Origin: an uncultured Pelagibacteraceae bacterium
GTDB lineage: Bacteria > Pseudomonadota > Alphaproteobacteria > Pelagibacterales > Pelagibacteraceae
NCBI GenBank assembly: GCA_905612535.1
Contig: CAJQSJ010000050.1
Span: 1 to 49,020 of the forward strand
Direction of reading: 5' to 3'
Length of the DNA: 49,020 nucleotides
Below the pieces are notes generated by a model. It did not search any database, was not told where the DNA came from, and was given only the letters and a program-made list of their open reading frames with translations. How positions within the stretch are numbered: position 1 is the first letter of the stretch; each line of letters opens with the position of its first letter. Shown here piece after piece: positions 1 through 49,020 of this stretch. The translations under genes were made by a program, and so were the position numbers.

Positions 1-1
1 T

Positions 2-616
2 TTAAATATATTTATTAGAACAATACTTTTAACCTTTTCTTTTTTATGGTTTACTTATCTTGGAAGCCAAATTGGTGAAGATTATATTGCCGCAAATGCT
101 ATTTTAATTAATTTAGTTTTTCTGTCTGCTTTTATTTTGGATGCTTACGCTTTTTCTACTGAGGGAATAGTTGGCTACTCTCTTGGCAAAAATGATATCA
201 ATCTTTTTAAAAAGATTGTTAAAAATTCTTTTATTCTAAGCTCAATTACTGGATTGATCATTTCAATTATTTATTTCTTAATTAATAAGTTTGCTATTCA
301 CTTAATGTCTAACATTGAGGTCATCAGAAGTCTTAGCTCTTCTTATGCGGTTTGGTTAATTATAATGCCTTTAATCTCTTCATTTTGCTATCAATTCGAT
401 GGAATATTTATTGGAGCATCACAGACGAAAGAGTTGCGTAATGCAATGATTTTTTCAGTATTCTCATATGTAATTATCTCCTTAATATTGGCAGATCTTT
501 TGGGCAACTCTGGTATTTGGATTTCACTATGTCTATTTATGATTTTAAGAGCTTTGTCTCTATATTATTATTTAGATAAAATTTATTTAAGGTTTAATGC
601 CATTAAATCAATTTAA
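2..616 (+). CDS. MATE-family efflux transporter, C-terminal part (5' end outside window)
   Basis: Frame 2 is open from base 2 (LNIFIRTILLTFSFLWFTYLGSQIGEDYIAANAILINLVFLSAFILDAYAFSTEG...), upstream of the track's first ATG at 137. Hydrophobic, with MATE-like ANAIL...ILDAYAFSTEGIVGYSLGK. Confidence 0.85.
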   Translation, partial: LNIFIRTILLTFSFLWFTYLGSQIGEDYIAANAILINLVFLSAFILDAYAFSTEGIVGYSLGKNDINLFKKIVKNSFILSSITGLIISIIYFLINKFAIHLMSNIEVIRSLSSSYAVWLIIMPLISSFCYQFDGIFIGASQTKELRNAMIFSVFSYVIISLILADLLGNSGIWISLCLFMILRALSLYYYLDKIYLRFNAIKSI

Positions 617-697
617 TTAATTTTTAGTTAACTTACAGAATCTTAGTTAACGGCGCCTCGGAACAGAACGTCCCTTATAAATTTAATTATTTTGGTG

Positions 698-770
698 TGG
701 ACTGTGTGGGGCTCGAACCCACGACCTAACGATTAAGAGTCGTCCGCTCTACCAGCTGAGCTAACAGTCC
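698..770 (-). tRNA. tRNA-Lys (anticodon CTT)
   Basis: Reverse complement GGACTGT TA GCTC AGCTGGTA GAGC G GACGA CTCTTAA TCGTT AGGTC GTGGG TTCGAGC CCCAC ACAGTCC A folds as a full cloverleaf. Anticodon loop CTCTTAA; CCA not directly encoded. Confidence 0.97.
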
Positions 771-830
771 TTCAAACCCGAAACCAATATCCCTAAAAGT
801 TTTTTTGTAATCAAAAATTATTATCTTGTT

Positions 831-911
831 TTAAACGCCATCGGCTAGAAACAAATCAGTATCGCAAGCTTTTCCTCTTACTGCTTTTTTTGCTTGATAG
901 CCTTTGCCCAT
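831..911 (-). CDS. 26-aa small protein MGKGYQAKKAVRGKACDTDLFLADGV, unknown function
   Basis: Hand-translated on the minus strand. ATG is preceded by AAAGGAGGAATAAAT (strong Shine-Dalgarno); base composition is richer in GC than flanking intergenic DNA. Below the ORF-track size cutoff. Confidence 0.65.
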   Translation of the reverse strand: MGKGYQAKKAVRGKACDTDLFLADGV

Positions 912-946
912 ATTTATTCCTCCTTTGTTTATTTTTAATCCTACTA

Positions 947-989
947 CAATTTGTGACAAGACTTGAGTCTAGAATCCGATCACAAACTG
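947..989 (-). promoter_or_regulatory. Hairpin in the leader of the 26-aa ORF
   Basis: Minus-strand RNA CAGUUUGUGA ... UCACAAAUUG gives a 10-bp stem with one G-U. An inner AGAC-UCAA-GUCU hairpin lies at 959-970. A TATAAT box lies upstream near 1008-1014. Confidence 0.5.
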
Positions 990-1135
990 ATCGCAGTTAG
1001 CGTACAATTATATGCATTTGACTAAAAATAAACATTGAAATACAATGGTGGGAAAGAGTGGAAACTGTTACTAACGATTAGATAGAAGGGTAGATTCCCT
1101 TGATCCGCTCTAATTTTAATAACAGAAAGTGCAAT

Positions 1136-1486
1136 ATGAACGATACAAGTGATTTACATGATAAAAATTGTATACCATGCAAAGGTGGTATCCCACCTTT
1201 TGCTATATCTGAAATACATAAATATTTAAAAAAGGTTGATGGTTGGGACGTAAAAAAGAAAGAAGGAGAAACATATTTTCTTGAAAAAAATTTTACTTTT
1301 GAAAATTTTCTACAAAGCCAAAAATTTGTAAATAAAGTTGGAAACATTGCAGAACAAGAGGGTCATCATCCGGATATAGAGTTCGGGTGGGGTTATGCTA
1401 AAATTCAAATTTTTACTCATAAAATTAAAGGTCTTGTAGAAAGTGATTTTATTTTAGCAGCTAAGGTTGATAAAATTACAATTTAA
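1136..1486 (+). CDS. phhB: 4a-hydroxytetrahydrobiopterin dehydratase (pterin-4-alpha-carbinolamine dehydratase)
   Basis: PCD family pattern NFTFENFLQSQKFVNKVGNIAEQEGHHPDIEFGWGYAKIQIFTHKIKGLVESDF. Start placed at the internal ATG 1136. Confidence 0.9.
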   Translation: MNDTSDLHDKNCIPCKGGIPPFAISEIHKYLKKVDGWDVKKKEGETYFLEKNFTFENFLQSQKFVNKVGNIAEQEGHHPDIEFGWGYAKIQIFTHKIKGLVESDFILAAKVDKITI

Positions 1487-3012
1487 TGTTTAAAATGTCG
1501 TGTTCCAGTAAGCGCCATTACAATTCCGGCTTCATTTGCTGCTTTGATAACATCTTGATCGTGTACGGAGCCACCAGGCTGTATAATGGCCTTAATTCCA
1601 GACTCTATTAGATGCTTAATACCGTCTGAAAAAGGAAAAAAAGCATCAGAGGCAGCAACAGAACCCACAATCTTATCAGGCAAAAATTCTAGTGCTTTAT
1701 CAGCTGCAATTTTACAGCTATCTAATCTACTTGGTTGGCCTGATCCAATTCCAATAGTTGAATTTTCATTTGCCAAAACTATTGCATTAGATTTTACAAA
1801 CTTACAAATATTAAAAGCAAATTTTAAATTTTTTATTTGTTTAGGAGAGGGTTTTTTCTTTGTTACTATTTTTAATTTTTTTTGAAACAATACGCTATCC
1901 GCATCCTGTGCTAGAAAAGCATTTCCTAAAAAAAGATAATGCTGACTATTATTAAAATTAAAATTACCACAATTAATTAATCTTATATTTTTCTTCTTTT
2001 TTAAGATTCTTAATGCATCTTTTGTGAAGCCTCTACCTATTATTATTTCAAAAAATTTTTTATTAATTTTATTTGCTAGTTTTTTAGAAACAATTGAATT
2101 GATGGCAACAATACCACCAAATGCACTGATTGGATCACATATTAAAGCGTTATCAAATGATGCAAGCTGGTTTCTTTTGGTAGAAACGCCGCAGGGATTG
2201 GAATGTTTAATTATAGCGACTCCTATATTTTTTCTGAAAGAGCCCAAAATATTTAAAGCAGAATATATATCGTTATAATTATTAAAACTTAATTCTTTTC
2301 CATGAAGTTGTTCCAAACCAGTTTCACCAGTTGTTGAATAAATACTTGCATTCTGGTGTGGGTTTTCCCCGTATCTTAAATTTTTTAAAATTTTGCCACT
2401 TATTGTTTTGGTCTCTGGAAACTTTATTTTCGATTCTTTATTTAGCCAGTCAGATATTAAAGAGTCATAATAAGCGGTTAAACTAAATGCTTTAGCGGAC
2501 ATGAGCTTTCTAAAACCATAAGAAGTTCCACCTCTTTGTTTTTTTAGTTCATTAATTAATTGGTCGTAGTCTGCTATATTAGAAATGACAGCAACATCAT
2601 TAAAATTTTTTCCTGCAGCCCTGATAAGAGTTGGCCCACCAATATCTATATATTCAATTAATTTTTTAAAATTTAATTTATTAAGTTTTTTTTCAAATGG
2701 GTAAATATCAACAATCACCAAATCTATATTTTTTATATTTTCTTTTTTAATATCTTTTTTATGATTTCGGTTATTTCGTATATTAAGTATTCCACCATAG
2801 ATCTTGGGGTGTAGAGTTTTTACTCTACCACCAAGCATTTCAGGAAAATTTGTGTAATCTGATATTTCGGTACATTTATATTTTAATTTTTTGATATACA
2901 TATGCGTCCCACCTGAGCTTAAAATTTGTATGTTAAATTTTTTTAAAACAGGCAGTAACATTTTTAAATTTGTTTTGTCAGATACTGAAATAATTGCTGT
3001 TTTGATTTTCAT
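1483..3012 (-). CDS. purH: Bifunctional AICAR formyltransferase/IMP cyclohydrolase
   Basis: TAIISVSDKTNL, SSGGTHMYIKK, LGGRVKTLHPKIYGGIL, LRYGENPHQ, KHSNPCG, SDAFFPFSDGI, IQPGGSVHDQDVI motifs. Confidence 0.98.
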   Translation of the reverse strand: MKIKTAIISVSDKTNLKMLLPVLKKFNIQILSSGGTHMYIKKLKYKCTEISDYTNFPEMLGGRVKTLHPKIYGGILNIRNNRNHKKDIKKENIKNIDLVIVDIYPFEKKLNKLNFKKLIEYIDIGGPTLIRAAGKNFNDVAVISNIADYDQLINELKKQRGGTSYGFRKLMSAKAFSLTAYYDSLISDWLNKESKIKFPETKTISGKILKNLRYGENPHQNASIYSTTGETGLEQLHGKELSFNNYNDIYSALNILGSFRKNIGVAIIKHSNPCGVSTKRNQLASFDNALICDPISAFGGIVAINSIVSKKLANKINKKFFEIIIGRGFTKDALRILKKKKNIRLINCGNFNFNNSQHYLFLGNAFLAQDADSVLFQKKLKIVTKKKPSPKQIKNLKFAFNICKFVKSNAIVLANENSTIGIGSGQPSRLDSCKIAADKALEFLPDKIVGSVAASDAFFPFSDGIKHLIESGIKAIIQPGGSVHDQDVIKAANEAGIVMALTGTRHFKH

Positions 3013-4667
3013 TAACTAATTCTTTCAATTAACCATTTTGTTGTAATTATTTCTTTGTTAATTATACCCGATATATAAACTGATTCACTATTTATAATTT
3101 TTTTTTTATTACCTAAAAAAATATTTTTTTCTATTTTAAAAATATTTGTATCACTTTTTAAAAGCCAACCTTCGCCATTCGATAAACTAATTAATATTGA
3201 GTCCCCGGCCTTTGTTTTAACTATTTTAGCATCATGATGTATATGAAACCTCACAAAATAAATTAATGATTTATTAATATTTTTTCTTTTTTTCAACTCA
3301 TCGGTTCCAATTATTTTGTCGCGTTTCTTAAAAATTTTGACTGATCTATTATGAAGATACCCAAACTCTTTTTCATATCCATTGTGTGATGCATATATTA
3401 AAAAAAAATCTTTTTCTTCTAAGTAATTTTTATTTATTATCTTGTGTCTTTTTAAGAGAGAATTTCCATAAACTCTACTTACCACCTCTTTCTTTTGGAA
3501 AGCGCATGAAGAAGTATCATTTATATATAATGTAGAATGTGCAGCTGTTGATCTACTCGAAAATGTAAGTTTATCCGATAAATATTTTCCATATCCAGAA
3601 TTAGATATTATTTTTTGTTTGTTTGAGGTGAGCTCAAAAGACAAACATCCAGCTTGGTAATTTTTTGAAAAACTATTAGGAGGTGGATTACCACAGTCAA
3701 TAAAAAACTCGAGTTTTTTCTTTTTAATTTTATAAAAATCTGAAATCTCATATTCCTTATTAACAAATCTATATTTTAATGTTTTTAAAAATAAATCATA
3801 TTCTTTGTGGTTGATTTCTGTTGCACCATTAAACAGAGGAAACTGCTTATTAGAAGAAGACAGCATCGCGTAGCAATTGCCAGTTTTAATTATAATTTCA
3901 TTTAAAAAATTTGGTATATCGATTTGTGCCTCTTTGAACCACTCTCTTATTAAAACTAAATATTTTGTACAAATAAATACCTCTTCAGGATTTCTTGTTT
4001 TAGGGAAGCCATCTTTATCAAAATAATTTTTTACAGTTTTTTCCAACTCCTTAACACCCACTTTAAAGTTCGAATTATTTTCTTTAAATATCATTCCTGA
4101 TAATATTATTGCCGCACAACAAATAATTTTTACTTGATCATGAAATATATTATTTATATTTTTAGACAAGAAATTTGATTGTTTTAATAAACAGATAAGA
4201 AAATTTTCCTTGTAAATTTGACTTGAATCTTCCAAAGTAATTTCGGTATTGGATGCCCACGCAATGATTCTTTTGGCCATTATTTCCATTTCCCAAGCTT
4301 TTGAATCATAATCAAAAAAATTATCAATCCAACTTTTTATGATTTTTTGAGTTATTTTTTTGTTATTTTTTCTATTTAACTTTGTAAGCCACAAAAAATT
4401 ATGCAAATTATCAAAATTTAGTTTATTAATTGCATTTATTTTCCACAAAGATTCAGGGTTTGTATTGGTGATCTTATAAAAATCTTGAGACGTAGAAGTT
4501 AAAGAGGAGGCTAGGTACATGCTGGGTGTATAAAAAATTCTATCAGGTACAAAAGTTACTAGTTTTTTATTATAAAAATTACTACTAAAATAATAATTTT
4601 TTAAATTTATAGAAAATAATTTAATAATAGAAAAAAAGTATAGCTTTATACCTTTTAACTTTTTCAT
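3012..4667 (-). CDS. Heparinase II/III family protein
   Basis: NGATEINHKEYD, GCLSFELTS, AAHSTLYINDTSSCAF, RFHIHHDAKI patterns. Located between rpe and purH, as in many alphaproteobacteria. Confidence 0.8.
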   Translation of the reverse strand: MKKLKGIKLYFFSIIKLFSINLKNYYFSSNFYNKKLVTFVPDRIFYTPSMYLASSLTSTSQDFYKITNTNPESLWKINAINKLNFDNLHNFLWLTKLNRKNNKKITQKIIKSWIDNFFDYDSKAWEMEIMAKRIIAWASNTEITLEDSSQIYKENFLICLLKQSNFLSKNINNIFHDQVKIICCAAIILSGMIFKENNSNFKVGVKELEKTVKNYFDKDGFPKTRNPEEVFICTKYLVLIREWFKEAQIDIPNFLNEIIIKTGNCYAMLSSSNKQFPLFNGATEINHKEYDLFLKTLKYRFVNKEYEISDFYKIKKKKLEFFIDCGNPPPNSFSKNYQAGCLSFELTSNKQKIISNSGYGKYLSDKLTFSSRSTAAHSTLYINDTSSCAFQKKEVVSRVYGNSLLKRHKIINKNYLEEKDFFLIYASHNGYEKEFGYLHNRSVKIFKKRDKIIGTDELKKRKNINKSLIYFVRFHIHHDAKIVKTKAGDSILISLSNGEGWLLKSDTNIFKIEKNIFLGNKKKIINSESVYISGIINKEIITTKWLIERIS

Positions 4668-4669
4668 TT

Positions 4670-5329
4670 CTAACCTTTTCTTAATAATTGGATATTTTTT
4701 TTTAGGTCTCCGTTATTTTCTTTAAAAATAGTTGTGCCCGAAACTAGTATGTCCACTCCTGCCATTTTAGCTATTTTAGCATTTTCAAAATTGATACCAC
4801 CATCTATTTCAATTTGAGTTTTAAGACCTTGCTCATCTATTTGTTTACGCAATGATTTAACTTTCTCTAAAGTTTCTTTTATAAACTTTTGTCCACCAAA
4901 ACCAGGATTTACACTCATTATTAAAACCAAATCAATCATTTTTAAAACAGGCAAAACCTTATCTATCGAAGTTTCTGGATTTAGCGAAACACCAGCTTTT
5001 TTATTTAAAGATTTAATTTTTTTTATGCTAGCCACCAGGTCGTCTGTGGCCTCAGGATGAATTGTAATAATATCTGCACCAGCTTCTGCAAAATTAGTAA
5101 TAAATTCATGAACAGGCGATATCATTAAATGGACATCAAATGGTAAAGATGTATATTTTCTGAGTTTACTTATAACCTCTGGTCCAATAGTAATATTAGG
5201 AACAAAATGTCCATCCATAACATCAATATGTATTAAATCGGCCTCAGCCTTTTCCAGGCTTTTTATTTCGCTTCCTAATTTACTAAAATCTGCTGATAAA
5301 ATTGACGGTGAAATTTTAATAGAAGTCAT
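4670..5329 (-). CDS. rpe: Ribulose-phosphate 3-epimerase
   Basis: SPSILSADFSKLG, HIDVMDGHFVPNITIGP, LIMSVNPGFGGQKFI, IEIDGGIN. Confidence 0.98.
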   Translation of the reverse strand: MTSIKISPSILSADFSKLGSEIKSLEKAEADLIHIDVMDGHFVPNITIGPEVISKLRKYTSLPFDVHLMISPVHEFITNFAEAGADIITIHPEATDDLVASIKKIKSLNKKAGVSLNPETSIDKVLPVLKMIDLVLIMSVNPGFGGQKFIKETLEKVKSLRKQIDEQGLKTQIEIDGGINFENAKIAKMAGVDILVSGTTIFKENNGDLKKNIQLLRKG

Positions 5330-5361
5330 ATTAATTTTATATTTTTATATTTGAATTATGT

Positions 5362-5397
5362 CAAAAAAAAAGAAGGGCGAGAATTCCCGCCCTTCTT
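5362..5397 (-). terminator. Rho-independent terminator downstream of the SSS symporter gene
   Basis: Minus strand AAGAAGGGCG-GGAATTCT-CGCCCTTCTT followed by a T-run (TTTTTTTTGACA). Confidence 0.9.
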
Positions 5398-5425
5398 GAA
5401 TAACTTTTTAGTCTTTTACTTTTAC

Positions 5426-7369
5426 CTATCCTCTTGCTGAGTCTCCAATATCATCTACTAGAGAGCTCACTGATTTTCTAGGCATTGTAGACATTTCCAT
5501 TTTGTAAGCCAAGAACCACATCATTCCACATCCTAAAACCCAGAATAATATTTGCCAAGCCCAAATTGATGGAATCCCAAAAGTCCATGTACTGATGTCA
5601 TTTGGCGAACCAAATATATCATTACCTATAACAGCTCCTGGTCCAATTCCGAAGAACAACCAAGCAATTGTAATTATCCAAGCCGCCGGCTTAAGACTTT
5701 GCTTGCTTGCTGGAAGACCAGCGTGGTCTGCTAAGAAGTCATGATATTTTTGTCTATGCGCACGCTCTCTTGTGTTCTGTGTCATTGCAGAAATAGGTAT
5801 TGCAACAAGTAAGTTAGCAAACATACCCCAGAATGCAGAGTGCATTGTCCAAGGCCATCTACCCCATGGAAGAGCACCACCAAATAAATTTTGGCCAATA
5901 CTTTCCGTTAAGCATACACCTACAATTCCCGCTAATAGACCCCAAGATACACCTTCTCTTGTCATCCATGGGAAATAACAAATCGAAGCTAATGGAACCC
6001 ACATTTGGAAACCAAACGCTACCGCTAATCCTCCCAATAGTACCAATGCATCTTTAGAGAATGTTGCAACTAATAAAGCTGCACCAACTACAAAAACAAC
6101 CATCATACGTCCGAAGAACTTTTGTTCTTCATGACTCATTTTTGGTTTAAAGAATTTTTTGTAGATATCTCTAGTTAACATTGATGAACAAGTAGACATA
6201 TAAGCAGCGCCCGTTGACTGCATCGCAGCCAAAGCACATACCGCTAAAAGACCCACAAACCAAGGAGCTGCATCACCAACCGTATTAATAAGATATGGCA
6301 CAAGACTACCTTGTCCACCCTTACCAATCGACTCTGGGAGTACATTCGAAATATTTGCTCCTGCTGCATTCACAATGGGGTCAGCACCTAGTAGATGAGC
6401 TCCCATTCCTTGAGCCGCCGTAAAGAAGAATAGGGCAAAACCTATTCCAACTGATGAAGCCCAAACTTGTTGTGGTGCAAATGGTTCTGGACTTTTGTTA
6501 GAGAAAGCCCACATTGAAAATGCCGGTGAAGAATGAATGCCCATAAGAGCAAACATATAAGTTAACACCATCATTCCTGTCCACAACCCTCCTACTGGAG
6601 TTTCTTTTCCTAAACCAGCAGTAAATTGTATGACGCCCGGAATGGCAAAATAAGCAGAGTAGTTATCACCTGGAGTTCGTCCCCATTTAGTGCCTTCTAC
6701 TAAAGCTATTTTTCCTAAACCTTCGTTTAATGAAGCCCAACCTCCAACGAGGTCGTATGCAATAAAACCAATTGCTATAATCCCAAACCATAGCAGAACA
6801 GCTTGCAAAGTGTCTACGTAAGCAACAGATTTTAATCCGCCTAATCCTACATAAAGTGCAACGATACCTGCTAGTACCCAAGTACCAGTAGTTACGCCCC
6901 ACATACCATCTGATAATACGTTAAATAATTTACCAGATCCCGCTAATTGCAATCCTAAATAAGGAATTGAGAAACATAAAGCCACGACAACAGTTAAAAC
7001 ACGCACCATATCACCCTTAAAGTAATCTGCTAGCATTTCTCCTGGAGTTACGTAACCGAAACGTTTTCCAAGTATCCATTGTCTTTTTAAGAATATCACA
7101 CCTGTAAAAGGAATTGTGATCACATAAAAAGATGCGTAAGCATACTGAAAACCATCTCTATAAATTAATCCTGGGTGACCTAAAAAAGTCCATCCAGAGA
7201 ATGAAGTAGCTGTAGCGGCTAGCACGAATACCCACATAGGAAGTTTTCTTCCTGATATAAAATAATCCGAAGCTGTTTTCGCTTGTTGTGCTCCTTTAAT
7301 ACCCCAGAAAATACAATATCCCCAATAGAGCAATACAAAAGCCATCAGCCACACTATTTTTGCTGACAT
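5426..7369 (-). CDS. Sodium:solute symporter (SSS) family transporter
   Basis: 647 aa, about 13-14 hydrophobic segments, N-terminal ASDYFISGRKLPMWVFVLAATATSFSGWTFLG typical of SSS. Good RBS (AAAAAGGGGGTC). Confidence 0.9.
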   Translation of the reverse strand: MSAKIVWLMAFVLLYWGYCIFWGIKGAQQAKTASDYFISGRKLPMWVFVLAATATSFSGWTFLGHPGLIYRDGFQYAYASFYVITIPFTGVIFLKRQWILGKRFGYVTPGEMLADYFKGDMVRVLTVVVALCFSIPYLGLQLAGSGKLFNVLSDGMWGVTTGTWVLAGIVALYVGLGGLKSVAYVDTLQAVLLWFGIIAIGFIAYDLVGGWASLNEGLGKIALVEGTKWGRTPGDNYSAYFAIPGVIQFTAGLGKETPVGGLWTGMMVLTYMFALMGIHSSPAFSMWAFSNKSPEPFAPQQVWASSVGIGFALFFFTAAQGMGAHLLGADPIVNAAGANISNVLPESIGKGGQGSLVPYLINTVGDAAPWFVGLLAVCALAAMQSTGAAYMSTCSSMLTRDIYKKFFKPKMSHEEQKFFGRMMVVFVVGAALLVATFSKDALVLLGGLAVAFGFQMWVPLASICYFPWMTREGVSWGLLAGIVGVCLTESIGQNLFGGALPWGRWPWTMHSAFWGMFANLLVAIPISAMTQNTRERAHRQKYHDFLADHAGLPASKQSLKPAAWIITIAWLFFGIGPGAVIGNDIFGSPNDISTWTFGIPSIWAWQILFWVLGCGMMWFLAYKMEMSTMPRKSVSSLVDDIGDSARG

Positions 7370-7574
7370 ATAAGACCCCCTTTTTTATTTTTACTTTTAT
7401 TTTTAAAACCAAAATGCTAGAGTTTAATTCTAGTCACTCAATATGAAAATTGTGCATCAATTAATCACTTAAAGCAAGACTTACAAAAGAGTTAAAACTT
7501 AAAATATATACAACTATTGATTGAAATTATTAGTAAATCAGTGATATTTAAATGCTAAAACTAAAAAAAATTTT

Positions 7575-7814
7575 ATGAATTTTAAAATATATTACAGTTT
7601 ATTTCACGATCCTATATGGACATTAATTTTAAGCGCAGCCTTATTTTTTCCTGTGAGACAATTAATATGGGTTTTGTACGTTAGGAGAAAACAAAAAAAA
7701 CAAAAGTTAGTTTCTGAACAAGAAATAAATATTTTAAAAAAAAAGGCAGCATTCACTTCAATTTTTTTATCTTTAGTTTTTAGTTATGTATATGTAAATC
7801 AGGTATTTAATTGA
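7575..7814 (+). CDS. Small membrane protein, unknown
   Basis: 79 aa with two hydrophobic segments; stop overlaps the start of the downstream TPR gene. Confidence 0.7.
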   Translation: MNFKIYYSLFHDPIWTLILSAALFFPVRQLIWVLYVRRKQKKQKLVSEQEINILKKKAAFTSIFLSLVFSYVYVNQVFN

Positions 7815-8440
7815 TGGACAAACAAACAAATATTTTAAAAAGATTTGTAATTTATATGGCGGTACTAACTTTTGTGATGTTTACCGTCTGGGCTTTTATT
7901 AAATCTTTCAAAAACAGACCTCCTGGCGATTACCATACTGAAGTGTGTGATAACCGTTTAAAGGATAAAGAATATGAAAAAGCTTTAAAAGCAGCAAACA
8001 CTGCTTTGGAAAAAACCCCTAATCACCGAGGAGCCATTATGTGCAAAGCATTAATTTTTATTTCTAAAAAAGAATACCCAAAGGCAGTCGATGAATTAAA
8101 CTATTTAATAAGTTTTTTAGAAAATAATGTTGAAGATGATGATAAAACAGGAATAGGAACGCTAGCTGCCGCATATGCAAACCGAGGAATTGTTAAAGAT
8201 AGAGAAAAAAAATATGAAGAAGCTTTGGAAGATTATATAAAAGCTCTTGGCATTGATCATGTAGCTGTTGCTGGACCGGGTTTAGGTACTATTATTTTAA
8301 ATTACAAATTTAAATCATCATCAGTAAAAGAGCGCGCTCTATATTTAAATGAACAACTTCAGCTTCCAATAGAAGAGAGAGTTTTAAGTATAAAAGAATT
8401 GGACGAGGGGCAGGTTATGCACAAACCAGGTAAACTTTAA
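7814..8440 (+). CDS. Membrane-anchored TPR-repeat protein
   Basis: N-terminal TM segment, then YEKALKAANTALEKTPNHRGAIMCKALIFISKKEYPKAVDELNYLI and AAAYANRGIVKDREKKYEEALEDYIKALGID (TPR-like). Start at 7811 (TTG) or 7814 (ATG). Confidence 0.8.
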   Translation: MDKQTNILKRFVIYMAVLTFVMFTVWAFIKSFKNRPPGDYHTEVCDNRLKDKEYEKALKAANTALEKTPNHRGAIMCKALIFISKKEYPKAVDELNYLISFLENNVEDDDKTGIGTLAAAYANRGIVKDREKKYEEALEDYIKALGIDHVAVAGPGLGTIILNYKFKSSSVKERALYLNEQLQLPIEERVLSIKELDEGQVMHKPGKL

Positions 8441-8652
8441 TTTCCAAAGCCGGGTAAGATAATACCCAATACGTTTTTCAACAGAAATAAAATAAAATAA
8501 ATTGCTGCAATGCATCCAAAAAATAATCTCACAAAATCTTTCTTACCTTCTGCGGTTCTGTATGTAAGGGCATGGTGGGCTATTAAGGCGGTAACTATTA
8601 AAAATATAATATTTACAATTTTTTCATATTCTTGTGGAATAAAATCGAACAT
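8437..8652 (-). CDS. Small membrane protein, unknown
   Basis: 71 aa, two hydrophobic segments, 3 nt upstream region shared with acs on the same strand. Confidence 0.65.
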   Translation of the reverse strand: MFDFIPQEYEKIVNIIFLIVTALIAHHALTYRTAEGKKDFVRLFFGCIAAIYFILFLLKNVLGIILPGFGN

Positions 8653-8655
8653 TAA

Positions 8656-10683
8656 TTATTTATTTTTTCTGTTTTCTACTAAACTGTTAACCACAGTCGG
8701 ATCAGCCAAAGTAGTTGTGTCACCCAATTGATCATGTTCATTTGATGCGATTTTTCTAAGTATTCTTCTCATAATTTTTCCAGACCTAGTTTTGGGTAAA
8801 CTGGGGGCAAACTGTATTAAATCAGGTGTTGCTATTGGGCCAATTTGTTTTCTTACCCATAGCTTTAAATCTCTTTCTAAATCTCCGCTGGGTTCCTCAT
8901 TTACATTTAAGGTCACATAACAATAAAGGCCATTTCCTTTTATATCATGGGGGTAGCCTACTACAGCGGCCTCAGCAACTTTAGGGTGGGCAACAAAAGC
9001 ACTTTCGAGCTCTGCTGTTCCTAAATTATGCCCAGAAACTATAATTACATCATCCACTCTTCCTGTAATCCAGTAATATCCATCTTTATCTCTTTTGCAT
9101 CCATCACCAGTAAAATATTTTCCATCAAATTGAGAAAAGTAAGTACTAATAAATCTTTCATGATCGCCATAAACAGTTCTCATTTGCCCTGGCCAAGATT
9201 GAACTATACACAGATTTCCTTTGCACACTCCCTTTAAAGTTTTCCCTTTCGCGTCAACAATAATTGGTTTAATGCCATAAAATGGTTTAGTTGCCGAGCC
9301 TGGTTTAAGATCTATAGCTCCTGGTTGTGGCGCAATTAATATTCCGCCCGTCTCTGTTTGCCACCAAGTGTCCACAATTGGACATTTTGATTCTCCCACA
9401 ACATCATAATACCAGCGCCAGGCTTCTGGATTAATTGGTTCACCAACGGTACCTAAAAGCCTTAAAGATTTCCTGCTTGTTTTCTTTACTGGTCTATCAC
9501 CCTCTCTCATTAAAGCTCTCAGTGCAGTTGGAGCGGTATAAAAAATATTTACTTTATATTTGTCTACAATTTTCCACCATCTAGAAACATCAGGATAATT
9601 TGGAACCCCCTCAAACATAATTGTTGTTGCTCCGTTCGCTAGAGGCCCATAAATAATATAGCTATGTCCAGTTACCCAACCAATATCGGCAGTGCACCAG
9701 TAGATATCATTTTTTTTATAATCAAAAATATAATGATGTGTCATGGATGCATACACCATGTAACCCCCGGTAGTATGAAGAACTCCTTTAGGTTTTCCAG
9801 TAGATCCAGAAGTATAAAGAATAAATAGAGGGTCTTCTGCGTTCATTTCTTCAGGTTCACAATGACTCGGAACATCTGACGTCATGTCTTCATACCAAAC
9901 ATCTCTATCTTCAGTCCAGTCCACTTTATTTCCAGTTCTTTTGACCACTACACACTTTTTAATATCTGGACATTTTTTTAAAGCTTCATCTGTAATTTTT
10001 TTAAGGGGAATAGTTTTCCCTCCTCTTACCCCTTCGTCAGCAGTAATTATATAATCTGATTTACAATCATTTATTCTTCCTGAGATCGAGTCAGGTGAAA
10101 AACCACCAAATATTATTGAGTGAACTGCACCGATTCTTGCACATGCTAACATTACATATGCTAGTTCAGGTATCATAGTTAAATAGATTGTTACTCTATC
10201 TCCTTTTTGTACACCAATTGATTTCAAACCGTTTGCGGCCTTACAAACATTTTTGTGAAGCTCTTTATAACTAATATGTTTCGAATCTTTTGGATCATCA
10301 CCAACCCATATAATTGCTGTTTTATTTTTTTTATTTTTTAGATGTCTATCTATACAGTTTGAAGATGCATTAAGCGTTCCGTCATAGTACCATTTAATTC
10401 TAACGTCAGTTTTACTATATTTAACATCTTTTATTTTTTTATATGGCTTAATCCAATTGATCGTCTTTCCTTCTTTTTTCCAAAATTCATCATTATTTTT
10501 TATTGAGTGTTTATATTTTTTTTCATAAAGCGCTTTATTTGCATGTGCACTTTTTGACCATTTTCTAGATACTTTAAAAATTAATTCTTTATCTGCAATA
10601 TTTTTAATTTTTTTTCTAGATTTTACCTTTCTAGATTTTTTCCTAGATTTAAATTTATTTATTTTTTTTCTTTTTTTAATCAA
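8656..10683 (-). CDS. acs: Acetyl-CoA synthetase (AMP-forming)
   Basis: [109 protein letters not shown]. Confidence 0.97.
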
Positions 10684-10712
10684 TTTTCACCTAATATTAA
10701 TTAAATACTATG

Positions 10713-11126
10713 TTAGATTGTACTAATCTTATAAATTGTTTTCCAGCTTTTATAATCTATAGGCATCACCGATAATCTACTTTGCTTGACGAGAGCCAAG
10801 TGATTGAGAGTTTTATTTTTTTTTATATTTTCAAGTGTTACAGTTTTTTCTAGTTTTTCTTTAAACTTTACTTGAACAGCTACAAATCTGCCTTCTTTAT
10901 CGGTTTTATCTATAAAAGCTGTTTTAATGATCTCGACTACACCTACAATTTCTTTACCAATATTAGAATGGTAAAAAAAACAAAGATCTCCTTTTTGCAT
11001 GTTCTTTAAATTTTTTGCAGCTTGGTAATTTCTTACTCCATCCCAAGGAGCACCTTTAACACCAGCTTTTTTTTGCTGATCAATGGACCAAACATCAGGT
11101 TCACTTTTCATCAGCCAGTATTGCAT
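10713..11126 (-). CDS. EVE domain-containing protein
   Basis: MQYWLMKSEPDVWSIDQQ...WDGVRNYQAAKNLKNMQKGDLCFFYHSN.GKEIVGVVEI. Confidence 0.93.
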   Translation of the reverse strand: MQYWLMKSEPDVWSIDQQKKAGVKGAPWDGVRNYQAAKNLKNMQKGDLCFFYHSNIGKEIVGVVEIIKTAFIDKTDKEGRFVAVQVKFKEKLEKTVTLENIKKNKTLNHLALVKQSRLSVMPIDYKSWKTIYKISTI

Positions 11127-11264
11127 TTAATTAATTTCCAAACAGAGTACCATAATATAAAAAGCACCATTCATTAAATATCGAAAGATCTAAGTAAAAA
11201 ATATTTTGTCTTACTATTATTTAATTAGTTTACACTTCTTTTATTTTAATCTATTTATTGCTTA

Positions 11265-11360
11265 ATGAAAATAATATTTATCGCACTTTTATTAACTTGT
11301 TTTGCAACCATCTCTAATGCGGATGTTAAAAGTGAAAATTTAAAGAAAACTTCCGATTAA
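11265..11360 (+). CDS. Possible 31-aa secreted peptide or decayed exported-protein gene
   Basis: ATG...MKIIFIALLLTCFATISNADVKSENLKKTSD*, then in-frame ISEFGLGIGVPSITNTIE* to 11417. Signal-peptide-like N terminus. Confidence 0.35.
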   Translation: MKIIFIALLLTCFATISNADVKSENLKKTSD

Positions 11361-11575
11361 ATTTCTGAATTTGGACTTGGTATCGGGGTGCCCTCTATTA
11401 CCAACACTATAGAATAATTTATATTCAAACTTTTTATAATTATATCTCCGGGTATTCTTCGTTTAATACAAAATAATCGTACATCCTTCAGTTTCTAGAG
11501 TTTTGATTTTAATATTAAGATGGTTTTTTATTTCTTTAAAAAACTGATGATATATATTATTATTTTTAAATATTT

Positions 11576-13096
11576 ATGATTAATAAAAAACTAAAAATAC
11601 TTTTTTTATACCCCAATTTAAACATGAGCACTTTGGTGCCGAATGCTATATCTATACTTTCCGCAACACTAAAACGAGCTGGGTTTAAAAATGTAGACCT
11701 ATTTGATACTACTTTTTATGAATCTGATGGACTTAGTAAAGATCAAGATCGTGTTAAGGCTGGTCAAGTGCAACCATTTAATTTTGATGAAAAAAATATT
11801 AAACTTAAAAATACTGATATGTATCAGGATTTTATAAACAAAGTAGATAAATTTAATCCTGATATAATTTTTGCCTCTGTAGTTGAAGATACTTATCCAA
11901 TTTTTATAAATTTTATGAATTCGATTAAAGGTAAAAAAATAAAATGCCTTGTTGGTGGAGTCTTTCCTAGTTCAGCACCCGAAAGAGTAATTAAATTAGA
12001 TTTTGTAGATTATGTTTGTCGCGGTGAAGGAGAAGGAGCTTTAGTGGATTTGGCTAAGGCACTAGAAGATGGCAAGGATACTTCTAATATTCAAAATTTG
12101 TGGATTAAAAAAAATAAAAAAATAATAGCAAGAAATAAAATTCGACCCGCATTGGATGTAAATACACTTCCAGTTCAAGATTTAACGATTTTTGAAGATA
12201 TGTCACTTTATCGTCCTATGATGGGAAAAATTTATAGAATGGCACCTGTTGAAACACAACGAGGATGTCCTTATGCATGCAGATTTTGTAATTCGCCAGA
12301 AAAAAATGAGTTTTATAATGCGCAAGAGGCTGGACGTTTTTTTAGAAAAAGAACAATGAAACATTTGCATAGTGAATTAAAGGAAATTATTTCAACTTAT
12401 GGAATAGAATATATTTTTTTTATTACAGATACATTTTTAGCAATGTCGGAGAAAGAATTTGACGAGTTCTGTGAAATGTATTCAGAGTTTAAACTGCCTT
12501 TTTTTATGAATACCCGTCCAGAAACTGTAACAGAACGTAGATGTAAAAAATTAAAAGAAGTAAATTGTCATCGAGTAAATATTGGCGTTGAACATGGAAA
12601 CCACAAATTTCGAGCAGAAGTTGTTGGAAGAGCATACAAGAACGAGCTTGCTATAAAAGCTTTTAACTACATGTATGATGCAGGAGTATCCACGGTATCA
12701 AATAGTATAGTGGGCTACCCTGATGAGACTAGGGAACTTATATTTGACTCAATAGAATTAGCAAGAAAACTTAAATGTGATGACATGAATGCATTTACTT
12801 TTACACCTTATCATGGAACTTCACTTAGAGGTTTGTGTGAACAAAAAAAATACTTAAATAAAGAAGCTTTAGCCCATATCTACGTAAAAGATTCTTTATT
12901 AAATATGCCCTCAATATCAAAAGAAGAAATTAGAGGATTGATGAAAACATTTGTTTTGTATGCTCGTCTACCAAGATCTTATTGGAAAGAAATTAAATTA
13001 GCAGAAACAGAAACAGAAAAAGGTGAAAAAAAATACAATGAATTAATGAGTTTATTTAAAAAAGAATATGCAAATAATAATCTCGCAGTTGATTAA
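11576..13096 (+). CDS. B12-binding domain-containing radical SAM protein
   Basis: N-terminal cobalamin-binding-like domain (KILFLYPNLNMSTLVPNAI..., VGGVFPSSAPERVIKLDFVDYVCRGEGEGALVDL). Radical SAM motif CPYACRFCNSP. Confidence 0.93.
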   Translation: MINKKLKILFLYPNLNMSTLVPNAISILSATLKRAGFKNVDLFDTTFYESDGLSKDQDRVKAGQVQPFNFDEKNIKLKNTDMYQDFINKVDKFNPDIIFASVVEDTYPIFINFMNSIKGKKIKCLVGGVFPSSAPERVIKLDFVDYVCRGEGEGALVDLAKALEDGKDTSNIQNLWIKKNKKIIARNKIRPALDVNTLPVQDLTIFEDMSLYRPMMGKIYRMAPVETQRGCPYACRFCNSPEKNEFYNAQEAGRFFRKRTMKHLHSELKEIISTYGIEYIFFITDTFLAMSEKEFDEFCEMYSEFKLPFFMNTRPETVTERRCKKLKEVNCHRVNIGVEHGNHKFRAEVVGRAYKNELAIKAFNYMYDAGVSTVSNSIVGYPDETRELIFDSIELARKLKCDDMNAFTFTPYHGTSLRGLCEQKKYLNKEALAHIYVKDSLLNMPSISKEEIRGLMKTFVLYARLPRSYWKEIKLAETETEKGEKKYNELMSLFKKEYANNNLAVD

Positions 13097-13101
13097 AATT
13101 T

Positions 13102-13197
13102 TTATACTTTACTCATCTTATTTATTATTTTCCAGCTTTCTGCTTGGCCGTCAATTGACCATACATTAGGTTCAGATTTCATTAACCAGTACTGCAT
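13102..13197 (-). pseudogene. Internally deleted remnant of an EVE-domain gene (31 codons)
   Basis: Translation MQYWLMKSEPNVWSIDGQAESWKIINKMSKV* matches the N terminus (MQYWLMKSEPDVWSID) and C terminus (SWKTIYKISTI) of the intact EVE protein at 10713-11126. Similarity also extends upstream of the ATG. Confidence 0.88.
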
Positions 13198-13265
13198 CTA
13201 ATTAATCCTCCCATGAACTACCATTTTACAAAAGCTCTCTTTCATTTTAAGCCATTAACTTGCCC

Positions 13266-14339
13266 CTATAATTTTAAACCAGATCCCTTTAAAAAAGGAG
13301 CGGAAATATCTAGCGGCCACCTGGGTTTAGATGCAAATTTTAAATTGTCAATTAAATTTTTTCTATAACGCTCAATACCAGCCCAAGCAATCATTGCGGC
13401 ATTATCACTACATAAATTAACAGGTGGAAAAATAGGAAAAAAATTTTTTTCACCAGATAATTTAATTAGATTTTTTCTGATAGATAAATTAGATGCAACT
13501 CCACCAGCAATTACAAAAATGTTTTTTTTATCTTTTTTGTTCTTTAGAAATTGTTCCATAGCCACCCCTGTTTTTTGGTAAAGAATTTCATTAATTGTTT
13601 TTTGAAAAGATGCGGCTAAGTGATATTTTTCTTTTTCATTTGTTAGTTGCTTCGAGGTTCTGAGAACAGCAGTTTTGAGGCCAGCAAATGACAGGTTGCA
13701 GCCACCTTTGTTAATAATAGGTTTGGGCAATTTGAAATATTTTTCATCTCCTTTTTTTGCCCATTGTTCTATTATTGGACCACCTGGAAATTCTATTCCT
13801 AAAAGTTTGGCTGTTTTATCAAAAGCCTCTCCAAGAGCATCATCAATTGTAGTGCCTAATCTTTTATATTTACCAACATCATTAACTTCTAAAAATTGTG
13901 TGTGTCCTCCTGAAATAAGCAATAACAAATATGGAAAATTAATTGTTTTGTTTATTTTAGGGCTTAGCGCATGTCCTTCTAAATGATTAACGGCAACAAA
14001 GGGTTTATTCAAAGATCCTGCGATTGCTTTACCAAAGTTTAAGCCTACCGTTAAACACACTATTAATCCTGGACCTGCCGTTGCGGCTATCCCGTTTAGT
14101 TTGTCTAATTTTATATTACTATCTTTAATTGCTTTATTGACAATAAAATCTATTTTTTCGACATGTGCTCTAGCAGCTATTTCGGGAACAACCCCACCGA
14201 ACTCTTTATGTTCCTCAACTTGACTTGAGACAACATTTGATAGAATCTCTCCAGTTCCATCATTCTTTTCCCTAATAACAGATGCGGCCGTTTCATCACA
14301 ACTTGTTTCAATTCCTAAAAAAGTAAGCTTTTCTTTCAT
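13266..14339 (-). CDS. tsaD: tRNA N6-adenosine threonylcarbamoyltransferase
   Basis: FLGIETSCDETAASV, GGVVPEIAARAHVE, NHLEGHALSP, LLLISGGHTQFLEV, IAGGVASN. Start set at internal MKEKLTFLG. Confidence 0.97.
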   Translation of the reverse strand: MKEKLTFLGIETSCDETAASVIREKNDGTGEILSNVVSSQVEEHKEFGGVVPEIAARAHVEKIDFIVNKAIKDSNIKLDKLNGIAATAGPGLIVCLTVGLNFGKAIAGSLNKPFVAVNHLEGHALSPKINKTINFPYLLLLISGGHTQFLEVNDVGKYKRLGTTIDDALGEAFDKTAKLLGIEFPGGPIIEQWAKKGDEKYFKLPKPIINKGGCNLSFAGLKTAVLRTSKQLTNEKEKYHLAASFQKTINEILYQKTGVAMEQFLKNKKDKKNIFVIAGGVASNLSIRKNLIKLSGEKNFFPIFPPVNLCSDNAAMIAWAGIERYRKNLIDNLKFASKPRWPLDISAPFLKGSGLKL

Positions 14340-14398
14340 TTTTGAATATCTGTCTATAAATACAAAATAATAATATAACATATTTAATTTTAAAAATA

Positions 14399-15334
14399 AT
14401 GACATATAAGAAAAAAATTATCATTGGAGCTCGTGGGAGCAAGCTTTCATTAGCTTATTCAAATCATGTTAAAAACTTAATCATAAAATCTAATTCACAA
14501 TTTGATGGTGCATCAATAGAAATCAAAATAATAAAAACTTCAGGAGATATATACCAAAATAAAAAAATATCAGATATTGGCGGCAAAGGAGTTTTTTCAA
14601 AACAAATTGAAGAAGAATTGTTAGATTCAAAAATAGATTTAGCTGTTCATTCTTTAAAAGATTTACCAACTCAAATGACTGGAGGCTTATGTGTGAATGC
14701 TGTAGTTAAAAGAAATGATCCACGAGATGCATTTTTAAGTATTTCAAATAAATCTTTTATAGAGCTAAAACCTGGATCAAAAGTTGGAACTAGCTCTTTT
14801 AGAAGAGAGGCCCAACTAAATTTACTGAGAAGTGATATTCAGGTGTTAGGCATGCGAGGGAATGTTGACACGCGAATAAGTAAATTAAAAAATAAAGAGT
14901 TTGATGCTATAGTTTTGTCTTTAGCTGGAATTAATATGTTAAACTTAGGAAACGAAGTTAAAGAAATTTTTACAATAGAGCAAATGTTACCAGCAATAGG
15001 CCAAGGAGCAATTGCTTTGCAGTGTAAAAAAGACGACAAAAAAATTTTAAACATACTTGAAAAAGTAAATGATAAAGAAACATACTATTGTATCCAGGCT
15101 GAGCGTGCCTTACTTGAGGCTATAGGCGGAGATTGTGATACAGCGATTGGAGGTTTAGCAAAAATATCAAATGAAAAAATATTTTTAAAAAGTGAGTTAT
15201 TTTCAGACGACAGTAAAAAAAAATTTGAATTTCAAAGTTTGGGAAAACTTAAAGAAGCTAAAGAAATAGGCTACAGAGTTGGAGAAGAACTGTTAAAAAA
15301 AGCCGGCCCTGATTTTACAACACAAGAAAGTTAA
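14399..15334 (+). CDS. hemC: Hydroxymethylbilane synthase
   Basis: IGARGSKLSLAYS, DLAVHSLKDLPT, VGTSSFRREAQL, MRGNVDTRISKL, AIGQGAIALQC, ERALLEAIGGDCDTAIGG. Confidence 0.98.
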   Translation: MTYKKKIIIGARGSKLSLAYSNHVKNLIIKSNSQFDGASIEIKIIKTSGDIYQNKKISDIGGKGVFSKQIEEELLDSKIDLAVHSLKDLPTQMTGGLCVNAVVKRNDPRDAFLSISNKSFIELKPGSKVGTSSFRREAQLNLLRSDIQVLGMRGNVDTRISKLKNKEFDAIVLSLAGINMLNLGNEVKEIFTIEQMLPAIGQGAIALQCKKDDKKILNILEKVNDKETYYCIQAERALLEAIGGDCDTAIGGLAKISNEKIFLKSELFSDDSKKKFEFQSLGKLKEAKEIGYRVGEELLKKAGPDFTTQES

Positions 15335-15336
15335 AA

Positions 15337-16038
15337 GTGCATATAATTATTACAAGACCTAAAGAAGATTCCATTAGCCTTATTGAAAAACTAAAACAAT
15401 CAGGTCATTCAGCGACTCATCTTCCATTAATTAAAATTGAAAAATTAGAAACTAAAAAAATAAATCTTGAAAATTATAAAGCAGTTATTTTTACAAGTTC
15501 AAATGCCGTAAAATTTATGAATATAGAAAAATTTAATTTAAAAATTAAGTGCTTTTGTGTTGGCAGTGCAACAGAATTTGCTGCAAAGAAGGCAGGTTTT
15601 ATTAATACACAATCCTCAGAAGGATCGGTTGATTCCTTAATTGAACTAATAATTAGAACTCAAGAAAACAAATCAGAAAAATTGCTTTATTTAAGTAGTG
15701 AATTTATTTCTAAAGATTTAGACCAAGACTTAATTAATCAAGGATTTTCTGTAGATAGAATTTCAAATTATACTTCATTGCCAATTAAAGAAATTGATGA
15801 AACAGTATTAAAATTTTTAAAAATAAAACCTCCTGATGTTTTCTTTATTTATTCTGTTAAGAGTGCTAAAAATTTATTTAATCTTATAAATAAATATTCA
15901 CTTTTAAACTTAGTGACTCAATCCAATCTAATGTGTATAAGCGAGAAGGTATTATTAGAATTAAAACAAATTGAATGGAAAAAAGTATTTATTTTTACTC
16001 CAGGAGAAGAAGAATTTATATTAAATAAAATTAAATAA
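15337..16038 (+). CDS. hemD: Uroporphyrinogen-III synthase
   Basis: IIITRPKEDSISLIEKLKQSGHSATHLPLIKIE, YKAVIFTSSNAV; directly follows hemC; GTG start. Confidence 0.9.
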   Translation: MHIIITRPKEDSISLIEKLKQSGHSATHLPLIKIEKLETKKINLENYKAVIFTSSNAVKFMNIEKFNLKIKCFCVGSATEFAAKKAGFINTQSSEGSVDSLIELIIRTQENKSEKLLYLSSEFISKDLDQDLINQGFSVDRISNYTSLPIKEIDETVLKFLKIKPPDVFFIYSVKSAKNLFNLINKYSLLNLVTQSNLMCISEKVLLELKQIEWKKVFIFTPGEEEFILNKIK

Positions 16039-16040
16039 TT

Positions 16041-17132
16041 ATGAATATATTTGAAAATTTTTCAGCATTGTTTCTTGAAGTATGGAAAACGGGAATTCTG
16101 GGTGTAGATATATTTCAAATTTTAATTGGCTTAGGGATTTTTCTAATTTTTTTATTATTTAGAGGTTTAATCAGCAAAGTCATAATTCGACGTTTAGAAA
16201 AGCTAGCAAAAAGAACATCAAACAAATTAGATGATACTTTCGTCCAAGCCATGAAGGGACCGGCTCGTTTTTTGCCAATAGTTATTGGTTTTTTTATTGC
16301 TAGTTATTATTTAGAGTTTAGCCCGGAGTCTCAAATATTTATTACCAATGTAAATAAAACACTTATTACAATTTTAATTTTTTGGTTAATGCATCAGTTT
16401 ATCCAACCAGTCTCCTATCTGTTGGGTGGATTAGAAAAAATTTTATCAAGAGAACTAATTAGCTGGGTTATTAAAGCTTTAAAAATACTTATTTTTATTT
16501 TAGGTATGGCGGCAGTACTAGAATTGTGGGGTATAAAAATAGGACCGATTATTGCAGGACTGGGTTTGCTTGGTGTTGCGGTGGCATTAGGAGCACAGGA
16601 TTTGTTCAAAAATTTGATTTCTGGAATTTTAGTACTGGTAGAAAAAAGATTTAAAATAGGCGAGTGGATTATTGTAGAAAATGTTATTGAAGGGATAGTT
16701 GAGAATATTGGATTTAGATCTACAGCTGTAAGAAAATTTGATAAATCTCTCGCAATCATTCCAAATTTTCAATTTGCAGAAAATGCTGTCATTAATATAA
16801 GTGCCACGACCAATTGGAGGATTAGTTGGATAATAACGCTGCAATATAGCACTACTATCGCACAACTTAAAAAAATTAGAGATGAAATAGAGAAATATAT
16901 TGCCTCCAATAAAGATTATAAAATTAGCGATAGTACAGAGCACGCCGTAAGAGTTGATAAATTTTCAGATAGTTCAATAGATATGTATGTAAGATGTTTT
17001 ACCTTAACCAATGATTGGAGCGAATGGCTAAAAGTTAAAGAACGACTAGCACTTGCTATAAAAGAAATTGTAGAAAAAAATAATGCTTCTTTTGCATTTC
17101 CCAGTCAATCAATTTATGTGGAGAAAAAATGA
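16041..17132 (+). CDS. Mechanosensitive ion channel (MscS family)
   Basis: GLGLLGVAVALGAQDLFKNLISGILVLVEKRFKIGEWI...GIVENIGFRSTAVRKFDKSLAIIPN. Confidence 0.95.
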   Translation: MNIFENFSALFLEVWKTGILGVDIFQILIGLGIFLIFLLFRGLISKVIIRRLEKLAKRTSNKLDDTFVQAMKGPARFLPIVIGFFIASYYLEFSPESQIFITNVNKTLITILIFWLMHQFIQPVSYLLGGLEKILSRELISWVIKALKILIFILGMAAVLELWGIKIGPIIAGLGLLGVAVALGAQDLFKNLISGILVLVEKRFKIGEWIIVENVIEGIVENIGFRSTAVRKFDKSLAIIPNFQFAENAVINISATTNWRISWIITLQYSTTIAQLKKIRDEIEKYIASNKDYKISDSTEHAVRVDKFSDSSIDMYVRCFTLTNDWSEWLKVKERLALAIKEIVEKNNASFAFPSQSIYVEKK

Positions 17133-17419
17133 AATCTATTTTTATTTTACTAGATAGTTTTATAACGATTTATCTTTGGGTTATTATTGCCAACGCCTTG
17201 CTTAGCTGGTTAGTCGCTTTTAATATTCTTAATACTCAAAATAGATTTGTTTTTTCTGTTCTCGATATTACTTATAAATTAACAGACCCTATCTTAAATA
17301 AAATAAGAAGATTTGTCCCAACTTTTGGTTCTATTGATATTTCGCCTATTATATTGATTTTAGCTTTAATATTCCTTAGAAATTTAGTTTTTGAAATCTT
17401 CGCCCCAAGTTTATTTTAA
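17129..17419 (+). CDS. YggT family protein
   Basis: Two hydrophobic segments with LTDPILNKIRRFVPTFGSIDISPIILILALIFLRN; 4-nt ATGA overlap with the mscS-like gene. Confidence 0.92.
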   Translation: MKSIFILLDSFITIYLWVIIANALLSWLVAFNILNTQNRFVFSVLDITYKLTDPILNKIRRFVPTFGSIDISPIILILALIFLRNLVFEIFAPSLF

Positions 17420-17420
17420 T

Positions 17421-18266
17421 ATGATTATTGATGGAAAAAAAGCAGCAGCTGAATTAAGAAGCGAATTAAAGAAAAAAGTTGATGAGCTTAAGTCTAAATA
17501 TAATGCTGTTCCAGGATTAACAGTAATTTTAGTTGGTGAAGATGCACCGAGTAAAATTTATGTTAGAAATAAAGAAAAATCTGCAGTTGAAGTAGGTTTA
17601 AACTCTGAAGTTATCAAGTATCCCGCAGATCTAGAAGAAAAAGTCTTATTAGACAAAATTAGAGAACTTAATAATAATGAAAAAGTTTCAGGCATATTAG
17701 TTCAACTACCTCTTCCTAAACACATCAATAAAAGAAAAGTTATAGAAACCATAGCTCATGGAAAAGATGTTGATGGTTTTCATCCTATGAATGTAGGAAA
17801 CTTATCCTCAGGTTATGACAGCAGTATTCCGTGCACTCCTTTTGGGTGCAGCTTGCTACTTAAACAAGTCGAAAAAAATTTAAGTGGAAAGCATGCTGTA
17901 GTAATAGGCAGATCTAATTTAAATGGAAAACCAATGACTCAATTGCTTTTGAAAGAAAATTGTACAGTAACCATTACTCATTCAAGAACAAAAGACTTAA
18001 AAACAGAATGTCTTAGAGCTGATATAATTATTGCCGCAGTAGGTATTCCAAAATTAGTTAAAGGAGATTGGATAAAAAAAGGTGCCATCGTTATTGATGT
18101 TGGAATTAATAAGACCGATTCAGGGCTAGTAGGAGATGTTGATTTCGATGAGGTTTCTAAAGTAGCTAAAGCCGTTACACCAGTACCAGGAGGTGTTGGA
18201 CCAATGACAATTGCCTGCTTACTCAACAATACTATCGAGTGTTTTCAAAAAGCTCAATCAAAGTAG
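17421..18266 (+). CDS. folD: Methylenetetrahydrofolate dehydrogenase/cyclohydrolase
   Basis: PGLTVILVGEDAPSKIYVRNKEKSA, GILVQLPLPKHIN, KDVDGFHPMNVG, VIGRSNLNGKPM, TPVPGGVGPMTIACLL. Start set at ATG 17421. Confidence 0.97.
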   Translation: MIIDGKKAAAELRSELKKKVDELKSKYNAVPGLTVILVGEDAPSKIYVRNKEKSAVEVGLNSEVIKYPADLEEKVLLDKIRELNNNEKVSGILVQLPLPKHINKRKVIETIAHGKDVDGFHPMNVGNLSSGYDSSIPCTPFGCSLLLKQVEKNLSGKHAVVIGRSNLNGKPMTQLLLKENCTVTITHSRTKDLKTECLRADIIIAAVGIPKLVKGDWIKKGAIVIDVGINKTDSGLVGDVDFDEVSKVAKAVTPVPGGVGPMTIACLLNNTIECFQKAQSK

Positions 18267-18275
18267 ATTTTGAGG

Positions 18276-18362
18276 CTAATTAAATGAAATCTGAGTTAAA
18301 GGACCAACAATCATTATAGTCCAATAAAAAGCAATAAAAGCGTAAAAGTATATAATTCTCAT
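18276..18362 (-). CDS. 28-aa membrane peptide MRIIYFYAFIAFYWTIMIVGPLTQISFN
   Basis: Hand-translated; single hydrophobic segment; directly downstream of a second tiny ORF on the same strand. Confidence 0.45.
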   Translation of the reverse strand: MRIIYFYAFIAFYWTIMIVGPLTQISFN

Positions 18363-18368
18363 CTCAAA

Positions 18369-18464
18369 TTATGCTAAAACTACAGATGTTGTTACAAACA
18401 TTATAGTTACAGTCCAGGCAAATATAGATATTTTTTTCATTTTATTTTTTATTAATCCAGTCAT
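18369..18464 (-). CDS. 31-aa membrane/signal peptide MTGLIKNKMKKISIFAWTVTIMFVTTSVVLA
   Basis: Hand-translated; single TM or signal-like segment. An internal MKKISIF start is also possible. Confidence 0.45.
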   Translation of the reverse strand: MTGLIKNKMKKISIFAWTVTIMFVTTSVVLA

Positions 18465-18612
18465 TTTCTTCGTTATTATATGGGAACATGCTCAGCTATT
18501 TAGTACTCAACTTTGTTCAAAGTGTGTTCAAGTTGTAACGGAAATGTTAAATGAGAAATTATTTTGTCGCACTAGGTTTTTTTATTAAAATAAATTATTA
18601 AAAGCAGATCAT

Positions 18613-18855
18613 ATGAATTTTCGTTCTCTTTCTCTGGTCGTCCTTTGTCATGGGATCGTTGCCGCCGTATTCGCTTTTGTATTCTTTCTCGAGGCTTTTG
18701 AAATTGCTTTTCCTCTTTTATCACTTGAAGCTCAGCACCCAAACTTCATGGCAACAGAATATTCTAAAGCCGTATGCCTTTTTGTTGCTATAGGAACCTT
18801 TGCGTCCTATGAAGTCTTTTTTCCCCTTCATATCTTAATAAAGCTGACGATGTGA
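18613..18855 (+). CDS. 80-aa small membrane protein, unknown
   Basis: ORF track; hydrophobic segments; stop overlaps the GTG of the next ORF. Confidence 0.6.
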   Translation: MNFRSLSLVVLCHGIVAAVFAFVFFLEAFEIAFPLLSLEAQHPNFMATEYSKAVCLFVAIGTFASYEVFFPLHILIKLTM

Positions 18856-19013
18856 GTAGAAAAAAGATTAAGATGATATTCGTGTCATATCACATCCCTT
18901 GGTCTTTAATGATAACTTATATTGCTTTGTTAGATGGAACCGCTTGGAATGCCTGGATATCAGTCGGTGTAATGTATGGTTTTACATTATGGGGAGCCAT
19001 AGCAAAGCCTTAA
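18852..19013 (+). CDS. 53-aa small membrane protein, unknown
   Basis: GTG start overlapping the upstream TGA (GTGA). VSRKKIKMIFVSYHIPWSLMITYIALLDGTAWNAWISVGVMYGFTLWGAIAKP*; coherent TM pattern. Confidence 0.55.
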   Translation: MSRKKIKMIFVSYHIPWSLMITYIALLDGTAWNAWISVGVMYGFTLWGAIAKP

Positions 19014-19020
19014 ATTTGGG

Positions 19021-19692
19021 TTAAGATAATTTTAATTTTTCCACCTGCTTATTTTTTTTGTCAAAATTAGAAGATTTAAGAAAGTTTATGTAGCCCTTTT
19101 TCAATTTTTTCCATTCTTTATCAACTATTGAAAACCATGCCGAGTCTCTATTTCTACCTTTAAATACAAACATTTGTCTAAAGATTCCTTCAAACCTAAA
19201 TCCTAATCGTTTTGCTGCATTTTTTGACGCATTATTTAAATTATTACATTTCCATTCATATCTTCTATTACCCAAAGTATCAAAAGCATTTTTCATCATC
19301 AAGTACATTGCTTCAGTTCCCTCAACGGTATTTTGTAAAATTGTAGAATAGTTAATGTGTCCTACTTCTACAGTTCCATGCTGAGGAGTTATTCTTAAGT
19401 AGCTTACCATCCCACAGTATTGTTTTAACTTATATGAATATACAGCATAAAAAAATGGCTCTTTGTTTAAGCAAAAAGATTTTAGCCATTTTTTAAAACT
19501 TACATAAGTTTTAAAAGGTCCGTAAGGTAAATATTTCCAGATTATATTTTTTTTATCTTTTGAAAAATTTTTAAATAAATCTCTAGAATGCTTATTAATT
19601 TTTAATGGTTCAAGAATTACGTATTTACCTTTCAAATTTTTATTTGATGGTAATCTAGATTTTTTAAAATGAACTTTAGGTCCAAGAAGCAT
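19021..19692 (-). CDS. GNAT family N-acetyltransferase (RimJ/RimL-like)
   Basis: GKYVILEPLKINKHSRDLF, VEVGHINYSTILQNTVEGTEAMYLMMKNAFDTLGNRRYEWKCNNLNNASKNAAKRLGFRFEGIFRQ. Confidence 0.93.
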   Translation of the reverse strand: MLLGPKVHFKKSRLPSNKNLKGKYVILEPLKINKHSRDLFKNFSKDKKNIIWKYLPYGPFKTYVSFKKWLKSFCLNKEPFFYAVYSYKLKQYCGMVSYLRITPQHGTVEVGHINYSTILQNTVEGTEAMYLMMKNAFDTLGNRRYEWKCNNLNNASKNAAKRLGFRFEGIFRQMFVFKGRNRDSAWFSIVDKEWKKLKKGYINFLKSSNFDKKNKQVEKLKLS

Positions 19693-19696
19693 CTAA

Positions 19697-20881
19697 TTAA
19701 CGAAGATTTTTTTTGTGAAAGTTAATAAATTTTTCTACATTTGATTTATTAAATGTTTTGTTTTCCTCAAACGAGACTTTTTTCATTGAGTAAGCACTAC
19801 TTTTGGTTTGTCTTGAAACAATAGTGATGTTGCCTTTATATAATTTAAGCTTAACAAACCCATTAACTTTATTTCTTTTAAGATCTACAATTTTTTGAAG
19901 TTTAAATCTCGCTTTTGAATACCAATAACCATTGTAAATTAATTCAGCATATTTAGGCATAACTGCATCTTTTTTATGCATAGTTTCTTTATCTAAAGTC
20001 ACCGATTCCATTGTTCTATGAGCAATCATTAATAAAGTTCCACCTGGCGTTTCGTAGACACCTCTAGATTTTATGCCAATAAATCTGTTTTCAACTAAAT
20101 CAACTCTACCAATAGCATTATTGCCAGCAAGAATATTTAATTTTTGTAAAAGATTTCCTGGAGATAACTTTTTACCATTAACTGTTATTGGATCACCACT
20201 TTTAAATCCTATAGTCACGTATGAAGATTTATTCGGTGCTTTTTCAGGTGATAATGTTCTTTGAAAAATAAATTCTGGAGCTGAATTTTTAGGGTTTTCC
20301 AAAACTTTACCTTCAGTTGATGTATGAAATAAATTATCGTCTACAGAAAAAGGTGGAGCGCCTTTTTTATCTTTAGGTATAGGTATTCTATTTTTTTTTG
20401 CATACTTAATTAAATCTGATCTTGAATTTAGCTTCCAAATTCTCCATGGGGCAATAATTTTAATTTTTGGTCCAAAATAATGATAACCAAGTTCGAATCT
20501 CACTTGGTCATTCCCTTTACCTGTAGATCCGTGTGAAACTGCATAAGCTTTAAATTTTTTTGCTATAGCAATCTGTCTTTTTGCTATGAGAGGTCTTGCT
20601 ATAGATGTTCCTAATAAATAAACACCTTCATAAATCGCATGTCCTCTAATCATTGGATAGACATATTCTTTAACAAACAAATCTTTTAAATCTTCGATGA
20701 TAACTTTTTTTACACCGAGCGCTTTTGCATTTTTAATAATTTTTTTTCTGTTTATTTCTTGCCCAATATCAGAGGTGTAGGTTATAACTTCTGCATTATA
20801 GTTTTCTTGAAGCCATTTAAGAATTATCGAAGTATCTAAACCACCTGAATAGGCTAGTACTATCTTTCCTTTTTTTTTCAT
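19697..20881 (-). CDS. argG: Argininosuccinate synthase
   Basis: KIVLAYSGGLDTSIILKWLQE, AVSHGSTGKGNDQVRFELGY, IIAPWR, GRVDLVENRFIGIKSRGVYETPGGT. Confidence 0.98.
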   Translation of the reverse strand: MKKKGKIVLAYSGGLDTSIILKWLQENYNAEVITYTSDIGQEINRKKIIKNAKALGVKKVIIEDLKDLFVKEYVYPMIRGHAIYEGVYLLGTSIARPLIAKRQIAIAKKFKAYAVSHGSTGKGNDQVRFELGYHYFGPKIKIIAPWRIWKLNSRSDLIKYAKKNRIPIPKDKKGAPPFSVDDNLFHTSTEGKVLENPKNSAPEFIFQRTLSPEKAPNKSSYVTIGFKSGDPITVNGKKLSPGNLLQKLNILAGNNAIGRVDLVENRFIGIKSRGVYETPGGTLLMIAHRTMESVTLDKETMHKKDAVMPKYAELIYNGYWYSKARFKLQKIVDLKRNKVNGFVKLKLYKGNITIVSRQTKSSAYSMKKVSFEENKTFNKSNVEKFINFHKKNLR

Positions 20882-20889
20882 TAATTTTT

Positions 20890-21396
20890 TTAACTACAAC
20901 TTTTTTTTGCAGAGTTATAAGCTTTGGTAAAACCCATCATTGAATAGTGGTCTGTTGTTTCTGTTCCTTTTTCAGAATTACCAATAATCATAAGTCTAGA
21001 AGCTTTCTTCATTGTTGAAATAAGTTTTACTTCATCTTTATTATCAACCACCCAAGCAAAGCGCCCTTTAGAGAATAGATCGTATTTTCTCTTACCTGAT
21101 TTTGCAGAAACTGGGGCTTTTAATTTGAACTCATAACCATTAGTCACACTTATTTCATTTTTAATATTTTCTGCAGGCCTAAAGCTGATAAATAATCTCG
21201 ACGAATCTCTTTTAAATTTTTTTGGCGCTTTTACAACAGGGATTGATTGTGCAAAACAAGTTTTTACTCCTTCTTTTACTAAAACAAAGCTTTGCCAATC
21301 TTTAAATTTTCCTAAGCTTTTTAAATTCTCTTCGGCATTTACAACACTAAAGGTAAAAGAAAATATAACTATTAATAAAGTTTTTTTTATGGACAT
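20890..21396 (-). CDS. Invasion-associated locus B (IalB)-like exported protein
   Basis: Signal peptide, then FKDWQSFV...KTCFAQSIPVVK...FISFRPAENIKNEISVTNGYEF. Confidence 0.75.
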   Translation of the reverse strand: MSIKKTLLIVIFSFTFSVVNAEENLKSLGKFKDWQSFVLVKEGVKTCFAQSIPVVKAPKKFKRDSSRLFISFRPAENIKNEISVTNGYEFKLKAPVSAKSGKRKYDLFSKGRFAWVVDNKDEVKLISTMKKASRLMIIGNSEKGTETTDHYSMMGFTKAYNSAKKSCS

Positions 21397-22439
21397 GGGT
21401 TTGGATATTTTTTATGAATTTCACCTATTTTTGCAATTATTTTTTCATCTAAATTTATATTTACACTATCTATATTAGTTTTCAACTGCTCCATTTTTGT
21501 CGCCCCAATTATTACAGAGGTTACAAACGGCTGGATTTCGCAAAATTTAATTGCCATTTGAACAAGGTTTAAATTAAATTCTTTGGCTAAATTCCAATAT
21601 TCTTCAATGGCTTTTTCCGAATGTAATGTTCTGTATCTTCCCCAAAAATCGTAAAATAAATCCATTCTTGAATTTTTAGGCATAGCGCTATTTCTATATT
21701 TTCCAGACAAATACCCTGATGCTAAAGGGGAATATGCTAATAATCCTACTTTTTCTCTTATAGCGATTTCTGAAAGTCCAACTTCAAATGCCCTATTTAA
21801 AAAATTGTATGCATTTTGAATTGATACAATCTTTGTAAAATTTTTTTGTTCTGCTAATTTTAAATATTCATTTGTTCCCCAAGCAGTTTCGTTTGATATG
21901 CCGATGTGTTTTACTTTTCCTGCTTTTACTAAATTATTCAAAGCATCCAAAGTTTCGTCAATATTTACAAAATTATCAGTACCTTTATGTTCGTATTCTA
22001 GTTTTCCAGAAAAAGGGCCCGAAGGTCTATCTGGCCAATGAACTTGATATAAATCTATATAATCAGTTTTTAGATCTTTCAAACTTCTATCAATAGCAAA
22101 TTCAATTTGTTTTTTGCTCAAAGAAGTTTTTTCTACCCCAGCAGGTCTCATCCAATTCATTGGTGAGTCTCCTGCCACTTTATCTGCTAAAATTATTTTA
22201 TCTCTCTTTTTTGTTTTTAAAAACCATTCACCTATAAACTGGCTAGTTTTACCTCTATATTTAGCATCCATTGGCACCGGATAAAGTTCAGCAGTATCAA
22301 AAAAATTTACTCCTTGATCTAATGCATAATCCATTTGTTCAAGCGCTTCTTTTTGCGTATTTTGATTGCCCCATGTCATTGTTCCGAGGCAGATTGAACT
22401 TACTTTCAGGTTGGTATTTCCAAGTTTTTTATAATTCAT
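21387..22439 (-). CDS. Aldo/keto reductase (Tas-like)
   Basis: YKKLGNTNLKVSSICLGTMTWGNQ, FFDTAELYPVP, YIDLYQVHWPDRP, KHIGISNETAWG, LLAYSPLASGYLSGKY. Confidence 0.95.
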   Translation of the reverse strand: MNYKKLGNTNLKVSSICLGTMTWGNQNTQKEALEQMDYALDQGVNFFDTAELYPVPMDAKYRGKTSQFIGEWFLKTKKRDKIILADKVAGDSPMNWMRPAGVEKTSLSKKQIEFAIDRSLKDLKTDYIDLYQVHWPDRPSGPFSGKLEYEHKGTDNFVNIDETLDALNNLVKAGKVKHIGISNETAWGTNEYLKLAEQKNFTKIVSIQNAYNFLNRAFEVGLSEIAIREKVGLLAYSPLASGYLSGKYRNSAMPKNSRMDLFYDFWGRYRTLHSEKAIEEYWNLAKEFNLNLVQMAIKFCEIQPFVTSVIIGATKMEQLKTNIDSVNINLDEKIIAKIGEIHKKYPNPCP

Positions 22440-22513
22440 TTGATTTTTATTACCTTTATATTAAATTATCTAGCTGGCTTGAAAAAACTTTAAAATGACA
22501 ATATATATACATC

Positions 22514-23281
22514 ATGGAATTTAATAAACAAAACATTCATTCAAAAACAACTGCTGAAGAAGCGCATGTAATTGATGAAGGACTAAGAGCCCACATGCTC
22601 AAGGTTTATAATTTTATGGCTTCGGGTGTTCTTTTAACTGGTTTTATTTCTTTACTGGTTTTTGAAATTTCAGGTGGAATGGAAATAACATTAGGGCCAA
22701 ACGGACTCACTGGATTAACAGACCCATTTGGACAATTAATTTTCAATTCAGGTTTTAAATGGCTTATAATGTTAGCGCCTCTAGGGATCGTTATGTATAT
22801 GAGTTTTGGAATAGCAAAAATGAGTGCATCAAAGGCACAAATGGCATTTTGGATTTTTGCAGCTTTAATGGGAGCGTCATTAGCTTCAATATTTGTTGTT
22901 TATACACAGATGAGCATTGCTAGAGTTTTTTTTATTACAGCGGGAACTTTTGGAGCAATGAGCATTTATGGGTACACAACAAAAAGAGACCTAACAAAAT
23001 TAGGTTCTTTTTTAATGATGGGATTGTTCGGAATAATAATTGCCTCAATCGTTAATATGTTTATGCAATCAGGAATGATGCATTATATAATTTCTATTCT
23101 TGGAGTTTTAATTTTTGTTGGGTTGACAGCTTATGATACTCAAAAAATCAAAAACATGTATCTAGCTAGTGACACAGGTGAAATCATGGGAAAAAAAGCA
23201 GTGATGGGTGCACTTACACTTTATTTAGATTTCATTAATCTTTTTATTATGCTTTTGAGATTATTCGGACAAAGACGTTAG
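22514..23281 (+). CDS. Bax inhibitor-1/YccA family membrane protein
   Basis: LRAHMLKVYNFMASGVLLTGFISL, GLTAYDTQKIKNMY, ALTLYLDFINLFIMLLRLFGQRR. Confidence 0.95.
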   Translation: MEFNKQNIHSKTTAEEAHVIDEGLRAHMLKVYNFMASGVLLTGFISLLVFEISGGMEITLGPNGLTGLTDPFGQLIFNSGFKWLIMLAPLGIVMYMSFGIAKMSASKAQMAFWIFAALMGASLASIFVVYTQMSIARVFFITAGTFGAMSIYGYTTKRDLTKLGSFLMMGLFGIIIASIVNMFMQSGMMHYIISILGVLIFVGLTAYDTQKIKNMYLASDTGEIMGKKAVMGALTLYLDFINLFIMLLRLFGQRR

Positions 23282-23283
23282 TC

Positions 23284-23619
23284 TTAATTTACCAACTTAA
23301 GTTTTTTCCAAACTATTTTATTAAGTAAATTTTCTAAATTATCTGAATTTCTAATTATTTGATTGTTTGAATTTTTTATAGAGTATATTTCATTTTTAGA
23401 TGTGAGATTTTTAGTTATCCTATAAATGGGAACATTTGATGTTCGGTGATATACATTAAAGCTAATTTCTCGTTTAGAAATACTTAATCCATAATCTTTC
23501 CACTCACCGTTCGAAACCATTTTTGCGTACAAGTTTAAAATTAATTTAAGTTCAATTTTATTAAAAAAAATTTCTTTCTTTATTTTATTGTTATTTACTA
23601 CTAATTTTAAATTTTGCAT
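23284..23619 (-). CDS. DUF2794 family protein
   Basis: FNKIELKLILNLYAKMVSNGEWKDYGLSISKREISFNVYHRTSNVPIYRI...YSI, resembling DUF2794. Confidence 0.75.
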   Translation of the reverse strand: MQNLKLVVNNNKIKKEIFFNKIELKLILNLYAKMVSNGEWKDYGLSISKREISFNVYHRTSNVPIYRITKNLTSKNEIYSIKNSNNQIIRNSDNLENLLNKIVWKKLKLVN

Positions 23620-24170
23620 TATTCAGTTATTTTGTACTTGTTCATTAATGGCATTTGACTTGCAATAAATAAAAAACTTATTGGTAGTAATCCCCAAACT
23701 TTAAAATTAACCCAAAACATTTCAGTTTGAGTTCTCCAAACCAGCTCGTTAAGAACTGCAATAAAAATAAAAAAATAAATCCACCTATAACTAAGTTTTT
23801 TCCAGCCTTCGTTCTGTAGTTTAATTGAGTTTTGAAAAAAAATCTTTAATAGTGGTTTTTGTGTAAAAAACTTACCAAAGAAAAGAACAGCTGCAAAAAT
23901 TAAATTTACGACAGTCGGCTTCATATAGAAAAATATTTTATTATCAAAGTACAGGGTAAGCCCACCAAACAAGGTAATAATTATCCCACTTGTCAGCGGC
24001 ATCACTGGAATTTTTTTGTCCAGAAAGTATATTATTGCTAGTGATAAAAGTGTTGCTAAAACAAAGGGAGGGATAGCAATTTTTAGATCGTGTCCATTTT
24101 TAAAATAAATTATAAAAAAAATAAGCAGTGGACCGAAGTCTGTTAAGAATTTAATTATAGACCTTCCCAT
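23619..24170 (-). CDS. yciB: Inner membrane-spanning protein YciB / septation protein A
   Basis: LTDFGPLLIFFIIYFKNG, IPVMPLTSGIIITLFGGLTLYFDNKIFFYMKPT, NELVWRTQTEMFWVNFKVWGLLP. Confidence 0.93.
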   Translation of the reverse strand: MGRSIIKFLTDFGPLLIFFIIYFKNGHDLKIAIPPFVLATLLSLAIIYFLDKKIPVMPLTSGIIITLFGGLTLYFDNKIFFYMKPTVVNLIFAAVLFFGKFFTQKPLLKIFFQNSIKLQNEGWKKLSYRWIYFFIFIAVLNELVWRTQTEMFWVNFKVWGLLPISFLFIASQMPLMNKYKITE

Positions 24171-24244
24171 GCTAAAATATTAACATAAGGTATATTTTTT
24201 ACTATTGATTTTTTTTTTAATATACCTATGTTACAAGTTATAAA

Positions 24245-24565
24245 ATGGCAGTGAACAAAGCAAAATTTTCTATAGGTGACATAGTTAAACATAGGCACTT
24301 TAATTTTAGAGGTGTTATTTACGATGTAGATTTTGAATTTAATAATTCAGAGGATTGGTATACTTCTATACCAAAGGATGTAAGACCAAGAAAAGATCAG
24401 CCGTTTTATCATCTTTTGGCAGAAAATAATGAAATCACCTATGAAGCTTATGTTTCAGAGCAAAACCTAATTAATGATGATTCTGATGAACCGATTAGAC
24501 ACCCATTAATTGAGGAAATTTTTACAGGCAAAAAAGGATCAGGTTACTTTCGTCCCTCAAACTAA
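24245..24565 (+). CDS. hspQ: Heat shock protein HspQ
   Basis: FSIGDIVKHRHFNFRGVIYDVDFEF...RPRKDQPFYHLLAENNEITYEAYVSEQNL. Confidence 0.93.
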   Translation: MAVNKAKFSIGDIVKHRHFNFRGVIYDVDFEFNNSEDWYTSIPKDVRPRKDQPFYHLLAENNEITYEAYVSEQNLINDDSDEPIRHPLIEEIFTGKKGSGYFRPSN

Positions 24566-24629
24566 CAAAGTGACTTTGCCACAATCCCAACAAAATTCTT
24601 TCATGTGTTGGACAAATTTTTACTTTAAA

Positions 24630-24706
24630 TATTCAGTTAATGCCTAATTATGATCGTTTAAAGTATTCCTCCCTCTTTGAACTCCTAATTAGGCATACTT
24701 TGAATA
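24630..24706 (+). ncRNA. Candidate structured RNA or leader: three-tier hairpin with C-rich apical loop
   Basis: Stems TATTCA/TGAATA, ATGCCTAATTA/TAATTAGGCAT (11 bp perfect) and GTTTAAAG/CTTTGAAC (8 bp, one G-U); apical loop TATTCCTCCCT. Confidence 0.5.
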
Positions 24707-24770
24707 AATCATTAACTTTTTAATTACAAAAGCAGTTTATTTTTTACATTGAAAGTTATATATTTTAAGT

Positions 24771-25631
24771 ATGAGAAAAATAGCTTCAATTGCTTTAGCT
24801 TCCGTATTTATTTTATACTTTTCGAGCGCAAGTAGTTATGCTTTCTTTGGTATTTATAAAAATTACAATCCAATTTGTAAGAAATACGATTTTAGATGCA
24901 AAAGAAAAGCTCCCAAAATGACACAACAAGAAGCTGAAGAATATATTAATAAAACACATAAAAAAGTAGTAGTTGAAAAAGAAAAAGAAGCTAGAGAATT
25001 AGAGGATGTACAAATAGTTACTTCCTCAGAAGAAATCAAAAAAATTAAAAATAAACAAAAAAAAATATTAGGTATTTTTAATAACCCGTATGCCAATTCT
25101 AACCCAAAGTGTAAGAAGTATGATTATTATTGCAAAAGAACAGAACCTAAAGTTTATGTAGTTGAAACAGATCCAGAAAAAATGCTTGAGTTTGGTGTTG
25201 AAGACAATAACCAATTTAAATTATTTTCAGGTATGTTCGACTTCAGTGATCACAAACAAAGTGCAATTACTGTCGGCTTAGAACACCAAGACGAAAATTT
25301 ATATAGAAAAAGTTTTTTAGGAAAACTTTCTCCAATATCTGGAGGTTGGTTAACTGCGAACAAATCATTTTATTTTTATTCAGGAGTGCAAGCAGAGTAT
25401 GATTTGGGATTTGCAAGTTTTACACCTAGTTTTGCCCCCGGTTATTATGCAAGTGGAGATGGAAAAGACCTAGGTCATCCGCTAGAATTTAAAACAGAAG
25501 TTCAATTAGAAGTTGAGATATTGGAAAACTCTAATTTAGCTTTTTCTTACAATCATATATCTAATGCCAGTCTTGGAACAAAAAATCCAGGAGCTAATAG
25601 TTATATGTTTAATTTTTTGAAAAATTTTTAA
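24771..25631 (+). CDS. Acyloxyacyl hydrolase (PagL-like outer-membrane lipid A deacylase) with Cys-motif N-terminal region
   Basis: Signal peptide; C-terminal beta-barrel-like sequence ending LAFSYNHISNASLGTKNPGANSYMFNF (PagL-like HxSN region). Confidence 0.8.
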   Translation: MRKIASIALASVFILYFSSASSYAFFGIYKNYNPICKKYDFRCKRKAPKMTQQEAEEYINKTHKKVVVEKEKEARELEDVQIVTSSEEIKKIKNKQKKILGIFNNPYANSNPKCKKYDYYCKRTEPKVYVVETDPEKMLEFGVEDNNQFKLFSGMFDFSDHKQSAITVGLEHQDENLYRKSFLGKLSPISGGWLTANKSFYFYSGVQAEYDLGFASFTPSFAPGYYASGDGKDLGHPLEFKTEVQLEVEILENSNLAFSYNHISNASLGTKNPGANSYMFNFLKNF

Positions 25632-25651
25632 TTTAAAAAGCTAAATAAATA

Positions 25652-26803
25652 ATGAATCTTAAAAATTGTTATAATTTTGAAGATTTTAGAAAATTAGCAA
25701 AAAAAAAATTACCATCTCCAATTTTTCATTATATTGATGGTGGAGCTGACGATGAGATAACATTAAGAAGAAACACCCAATCGTTTGATGAGTGTGATTT
25801 AGTTCCAAATGTTCTTGCAAGTGTTGGAAAACCAGATTTATCAACAACGGTTTTTGGAAAAAAAATTGATATGCCAATTTTTCTTTCACCGACAGCAATG
25901 CAAAGACTTTATCATCATGAAGGGGATAAAGCGTCAGCAAAAGCAGCAGAAAAATTTGGTACGTTTTATAGCATGTCCACAATGGCCAATAATACTATTG
26001 AAGAAATATCAAAAATTTCTAATGGACCAAAGTTATTTCAACTTTATATACACAAAGACCAATCTATTACAGATGATCTGATTGAAAGATGTAGAGTTTC
26101 AGGATTTGATGGCATGTGTTTAACTGTTGATACACTTGTGGCTGGGAATAGAGAAAAAGATCATCGAACAGGTTTTACCACGCCTCCAAAACTTACTCTT
26201 GAAAGTTTTATGAGCTTTGTAACGCACCCTTTGTGGTTATTTAATTATTTGACCCATGCTAAGTTTGAACTAGCTAACGTTTCTAAAAAAACTGATAAAG
26301 GAACAAATATTGCAAAATCAGTTATCGAATATATTAACGAACAATATGATCCAGCAATGAATTGGAAAGATGCAGAGTATTGTGTAAAAAAATGGAACGG
26401 TCCTTTTGCTTTAAAGGGAATAATGTCTATTGATGACGCAAAAAGAGCTATTGATATTGGATGTACCGCAATAATGATTTCCAATCATGGAGGAAGACAA
26501 TTAGATGGATCTAGATCACCTTTTGATCAAGTTAAAGCTATTTCTGACGCCGTGGGAGATAAATTAGAAATTATTTTAGATGGCGGAATTAAAAGAGGAA
26601 CACATGTACTAAAAGCTCTCGCAGCTGGAGCCACAGCATGTAGTTTTGGTAGAATGTTTTTATTTGCTTTAAGTGCAGGAGGCCAAAAGGGCGTAGAACA
26701 AGTTTTGCAAAACATGCACAATGAAATAAATAGAGATATGATTTTAATGGGTTGCAAAAGCATTAAAGAATTAAATAATTCAAAATTAATTTACAGAAAA
26801 TAG
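25652..26803 (+). CDS. FMN-dependent alpha-hydroxy acid oxidase/dehydrogenase (LldD-like)
   Basis: FHYIDGGADDEITLRRN, FLSPTAMQRL, FQLYIHKD, MISNHGGRQLDGSRSPFDQV, LDGGIKRGTHVLKALAAGA. Confidence 0.95.
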   Translation: MNLKNCYNFEDFRKLAKKKLPSPIFHYIDGGADDEITLRRNTQSFDECDLVPNVLASVGKPDLSTTVFGKKIDMPIFLSPTAMQRLYHHEGDKASAKAAEKFGTFYSMSTMANNTIEEISKISNGPKLFQLYIHKDQSITDDLIERCRVSGFDGMCLTVDTLVAGNREKDHRTGFTTPPKLTLESFMSFVTHPLWLFNYLTHAKFELANVSKKTDKGTNIAKSVIEYINEQYDPAMNWKDAEYCVKKWNGPFALKGIMSIDDAKRAIDIGCTAIMISNHGGRQLDGSRSPFDQVKAISDAVGDKLEIILDGGIKRGTHVLKALAAGATACSFGRMFLFALSAGGQKGVEQVLQNMHNEINRDMILMGCKSIKELNNSKLIYRK

Positions 26804-26820
26804 AATAAAGGTAACTCAAA

Positions 26821-27984
26821 ATGAAACTAGCAAAAAACTTAGAAAGATTAGGAACAGAAAAGGCATTTTCTATATTTGCGGAAGCTAAAAAATTGGAAGC
26901 ACAAGGAAAACCAATGATTCACTTGGGTTTGGGGCAGCCAGATTTTAAAACGCCAAAACATATTGTGGAAGCAGCAAAACAAGCATTAGATGATGGTCAT
27001 CATGGGTATGTTTTATCGAATGGAATTTTAGAATGCAGGCAGGCTGTTACGAGAAAAATAAAAAAACTTTATAATAAAGAAGTAGATCCGGAGAGAGTTT
27101 TAATAATGCCAGGTGGAAAACCAACTATGTATTATGCAATTTTATGTTTTGGAGAACCGGGAGCAGAAATAATTCATCCAACGCCAGCTTTTCCAATATA
27201 TGAGTCTATGATTAATTATACTGGATCTACTCCAGTTCCTTATGATCTTACAGAAGATAAAGATTTAAAATTCGATGCCAAAAAAATCTTATCTTTGATT
27301 ACAGAAAAAACGAGACTGTTAATACTTATCAACCCTAATAATCCAACTGGCAGTTTTGTAGAAAAATCTTCAATTGATTTACTTGCTGTGGGCCTTAAAA
27401 AATATCCTCATGTGACAATTTTAAGTGATGAAATTTATAGTAGACAAATTTTTGATGGTAAAGAAATGCCAACTTTTTTTAATTATCCAGAACTTCAAGA
27501 TAGATTAATAGTTTTAGATGGATGGAGCAAAGCTTATGCTATGACAGGGTGGAGAATGGGCTGGAGCGTTTGGCCAGAAAAATTAGTACCTCACGTAAAT
27601 AAACTCTTAATTAACAGTGTTTCATGCGTGAATGCACCATCACAATTTGCAGGAATAGCTGCATTAGATGGACCAGATGATCCAATACATGAAATGATGA
27701 AAGAGTTTGAACAAAGAAGAAACTTAATCCATAAAGGTCTTAATAATCTACCAGGTATTGAATGTAGCTTACCAGGAGGTGCTCTTTATGCATTTCCAAA
27801 TGTTAAAGGAACTGGAATGAATGGAGAAGAATTTTCAAAAAAATGTATGTATGAAGCTGGAGTTGCAATAGTTCCTGGAACAGCTTTTGGAAAAACATCT
27901 ATAGACTATGCAAGGTTTAGTTTTGCTGCGTCAAAAGAAAACATTAGTAAAGCTCTTGAAAAAATAGAAAAAATGCTTCGATAA
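26821..27984 (+). CDS. Class I/II pyridoxal phosphate-dependent aminotransferase
   Basis: MIHLGLGQPDFKTPKHIVEAAKQAL, LINPNNPTGS, ILSDEIYSRQIFD, VLDGWSKAYAMTGWRMGW. Confidence 0.95.
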   Translation: MKLAKNLERLGTEKAFSIFAEAKKLEAQGKPMIHLGLGQPDFKTPKHIVEAAKQALDDGHHGYVLSNGILECRQAVTRKIKKLYNKEVDPERVLIMPGGKPTMYYAILCFGEPGAEIIHPTPAFPIYESMINYTGSTPVPYDLTEDKDLKFDAKKILSLITEKTRLLILINPNNPTGSFVEKSSIDLLAVGLKKYPHVTILSDEIYSRQIFDGKEMPTFFNYPELQDRLIVLDGWSKAYAMTGWRMGWSVWPEKLVPHVNKLLINSVSCVNAPSQFAGIAALDGPDDPIHEMMKEFEQRRNLIHKGLNNLPGIECSLPGGALYAFPNVKGTGMNGEEFSKKCMYEAGVAIVPGTAFGKTSIDYARFSFAASKENISKALEKIEKMLR

Positions 27985-28000
27985 TGTTCTTAAAGTTTTT

Positions 28001-28029
28001 TTGACCATTGAGCTTTTTGGCTGTACTAT
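28001..28029 (+). promoter_or_regulatory. Sigma70-type promoter of the glcD operon
   Basis: TTGACC - 17 nt - TACTAT, with the -10 ending 6 nt before the ATG at 28036. Confidence 0.6.
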
Positions 28030-28035
28030 ATTTCC

Positions 28036-29532
28036 ATGACTAATTTAATGATGCCTAGAATAGATAAAAAAACTATTTTAAAAAAAAAAATTATAGTCAA
28101 AAATTTAAAAAAAATTGTAAAGTCTGAAAACGTTCTAGATCATGAAGATGAACTGAGACCATTCGAAACAGATGGTCTTTCAGCTTATAAACAAAAACCA
28201 CTAATTGTTGTTTTTCCAGAAAATACTGAGCAAGTAAGTGAAATACTTAAATATTGTAACGACGAAAGAATAAAAGTCGTACCAAGAGGTGCTGGCACAG
28301 GATTGTCAGGAGGTGCATTACCACTGGCAGATTGTGTTCTTTTAAGTTTAGGAAAATTTAATAAAATTTTAGAAATAGATTATAAAAATAGATGTGTTGT
28401 TTCTCAGCCAGGAGTAACAAATTTATCTATAACACAAGCTGTCCAAGATAATAATTTTTATTATGCGCCAGACCCCTCGAGCCAAATAGCTTGTTCAATT
28501 GGTGGAAATGTAGCTGAAAATTCAGGTGGGATACATTCATTAAAATATGGAACTACAACTAACAATATCTTAGGAGCCGAAGTTGTTTTTATGGATGGCT
28601 CAATTTGTAAATTAGGAGGCAAAACTTTTGATTCAGAAGGCTATGATATTTTGGGTTTAATCACAGGCTCTGAAGGTCTTTTATGTGTAATTACAGAAGT
28701 AACTGTTAAAATTTTAAAAACTCCAGAAAGCGCAAAAGCAGCACTGATCGGTTTCCCAACTATAGAAGATGGCGGAAAATGTGTTTCGGATATTATATCT
28801 AGTGGAATAATACCAGCCGGAATGGAGATGATGGACAAAGAATTAATTCATGCTACCGATAAATTTGTAAAAGCTGGCTATCCAAGAAATGCAGAATCAA
28901 TGCTTATCGTAGAATTAGATGGCGCAAAGGCAGACGTTTTAGAATTAATGGAAAGAGTAAATAAAATAGCTAAAAAAAATAAGGCCTCAAGCATTAAAAT
29001 TAGTAAAAATGACAAAGAGAGATTAAAATTTTGGGCAGGAAGGAAAGCAGCATTTCCAGCTTGTGGAGACATGGCTCCAGATTATTATTGCATGGACGGT
29101 ACTATTCCAAGAGGAAAACTTGCTGAAGTATTAAAAGAAATTAAAAAATTATCAAAAAAATATAATCTGCCAGTTGCCAATGCTTTTCATGCAGGTGATG
29201 GAAATCTTCATCCGCTAATTATGTATAATTCTAATGATAAAAAAGAATTAGCTAAAACCGAAAAATTTGGTGAGGAAATCTTAAAGTATTGTGTAAAAGT
29301 AGGTGGTGTATTAACAGGAGAACACGGAGTGGGAATAGAAAAGAGAGAAATGATGTGTGAAATGTTTAATAATGACGACATCCAACAACAAATCAAAATT
29401 AAAAAAGCGTTAGATGTTAGTTCTTTATTAAATCCCGGAAAAGTATATCCAATATTACGCAAGTGTGCTGAAGAAGGGAGAGTCCATGTCCATGGAGGAA
29501 AAACTAAGTTTTTCAATATCCCAAGATTCTGA
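28036..29532 (+). CDS. glcD: Glycolate oxidase FAD-linked subunit
   Basis: VVFPENTEQVSEILKYCNDERIKVVPRGAGTGLSGGALP, SIGGNVAENSGGIHSLKYG, NAFHAGDGNLHPLI, GGVLTGEHGVGIEKREMM. Confidence 0.96.
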   Translation: MTNLMMPRIDKKTILKKKIIVKNLKKIVKSENVLDHEDELRPFETDGLSAYKQKPLIVVFPENTEQVSEILKYCNDERIKVVPRGAGTGLSGGALPLADCVLLSLGKFNKILEIDYKNRCVVSQPGVTNLSITQAVQDNNFYYAPDPSSQIACSIGGNVAENSGGIHSLKYGTTTNNILGAEVVFMDGSICKLGGKTFDSEGYDILGLITGSEGLLCVITEVTVKILKTPESAKAALIGFPTIEDGGKCVSDIISSGIIPAGMEMMDKELIHATDKFVKAGYPRNAESMLIVELDGAKADVLELMERVNKIAKKNKASSIKISKNDKERLKFWAGRKAAFPACGDMAPDYYCMDGTIPRGKLAEVLKEIKKLSKKYNLPVANAFHAGDGNLHPLIMYNSNDKKELAKTEKFGEEILKYCVKVGGVLTGEHGVGIEKREMMCEMFNNDDIQQQIKIKKALDVSSLLNPGKVYPILRKCAEEGRVHVHGGKTKFFNIPRF

Positions 29533-30763
29533 TTTAGAAACACCTGAAACAGAAGAAAAAGTATCAAATATTATTAAAAAATTTTATAAATCAAATATAA
29601 CTATAGAAATCATTGGATCTGGCTCGAAGAGAAAAATAGGTAAACCTTTACAATGTGGGAAGACTTTAAGTCTGTCAAAATTAACTGGCATTATCGAATA
29701 TCTTCCTGAAGAACTTTATATAAAAGTTAAGGCAGGAACAAGAATCGATAAAATAGAAAATGAGATAAAAAAAAAAAATCAACAATTGGCTTTCGAACCA
29801 ATTGATTTTGGATATTTATTTTTAGGAAAAAGTAATTGTGGAACAGCAGGAGGGCAAGTTGCGTGCAATATTGCCGGACCAAGAAGATTAAAATCAGGAA
29901 GTATAAGGGATCATGTTTTGGGATTTAGAGCTGTGAATGGTCGTGGAGAAATTATTAAATCAGGCGGAAATGTAGTTAAAAATGTTACTGGTTATGATTT
30001 GAGTAAATTAATTTGTAACTCGTATGGTACTTTAGTTGCAATAACAGAAGTTACCCTTAAAGTATTGCCGGCCCCTGAGGAAAATAACACTTTAGTTGTT
30101 CATAATTTAAACATAGAAACTTCTATGGAATATTTAGATCAAGTAATAAGTTCATCAAATGATATTTCTGGAGCAGTGTTTTTACCAATAAACTCAACTT
30201 GTGAAAATTGTAAAATGGATATTCAAAATACTTTTCAGTTAAATGATCTTAAACAAAAAGGTTCTCTCACCGCAGTAAGAGTTGAAGGCTCAAAAAAATC
30301 GGTAGATGAAAGGATTGAAATTTTAAAAACAAAAGTTGGAACTTCAGAATCAAATATTTCATTGCTTGGGAGCTTGCAGTCAACAATTTTTTGGAAAAAA
30401 ATTAGGAACTTAGAATTTTTTTCTGCAACAAAAAATAATATTTTTAGAATAGTTTTACCACCCACTGAAACTGCTAAATTACTTTATAAACTACCTAAGA
30501 AATTTAGCTATTTTATTGACTGGGGTGGCTCAGTAATTTGGGTGGAGGCTTGCGAATTATCTGAACAATACTTTAATTCTATAAGAAAAAAAGTGTTGAT
30601 GCATGGCGGTTATATTTCTATGATAAAAAATTCTGATTTTTTACCCTATGTAGAGGATGTTTTCACTATTAATAATGCAAGATTTAATATCTCGCAAAAC
30701 ATTAAGAAAAGTTTTGACCCAAAAAGAATTCTTAATCCAGGAAAAATGTATTCGGGTATATAA
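29486..30763 (+). CDS. glcE: Glycolate oxidase FAD-binding subunit
   Basis: FEPIDFGYLFLGKSNCGTAGGQVACNIAGPRRLKSGSIRDHVLGFRAVNGRGEIIKSGGNVVKNVTGYDLSKL. Overlaps the 3' end of glcD; start 29465, 29486 or 29492 uncertain. Confidence 0.95.
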   Translation: MSMEEKLSFSISQDSDLETPETEEKVSNIIKKFYKSNITIEIIGSGSKRKIGKPLQCGKTLSLSKLTGIIEYLPEELYIKVKAGTRIDKIENEIKKKNQQLAFEPIDFGYLFLGKSNCGTAGGQVACNIAGPRRLKSGSIRDHVLGFRAVNGRGEIIKSGGNVVKNVTGYDLSKLICNSYGTLVAITEVTLKVLPAPEENNTLVVHNLNIETSMEYLDQVISSSNDISGAVFLPINSTCENCKMDIQNTFQLNDLKQKGSLTAVRVEGSKKSVDERIEILKTKVGTSESNISLLGSLQSTIFWKKIRNLEFFSATKNNIFRIVLPPTETAKLLYKLPKKFSYFIDWGGSVIWVEACELSEQYFNSIRKKVLMHGGYISMIKNSDFLPYVEDVFTINNARFNISQNIKKSFDPKRILNPGKMYSGI

Positions 30764-32068
30764 ATGGAAACTAATTTTACAGAAAAGCAACTTGAAGATA
30801 AAGATAATAAATCAAGTGAAAAAATTTTAAGAAAGTGTGTTCATTGTGGTTTTTGCAACGCGACTTGTCCAACGTATAATCTTTTGGGAGATGAACTGGA
30901 TGGACCAAGAGGAAGAATATATTTAATTAAAGATATGTTAGAAAAAAATAAACCCGCCAACGAAAAAATTGTTAAGCATATAGATAGATGTCTTTCTTGT
31001 TACAGCTGTATGACAACATGTCCTTCCGGTGTAAATTATATGCATCTTATCGATCATGGTAGATCACATATAGAAAAGACCTATAAAAGACCTTTTGGTG
31101 AGAGAATTATTAGAAATTTTTTGGCTTGGTCTTTGTCAAAAGGTATAAATTTTAGGATTGTTTCAATATTAACACTAATTGCAAAACCATTTAGTTTTTT
31201 ATTTCCTAAAAAAATAAAAAAAATGATTAGTTTAATGCCAACTAACTTTCCAAAAAAAACACTTTCTGAAATGGAAGTTTATTCTCCTGAAAATAAAAAA
31301 AAAGTTGCAAGAGTTGCTTTACTTGTGGGCTGTGTTCAAAAAGTTATTTCACCACAAATAAACGAATCAACCATCAGACTTTTAAATAGACATGGAATTG
31401 AAGTAGTTGTACCGAAGCTTATCGATTGTTGTGGTTCTTTAAATCATCATTTGGGTAAAGAAAAAAGTTCAAAAGAAACTTTTAAAAATAATATTTCTGT
31501 TTGGTATGAAGAGTATTTAAATAACGGACTTGATGCAATAATTTCGAATACTTCTGGCTGCGGAACTACGCTTAAGGATTATGGCTTTATATTTAGAAAT
31601 GATAAAGAATTTAAAAAAAAAGCTAAAAAAATATCTGAATTAAGCAAGGACATAACAGAATATTTAGATGAAAATGTTAAACTTAACTTTATCAGCATGA
31701 GCAAATCAGAAAAAAAATATAAAATTGCATATCATTCGGCATGTTCAATGCAACATGGGCAAAAAGTTCACAACCAGCCTATTAATTTAATTAAGAAGAC
31801 GGGAAATGAAGTTGTTGAAATACCAGAAGGTCACATTTGCTGTGGATCAGCCGGCACTTATAATCTGCTTCAAAGTGATATTGCTAGCGAGTTGTTGAAG
31901 AACAAGATCAAAAATATTGAAAAGATTAAGCCAGAAATAATTTCTACTGGAAATATTGGTTGTATAACCCAAATTTCCACTGCTACAAATATACCAATTT
32001 TACATACCATTGAAATTATTGACTGGTATACTGGTGGACCCAAACCTAAAGTTTTAATGAAGATATGA
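30764..32068 (+). CDS. glcF: Glycolate oxidase iron-sulfur subunit
   Basis: Two 4Fe-4S motifs (CVHCGFCNATCPTY, CLSCYSCMTTCPSG) and CCG-type motifs (DCCGSLNHH, HICCGSAGTYN). Confidence 0.97.
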   Translation: METNFTEKQLEDKDNKSSEKILRKCVHCGFCNATCPTYNLLGDELDGPRGRIYLIKDMLEKNKPANEKIVKHIDRCLSCYSCMTTCPSGVNYMHLIDHGRSHIEKTYKRPFGERIIRNFLAWSLSKGINFRIVSILTLIAKPFSFLFPKKIKKMISLMPTNFPKKTLSEMEVYSPENKKKVARVALLVGCVQKVISPQINESTIRLLNRHGIEVVVPKLIDCCGSLNHHLGKEKSSKETFKNNISVWYEEYLNNGLDAIISNTSGCGTTLKDYGFIFRNDKEFKKKAKKISELSKDITEYLDENVKLNFISMSKSEKKYKIAYHSACSMQHGQKVHNQPINLIKKTGNEVVEIPEGHICCGSAGTYNLLQSDIASELLKNKIKNIEKIKPEIISTGNIGCITQISTATNIPILHTIEIIDWYTGGPKPKVLMKI

Positions 32069-33018
32069 AAAAAATATTGATTACAAGAAAACTTTTACCT
32101 CTGAGTGAAAAGTATGCTTTAAAAATTTTTAATGCAAAATTAAATAAGGAAGACAAAATAATTAACCAAGAAGATTTGATTAAGGGTAGTAATGATTGTG
32201 ATGGAATACTTTCTTCTTTAACCGAAAAGATAGATGCTGGTGTAATTGCAAAACTCTCTAGCAGTGTAAAAATTATTTCTAATTTTGCGGTCGGCTATGG
32301 AAACATAGATATAGTAGCAGCTAGAAAAAGAAATATTGTAGTAACAAATACCCCAGATGTTTTAACAGACGCAACAGCAGAAATTGCTATACTTATTTTA
32401 TTAGGAGCAGCCAGAAGAGCTAAAGAAGGTGCAGAATGGGCAAATAAAAAAGATTGGAAATGGTCAGCGGATTTTTTAATGGGGAAACAATTAACTGGAG
32501 CCAGATTAGGAATTTTAGGAATGGGTAGAATTGGTAGAGCTGTTGCTAATATAGCAAGATCTTTTGGAATGATTATTCATTATCATAATAGATCTCAGTT
32601 GGACAAAAATTTAGAAAAAGAAGCAATTTATCATAATTCTTTAGAAAGTTTACTTTCAGTCTCAGATTTTTTTTCAATTAACTGTCCAGCTACTAAAGAA
32701 ACTAAACATATTATTAACAAAGATACTTTAAAATGTTTTCCTGATGGAGCCGTTCTTTCTAATAGCGCACGTGGAGACATGATCGATGACGACGCTATGG
32801 TTAAATCATTAAAAAGTGGTAAAATTTTCTCTTTAGGTCTAGATGCCTACAATGGTGAACCAAATATTCATCCAGATTACGCAACTTTGCCTAATGTATT
32901 TGTTCTACCACATCTTGGAAGTTCCACTATAAAAACTAGAACTGCGATGGGTAATCTTGCGGTAAGCAATCTCGAAGAATTTTTTAAAACTGGAAAGTGC
33001 AAAAATACAGTTAAATGA
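32065..33018 (+). CDS. D-isomer 2-hydroxyacid dehydrogenase (glyoxylate/hydroxypyruvate reductase-like)
   Basis: NFAVGYGNIDI, NTPDVLTDATAEIA, LGILGMGRIGRAVANIARSFGM, NSARGDMIDDDA, LPHLGSSTIKTR. Confidence 0.95.
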   Translation: MKKILITRKLLPLSEKYALKIFNAKLNKEDKIINQEDLIKGSNDCDGILSSLTEKIDAGVIAKLSSSVKIISNFAVGYGNIDIVAARKRNIVVTNTPDVLTDATAEIAILILLGAARRAKEGAEWANKKDWKWSADFLMGKQLTGARLGILGMGRIGRAVANIARSFGMIIHYHNRSQLDKNLEKEAIYHNSLESLLSVSDFFSINCPATKETKHIINKDTLKCFPDGAVLSNSARGDMIDDDAMVKSLKSGKIFSLGLDAYNGEPNIHPDYATLPNVFVLPHLGSSTIKTRTAMGNLAVSNLEEFFKTGKCKNTVK

Positions 33019-33147
33019 ATTCAATTAAAAATTGTATTTAATTTCTTTCAACTTTTACGTTATTTATCAATATTTTTTAAAAGTTTAGAAAGACTCCAGC
33101 AAGAAGATGTGTTTCAATTAATCATTAAGTTAAATAGGAGAAAACAT

Positions 33148-34290
33148 ATGTCAAAAAATAAAATGTTAAAAGGAATCAAAACTCCTTCAAGACGTAAGTT
33201 CTTTAAAGCCGCTGCTGCTACTGGTGCAGTTGCTGCTGCTACACTAGCAATGCCTTCCATTGCCAAAGCTGCTGAAACACTAAAAGTACAAGCTGCTTGG
33301 GGTGGGGGAATTTTTCTAGAGAATGCACAGGCGTACGTTAAAAGAGTTAACGAAATGTCTGGAGGTAGTTTGAAAATCGATTTACTACCGGTAAATTCTG
33401 TAGTTAAAACTAGTCAAATGCAAGATGCTGTTCACAGAGGAGTTTTAGATGGAGCTCACTATGTACCGGCATATTGGTATAGTAAATCCGCTGCGGCTTC
33501 TCTTTTCGGAACTGGCCCTTGTTGGGGTTGGAGCGCAAATGAGATGTTAGGTTGGATCCATTACGGTGGAGGGTCACAATTGTTTAATGAGCTAATGGGT
33601 AGTCTAGGACTAAACGTAGTTAGTTTCTTTAACAGCGCAATGCCAGCTCAACCGTTAGGATGGTTTAAAGAGCAAATCAAAAAATCTTCTCAAATGAAAG
33701 GTTTGAAATATCGTACTGTGGGATTAGCTGCAGATGTTCTTGGAGAAATGGGAATGTCAGTAGTTCAATTACCTGGTGGAGAAATTCAAGCAGCAATGAA
33801 AAGTGGATTAATTGATGCTGCGGAGTTTAACAACCCAACTTCAGACAGTGACTTTGGTATGCAAGATGTATCAAAACATTATCACTTAGCAAGCTTTCAC
33901 CAGTCGCAAGAATGTTTTGAAGTAACATTCAACAAGAAAAAGTTTGACAATCTCGCTCCAGAATTACAAAAAATTCTTGAGTATGCTTCTGAAGCTGAAA
34001 ACTCTAACTTCTTCTGGAACAACACATTAAGATATGCTGATGATCTTGTTAAATTAAAAAACAAGCTTGGCGTTAATGTTTATAGAACGCCAGACGGTGT
34101 TATGGCTGATCAGTTAAAAGCATGGGATGTGATTACTGACAAATTTTCAAAGAAAGATCCTTTCTTTAAAAAAGTTGTAGATTCACAAAAAGTATATGCT
34201 AAGAAAGTTATGGCATATCTATTGCTTAACCAACCTGATTACACAATGGCATACAAACATCACTTTGGTGAACCTGCAAAAGCAATTTAG
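33148..34290 (+). CDS. TRAP transporter substrate-binding protein (DctP family), Tat-like signal
   Basis: SRRKFFKAAAATGAVAAATLAMPSIAKA signal; binding protein with WGGGIFLENAQAYVKRVNEMSGGSLKIDLLP; followed by dctQ/dctM. Start at ATG 33148 after AGGAGAAAACAT. Confidence 0.95.
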   Translation: MSKNKMLKGIKTPSRRKFFKAAAATGAVAAATLAMPSIAKAAETLKVQAAWGGGIFLENAQAYVKRVNEMSGGSLKIDLLPVNSVVKTSQMQDAVHRGVLDGAHYVPAYWYSKSAAASLFGTGPCWGWSANEMLGWIHYGGGSQLFNELMGSLGLNVVSFFNSAMPAQPLGWFKEQIKKSSQMKGLKYRTVGLAADVLGEMGMSVVQLPGGEIQAAMKSGLIDAAEFNNPTSDSDFGMQDVSKHYHLASFHQSQECFEVTFNKKKFDNLAPELQKILEYASEAENSNFFWNNTLRYADDLVKLKNKLGVNVYRTPDGVMADQLKAWDVITDKFSKKDPFFKKVVDSQKVYAKKVMAYLLLNQPDYTMAYKHHFGEPAKAI

Positions 34291-34311
34291 TTAATCAAGG
34301 TATAATTTTTT

Positions 34312-34340
34312 AAGGGCGGCTTTAAAAGTCGCCCTTTTCA
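34312..34340 (+). terminator. Hairpin between dctP-like and dctQ-like genes (partial terminator/attenuator)
   Basis: AAGGGCG - GCTTTAAAAGT - CGCCCTT, then TTTTCA. Confidence 0.7.
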
Positions 34341-34354
34341 ATTAAGCTAAACAA

Positions 34355-34948
34355 ATGGAAAAATATATATACTTTTTTGAAAGTTTAAGTATCTGGATAG
34401 GTAGAGCTTTTGGTTGGTGTATTTTAGTTTTAACCCTTTCAGTTACATATGAAGTTTTCGTAAGGTACGTTTTAAATGCTCCTACCGTTTGGGCGTTTGA
34501 TATGATGGTGCAAATGTATGGTGCATTATTTTTAATGGCCGGACCATACGCATTAGCTCAAGACGCTCATGTAAGAGGCGATGTTATATACAGATTATTT
34601 TCATTTAAAGTACAAGCGCGGATTGATTTAATACTTTATATATTTTTCTTTTTCCCCGGAATGCTGGCTTTGTTTTATTTTGGTTATGAAATTGCATCAG
34701 ACTCTTGGAGATATAAAGAAGTTAGCTGGAATAGTCCTGCTCGAATTCAAATTTATTTTTTTAAATCTCTAATCCCTCTTGCTGGAGGATTATTAATCTT
34801 ACAGGGGATTTCAGAATCCATGAGATGTATTCTTTGTATTAGAGAAGGCAAATGGCCGAAAAGACATGAAGATGTTCGCGAAACTGAAGAGAATTTAATT
34901 TCAAAACAAAAGGAAGCAGAAAGACAAAGAAAGGCTTTAGAACAATAA
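34355..34948 (+). CDS. TRAP transporter small permease (DctQ)
   Basis: VTYEVFVRYVLNAPTVWAFDMMVQMYGALFLMAGPYALAQDAHVRGDVIYR. Confidence 0.95.
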   Translation: MEKYIYFFESLSIWIGRAFGWCILVLTLSVTYEVFVRYVLNAPTVWAFDMMVQMYGALFLMAGPYALAQDAHVRGDVIYRLFSFKVQARIDLILYIFFFFPGMLALFYFGYEIASDSWRYKEVSWNSPARIQIYFFKSLIPLAGGLLILQGISESMRCILCIREGKWPKRHEDVRETEENLISKQKEAERQRKALEQ

Positions 34949-34949
34949 G

Positions 34950-36296
34950 ATGACAGATCCACAAGTTGCAATTCTAATGTTGTCAATATTTATTTTCCTA
35001 GTATTGTTAGGATTTCCAATAGCATTTACCTTGATAGCAATGGGAGTAGGTTTTGGATATTACGCTTACTTTGAAGAGGGCAATTTATTTCTTAACAAGA
35101 TTTTTTATTTACTCAATCAGAACGCTTACTCTGTCATGGAGAACGACGTTCTTGTGGCCATACCATTATTTTTGTTTATGGGCTATGTCGTAGAGCGAGC
35201 AAATATAGTAAACCGTTTATTTTTTAGTTTACAATTAGCTACACGACACCTTCCAGGATCAATGGCTGTAGCGGCGCTCGCTACTTGTGCAATATTTGCA
35301 ACAGCAAGCGGTATTATAGGTGCAGTAGTCACCCTAATGGGGTTACTGGCTTTCCCAGCTATGGTAAAAGCAAATTATGATCGAGGATTTGCGGCGGGAG
35401 TTATTTGTGCCGGTGGAACACTTGGAATTTTAATTCCTCCAAGTATTATGCTTATTGTTTATGCGGCGATTGCAGAACTATCTCCATTAAGGCTTTATGC
35501 TGCAGCAATATTTCCAGGATTTTTACTTGCAGGCTTTTATATGGTTTATGTTGTTGGTTATGCGTTTTTTAAACCAAGTATAGCTCCCAAACCTTTAGAA
35601 GAAGAAATTCCTCCAATAAAAACTATTATTTTACAGTTAATAACTTCGTTTTTACCATTAGCACTATTAATTTTTACAGTCCTTGGTTCTATTTTATTCG
35701 GATTAGCTACCCCCGCAGAAGCCGCAGCTATTGGTGCATTTGGAGGTTTGTTTTTGGCTTATTGCTATAAGTCTCTAACTTTTGAAGGTTTAAAACAATC
35801 TGTGTATTTAACAGCAAAAACTACTGCGATGGTTTGTTGGTTATTCGTTGGATCTTGGACTTTTGCCTCTGTTTTTTCATACTTGGGCGGACACACAGTT
35901 GTAGAGCATTGGATACTTGGTTTTAATTTAGAGCCTTGGCAATTTCTTGTACTAGTTCAAATTATAATTTTTTTACTTGGGTGGCCTCTTGAATGGACAG
36001 AAATATTAATTATATTTGTACCAATTTTTTTACCTATGCTTGATACATTTGGAGTGAACCCTTATTTCTTTGCAATGTTGGTGGCATTAAATCTCCAAAC
36101 TTCGTTTTTAACCCCCCCCATGGCCATGGCAGCCTATTATTTAAAAGGAGTGGTTGGTGATCAAATTGAGTTAGTAGATATATTTAAAAATATAACTCCA
36201 TATTTATTCATAGTAATATTTACAATGGTGTTGATGTATAATTTTCCGCAAATAGCATTATTTTTACCAGATTACTTTTTTGGTGTAGGAAAATAA
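34950..36296 (+). CDS. TRAP transporter large permease (DctM)
   Basis: FLVLLGFPIAFTLIAMGVGFG, VAIPLFLFMGYVVERANI, GTLGILIPPSIMLIVYA, FLTPPMAMAAYYLKGV. Confidence 0.97.
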   Translation: MTDPQVAILMLSIFIFLVLLGFPIAFTLIAMGVGFGYYAYFEEGNLFLNKIFYLLNQNAYSVMENDVLVAIPLFLFMGYVVERANIVNRLFFSLQLATRHLPGSMAVAALATCAIFATASGIIGAVVTLMGLLAFPAMVKANYDRGFAAGVICAGGTLGILIPPSIMLIVYAAIAELSPLRLYAAAIFPGFLLAGFYMVYVVGYAFFKPSIAPKPLEEEIPPIKTIILQLITSFLPLALLIFTVLGSILFGLATPAEAAAIGAFGGLFLAYCYKSLTFEGLKQSVYLTAKTTAMVCWLFVGSWTFASVFSYLGGHTVVEHWILGFNLEPWQFLVLVQIIIFLLGWPLEWTEILIIFVPIFLPMLDTFGVNPYFFAMLVALNLQTSFLTPPMAMAAYYLKGVVGDQIELVDIFKNITPYLFIVIFTMVLMYNFPQIALFLPDYFFGVGK

Positions 36297-36301
36297 TATT
36301 T

Positions 36302-37624
36302 ATGCCTTCTATTAAAAACTCAGCTGTGGAAATGGTGCGGGCTATAAAAAAAGGAGAAGTCTCATCTGAAGAACTTGTAAAAAGTTATATAGAACAAATA
36401 AAAAAAAAAGAAAAAGACATAGAAGCCTTTCAATTTTTTGATGAAGAACTTGTTCTTGCTCAAGCAAAAAAATTAGATGCATTGCATCAAGCTGGGCAAC
36501 ATGGAGACCTCCATGGAATTCCGGTGGGTGTTAAAGATATTTTTGATACAGTTGATATGCCAACTGAAGACGGGACCGAAATTCATAAAAATAATCCAAG
36601 CTTAAATGACTGTACAGTTGTATCTAAATTGAAGCAAGCAGGGGCGATCATTATGGGAAAAACAGTCACAACTGAACTTGCTTATTATTCGTCTGGCAAA
36701 ACCAAAAATCCTCATGATCTAAGTAGAACACCAGGAGGTTCATCGAGTGGTTCAGCTGCAGCTGTGGCATCACATATGGTTCCACTTGCTGTCGGAAGTC
36801 AAACTAACGGTTCGGTAATTAGACCAGCTTCTTATTGTGGTGTAGTAGGTTACAAGCCTACAAAAGGTTTAATCTCACGCCATTTGGTTATGCAAATTTC
36901 ACGAACATTAGACCATGTTGGTATTTTTGCTAACTCTATTGAAGATGCTGCATTAATTAGCGAACAACTTATTGGTTATGATAAACAAGACCCTGACACA
37001 TCACTAAATCCAAAACCCAAATTATTAAATGCAAGTAAAGCAAAACCGCCAATGGAACCTTTGCTTGCTTATATTAAATTACCATTTATGAATAAATTAG
37101 ATGAAGATGCTGCCGAAGGGTTTAAAGAAGTAAAAGATGAGCTCAAAGGCCAAGTAGATGAAATTGAGTTACCAGAAGGTTTTGGTAAAATACCGGAGTG
37201 GCATAAAATAATTATGGAATCAGATATGGCAGCATCTTTTTCAGAAGAATATAAAAAATCAAAAAATAAATTAAGTGATAAAATTATAGAAGCTATCGAA
37301 AGAGGAATGAAGTACACTTCTATGGAATATAATAATGCCCTGTTAAAGATTGACGTAGCTAACGCGTACTTTAAACAATTTTTTCATGATTATGACGCAA
37401 TCTTAACTCCATCTGCTAACGGCGAAGCCACGCAAGGTTTACAGTCTACAGGAGACCCAATTTTTTCTACAGTTTGGACATACTGTGGAATGCCGTCTAT
37501 TAGTTTACCTTTATTACAAGGAAAAAATAAACTTCCTATAGGAATACAGCTTGTTTCATCTTTATATGATGATGAAAGATTATTTAGAAATGCAAGCTGG
37601 TTAACAAGTAAAATTAAAGCGTGA
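36302..37624 (+). CDS. Amidase signature family protein
   Basis: GVKDIFDTVDMPTEDGTEI, TPGGSSSGSAAAVASHMVPLAVGSQTNGSVIRPASYCGVVGYKPTKG. Confidence 0.95.
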   Translation: MPSIKNSAVEMVRAIKKGEVSSEELVKSYIEQIKKKEKDIEAFQFFDEELVLAQAKKLDALHQAGQHGDLHGIPVGVKDIFDTVDMPTEDGTEIHKNNPSLNDCTVVSKLKQAGAIIMGKTVTTELAYYSSGKTKNPHDLSRTPGGSSSGSAAAVASHMVPLAVGSQTNGSVIRPASYCGVVGYKPTKGLISRHLVMQISRTLDHVGIFANSIEDAALISEQLIGYDKQDPDTSLNPKPKLLNASKAKPPMEPLLAYIKLPFMNKLDEDAAEGFKEVKDELKGQVDEIELPEGFGKIPEWHKIIMESDMAASFSEEYKKSKNKLSDKIIEAIERGMKYTSMEYNNALLKIDVANAYFKQFFHDYDAILTPSANGEATQGLQSTGDPIFSTVWTYCGMPSISLPLLQGKNKLPIGIQLVSSLYDDERLFRNASWLTSKIKA

Positions 37625-37636
37625 TTAAATATTGAT

Positions 37637-37822
37637 ATGAAAATAAGTGAAAAACTAATAATTATTTTAAGTATATTTATTTTTGCAACATTTGTTATTG
37701 GTTTAGCATGGAGTATAAGCACAGGTCTCGCAGGTTTTTGGAGAGGGCTTCCTTTTTGGTTTATAGTTTTATTTGTTTTATTTCTTTTAATCTACGATTC
37801 TTTAAAAACTATTAAAAAATAA
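37637..37822 (+). CDS. Small membrane protein, unknown
   Basis: 61 aa, two TM-like segments, 13 nt after the amidase stop. Confidence 0.6.
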   Translation: MKISEKLIIILSIFIFATFVIGLAWSISTGLAGFWRGLPFWFIVLFVLFLLIYDSLKTIKK

Positions 37823-37831
37823 TATAATTCG

Positions 37832-38491
37832 TTAATACGAATTAATTAAATCTTTAACTATTACAATGATATTTTTTATTGTTTCCGCAATATATATGAT
37901 CTGTTCATTAATTAATTCAAAAATATATTCATACTCTGGAAAATAGTTTATTAAATCATTCTCAAAAGTTTTCATGATTCCGATTATTGAAAAGAAGATT
38001 ATAATCATCAAAAAAATATAACCAAAAAATCCCATTCCCTTTTTTGGACTATAAAGGTCTGGTACTTGTTGGCCAATATCTGTGTTTATTTGTTGTGAAG
38101 ATGGATCAAAATTTGAACTAATTTGAATTTTTTTCGTACTAGTTTTTGTTTCTCTTCCAATTAATTTGTCTAGTTCTCTTCCAATTTTTTTTGTTGCAAA
38201 TATTCCTGTTTTTCCTGAGGGCATTAGCTGCGCCCATTGACTTCCTAAAAATTTGTAGGTTTTGCCATCAGAGGCTTTTAACTCATTTGAATGTGGTTTA
38301 TTTTTATTTACGACATCTGGTTCAGTTATTTTTTTTAAGGGTTTTTCTATAGGATTATCTCTTAAAACCAGAACTGGTATTTGATGCCACTTCATCGAGC
38401 AATAACCACACTGGACCAACCTTCCTTCTTTAGGAATATCGTTATCTTTTACTATAAATCTTTTAAAACAACTTTTGCACTGTATAATCAT
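37832..38491 (-). CDS. MJ0042-type zinc-ribbon domain membrane protein
   Basis: MIIQCKSCFKRFIVKDNDIPKEGRLVQCGYCSMKWHQ N terminus; one TM near the C terminus. Confidence 0.85.
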   Translation of the reverse strand: MIIQCKSCFKRFIVKDNDIPKEGRLVQCGYCSMKWHQIPVLVLRDNPIEKPLKKITEPDVVNKNKPHSNELKASDGKTYKFLGSQWAQLMPSGKTGIFATKKIGRELDKLIGRETKTSTKKIQISSNFDPSSQQINTDIGQQVPDLYSPKKGMGFFGYIFLMIIIFFSIIGIMKTFENDLINYFPEYEYIFELINEQIIYIAETIKNIIVIVKDLINSY

Positions 38492-38604
38492 TTAGTTTCT
38501 TATTAAAAATTATATTCTTCTATTAAACATTTTTTAAAAATTTATAATAGTTTAAATTCATACAATATAAAATAAATTTTTTGCTTAAAAAAGATATAAA
38601 AAAA

Positions 38605-39408
38605 ATGAACTATTTAGCAGTTATATTGCTTACATTTATTTTAGCTTATTTTTTACTTCTTATCTTTACATATTTTTTTCAAAGAAATTTATTATATAGC
38701 CCAAAAGTAAATAGCTATGAAGATGATAAAATTTTAGTTAATGTTGAAATAGTAAAGATTAAAACTAGCGATAACATTGAATTAATATCTTGGCATCACA
38801 ATAAAAGTAACAAAGATTATAAGACGATACTTTTTTTGCATGGAAATGCAGGGTCTTTAAAAAATAGAATTCATAAAATTAATCATTTTAAGGATATGAA
38901 TATTAACTTTCTTATTATTGCTTGGAGAGGCTTTAGTGGAAATAAAGGAAATCCTTCTGAAAAGGGTCTTTACGAAGATGCCAAAGCTGCAGTTCGTTGG
39001 TTGGAATCTAATGGTGTAGAAAAAAAAAATATAATTATTTATGGAGAATCTTTAGGAGCAGCTATAGCTGTAGAGATTGCGCAAAATGAAAATTTTGCAG
39101 GTATAATTTTAGAATCTCCATTTACTTCTATGATTAATGTTGGAAAAAAAAAATACCCTATTTTGCCAGTTAAGTTGCTGCTTAAAGATAAGTATCAAAG
39201 CGATATTAAGATTAAAAACATTTATAGTCCCATACTAATTATGCATGGCAAAGTTGATAATGTAGTTCCGTTTAATATGGGAGAGAAGATGTATGAACTT
39301 GCCAATACCCCAAAGCAAAATTATTTTACAGAATATGACGATCATATGATGCAATATGATGAAAAGCTTTTAAATGTATTAAAAAAATATATTAACGGCT
39401 TAAATTAA
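38605..39408 (+). CDS. Alpha/beta hydrolase (BEM46-like, membrane-anchored)
   Basis: TILFLHGNAGSLKNRI, IAWRGFSGNKGNPSEKGLYEDAKAAVRWL, IIYGESLGAAIAVEIAQ, MHGKVDNVVPFNMG. TTG start at 38581 possible. Confidence 0.92.
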   Translation: MNYLAVILLTFILAYFLLLIFTYFFQRNLLYSPKVNSYEDDKILVNVEIVKIKTSDNIELISWHHNKSNKDYKTILFLHGNAGSLKNRIHKINHFKDMNINFLIIAWRGFSGNKGNPSEKGLYEDAKAAVRWLESNGVEKKNIIIYGESLGAAIAVEIAQNENFAGIILESPFTSMINVGKKKYPILPVKLLLKDKYQSDIKIKNIYSPILIMHGKVDNVVPFNMGEKMYELANTPKQNYFTEYDDHMMQYDEKLLNVLKKYINGLN

Positions 39409-39457
39409 GTCACAATTCAAACAAATAATTTTCACAAATCATTATTAAATTTAATTA

Positions 39458-40024
39458 ATGAAATTTTTTCTTTTTATAATTTTGTTTTTCGTTAATTTTA
39501 TAGGTAACGCCAATGAAATGGATCCCTACAAAAAAGATTTTGAAAATATATTTAATATTGGAAAAATGTTGTCACATGATAAAAAATTCACTTTATTTTT
39601 TAAGTCAAGAGAAAAGGCTATTTTAGCCAAAGGTGAAAATTTTAATTATATTACAGATTTTCCTCAAGATTTATACATCCTGCATAACGGAACAAATAAT
39701 ATTAAACCATTAATTACTTACGATTGGTTTCCTAAAGCAGTAAAAAAATTATCCACTGCTTCTTACTTGCCAGTTTTTCCTGAAGATTATGCTTATTATC
39801 TCTTAAGTGACAACGAAACATTAATAATGATCAGCGGTGTAAAATCCATAAGATCAAATTTTAAATTTAGTCTTAAAACTAATAAGCTTGAAAAACTTCC
39901 TCTTAATAATAAATACAAATTATTTGTTTCTTCTTTGTTAAAAGATTGTGGTTATAAAAATATGAATTCAACTTATAAATGTTTGTATTATAAACCTTTA
40001 ATTTCAAAAAACCTTATTAATTAG
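39458..40024 (+). CDS. Hypothetical exported protein
   Basis: 188 aa with N-terminal signal peptide (MKFFLFIILFFVNFIGNANE). Confidence 0.6.
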   Translation: MKFFLFIILFFVNFIGNANEMDPYKKDFENIFNIGKMLSHDKKFTLFFKSREKAILAKGENFNYITDFPQDLYILHNGTNNIKPLITYDWFPKAVKKLSTASYLPVFPEDYAYYLLSDNETLIMISGVKSIRSNFKFSLKTNKLEKLPLNNKYKLFVSSLLKDCGYKNMNSTYKCLYYKPLISKNLIN

Positions 40025-40919
40025 TCATTATTGCATTTGCAAAATGTCGGGCACTAAATATTTGTAAATCATCCTCTTTTTCTCCCATACCTAAAGCAAC
40101 AATGGGTATTTTAAACTTTTTGCTGACGGCAAGTAATATCCCCCCTTTTGCTGCGCCATCTAATTTTGTCATTATAATCCCAGTTATCGGTGATATTTTT
40201 TTAAATTCTTCAACTTGATTAATTGCGCTTTGTCCAGTTGTTGCATCTAGTATTAAAAAAGTTTCATGTGGAGCATTGACATCTATTTTTCTTAAAACAT
40301 TTATTATTTTTTTAAACTCATCCATTAAATTTTTTTTGTTTTGTAATCTCCCTGCAGTATCTATCATTAGATAATCTAATTTTTTTTTTCTGGCATATTC
40401 GAGCGCTTTATAAGCAACTGAAGCAGGATCAGCACCCTCATCTGATTTTATGATTTGAGCATTTATTTTTTTTGCCCACACTTCAAGCTGACTAACTGCT
40501 CCAGCTCTAAAAGTGTCAGCGGCTCCAAAAACTACTTTTTGATTACCTTTTCCTAATATTTTTCCCAACTTTCCTATAGTAGTCGTTTTTCCAACACCAT
40601 TCACTCCAGCTACAAGAATAACGCTAGGTTTATGTTTATTTAAATTATTTAAATTTTTTTCTAAAGGTTTTAAAATTTCAATTATGTAATCTGTAAGTAT
40701 TTTAAAAATTTCACTTTTACTTTCTACTTTTGTGTTTGAAAATTTTTCTCTTAATTCAGCAGCAACTTCAACACCTACATCTGATTCAATTAAAAAATCT
40801 TCCAATTGTTCAAGAGTTTTGTCATTAATTTTTTTTTTGAAAATTAAGTTGTTTAAACCTATAGAAAGATTTTTTGAGCTTTTGCCTAGGCCTATTTTAA
40901 ATTTGTTAAGAATATTCAT
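40017..40919 (-). CDS. ftsY: Signal recognition particle receptor FtsY
   Basis: VILVAGVNGVGKTTTIGKLG, FGAADTFRAGAVSQLEVWA, LMIDTAGRLQNKKNLMDE, TKLDGAAKGG. Confidence 0.98.
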   Translation of the reverse strand: MNILNKFKIGLGKSSKNLSIGLNNLIFKKKINDKTLEQLEDFLIESDVGVEVAAELREKFSNTKVESKSEIFKILTDYIIEILKPLEKNLNNLNKHKPSVILVAGVNGVGKTTTIGKLGKILGKGNQKVVFGAADTFRAGAVSQLEVWAKKINAQIIKSDEGADPASVAYKALEYARKKKLDYLMIDTAGRLQNKKNLMDEFKKIINVLRKIDVNAPHETFLILDATTGQSAINQVEEFKKISPITGIIMTKLDGAAKGGILLAVSKKFKIPIVALGMGEKEDDLQIFSARHFANAIMTN

Positions 40920-40921
40920 TA

Positions 40922-41734
40922 TTAAATATTAATTACAATTTTTTTTATTTCTGAGACTTTTCCCGTCATGTAAATATTATTATCTAAGCTCCACTCAATA
41001 TTAAGATTTCCTTCATCAAACTCTATATCTACCAATCTATTTGTTAGTTTTAAAGAAAAAGCAGCCACAGCTGTTGCACATGCTGCTGTGCCACATGCCT
41101 TGGTTAATCCAGCACCACGCTCCCAAACTTTAACTTTAATATGTTTGTTATCTTGAACATTTGCAAAAGTTACATTACATTTTTCTGGAAAATATTCATG
41201 ATTTTCTAAGTCTGGTCCAATTTTTTCTAAATGATATTGTTCTAAATTATTTACAAAAAAAATGACATGTGGGTTTCCTACGTTTAAAGAAAATCCTACT
41301 TTATTTTCGTTATTAATTTTTATTTTTAAATTTTTATTATCCATTTTTTTACTTAACGGGATTTTATCCCAATTAAAAATTGCTGACCCCATATTTATAC
41401 GCACTAAATTATTAATTAATTCTGCTTTCAAAATTCTATTTTTAGTTTTTAATGAAATGTTGCTCTTTTTTTTCTCTTTCATTAGCAAATATGCTACACA
41501 TCTACTACCATTTCCACATGCCCCAACTTCGCCCCCATCAGAGTTATAAAAAGTTAAGTAAGCATCATTATTTTGATCTTTATTTATAAATATAACCTGG
41601 TCACATCCAAAAAAGCTTCTATCAGCGATTTTTATAATTTGATTTTTCGTTAAAGATAAAGAATCTTTTCTTTGATCAAATATTATAAAATCATTACCTA
41701 AACCATCCATTTTATAAGCATCTATTTTATTCAT
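40922..41734 (-). CDS. dapF: Diaminopimelate epimerase
   Basis: YKMDGLGNDFIIFD, FYNSDGGEVGACGNGSRC, VGNPHVIFFV, VWERGAGLTKACGTAACA. Confidence 0.98.
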   Translation of the reverse strand: MNKIDAYKMDGLGNDFIIFDQRKDSLSLTKNQIIKIADRSFFGCDQVIFINKDQNNDAYLTFYNSDGGEVGACGNGSRCVAYLLMKEKKKSNISLKTKNRILKAELINNLVRINMGSAIFNWDKIPLSKKMDNKNLKIKINNENKVGFSLNVGNPHVIFFVNNLEQYHLEKIGPDLENHEYFPEKCNVTFANVQDNKHIKVKVWERGAGLTKACGTAACATAVAAFSLKLTNRLVDIEFDEGNLNIEWSLDNNIYMTGKVSEIKKIVINI

Positions 41735-41824
41735 ATCTTAAAGTTTTATCTTTATTTATTGACTTTTTGAACAGCAATATGTAGCTTAAGCGCTATTTCC
41801 GCAAAATTATACTTTTTTGCGGTG

Positions 41825-41877
41825 CCTTTGGAAACAAAGGGATCGACACTAGTCAGCGAAGGTTCGCCCGCTAGTGT
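41825..41877 (+). promoter_or_regulatory. Structured leader upstream of ffh
   Basis: CCTTTG-GAAA-CAAAGG hairpin (41825-41840), then ACACTAG/CTAGTGT 7-bp stem (41846-41852/41871-41877) capped by GCGA-AGGT-TCGC (41856-41867). Confidence 0.6.
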
Positions 41878-41901
41878 AGTTTTTGTTGGAATAAAGGAAA
41901 T

Positions 41902-43248
41902 ATGTTTGAAAATTTAACAAATAAATTTGAAGAAATTTTTAGTTCTTTAAAAAAAGCGCCTTCACTTAATGAAACTCAGGTTATTGAAGGATTGAGCGAG
42001 ATACGCAAAGCTTTACTAGAGGCAGATGTTGCATTATCTGTAACCAAACAATTAATCGAAAACATAAAACTTAAGGCAATCGGTAAAGATATAATAAGAT
42101 CAACGACACCAGGACAGATGCTCATTAAAGTAGTTTATGATGAGATTGTAAAAATTTTAGGTGATAAAAATTCTGAATTAAATTTAAATGCAGTGCCACC
42201 AGCTTGCATGATGTTGGTAGGATTGCAAGGCTCAGGTAAAACTACAACTGCAGCAAAAATTGCAAAATATTTAGAACAAAAAAATAAAAAAAAAACACTT
42301 TTGGTCAGTTTAGATGTTTATAGGCCAGCGGCTCAAGAACAATTAAGTATATTAGGGGAAAAAAATTCTTTACAAACCTTACCAATTGTCAAAAACCAAG
42401 TTCCTTTTGATATTGTAAAAAGAGCTTTGAGTGCCGCTTCTTTAAATGGATCTGACGTTATAATATTTGACACCGCTGGAAGAACTCAAATTGATCTAAA
42501 TATGATGGCTGAAATTAAAGAAATAAAATCTCTAGCCAATCCTACAGAAACAATTTTAGTTGCTGATTCCTTGACTGGTCAAGTTGCAGTTAATGTAGCA
42601 GCAGAATTTAAAAAAACTGTAAACCTTACAGGCATAGTATTAACCAGAGTAGATGGCGATGGAAGAGGTGGAGCTGCATTAAGCATGAAATTTGCCACCA
42701 ACACTCCTATCAAATTTATCGGAGTAGGAGAAAAAATAGATCAACTAGATGTTTTTTATCCAGACAGAATAGCAAACAGAATTTTAGGGATGGGAGATAT
42801 TGTTTCACTTGTTGAAAAAGCCTCTGAAGGGGAAAATAAAGAAAATATTAAAAAAACAGAAGAAAACCTAAAGTCAGGAAGTTTTTCAATGGAAGATTAT
42901 CTTAGTCAACTAAGGCAAATGAAAAAAATGGGTGGAATGGATGGTGTTTTATCAATGCTTCCTGGTGTTTCAAAAATTAAAAAACAAATGGATAATGCAA
43001 ATATTGATGAAAATATAATTAAAATTAATGAAGCTATTATTTTGTCAATGACAAAGGAAGAAAGACTAGATCCAAAAATAATTAGTTCTTCAAGAAAAAA
43101 AAGAATTTCTAGTGGTGCTGGAGTAGATTCTGCCACTATAAATAAATTGTTAAAGCAATTTAAGACGATGACCAACATGATGAAAAAAATGTCAAAAGGA
43201 GGACCTGAAGAAGGGTTACCTCAAGATATTTTAAATCAATTAAAATGA
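41902..43248 (+). CDS. ffh: Signal recognition particle protein Ffh
   Basis: MLVGLQGSGKTTTAAKIAKYL, VSLDVYRPAAQEQL, IFDTAGRTQIDLNMMAEI, LTRVDGDGRGGAAL, Met-rich M domain. Confidence 0.98.
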   Translation: MFENLTNKFEEIFSSLKKAPSLNETQVIEGLSEIRKALLEADVALSVTKQLIENIKLKAIGKDIIRSTTPGQMLIKVVYDEIVKILGDKNSELNLNAVPPACMMLVGLQGSGKTTTAAKIAKYLEQKNKKKTLLVSLDVYRPAAQEQLSILGEKNSLQTLPIVKNQVPFDIVKRALSAASLNGSDVIIFDTAGRTQIDLNMMAEIKEIKSLANPTETILVADSLTGQVAVNVAAEFKKTVNLTGIVLTRVDGDGRGGAALSMKFATNTPIKFIGVGEKIDQLDVFYPDRIANRILGMGDIVSLVEKASEGENKENIKKTEENLKSGSFSMEDYLSQLRQMKKMGGMDGVLSMLPGVSKIKKQMDNANIDENIIKINEAIILSMTKEERLDPKIISSSRKKRISSGAGVDSATINKLLKQFKTMTNMMKKMSKGGPEEGLPQDILNQLK

Positions 43249-43266
43249 TAAAAGAAAGGAAAAAGT

Positions 43267-43716
43267 ATGCTTAAAATCAGATTGTCACTAGGTGGTGCAA
43301 AAAAAAGACCAGTTTATAAAATTGTTGTTGCTGACAGTAGATTTCCAAGAGATGGTAGATTTATTGAAAAAGTAGGTTTCTTTAATCCATTGTTACCTAA
43401 GGATAAAAAGGAAAGAGTTAGCTTGGAAGCAGAAAGAATAAAGCATTGGATATCAAAAGGAGCTAAACCAACGCTCAGAGTTTCTAGAATATTAGGTGAA
43501 GCAGAATTATTTCCAATGCCTCCAAAAGGAAATAATCCATTAAAAGCAATACCAAAAAAAGATAGAAAAAAAGAAGGTGAGGATAAAAAAGAAGCAGCTC
43601 CAAAGGAAGAACCTAAAAAAGAAGCAGCTCCAAAGGAAGAACCTAAAAAAGCAGCAGCTCCAAAGGAAGAACCTAAAAAAGCAGCAGCTCCAAAGGAAGA
43701 AGAAAAAAAGAAATAA
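43267..43716 (+). CDS. rpsP: 30S ribosomal protein S16 with repetitive charged C-terminal extension
   Basis: [42 protein letters not shown], then tandem [10 protein letters not shown] repeats. Confidence 0.97.
43591..43710 (+). repeat. Four tandem 30-nt repeats within rpsP
   Basis: Unit G[A/C]AGCAGCTCCAAAGGAAGAACCTAAAAAA at 43591, 43621, 43651 and 43681 (last copy diverged at its 3' end). Confidence 0.95.
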
Positions 43717-43718
43717 AA

Positions 43719-44408
43719 ATGTGGAAGGCAAAAGTATTTACTTTATATCCCGAAATATTTCCAGGACCACTTGGTGTTGGTCTATATAAAAAAGCACTAG
43801 ATAAAAAAATTTGGGCGCTCGAAGTAGTAAATATTAGAAATTTTGCCAAAGATAAACACAAAACAGTAGATGATGCTCCTTTTGGAGGTGGAAGCGGAAT
43901 GGTTTTAAGAGCTGATGTTTTAGCTGACGCTTTAGATCAAAACGTTCTAGATAATAATGAGTATAAGATTTGTTTATCACCCAAAGGAAAAAAATTTGAT
44001 TTTAATTTTTCAAAAAAATTTTTAGAAAAAAATATAAATATTATTTGTGGTCATTTTGAAGGTATTGATCAAAGAATTCTTGAAACCAGGAATATAGAAG
44101 AAATTAGTTTAGGTGACTTTGTTTTATCAGGAGGAGAAATCGCTGCAATGGCAATGATCAATTCAGTTGTTAGATTAATACCGGGTGTTATGGGCAACGA
44201 AAATTCATTAGATGAAGAAACTTTTGAAAACAATCTATTAGAGTACCCTCAATATACAAAACCTCAAAAATGGGAAGAAAAAAACGTTCCAGCAGTGTTA
44301 ATATCGGGAGATCACCAGAAAATTAAAGACTGGCGTTTAATGCAATCAGAGGATATAACACGACGCCGACGTCCAGATTTATGGAAAAAATATAAAGAAA
44401 AAAAATGA
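43719..44408 (+). CDS. trmD: tRNA (guanine-N1)-methyltransferase
   Basis: [83 protein letters not shown]. Confidence 0.98.
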
Positions 44409-44932
44409 AAAACATAGAAGACATAAACAGAGAAAGTGTCAAAAATATTTTATCTCAAAAGAAAGTTCCAAAGTTTTTTTCAGGAGACACAGTTAAAATT
44501 GGAGTAAAAATCTCTGAAGGAAAAAGAGAAAGAATCCAATACTTTGAAGGCGTTTGTATTGCAAAAAAGAATAGAGATATAAACTCATCATTTACAGTAA
44601 GAAAAATTTCATTTGGTGAAGGTGTAGAAAGAACATTTGCACTTTACAGTCCAATAATTGATTCAATTAAAATTGTTAGATCTGGAAAAGTTAGAAGAGC
44701 AAAACTTTACTATTTAAGAGACAGAAAAGGTAAGTCTGCTAGAATTGCTGAAAAAACTAAAAAAAGAATTAGTGTAGATGTTGGCGAACAATTAAAAGAA
44801 ACAAAATTGGTTAATAAAAGTGAAACTCCAAATGATAAAATAAAAGCAGGCTCTAAAGAAGAAAAGACCACACAAGCCACTACTGCAAAAGTAGAACTAA
44901 AAAAAGAAGAATTAAAAAAAAAGAAAAAATAA
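44405..44932 (+). CDS. rplS: 50S ribosomal protein L19 with charged C-terminal extension
   Basis: [85 protein letters not shown]. Confidence 0.97.
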
Positions 44933-44944
44933 TTTTTTTCTACA

Positions 44945-46348
44945 ATGCCCCAAACACTATACGACAAAATTTGGAACGAACATATAGTTCATCAACAAGA
45001 TGATGGAACTGCTTTATTATATGTTGATAGACATCTTGTGCATGAAGTAACAAGCCCACAAGCGTTTGAAGGTTTGAGATTATTAAAAAGGAAAGTAAGG
45101 AAACCTGATTTAACTTTAGCGGTAGCGGATCATAATGTTCCAACCACGAACCGCGCCGAGGGCATTGATGATGAGGAGTCAAGAATCCAAGTAGAAACAC
45201 TTGAAAATAATTGTAAGGAATTCGGTATAAAAATATTTGGTATGACAGATAAAAGACAGGGAATTGTTCACATCATTGGTCCAGAACAAGGATTTACTCA
45301 ACCTGGCACAGTAATAGTTTGTGGAGACAGTCATACGGCAACGCACGGTGCTTTTGGCTCTTTAGCTTTTGGAATAGGAACTTCAGAAGTTGAACATGTA
45401 TTAGCAACACAAACTTTAATTCAAAAAAAAGCAAAAAATTTTCGAATAAATGTAACTGGTAATTTATTAATTGGTGTCACTGCAAAGGATATAATATTAC
45501 AAACTATAGGAAAAATAGGAACAGCAGGTGGTACGGGTACGGTTATTGAATACTCAGGATCGGTTATAGAAAGTTTAAACATTGAGCAACGTATGACAAT
45601 CTGCAATATGTCAATCGAGGCCGGTGCTAGAGCTGGATTAATAGCTCCTGATGAAAAAACTTTTGAATACTTAAAAGATAAACCCATGTCTCCCAAAGGA
45701 ACAAATTGGGATAATGCTTTAACGTATTGGTCAAAACTTAAATCCGACCCAGGTTCAAAGTTTGACAAAGAAATAGAAATAATAGGAAAAGATATAAATC
45801 CAATGGTAACGTGGGGAACCTCCCCGCAAGATGTCGTGCCAATAACGGGTATCATTCCTGACCCTGAAAAAGAAACTAATCTAGATAGAAAAAATTCTAT
45901 GAATAGATCTTTAAATTATATGGGACTAAAAGCTAACACAAAAGTAACCGATATTAAAATAGATAGAATTTTTATAGGGAGTTGCACGAATGGAAGAATA
46001 AGTGATTTAAGAGATGCAGCAAAAATAATAAAAGGAAAAAAAATTGCTGGCCATATTAATGCTATGGTTGTGCCAGGTTCAGGTCTTGTAAAAGAACAAG
46101 CAGAATCAGAGGGAATAGATAAAGTATTTATAAAAGCGGGGTTTGAATGGAGAGAGCCGGGCTGTTCAATGTGTTTAGCTATGAATGCAGATAAACTTAA
46201 TCCAAAAGAGAGATGTGCCTCAACGTCGAATAGAAATTTTGAAGGCCGACAAGGTAGAGGAGGCAGAACACATCTAGTGAGTCCAGCTATGGCAGCAGCA
46301 GCGGCAATTGCTGGACATTTAACGGATGTAAGGAAATTTAAGAATTAA
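44945..46348 (+). CDS. leuC: 3-isopropylmalate dehydratase large subunit
   Basis: [88 protein letters not shown]. Confidence 0.98.
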
Positions 46349-46349
46349 C

Positions 46350-46949
46350 ATGGAAAAATTTAATATTTTAAAAGGGATTCCGGCAAACTTACCAATGATA
46401 AATATTGATACTGACATGATTATTCCCAAGCAGTTTTTAAAAACAATTAAAAGAACGGGACTTGGTAAAAGTTTGTTTTTTGAAATGCGTTATGATGAAG
46501 ATGGTAAAGATATTAAAGAATTTTTATTAAATCAAAAACCTTATAAAAATTCATCAATTTTACTTACTGGAAAAAACTTTGGTTGCGGTTCATCTAGGGA
46601 GCATGCTCCTTGGGCATTATTAGATTTTGGAATTAAATGTATAATAAGTGCAAGTTTTGCAGATATTTTCTATAATAATTGTTTTAAAAATGGAATATTA
46701 CCAATAGTTTTAGATAAAAAAAAAATTGAAGAGTTAATTCAGTACTCAGAAAGAAAAGAAAATATTGAAATAAATCTTGAACAACAACAAATTTTATTTG
46801 GAAATAAGGAGATTAAATTTGAAATTGACCCATTTAAAAAAGATTGTTTAATAAATGGATTAGATGATATTGCGATGTCATTAGAAAAATCTGAAAAAAT
46901 AACTTCTTATGAAAATAAATTAAAAAAAAATAAATCTTGGATGTTTTAA
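46350..46949 (+). CDS. leuD: 3-isopropylmalate dehydratase small subunit
   Basis: [65 protein letters not shown]. Confidence 0.98.
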
Positions 46950-46950
46950 A

Positions 46951-48057
46951 ATGATTAAAATGAAAAGTAGAAAAATTTTGTTATTACCAGGAGATGGAAT
47001 AGGGCCAGAGGTAGTAACAGAAGTAAAAAAAACTATTGAATGGTTTAATAAAAAAAAATCTTTAGATTTTAAAATTGAACAAGGTTTAGTGGGTGGAGCA
47101 TCTTATGAAAAACATAAAAACCCAATCACAGATGAAGTTTTTTACAAAGCCTTAGAGTCGGAGGCCGTAATTCTAGGAGCAGTAGGAGGTCCACAATGGG
47201 ATAATTTGGAATTTTCAAAAAGACCAGAAAGAGCTCTTTTAAAGTTAAGAAAAGAACTTAAGTTGTTTGCTAATCTTAGACCAGCAATTTGCTTTAAACA
47301 ACTAGTTGCAGCTTCAAGCTTAAAACCTGAAATCGTTTCCGGTTTAGATATAATGATTGTAAGAGAACTTACCGGCGGTATATATTTTGGAGAACCAAGA
47401 GGAATTAAGCCAATAGAAAACGGAGAAAGAAGAGCTATAAATACCCATACTTATACAAGTGGTGAAATTATCAGAGTAGCAAAAGTGGCCTTTGAGCTAG
47501 CTCAAAAAAGAAATAAAAAAGTCACTTCTTGTGAAAAATCTAATGTAATGGAATCAGGAATTCTTTGGAGAGAGGAAGTGCAAAAAGTAAGAGATGAAGA
47601 GTATACCGATATTAATTTAAAACATATGCTTGCAGATAATTGTGCGATGCAATTATTACGAGACCCAAAACAATTCGATGTAATCGTAACTGATAATTTG
47701 TTTGGAGATATATTGTCAGATGAAGCAGCAATGTTAACAGGATCTCTAGGCCTTCTTCCCTCGGCATCTTTGGGAGCAAAAGATAAAAATGGAAAAATGA
47801 GAGCAATGTATGAACCAATACATGGTTCCGCGCCCGATATTGCGGGAACAGAAAAGGCCAATCCAATAGCCGCTATACTTAGTTTTTCTATGGCGCTTAG
47901 ATATTCTTTAAATTTAGATCAAGAGGCAGATAATTTAGAGCAAGCGGTTCAAAAAGTGCTTAATGATGGTTTAAGAACTAAAGATATTTTATCAAAAGGC
48001 ACAAAAGAAGTGAGCACCTCGCAAATGGGAGATGCAATAATTTCAAAACTTAAATAG
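46951..48057 (+). CDS. leuB: 3-isopropylmalate dehydrogenase
   Basis: [86 protein letters not shown]. Start 46951 or 46960. Confidence 0.98.
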
Positions 48058-48068
48058 TATCTATCCCA

Positions 48069-49020
48069 ATGAATATAAAAAATGTAGTAGTCATTGGATC
48101 GGGAACTATGGGAAGCGGTATAGCTGCACAACTATGTAATGCTGATGTTCCAGTAACATTATTAGATTTAAAAACAGAAATTTCAGAAAAAGCTAAAAAA
48201 AAAATATTTGAATCACGCCCACCACTATTAATCGACAAAAGTAAGATTGATAACATCAGAGTAGGAAATATAGAAGATAATTTTGATTTAGTCGGTAAAG
48301 CTGACTGGATAGTTGAATCTGTAGTTGAACGAATAGATATAAAACATAATCTTTACGAAAAAATATTAAAAGCGCGAAAAGCAAATTCAATAATTTCGTC
48401 TAATACTTCAACAATTCCTTTAAAAGTCTTGTCTGAAAAAATGCTAGATAGAGATAAAAAAGATTTTTGCATTACACATTTTTTCAATCCCGTCAGATAT
48501 ATGGGTTTATTAGAAATAGTTAGTGAGGATATTAATGATATTAATAAAATAAATTTTTTAAAAATTTTTTGTGAAGAAAATTTAGGAAAAGGAGTCATAA
48601 TTTGCAAAGATACCCCGGGATTTTTAGGTAATAGAGTTGGTGTTTACGCCATGCAAGTAGCAATGACTGAAGCTATCAAGATGGATCTAAGTATAGAAGA
48701 AGCAGATGCAATTTTTGGAAGACCGATGGGAGTTCCCAAAACAGGAGTTTTTGGTCTATATGATTTAATTGGTATAGATTTAATGGCAGATGTTTTAAAA
48801 AGTTTTATTAAGGAATTGCCAATATCAGATGTATTTCATGAAGTGGCAAAAGAAATTTCATTAGTAAAAAATTTGATTGAAACTGGGTATACAGGGAGAA
48901 AAGGTAAAGGTGGCTTTTACCGCATGAATAAAGAAGATGGTAAAAAAATTTTAGAAGCAATAAATTTAAAGAATAGTAAATACTTACCATCCAAAAAAAT
49001 TGATCTTAATATTAATGAAA
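48069..49020 (+). CDS. 3-hydroxyacyl-CoA dehydrogenase NAD-binding family protein (3' end outside window)
   Basis: Hand-translated frame open to window end: MNIKNVVVIGSGTMGSGIAAQLCNADVPVTLLD..., SIISSNTSTIPLKVLSE, THFFNPVRYMGLLEIV, KDTPGFLGNRVG. Missing from the ORF track because it runs off the edge. Confidence 0.92.
   Translation, partial: MNIKNVVVIGSGTMGSGIAAQLCNADVPVTLLDLKTEISEKAKKKIFESRPPLLIDKSKIDNIRVGNIEDNFDLVGKADWIVESVVERIDIKHNLYEKILKARKANSIISSNTSTIPLKVLSEKMLDRDKKDFCITHFFNPVRYMGLLEIVSEDINDINKINFLKIFCEENLGKGVIICKDTPGFLGNRVGVYAMQVAMTEAIKMDLSIEEADAIFGRPMGVPKTGVFGLYDLIGIDLMADVLKSFIKELPISDVFHEVAKEISLVKNLIETGYTGRKGKGGFYRMNKEDGKKILEAINLKNSKYLPSKKIDLNINE

Follow-up and report, generated by a model that had tools for sequence, protein, structure and literature searches.

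A conserved hairpin 3′ of hspQ is a predicted anti-Shine-Dalgarno small RNA of Pelagibacteraceae

The window (the entire 49,020-nt stretch of DNA from an uncultured Pelagibacteraceae bacterium analysed here) carries a hairpin on its + strand (24630..24706), directly 3′ of hspQ. Comparison with relatives supports a structured RNA that exposes an anti-Shine-Dalgarno-type loop. We read it as a separately transcribed, trans-acting and probably Hfq-independent anti-Shine-Dalgarno sRNA of Pelagibacteraceae, a prediction from sequence to which we give a probability of roughly 0.6.

A three-tier hairpin had been proposed at this position in an earlier sequence-only reading. The named arms and the 11-nt loop match the sequence, and RNAfold returned the same three tiers: an outer tier TATTCA/TGAATA (24630-24635 / 24701-24706), a middle stem formed by a 5′ arm ATGCCTAATTA (24640..24650) and a 3′ arm TAATTAGGCAT (24686..24696), and an inner stem formed by GTTTAAAG (24656..24663) and CTTTGAAC (24675..24682), closed by the apical loop TATTCCTCCCT (24664-24674). 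The loop contains most of the anti-Shine-Dalgarno-type seed CCTCCCTC (24668..24675), whose last C pairs within the inner stem in the window genome. On the + strand the hairpin has a folding energy of -24.8 kcal/mol (z = -8.6) and 0/200 shuffled sequences were as stable, confirming a structure far above chance, while the minus strand folds less stably (z = -5.2). As the same reading had noted, no U-tract follows the hairpin. We found no terminator-like site on the + strand and likewise no clear 3′ end. Like an intrinsic terminator, the hairpin stands after a gene; it differs by a large conserved loop, the lack of a constant U-tract and a covarying stem of 13-17 bp. An intrinsic terminator was rejected for the large loop and the missing + strand site.

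The gene upstream, hspQ (YccV-like, PF08755, E 2.4e-28; 24245..24565, +), is 93% identical to its best named relatives, from uncultured Pelagibacteraceae, and was present in 89/100 relatives. The hairpin was found 3′ of hspQ in all 47 Pelagibacteraceae (family f1) genomes whose stretch after hspQ was readable; its stem begins about 60-80 nt past the hspQ stop codon and its loop carries CUCCCU or a one-base variant. Genomes of one genus are kin, so these counts are not independent events. Genomes G045, G053, G058 and G042 we tentatively take to be HTCC1062, HTCC7211, IMCC9063 and HIMB114, respectively; in G053 the hairpin occupies 287933-288004 (+). A covariance model built from the Pelagibacteraceae hairpins gave matches in 303/397 genomes of the order, nearly always in a single copy. 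The true number is at least this, since G030 and G042 escaped the fast filter but reached E 2.2e-6 in a more sensitive covariance search; even with that search, five further Pelagibacteraceae genomes gave nothing convincing. No second copy was found in the window's genome. In the sister family f2, where another gene comes immediately after hspQ, scores were at chance level only (E 0.36 or worse, in 2/15 genomes). Among 289 genomes sampled from the class, the sole extra match was in G581 (G581:C48:4201-4648), a genome classed in family f25; there the hairpin adjoins an hspQ 83% identical to that of the window, and the locus is probably a SAR11-like sequence or contig in that bin. At locus L026 of G048 (1888-2035) a downstream tandem duplication repeats the hairpin's 3′ half, including the loop seed and the right arm; it may be real or an assembly artefact. 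Another hspQ-like gene, divergent at about 40-46% identity, occurs at G000:C39:7157-7444 (L078) and in other genomes of genera g1 and g6; no such hairpin lies 3′ of it at the loci looked at.

The typical relative has a stem of 13-17 bp, unbroken up to the loop, and a loop mostly of 17-30 nt. By this comparison the element conserved across the family is the middle tier alone, and the inner 8-bp tier is the window genome's form of the loop-proximal stem. No counterpart of the outer 6-bp tier was found in relatives, the longest flank helix averaging 4.7 bp against 4.5 bp in shuffled flanks. We thus do not count this unconserved tier as belonging to the RNA; its left arm shares positions with the predicted -10 box described below.

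Compensatory changes were observed at 16/16 stem pairs, with 155 double-change cells compared to 54 (sd 7) in shuffles and a stem covariation score of 0.56 compared to 0.30. When the partner column was slid, pairing fell from 92% to about 50% or less. The covariation persisted on a plain MAFFT alignment, which is not fitted to structure, and RNAalifold recovered the same stem unaided. With arms conserved and covarying to this extent, the structured RNA suggested by the sequence-only reading is strongly favoured. The core stem cells comprise 412 Watson-Crick, 46 G-U and 2 A-C combinations; since G-U exceeds A-C by 46:2, the + strand is the one that would act as RNA. This polarity bears on an element of the minus strand, which also folds (z = -5.2) and on which the loop had been noted to show a Shine-Dalgarno-like sequence (GGGAGGAATA): as far as sequence comparison reaches, the wobble pairs refute it, and, taken together with the large-looped terminator lacking a U-tract, it is very improbable.

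While the stem sequence drifts, the seed, with the family consensus (AU)CUCCCU(C), is near-invariant in the 47 genomes and unpaired (mean probability 0.97), in agreement with the exposed anti-Shine-Dalgarno-type loop first described from the window. Such constancy also matters for the reading of the hairpin as an element of the hspQ 3′ UTR, serving stability or processing or yielding an sRNA by cleavage of the hspQ mRNA. In Pelagibacteraceae hspQ is always upstream of the hairpin, as this reading would have it, but a stability hairpin needs no near-invariant loop sequence and a plain UTR needs no 11-bp-periodic, DNA-like block with a -10 box, such as is found here (see below). We consider a 3′ UTR element rather unlikely.

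The gene downstream is less constant. It is ccmC-like in eleven genera (g2, g3, g4, g5, g7 and g9-g14), a name that draws on general knowledge of the family and on a fragment that weakly matches the Pfam cytochrome c assembly family, and PagL-like (PF09411 in the window) in three (g1, g6 and g8). A 5′ leader acting in cis would be part of a transcript running from the hairpin into this downstream gene, controlling its translation or stability. The short and steady spacing in the eleven genera, where only about 60-85 nt separate the seed from the ccmC-like start codon, is consistent with such a leader, as is the promoter block upstream of the hairpin. However, the hairpin is still conserved in g1, g6 and g8, where the next gene is PagL-like; the ccmC leaders inspected have no GGGAG site for pairing with the loop; and in g1, the genus of the window, the PagL-like gene has a conserved block of its own before the start codon (GTTTATTTTT ... 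AAGGTTATATG, window 24733-24770), which looks like its own promoter. Because the downstream gene swaps while hspQ is fixed upstream, a leader for one particular gene, such as that starting at 24771 as once suggested, is disfavoured. A cis role as ccmC leader is possible in the eleven genera; as the general explanation we hold it to be unlikely. The same change of the downstream gene under a constant hairpin favours the trans-acting sRNA.

The gap between hspQ and the stem contains a predicted activator-binding block (24578..24613, +), delimited by column conservation and lag-11 autocorrelation. Cytosines 24580, 24591, 24602 and 24613 do not vary among 47 genomes; they are spaced at exactly 11 bp and sit in units like TTnnACA. 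Conservation is periodic at lag 11 by permutation (p = 0.0006, or 0.005 when all lags are considered). Further downstream, 13 bp past the last invariant cytosine, a conserved TA (24626-24627; T in 43/46 and A in 46/47 genomes) opens a predicted -10 box, TAAATA (24626..24631, +). The stem begins where a start site would be expected after a -10 box, which puts the putative transcription start at about 24638-24640, at the stem base. On the + strand we found neither a sigma-70 match that includes a -35 box nor a good -35 box. Such a layout is that of promoters activated by OmpR/PhoB-type regulators, and the gap block looks like an activator-driven promoter with its start at the base of the stem. 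An OmpR/PhoB-type DNA-binding domain is carried by four to five proteins in most of the genomes tested; the 58%-complete genome of the window shows two. When G024 and G058 were searched with the block for a regulon, the second match scored 16.2, below the maximum of 16.8 for the reversed-sequence control; the block thus occurs once per genome in both, and so looks dedicated to the hairpin locus. A secreted-looking protein found in 24/60 relatives (window 39467-40021, +; G024:C1:3712-4321, -) has in G024 an upstream sequence that resembles the promoter block, not above the reversed-sequence control.

We compared the hairpin with known RNAs. At gathering thresholds, an Rfam scan of the window returned only tRNA and the ffh motif and left the hairpin unmatched; up to E 5, six hairpin loci gave only two chance matches to unrelated families. 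The ffh sRNA motif (RF01793; window 41832-41884, +) is known and was first described in SAR11. The closest likeness in design is to two alphaproteobacterial sRNA families. AbcR1 and AbcR2 (alpha-r15, Rhizobiales) repress transporter mRNAs through the seeds CUCCUCCC and UUCCCCUC (PMC8844928). They share with the hairpin a loop-exposed, CU-rich anti-Shine-Dalgarno seed (CUCCUCCC compared to CUCCCU), and transporter genes, the targets of AbcR (PMC8844928), are also among the candidate targets predicted below. AbcR1/AbcR2 differ in having three stem-loops with two seeds, where here there is one hairpin with one seed, and in their locus; the SAR11 host moreover has no detected Hfq and the hairpin fails to match in Rfam. 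NfeR1 (alpha-r14, rhizobia) presents its seed CCUCCUCCC in three hairpins whose stem sequences drift (PMC10746234). Here too the seed is kept in unpaired loops (CCUCCUCCC compared to UUCCUCCC in the window), but NfeR1 has three seed-bearing hairpins instead of one, and the present hairpin has no Rfam match. Judged by sequence and fold, the SAR11 hairpin resembles AbcR and NfeR1 in design and belongs to neither family.

Meyer et al. 2009 described structured RNAs conserved in intergenic regions of SAR11, namely the SAM-V, rpsB, rpsL, ffh, rhtB, pntA, bablM and SAR11_0636 motifs; unlike the hairpin, none of them is located at hspQ (PMC2704228). Only regions of 26% GC or more were ranked in that screen (PMC2704228). 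The hspQ gap of the genome taken as HTCC1062 has 23.1% GC, below this cut-off, which is probably the reason that the screen did not pick up the hairpin. Among openly readable papers on SAR11 sRNAs we found nothing at hspQ. The hairpin may perhaps correspond to an unnamed transcript in the 2009 metatranscriptomic survey of ocean small RNAs cited by PMC3840354.

Candidate targets were sought by scanning the loop against all gene start regions of G024 (complete) and of 1.2 Mb of G058, with crude gene calls and about 85 kb of G058 left out, giving 851 ortholog pairs. Proteorhodopsin ranked first among these pairs with the longer loop (rank index 8 in each genome) and second with the core loop alone. 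Its leader in G024, AAAGAGGGAG, is complementary to 8 nt of the loop, CUCCCUCU. As a control, permuted loops gave an equally good top ortholog pair in 16/60 cases. AGGAG was shared at ortholog starts in 12 pairs (1.2 expected), Shine-Dalgarno motifs being generally conserved. The permuted loops and this general conservation between orthologs largely explain the proteorhodopsin ranks. Proteorhodopsin is thus the best target lead, only suggestive after the controls, and with amtB and transporter substrate-binding proteins it forms a set of candidate targets that we treat as leads only. GGGAG is rare at the Shine-Dalgarno position, with 8/1212 and 20/1243 genes. An AGGGAG-type site recurs in 9/15 Pelagibacteraceae proteorhodopsin leaders, for example at G024:C1:369389-370162 and G000:C60:5148-5900 (L258); GGGAG is missing from those of G004, G015, G027, G031, G030 and G026. 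No clear gene start in what was recovered of the window's genome has an 8-nt match to the loop, and the proteorhodopsin leader of that genome, AAGGGAGAA, showed no co-change with its altered loop, UUCCUCCC.

Hfq and ProQ are common, though not universal, in hosts of trans-acting sRNAs. Neither Hfq (PF17209) nor ProQ (PF04352) was found in eight SAR11 and sister-family genomes (0/8 each; G000, G003, G024, G058, G030, G026, G036 and G060), while positive controls were detected. A base-pairing sRNA here would therefore need to work without them, which is unusual for such sRNAs; the long stem may supply RNA stability in place of a chaperone. Alternatively, the loop could be a protein-binding site or decoy rather than an mRNA-pairing seed. 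Its conservation, yet with no secure mRNA target, and the failure to find Hfq and ProQ would fit this, but CUCCCU has its complement in sequences resembling ribosome-binding sites, and pairing is how the alphaproteobacterial RNAs known to carry such loops work. We regard a protein site as quite unlikely.

Taken together, what stood of the sequence-only reading is the structured RNA with its anti-Shine-Dalgarno loop; between the two roles it offered, the trans-acting sRNA is favoured over the leader, and its minus-strand sequence and outer tier were not upheld. The trans-acting reading is supported by the near-invariant, unpaired seed on a drifting stem, by the promoter-like block and by the seed logic of AbcR and NfeR1; counted against it are the lack of a clear 3′ end and of a statistically secure target, and the failure to find Hfq or ProQ. 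In this scheme an activator, such as a response regulator of the OmpR/PhoB type, would bind the 11-bp direct repeats and switch on the promoter in the hspQ-hairpin gap, and transcription would start at the stem base. The resulting + strand RNA would be a hairpin of 13-17 bp with (AU)CUCCCU(C) unpaired in its loop. In some mRNAs the loop would pair with a ribosome-binding site of the GGGAG type and, by analogy with the anti-Shine-Dalgarno seeds of AbcR1/2 and NfeR1, such pairing would block ribosome entry, here without Hfq. The most detailed version, an Hfq-/ProQ-independent, SAR11-wide sRNA induced by a response regulator through the 11-bp repeats and tuning the translation of proteorhodopsin and nutrient-uptake genes, is improbable as a whole.

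SAR11 are among the most abundant marine bacteria, with tiny genomes and little spare DNA, and are thought to have little regulation. A hairpin conserved with full covariation across 14 genera of such streamlined genomes must therefore be useful. It is in neither Rfam nor the published survey of SAR11 RNAs (PMC2704228), and with the covariance model it can be sought in existing ocean metatranscriptomes. If it is indeed a dedicated riboregulator, it would be one found in bacteria thought to have little regulation. As a trans-acting sRNA, it would mean that base-pairing regulation persists in streamlined cells apparently devoid of the usual RNA chaperones, and would offer a handle on how SAR11 control uptake genes and perhaps those for light harvesting.
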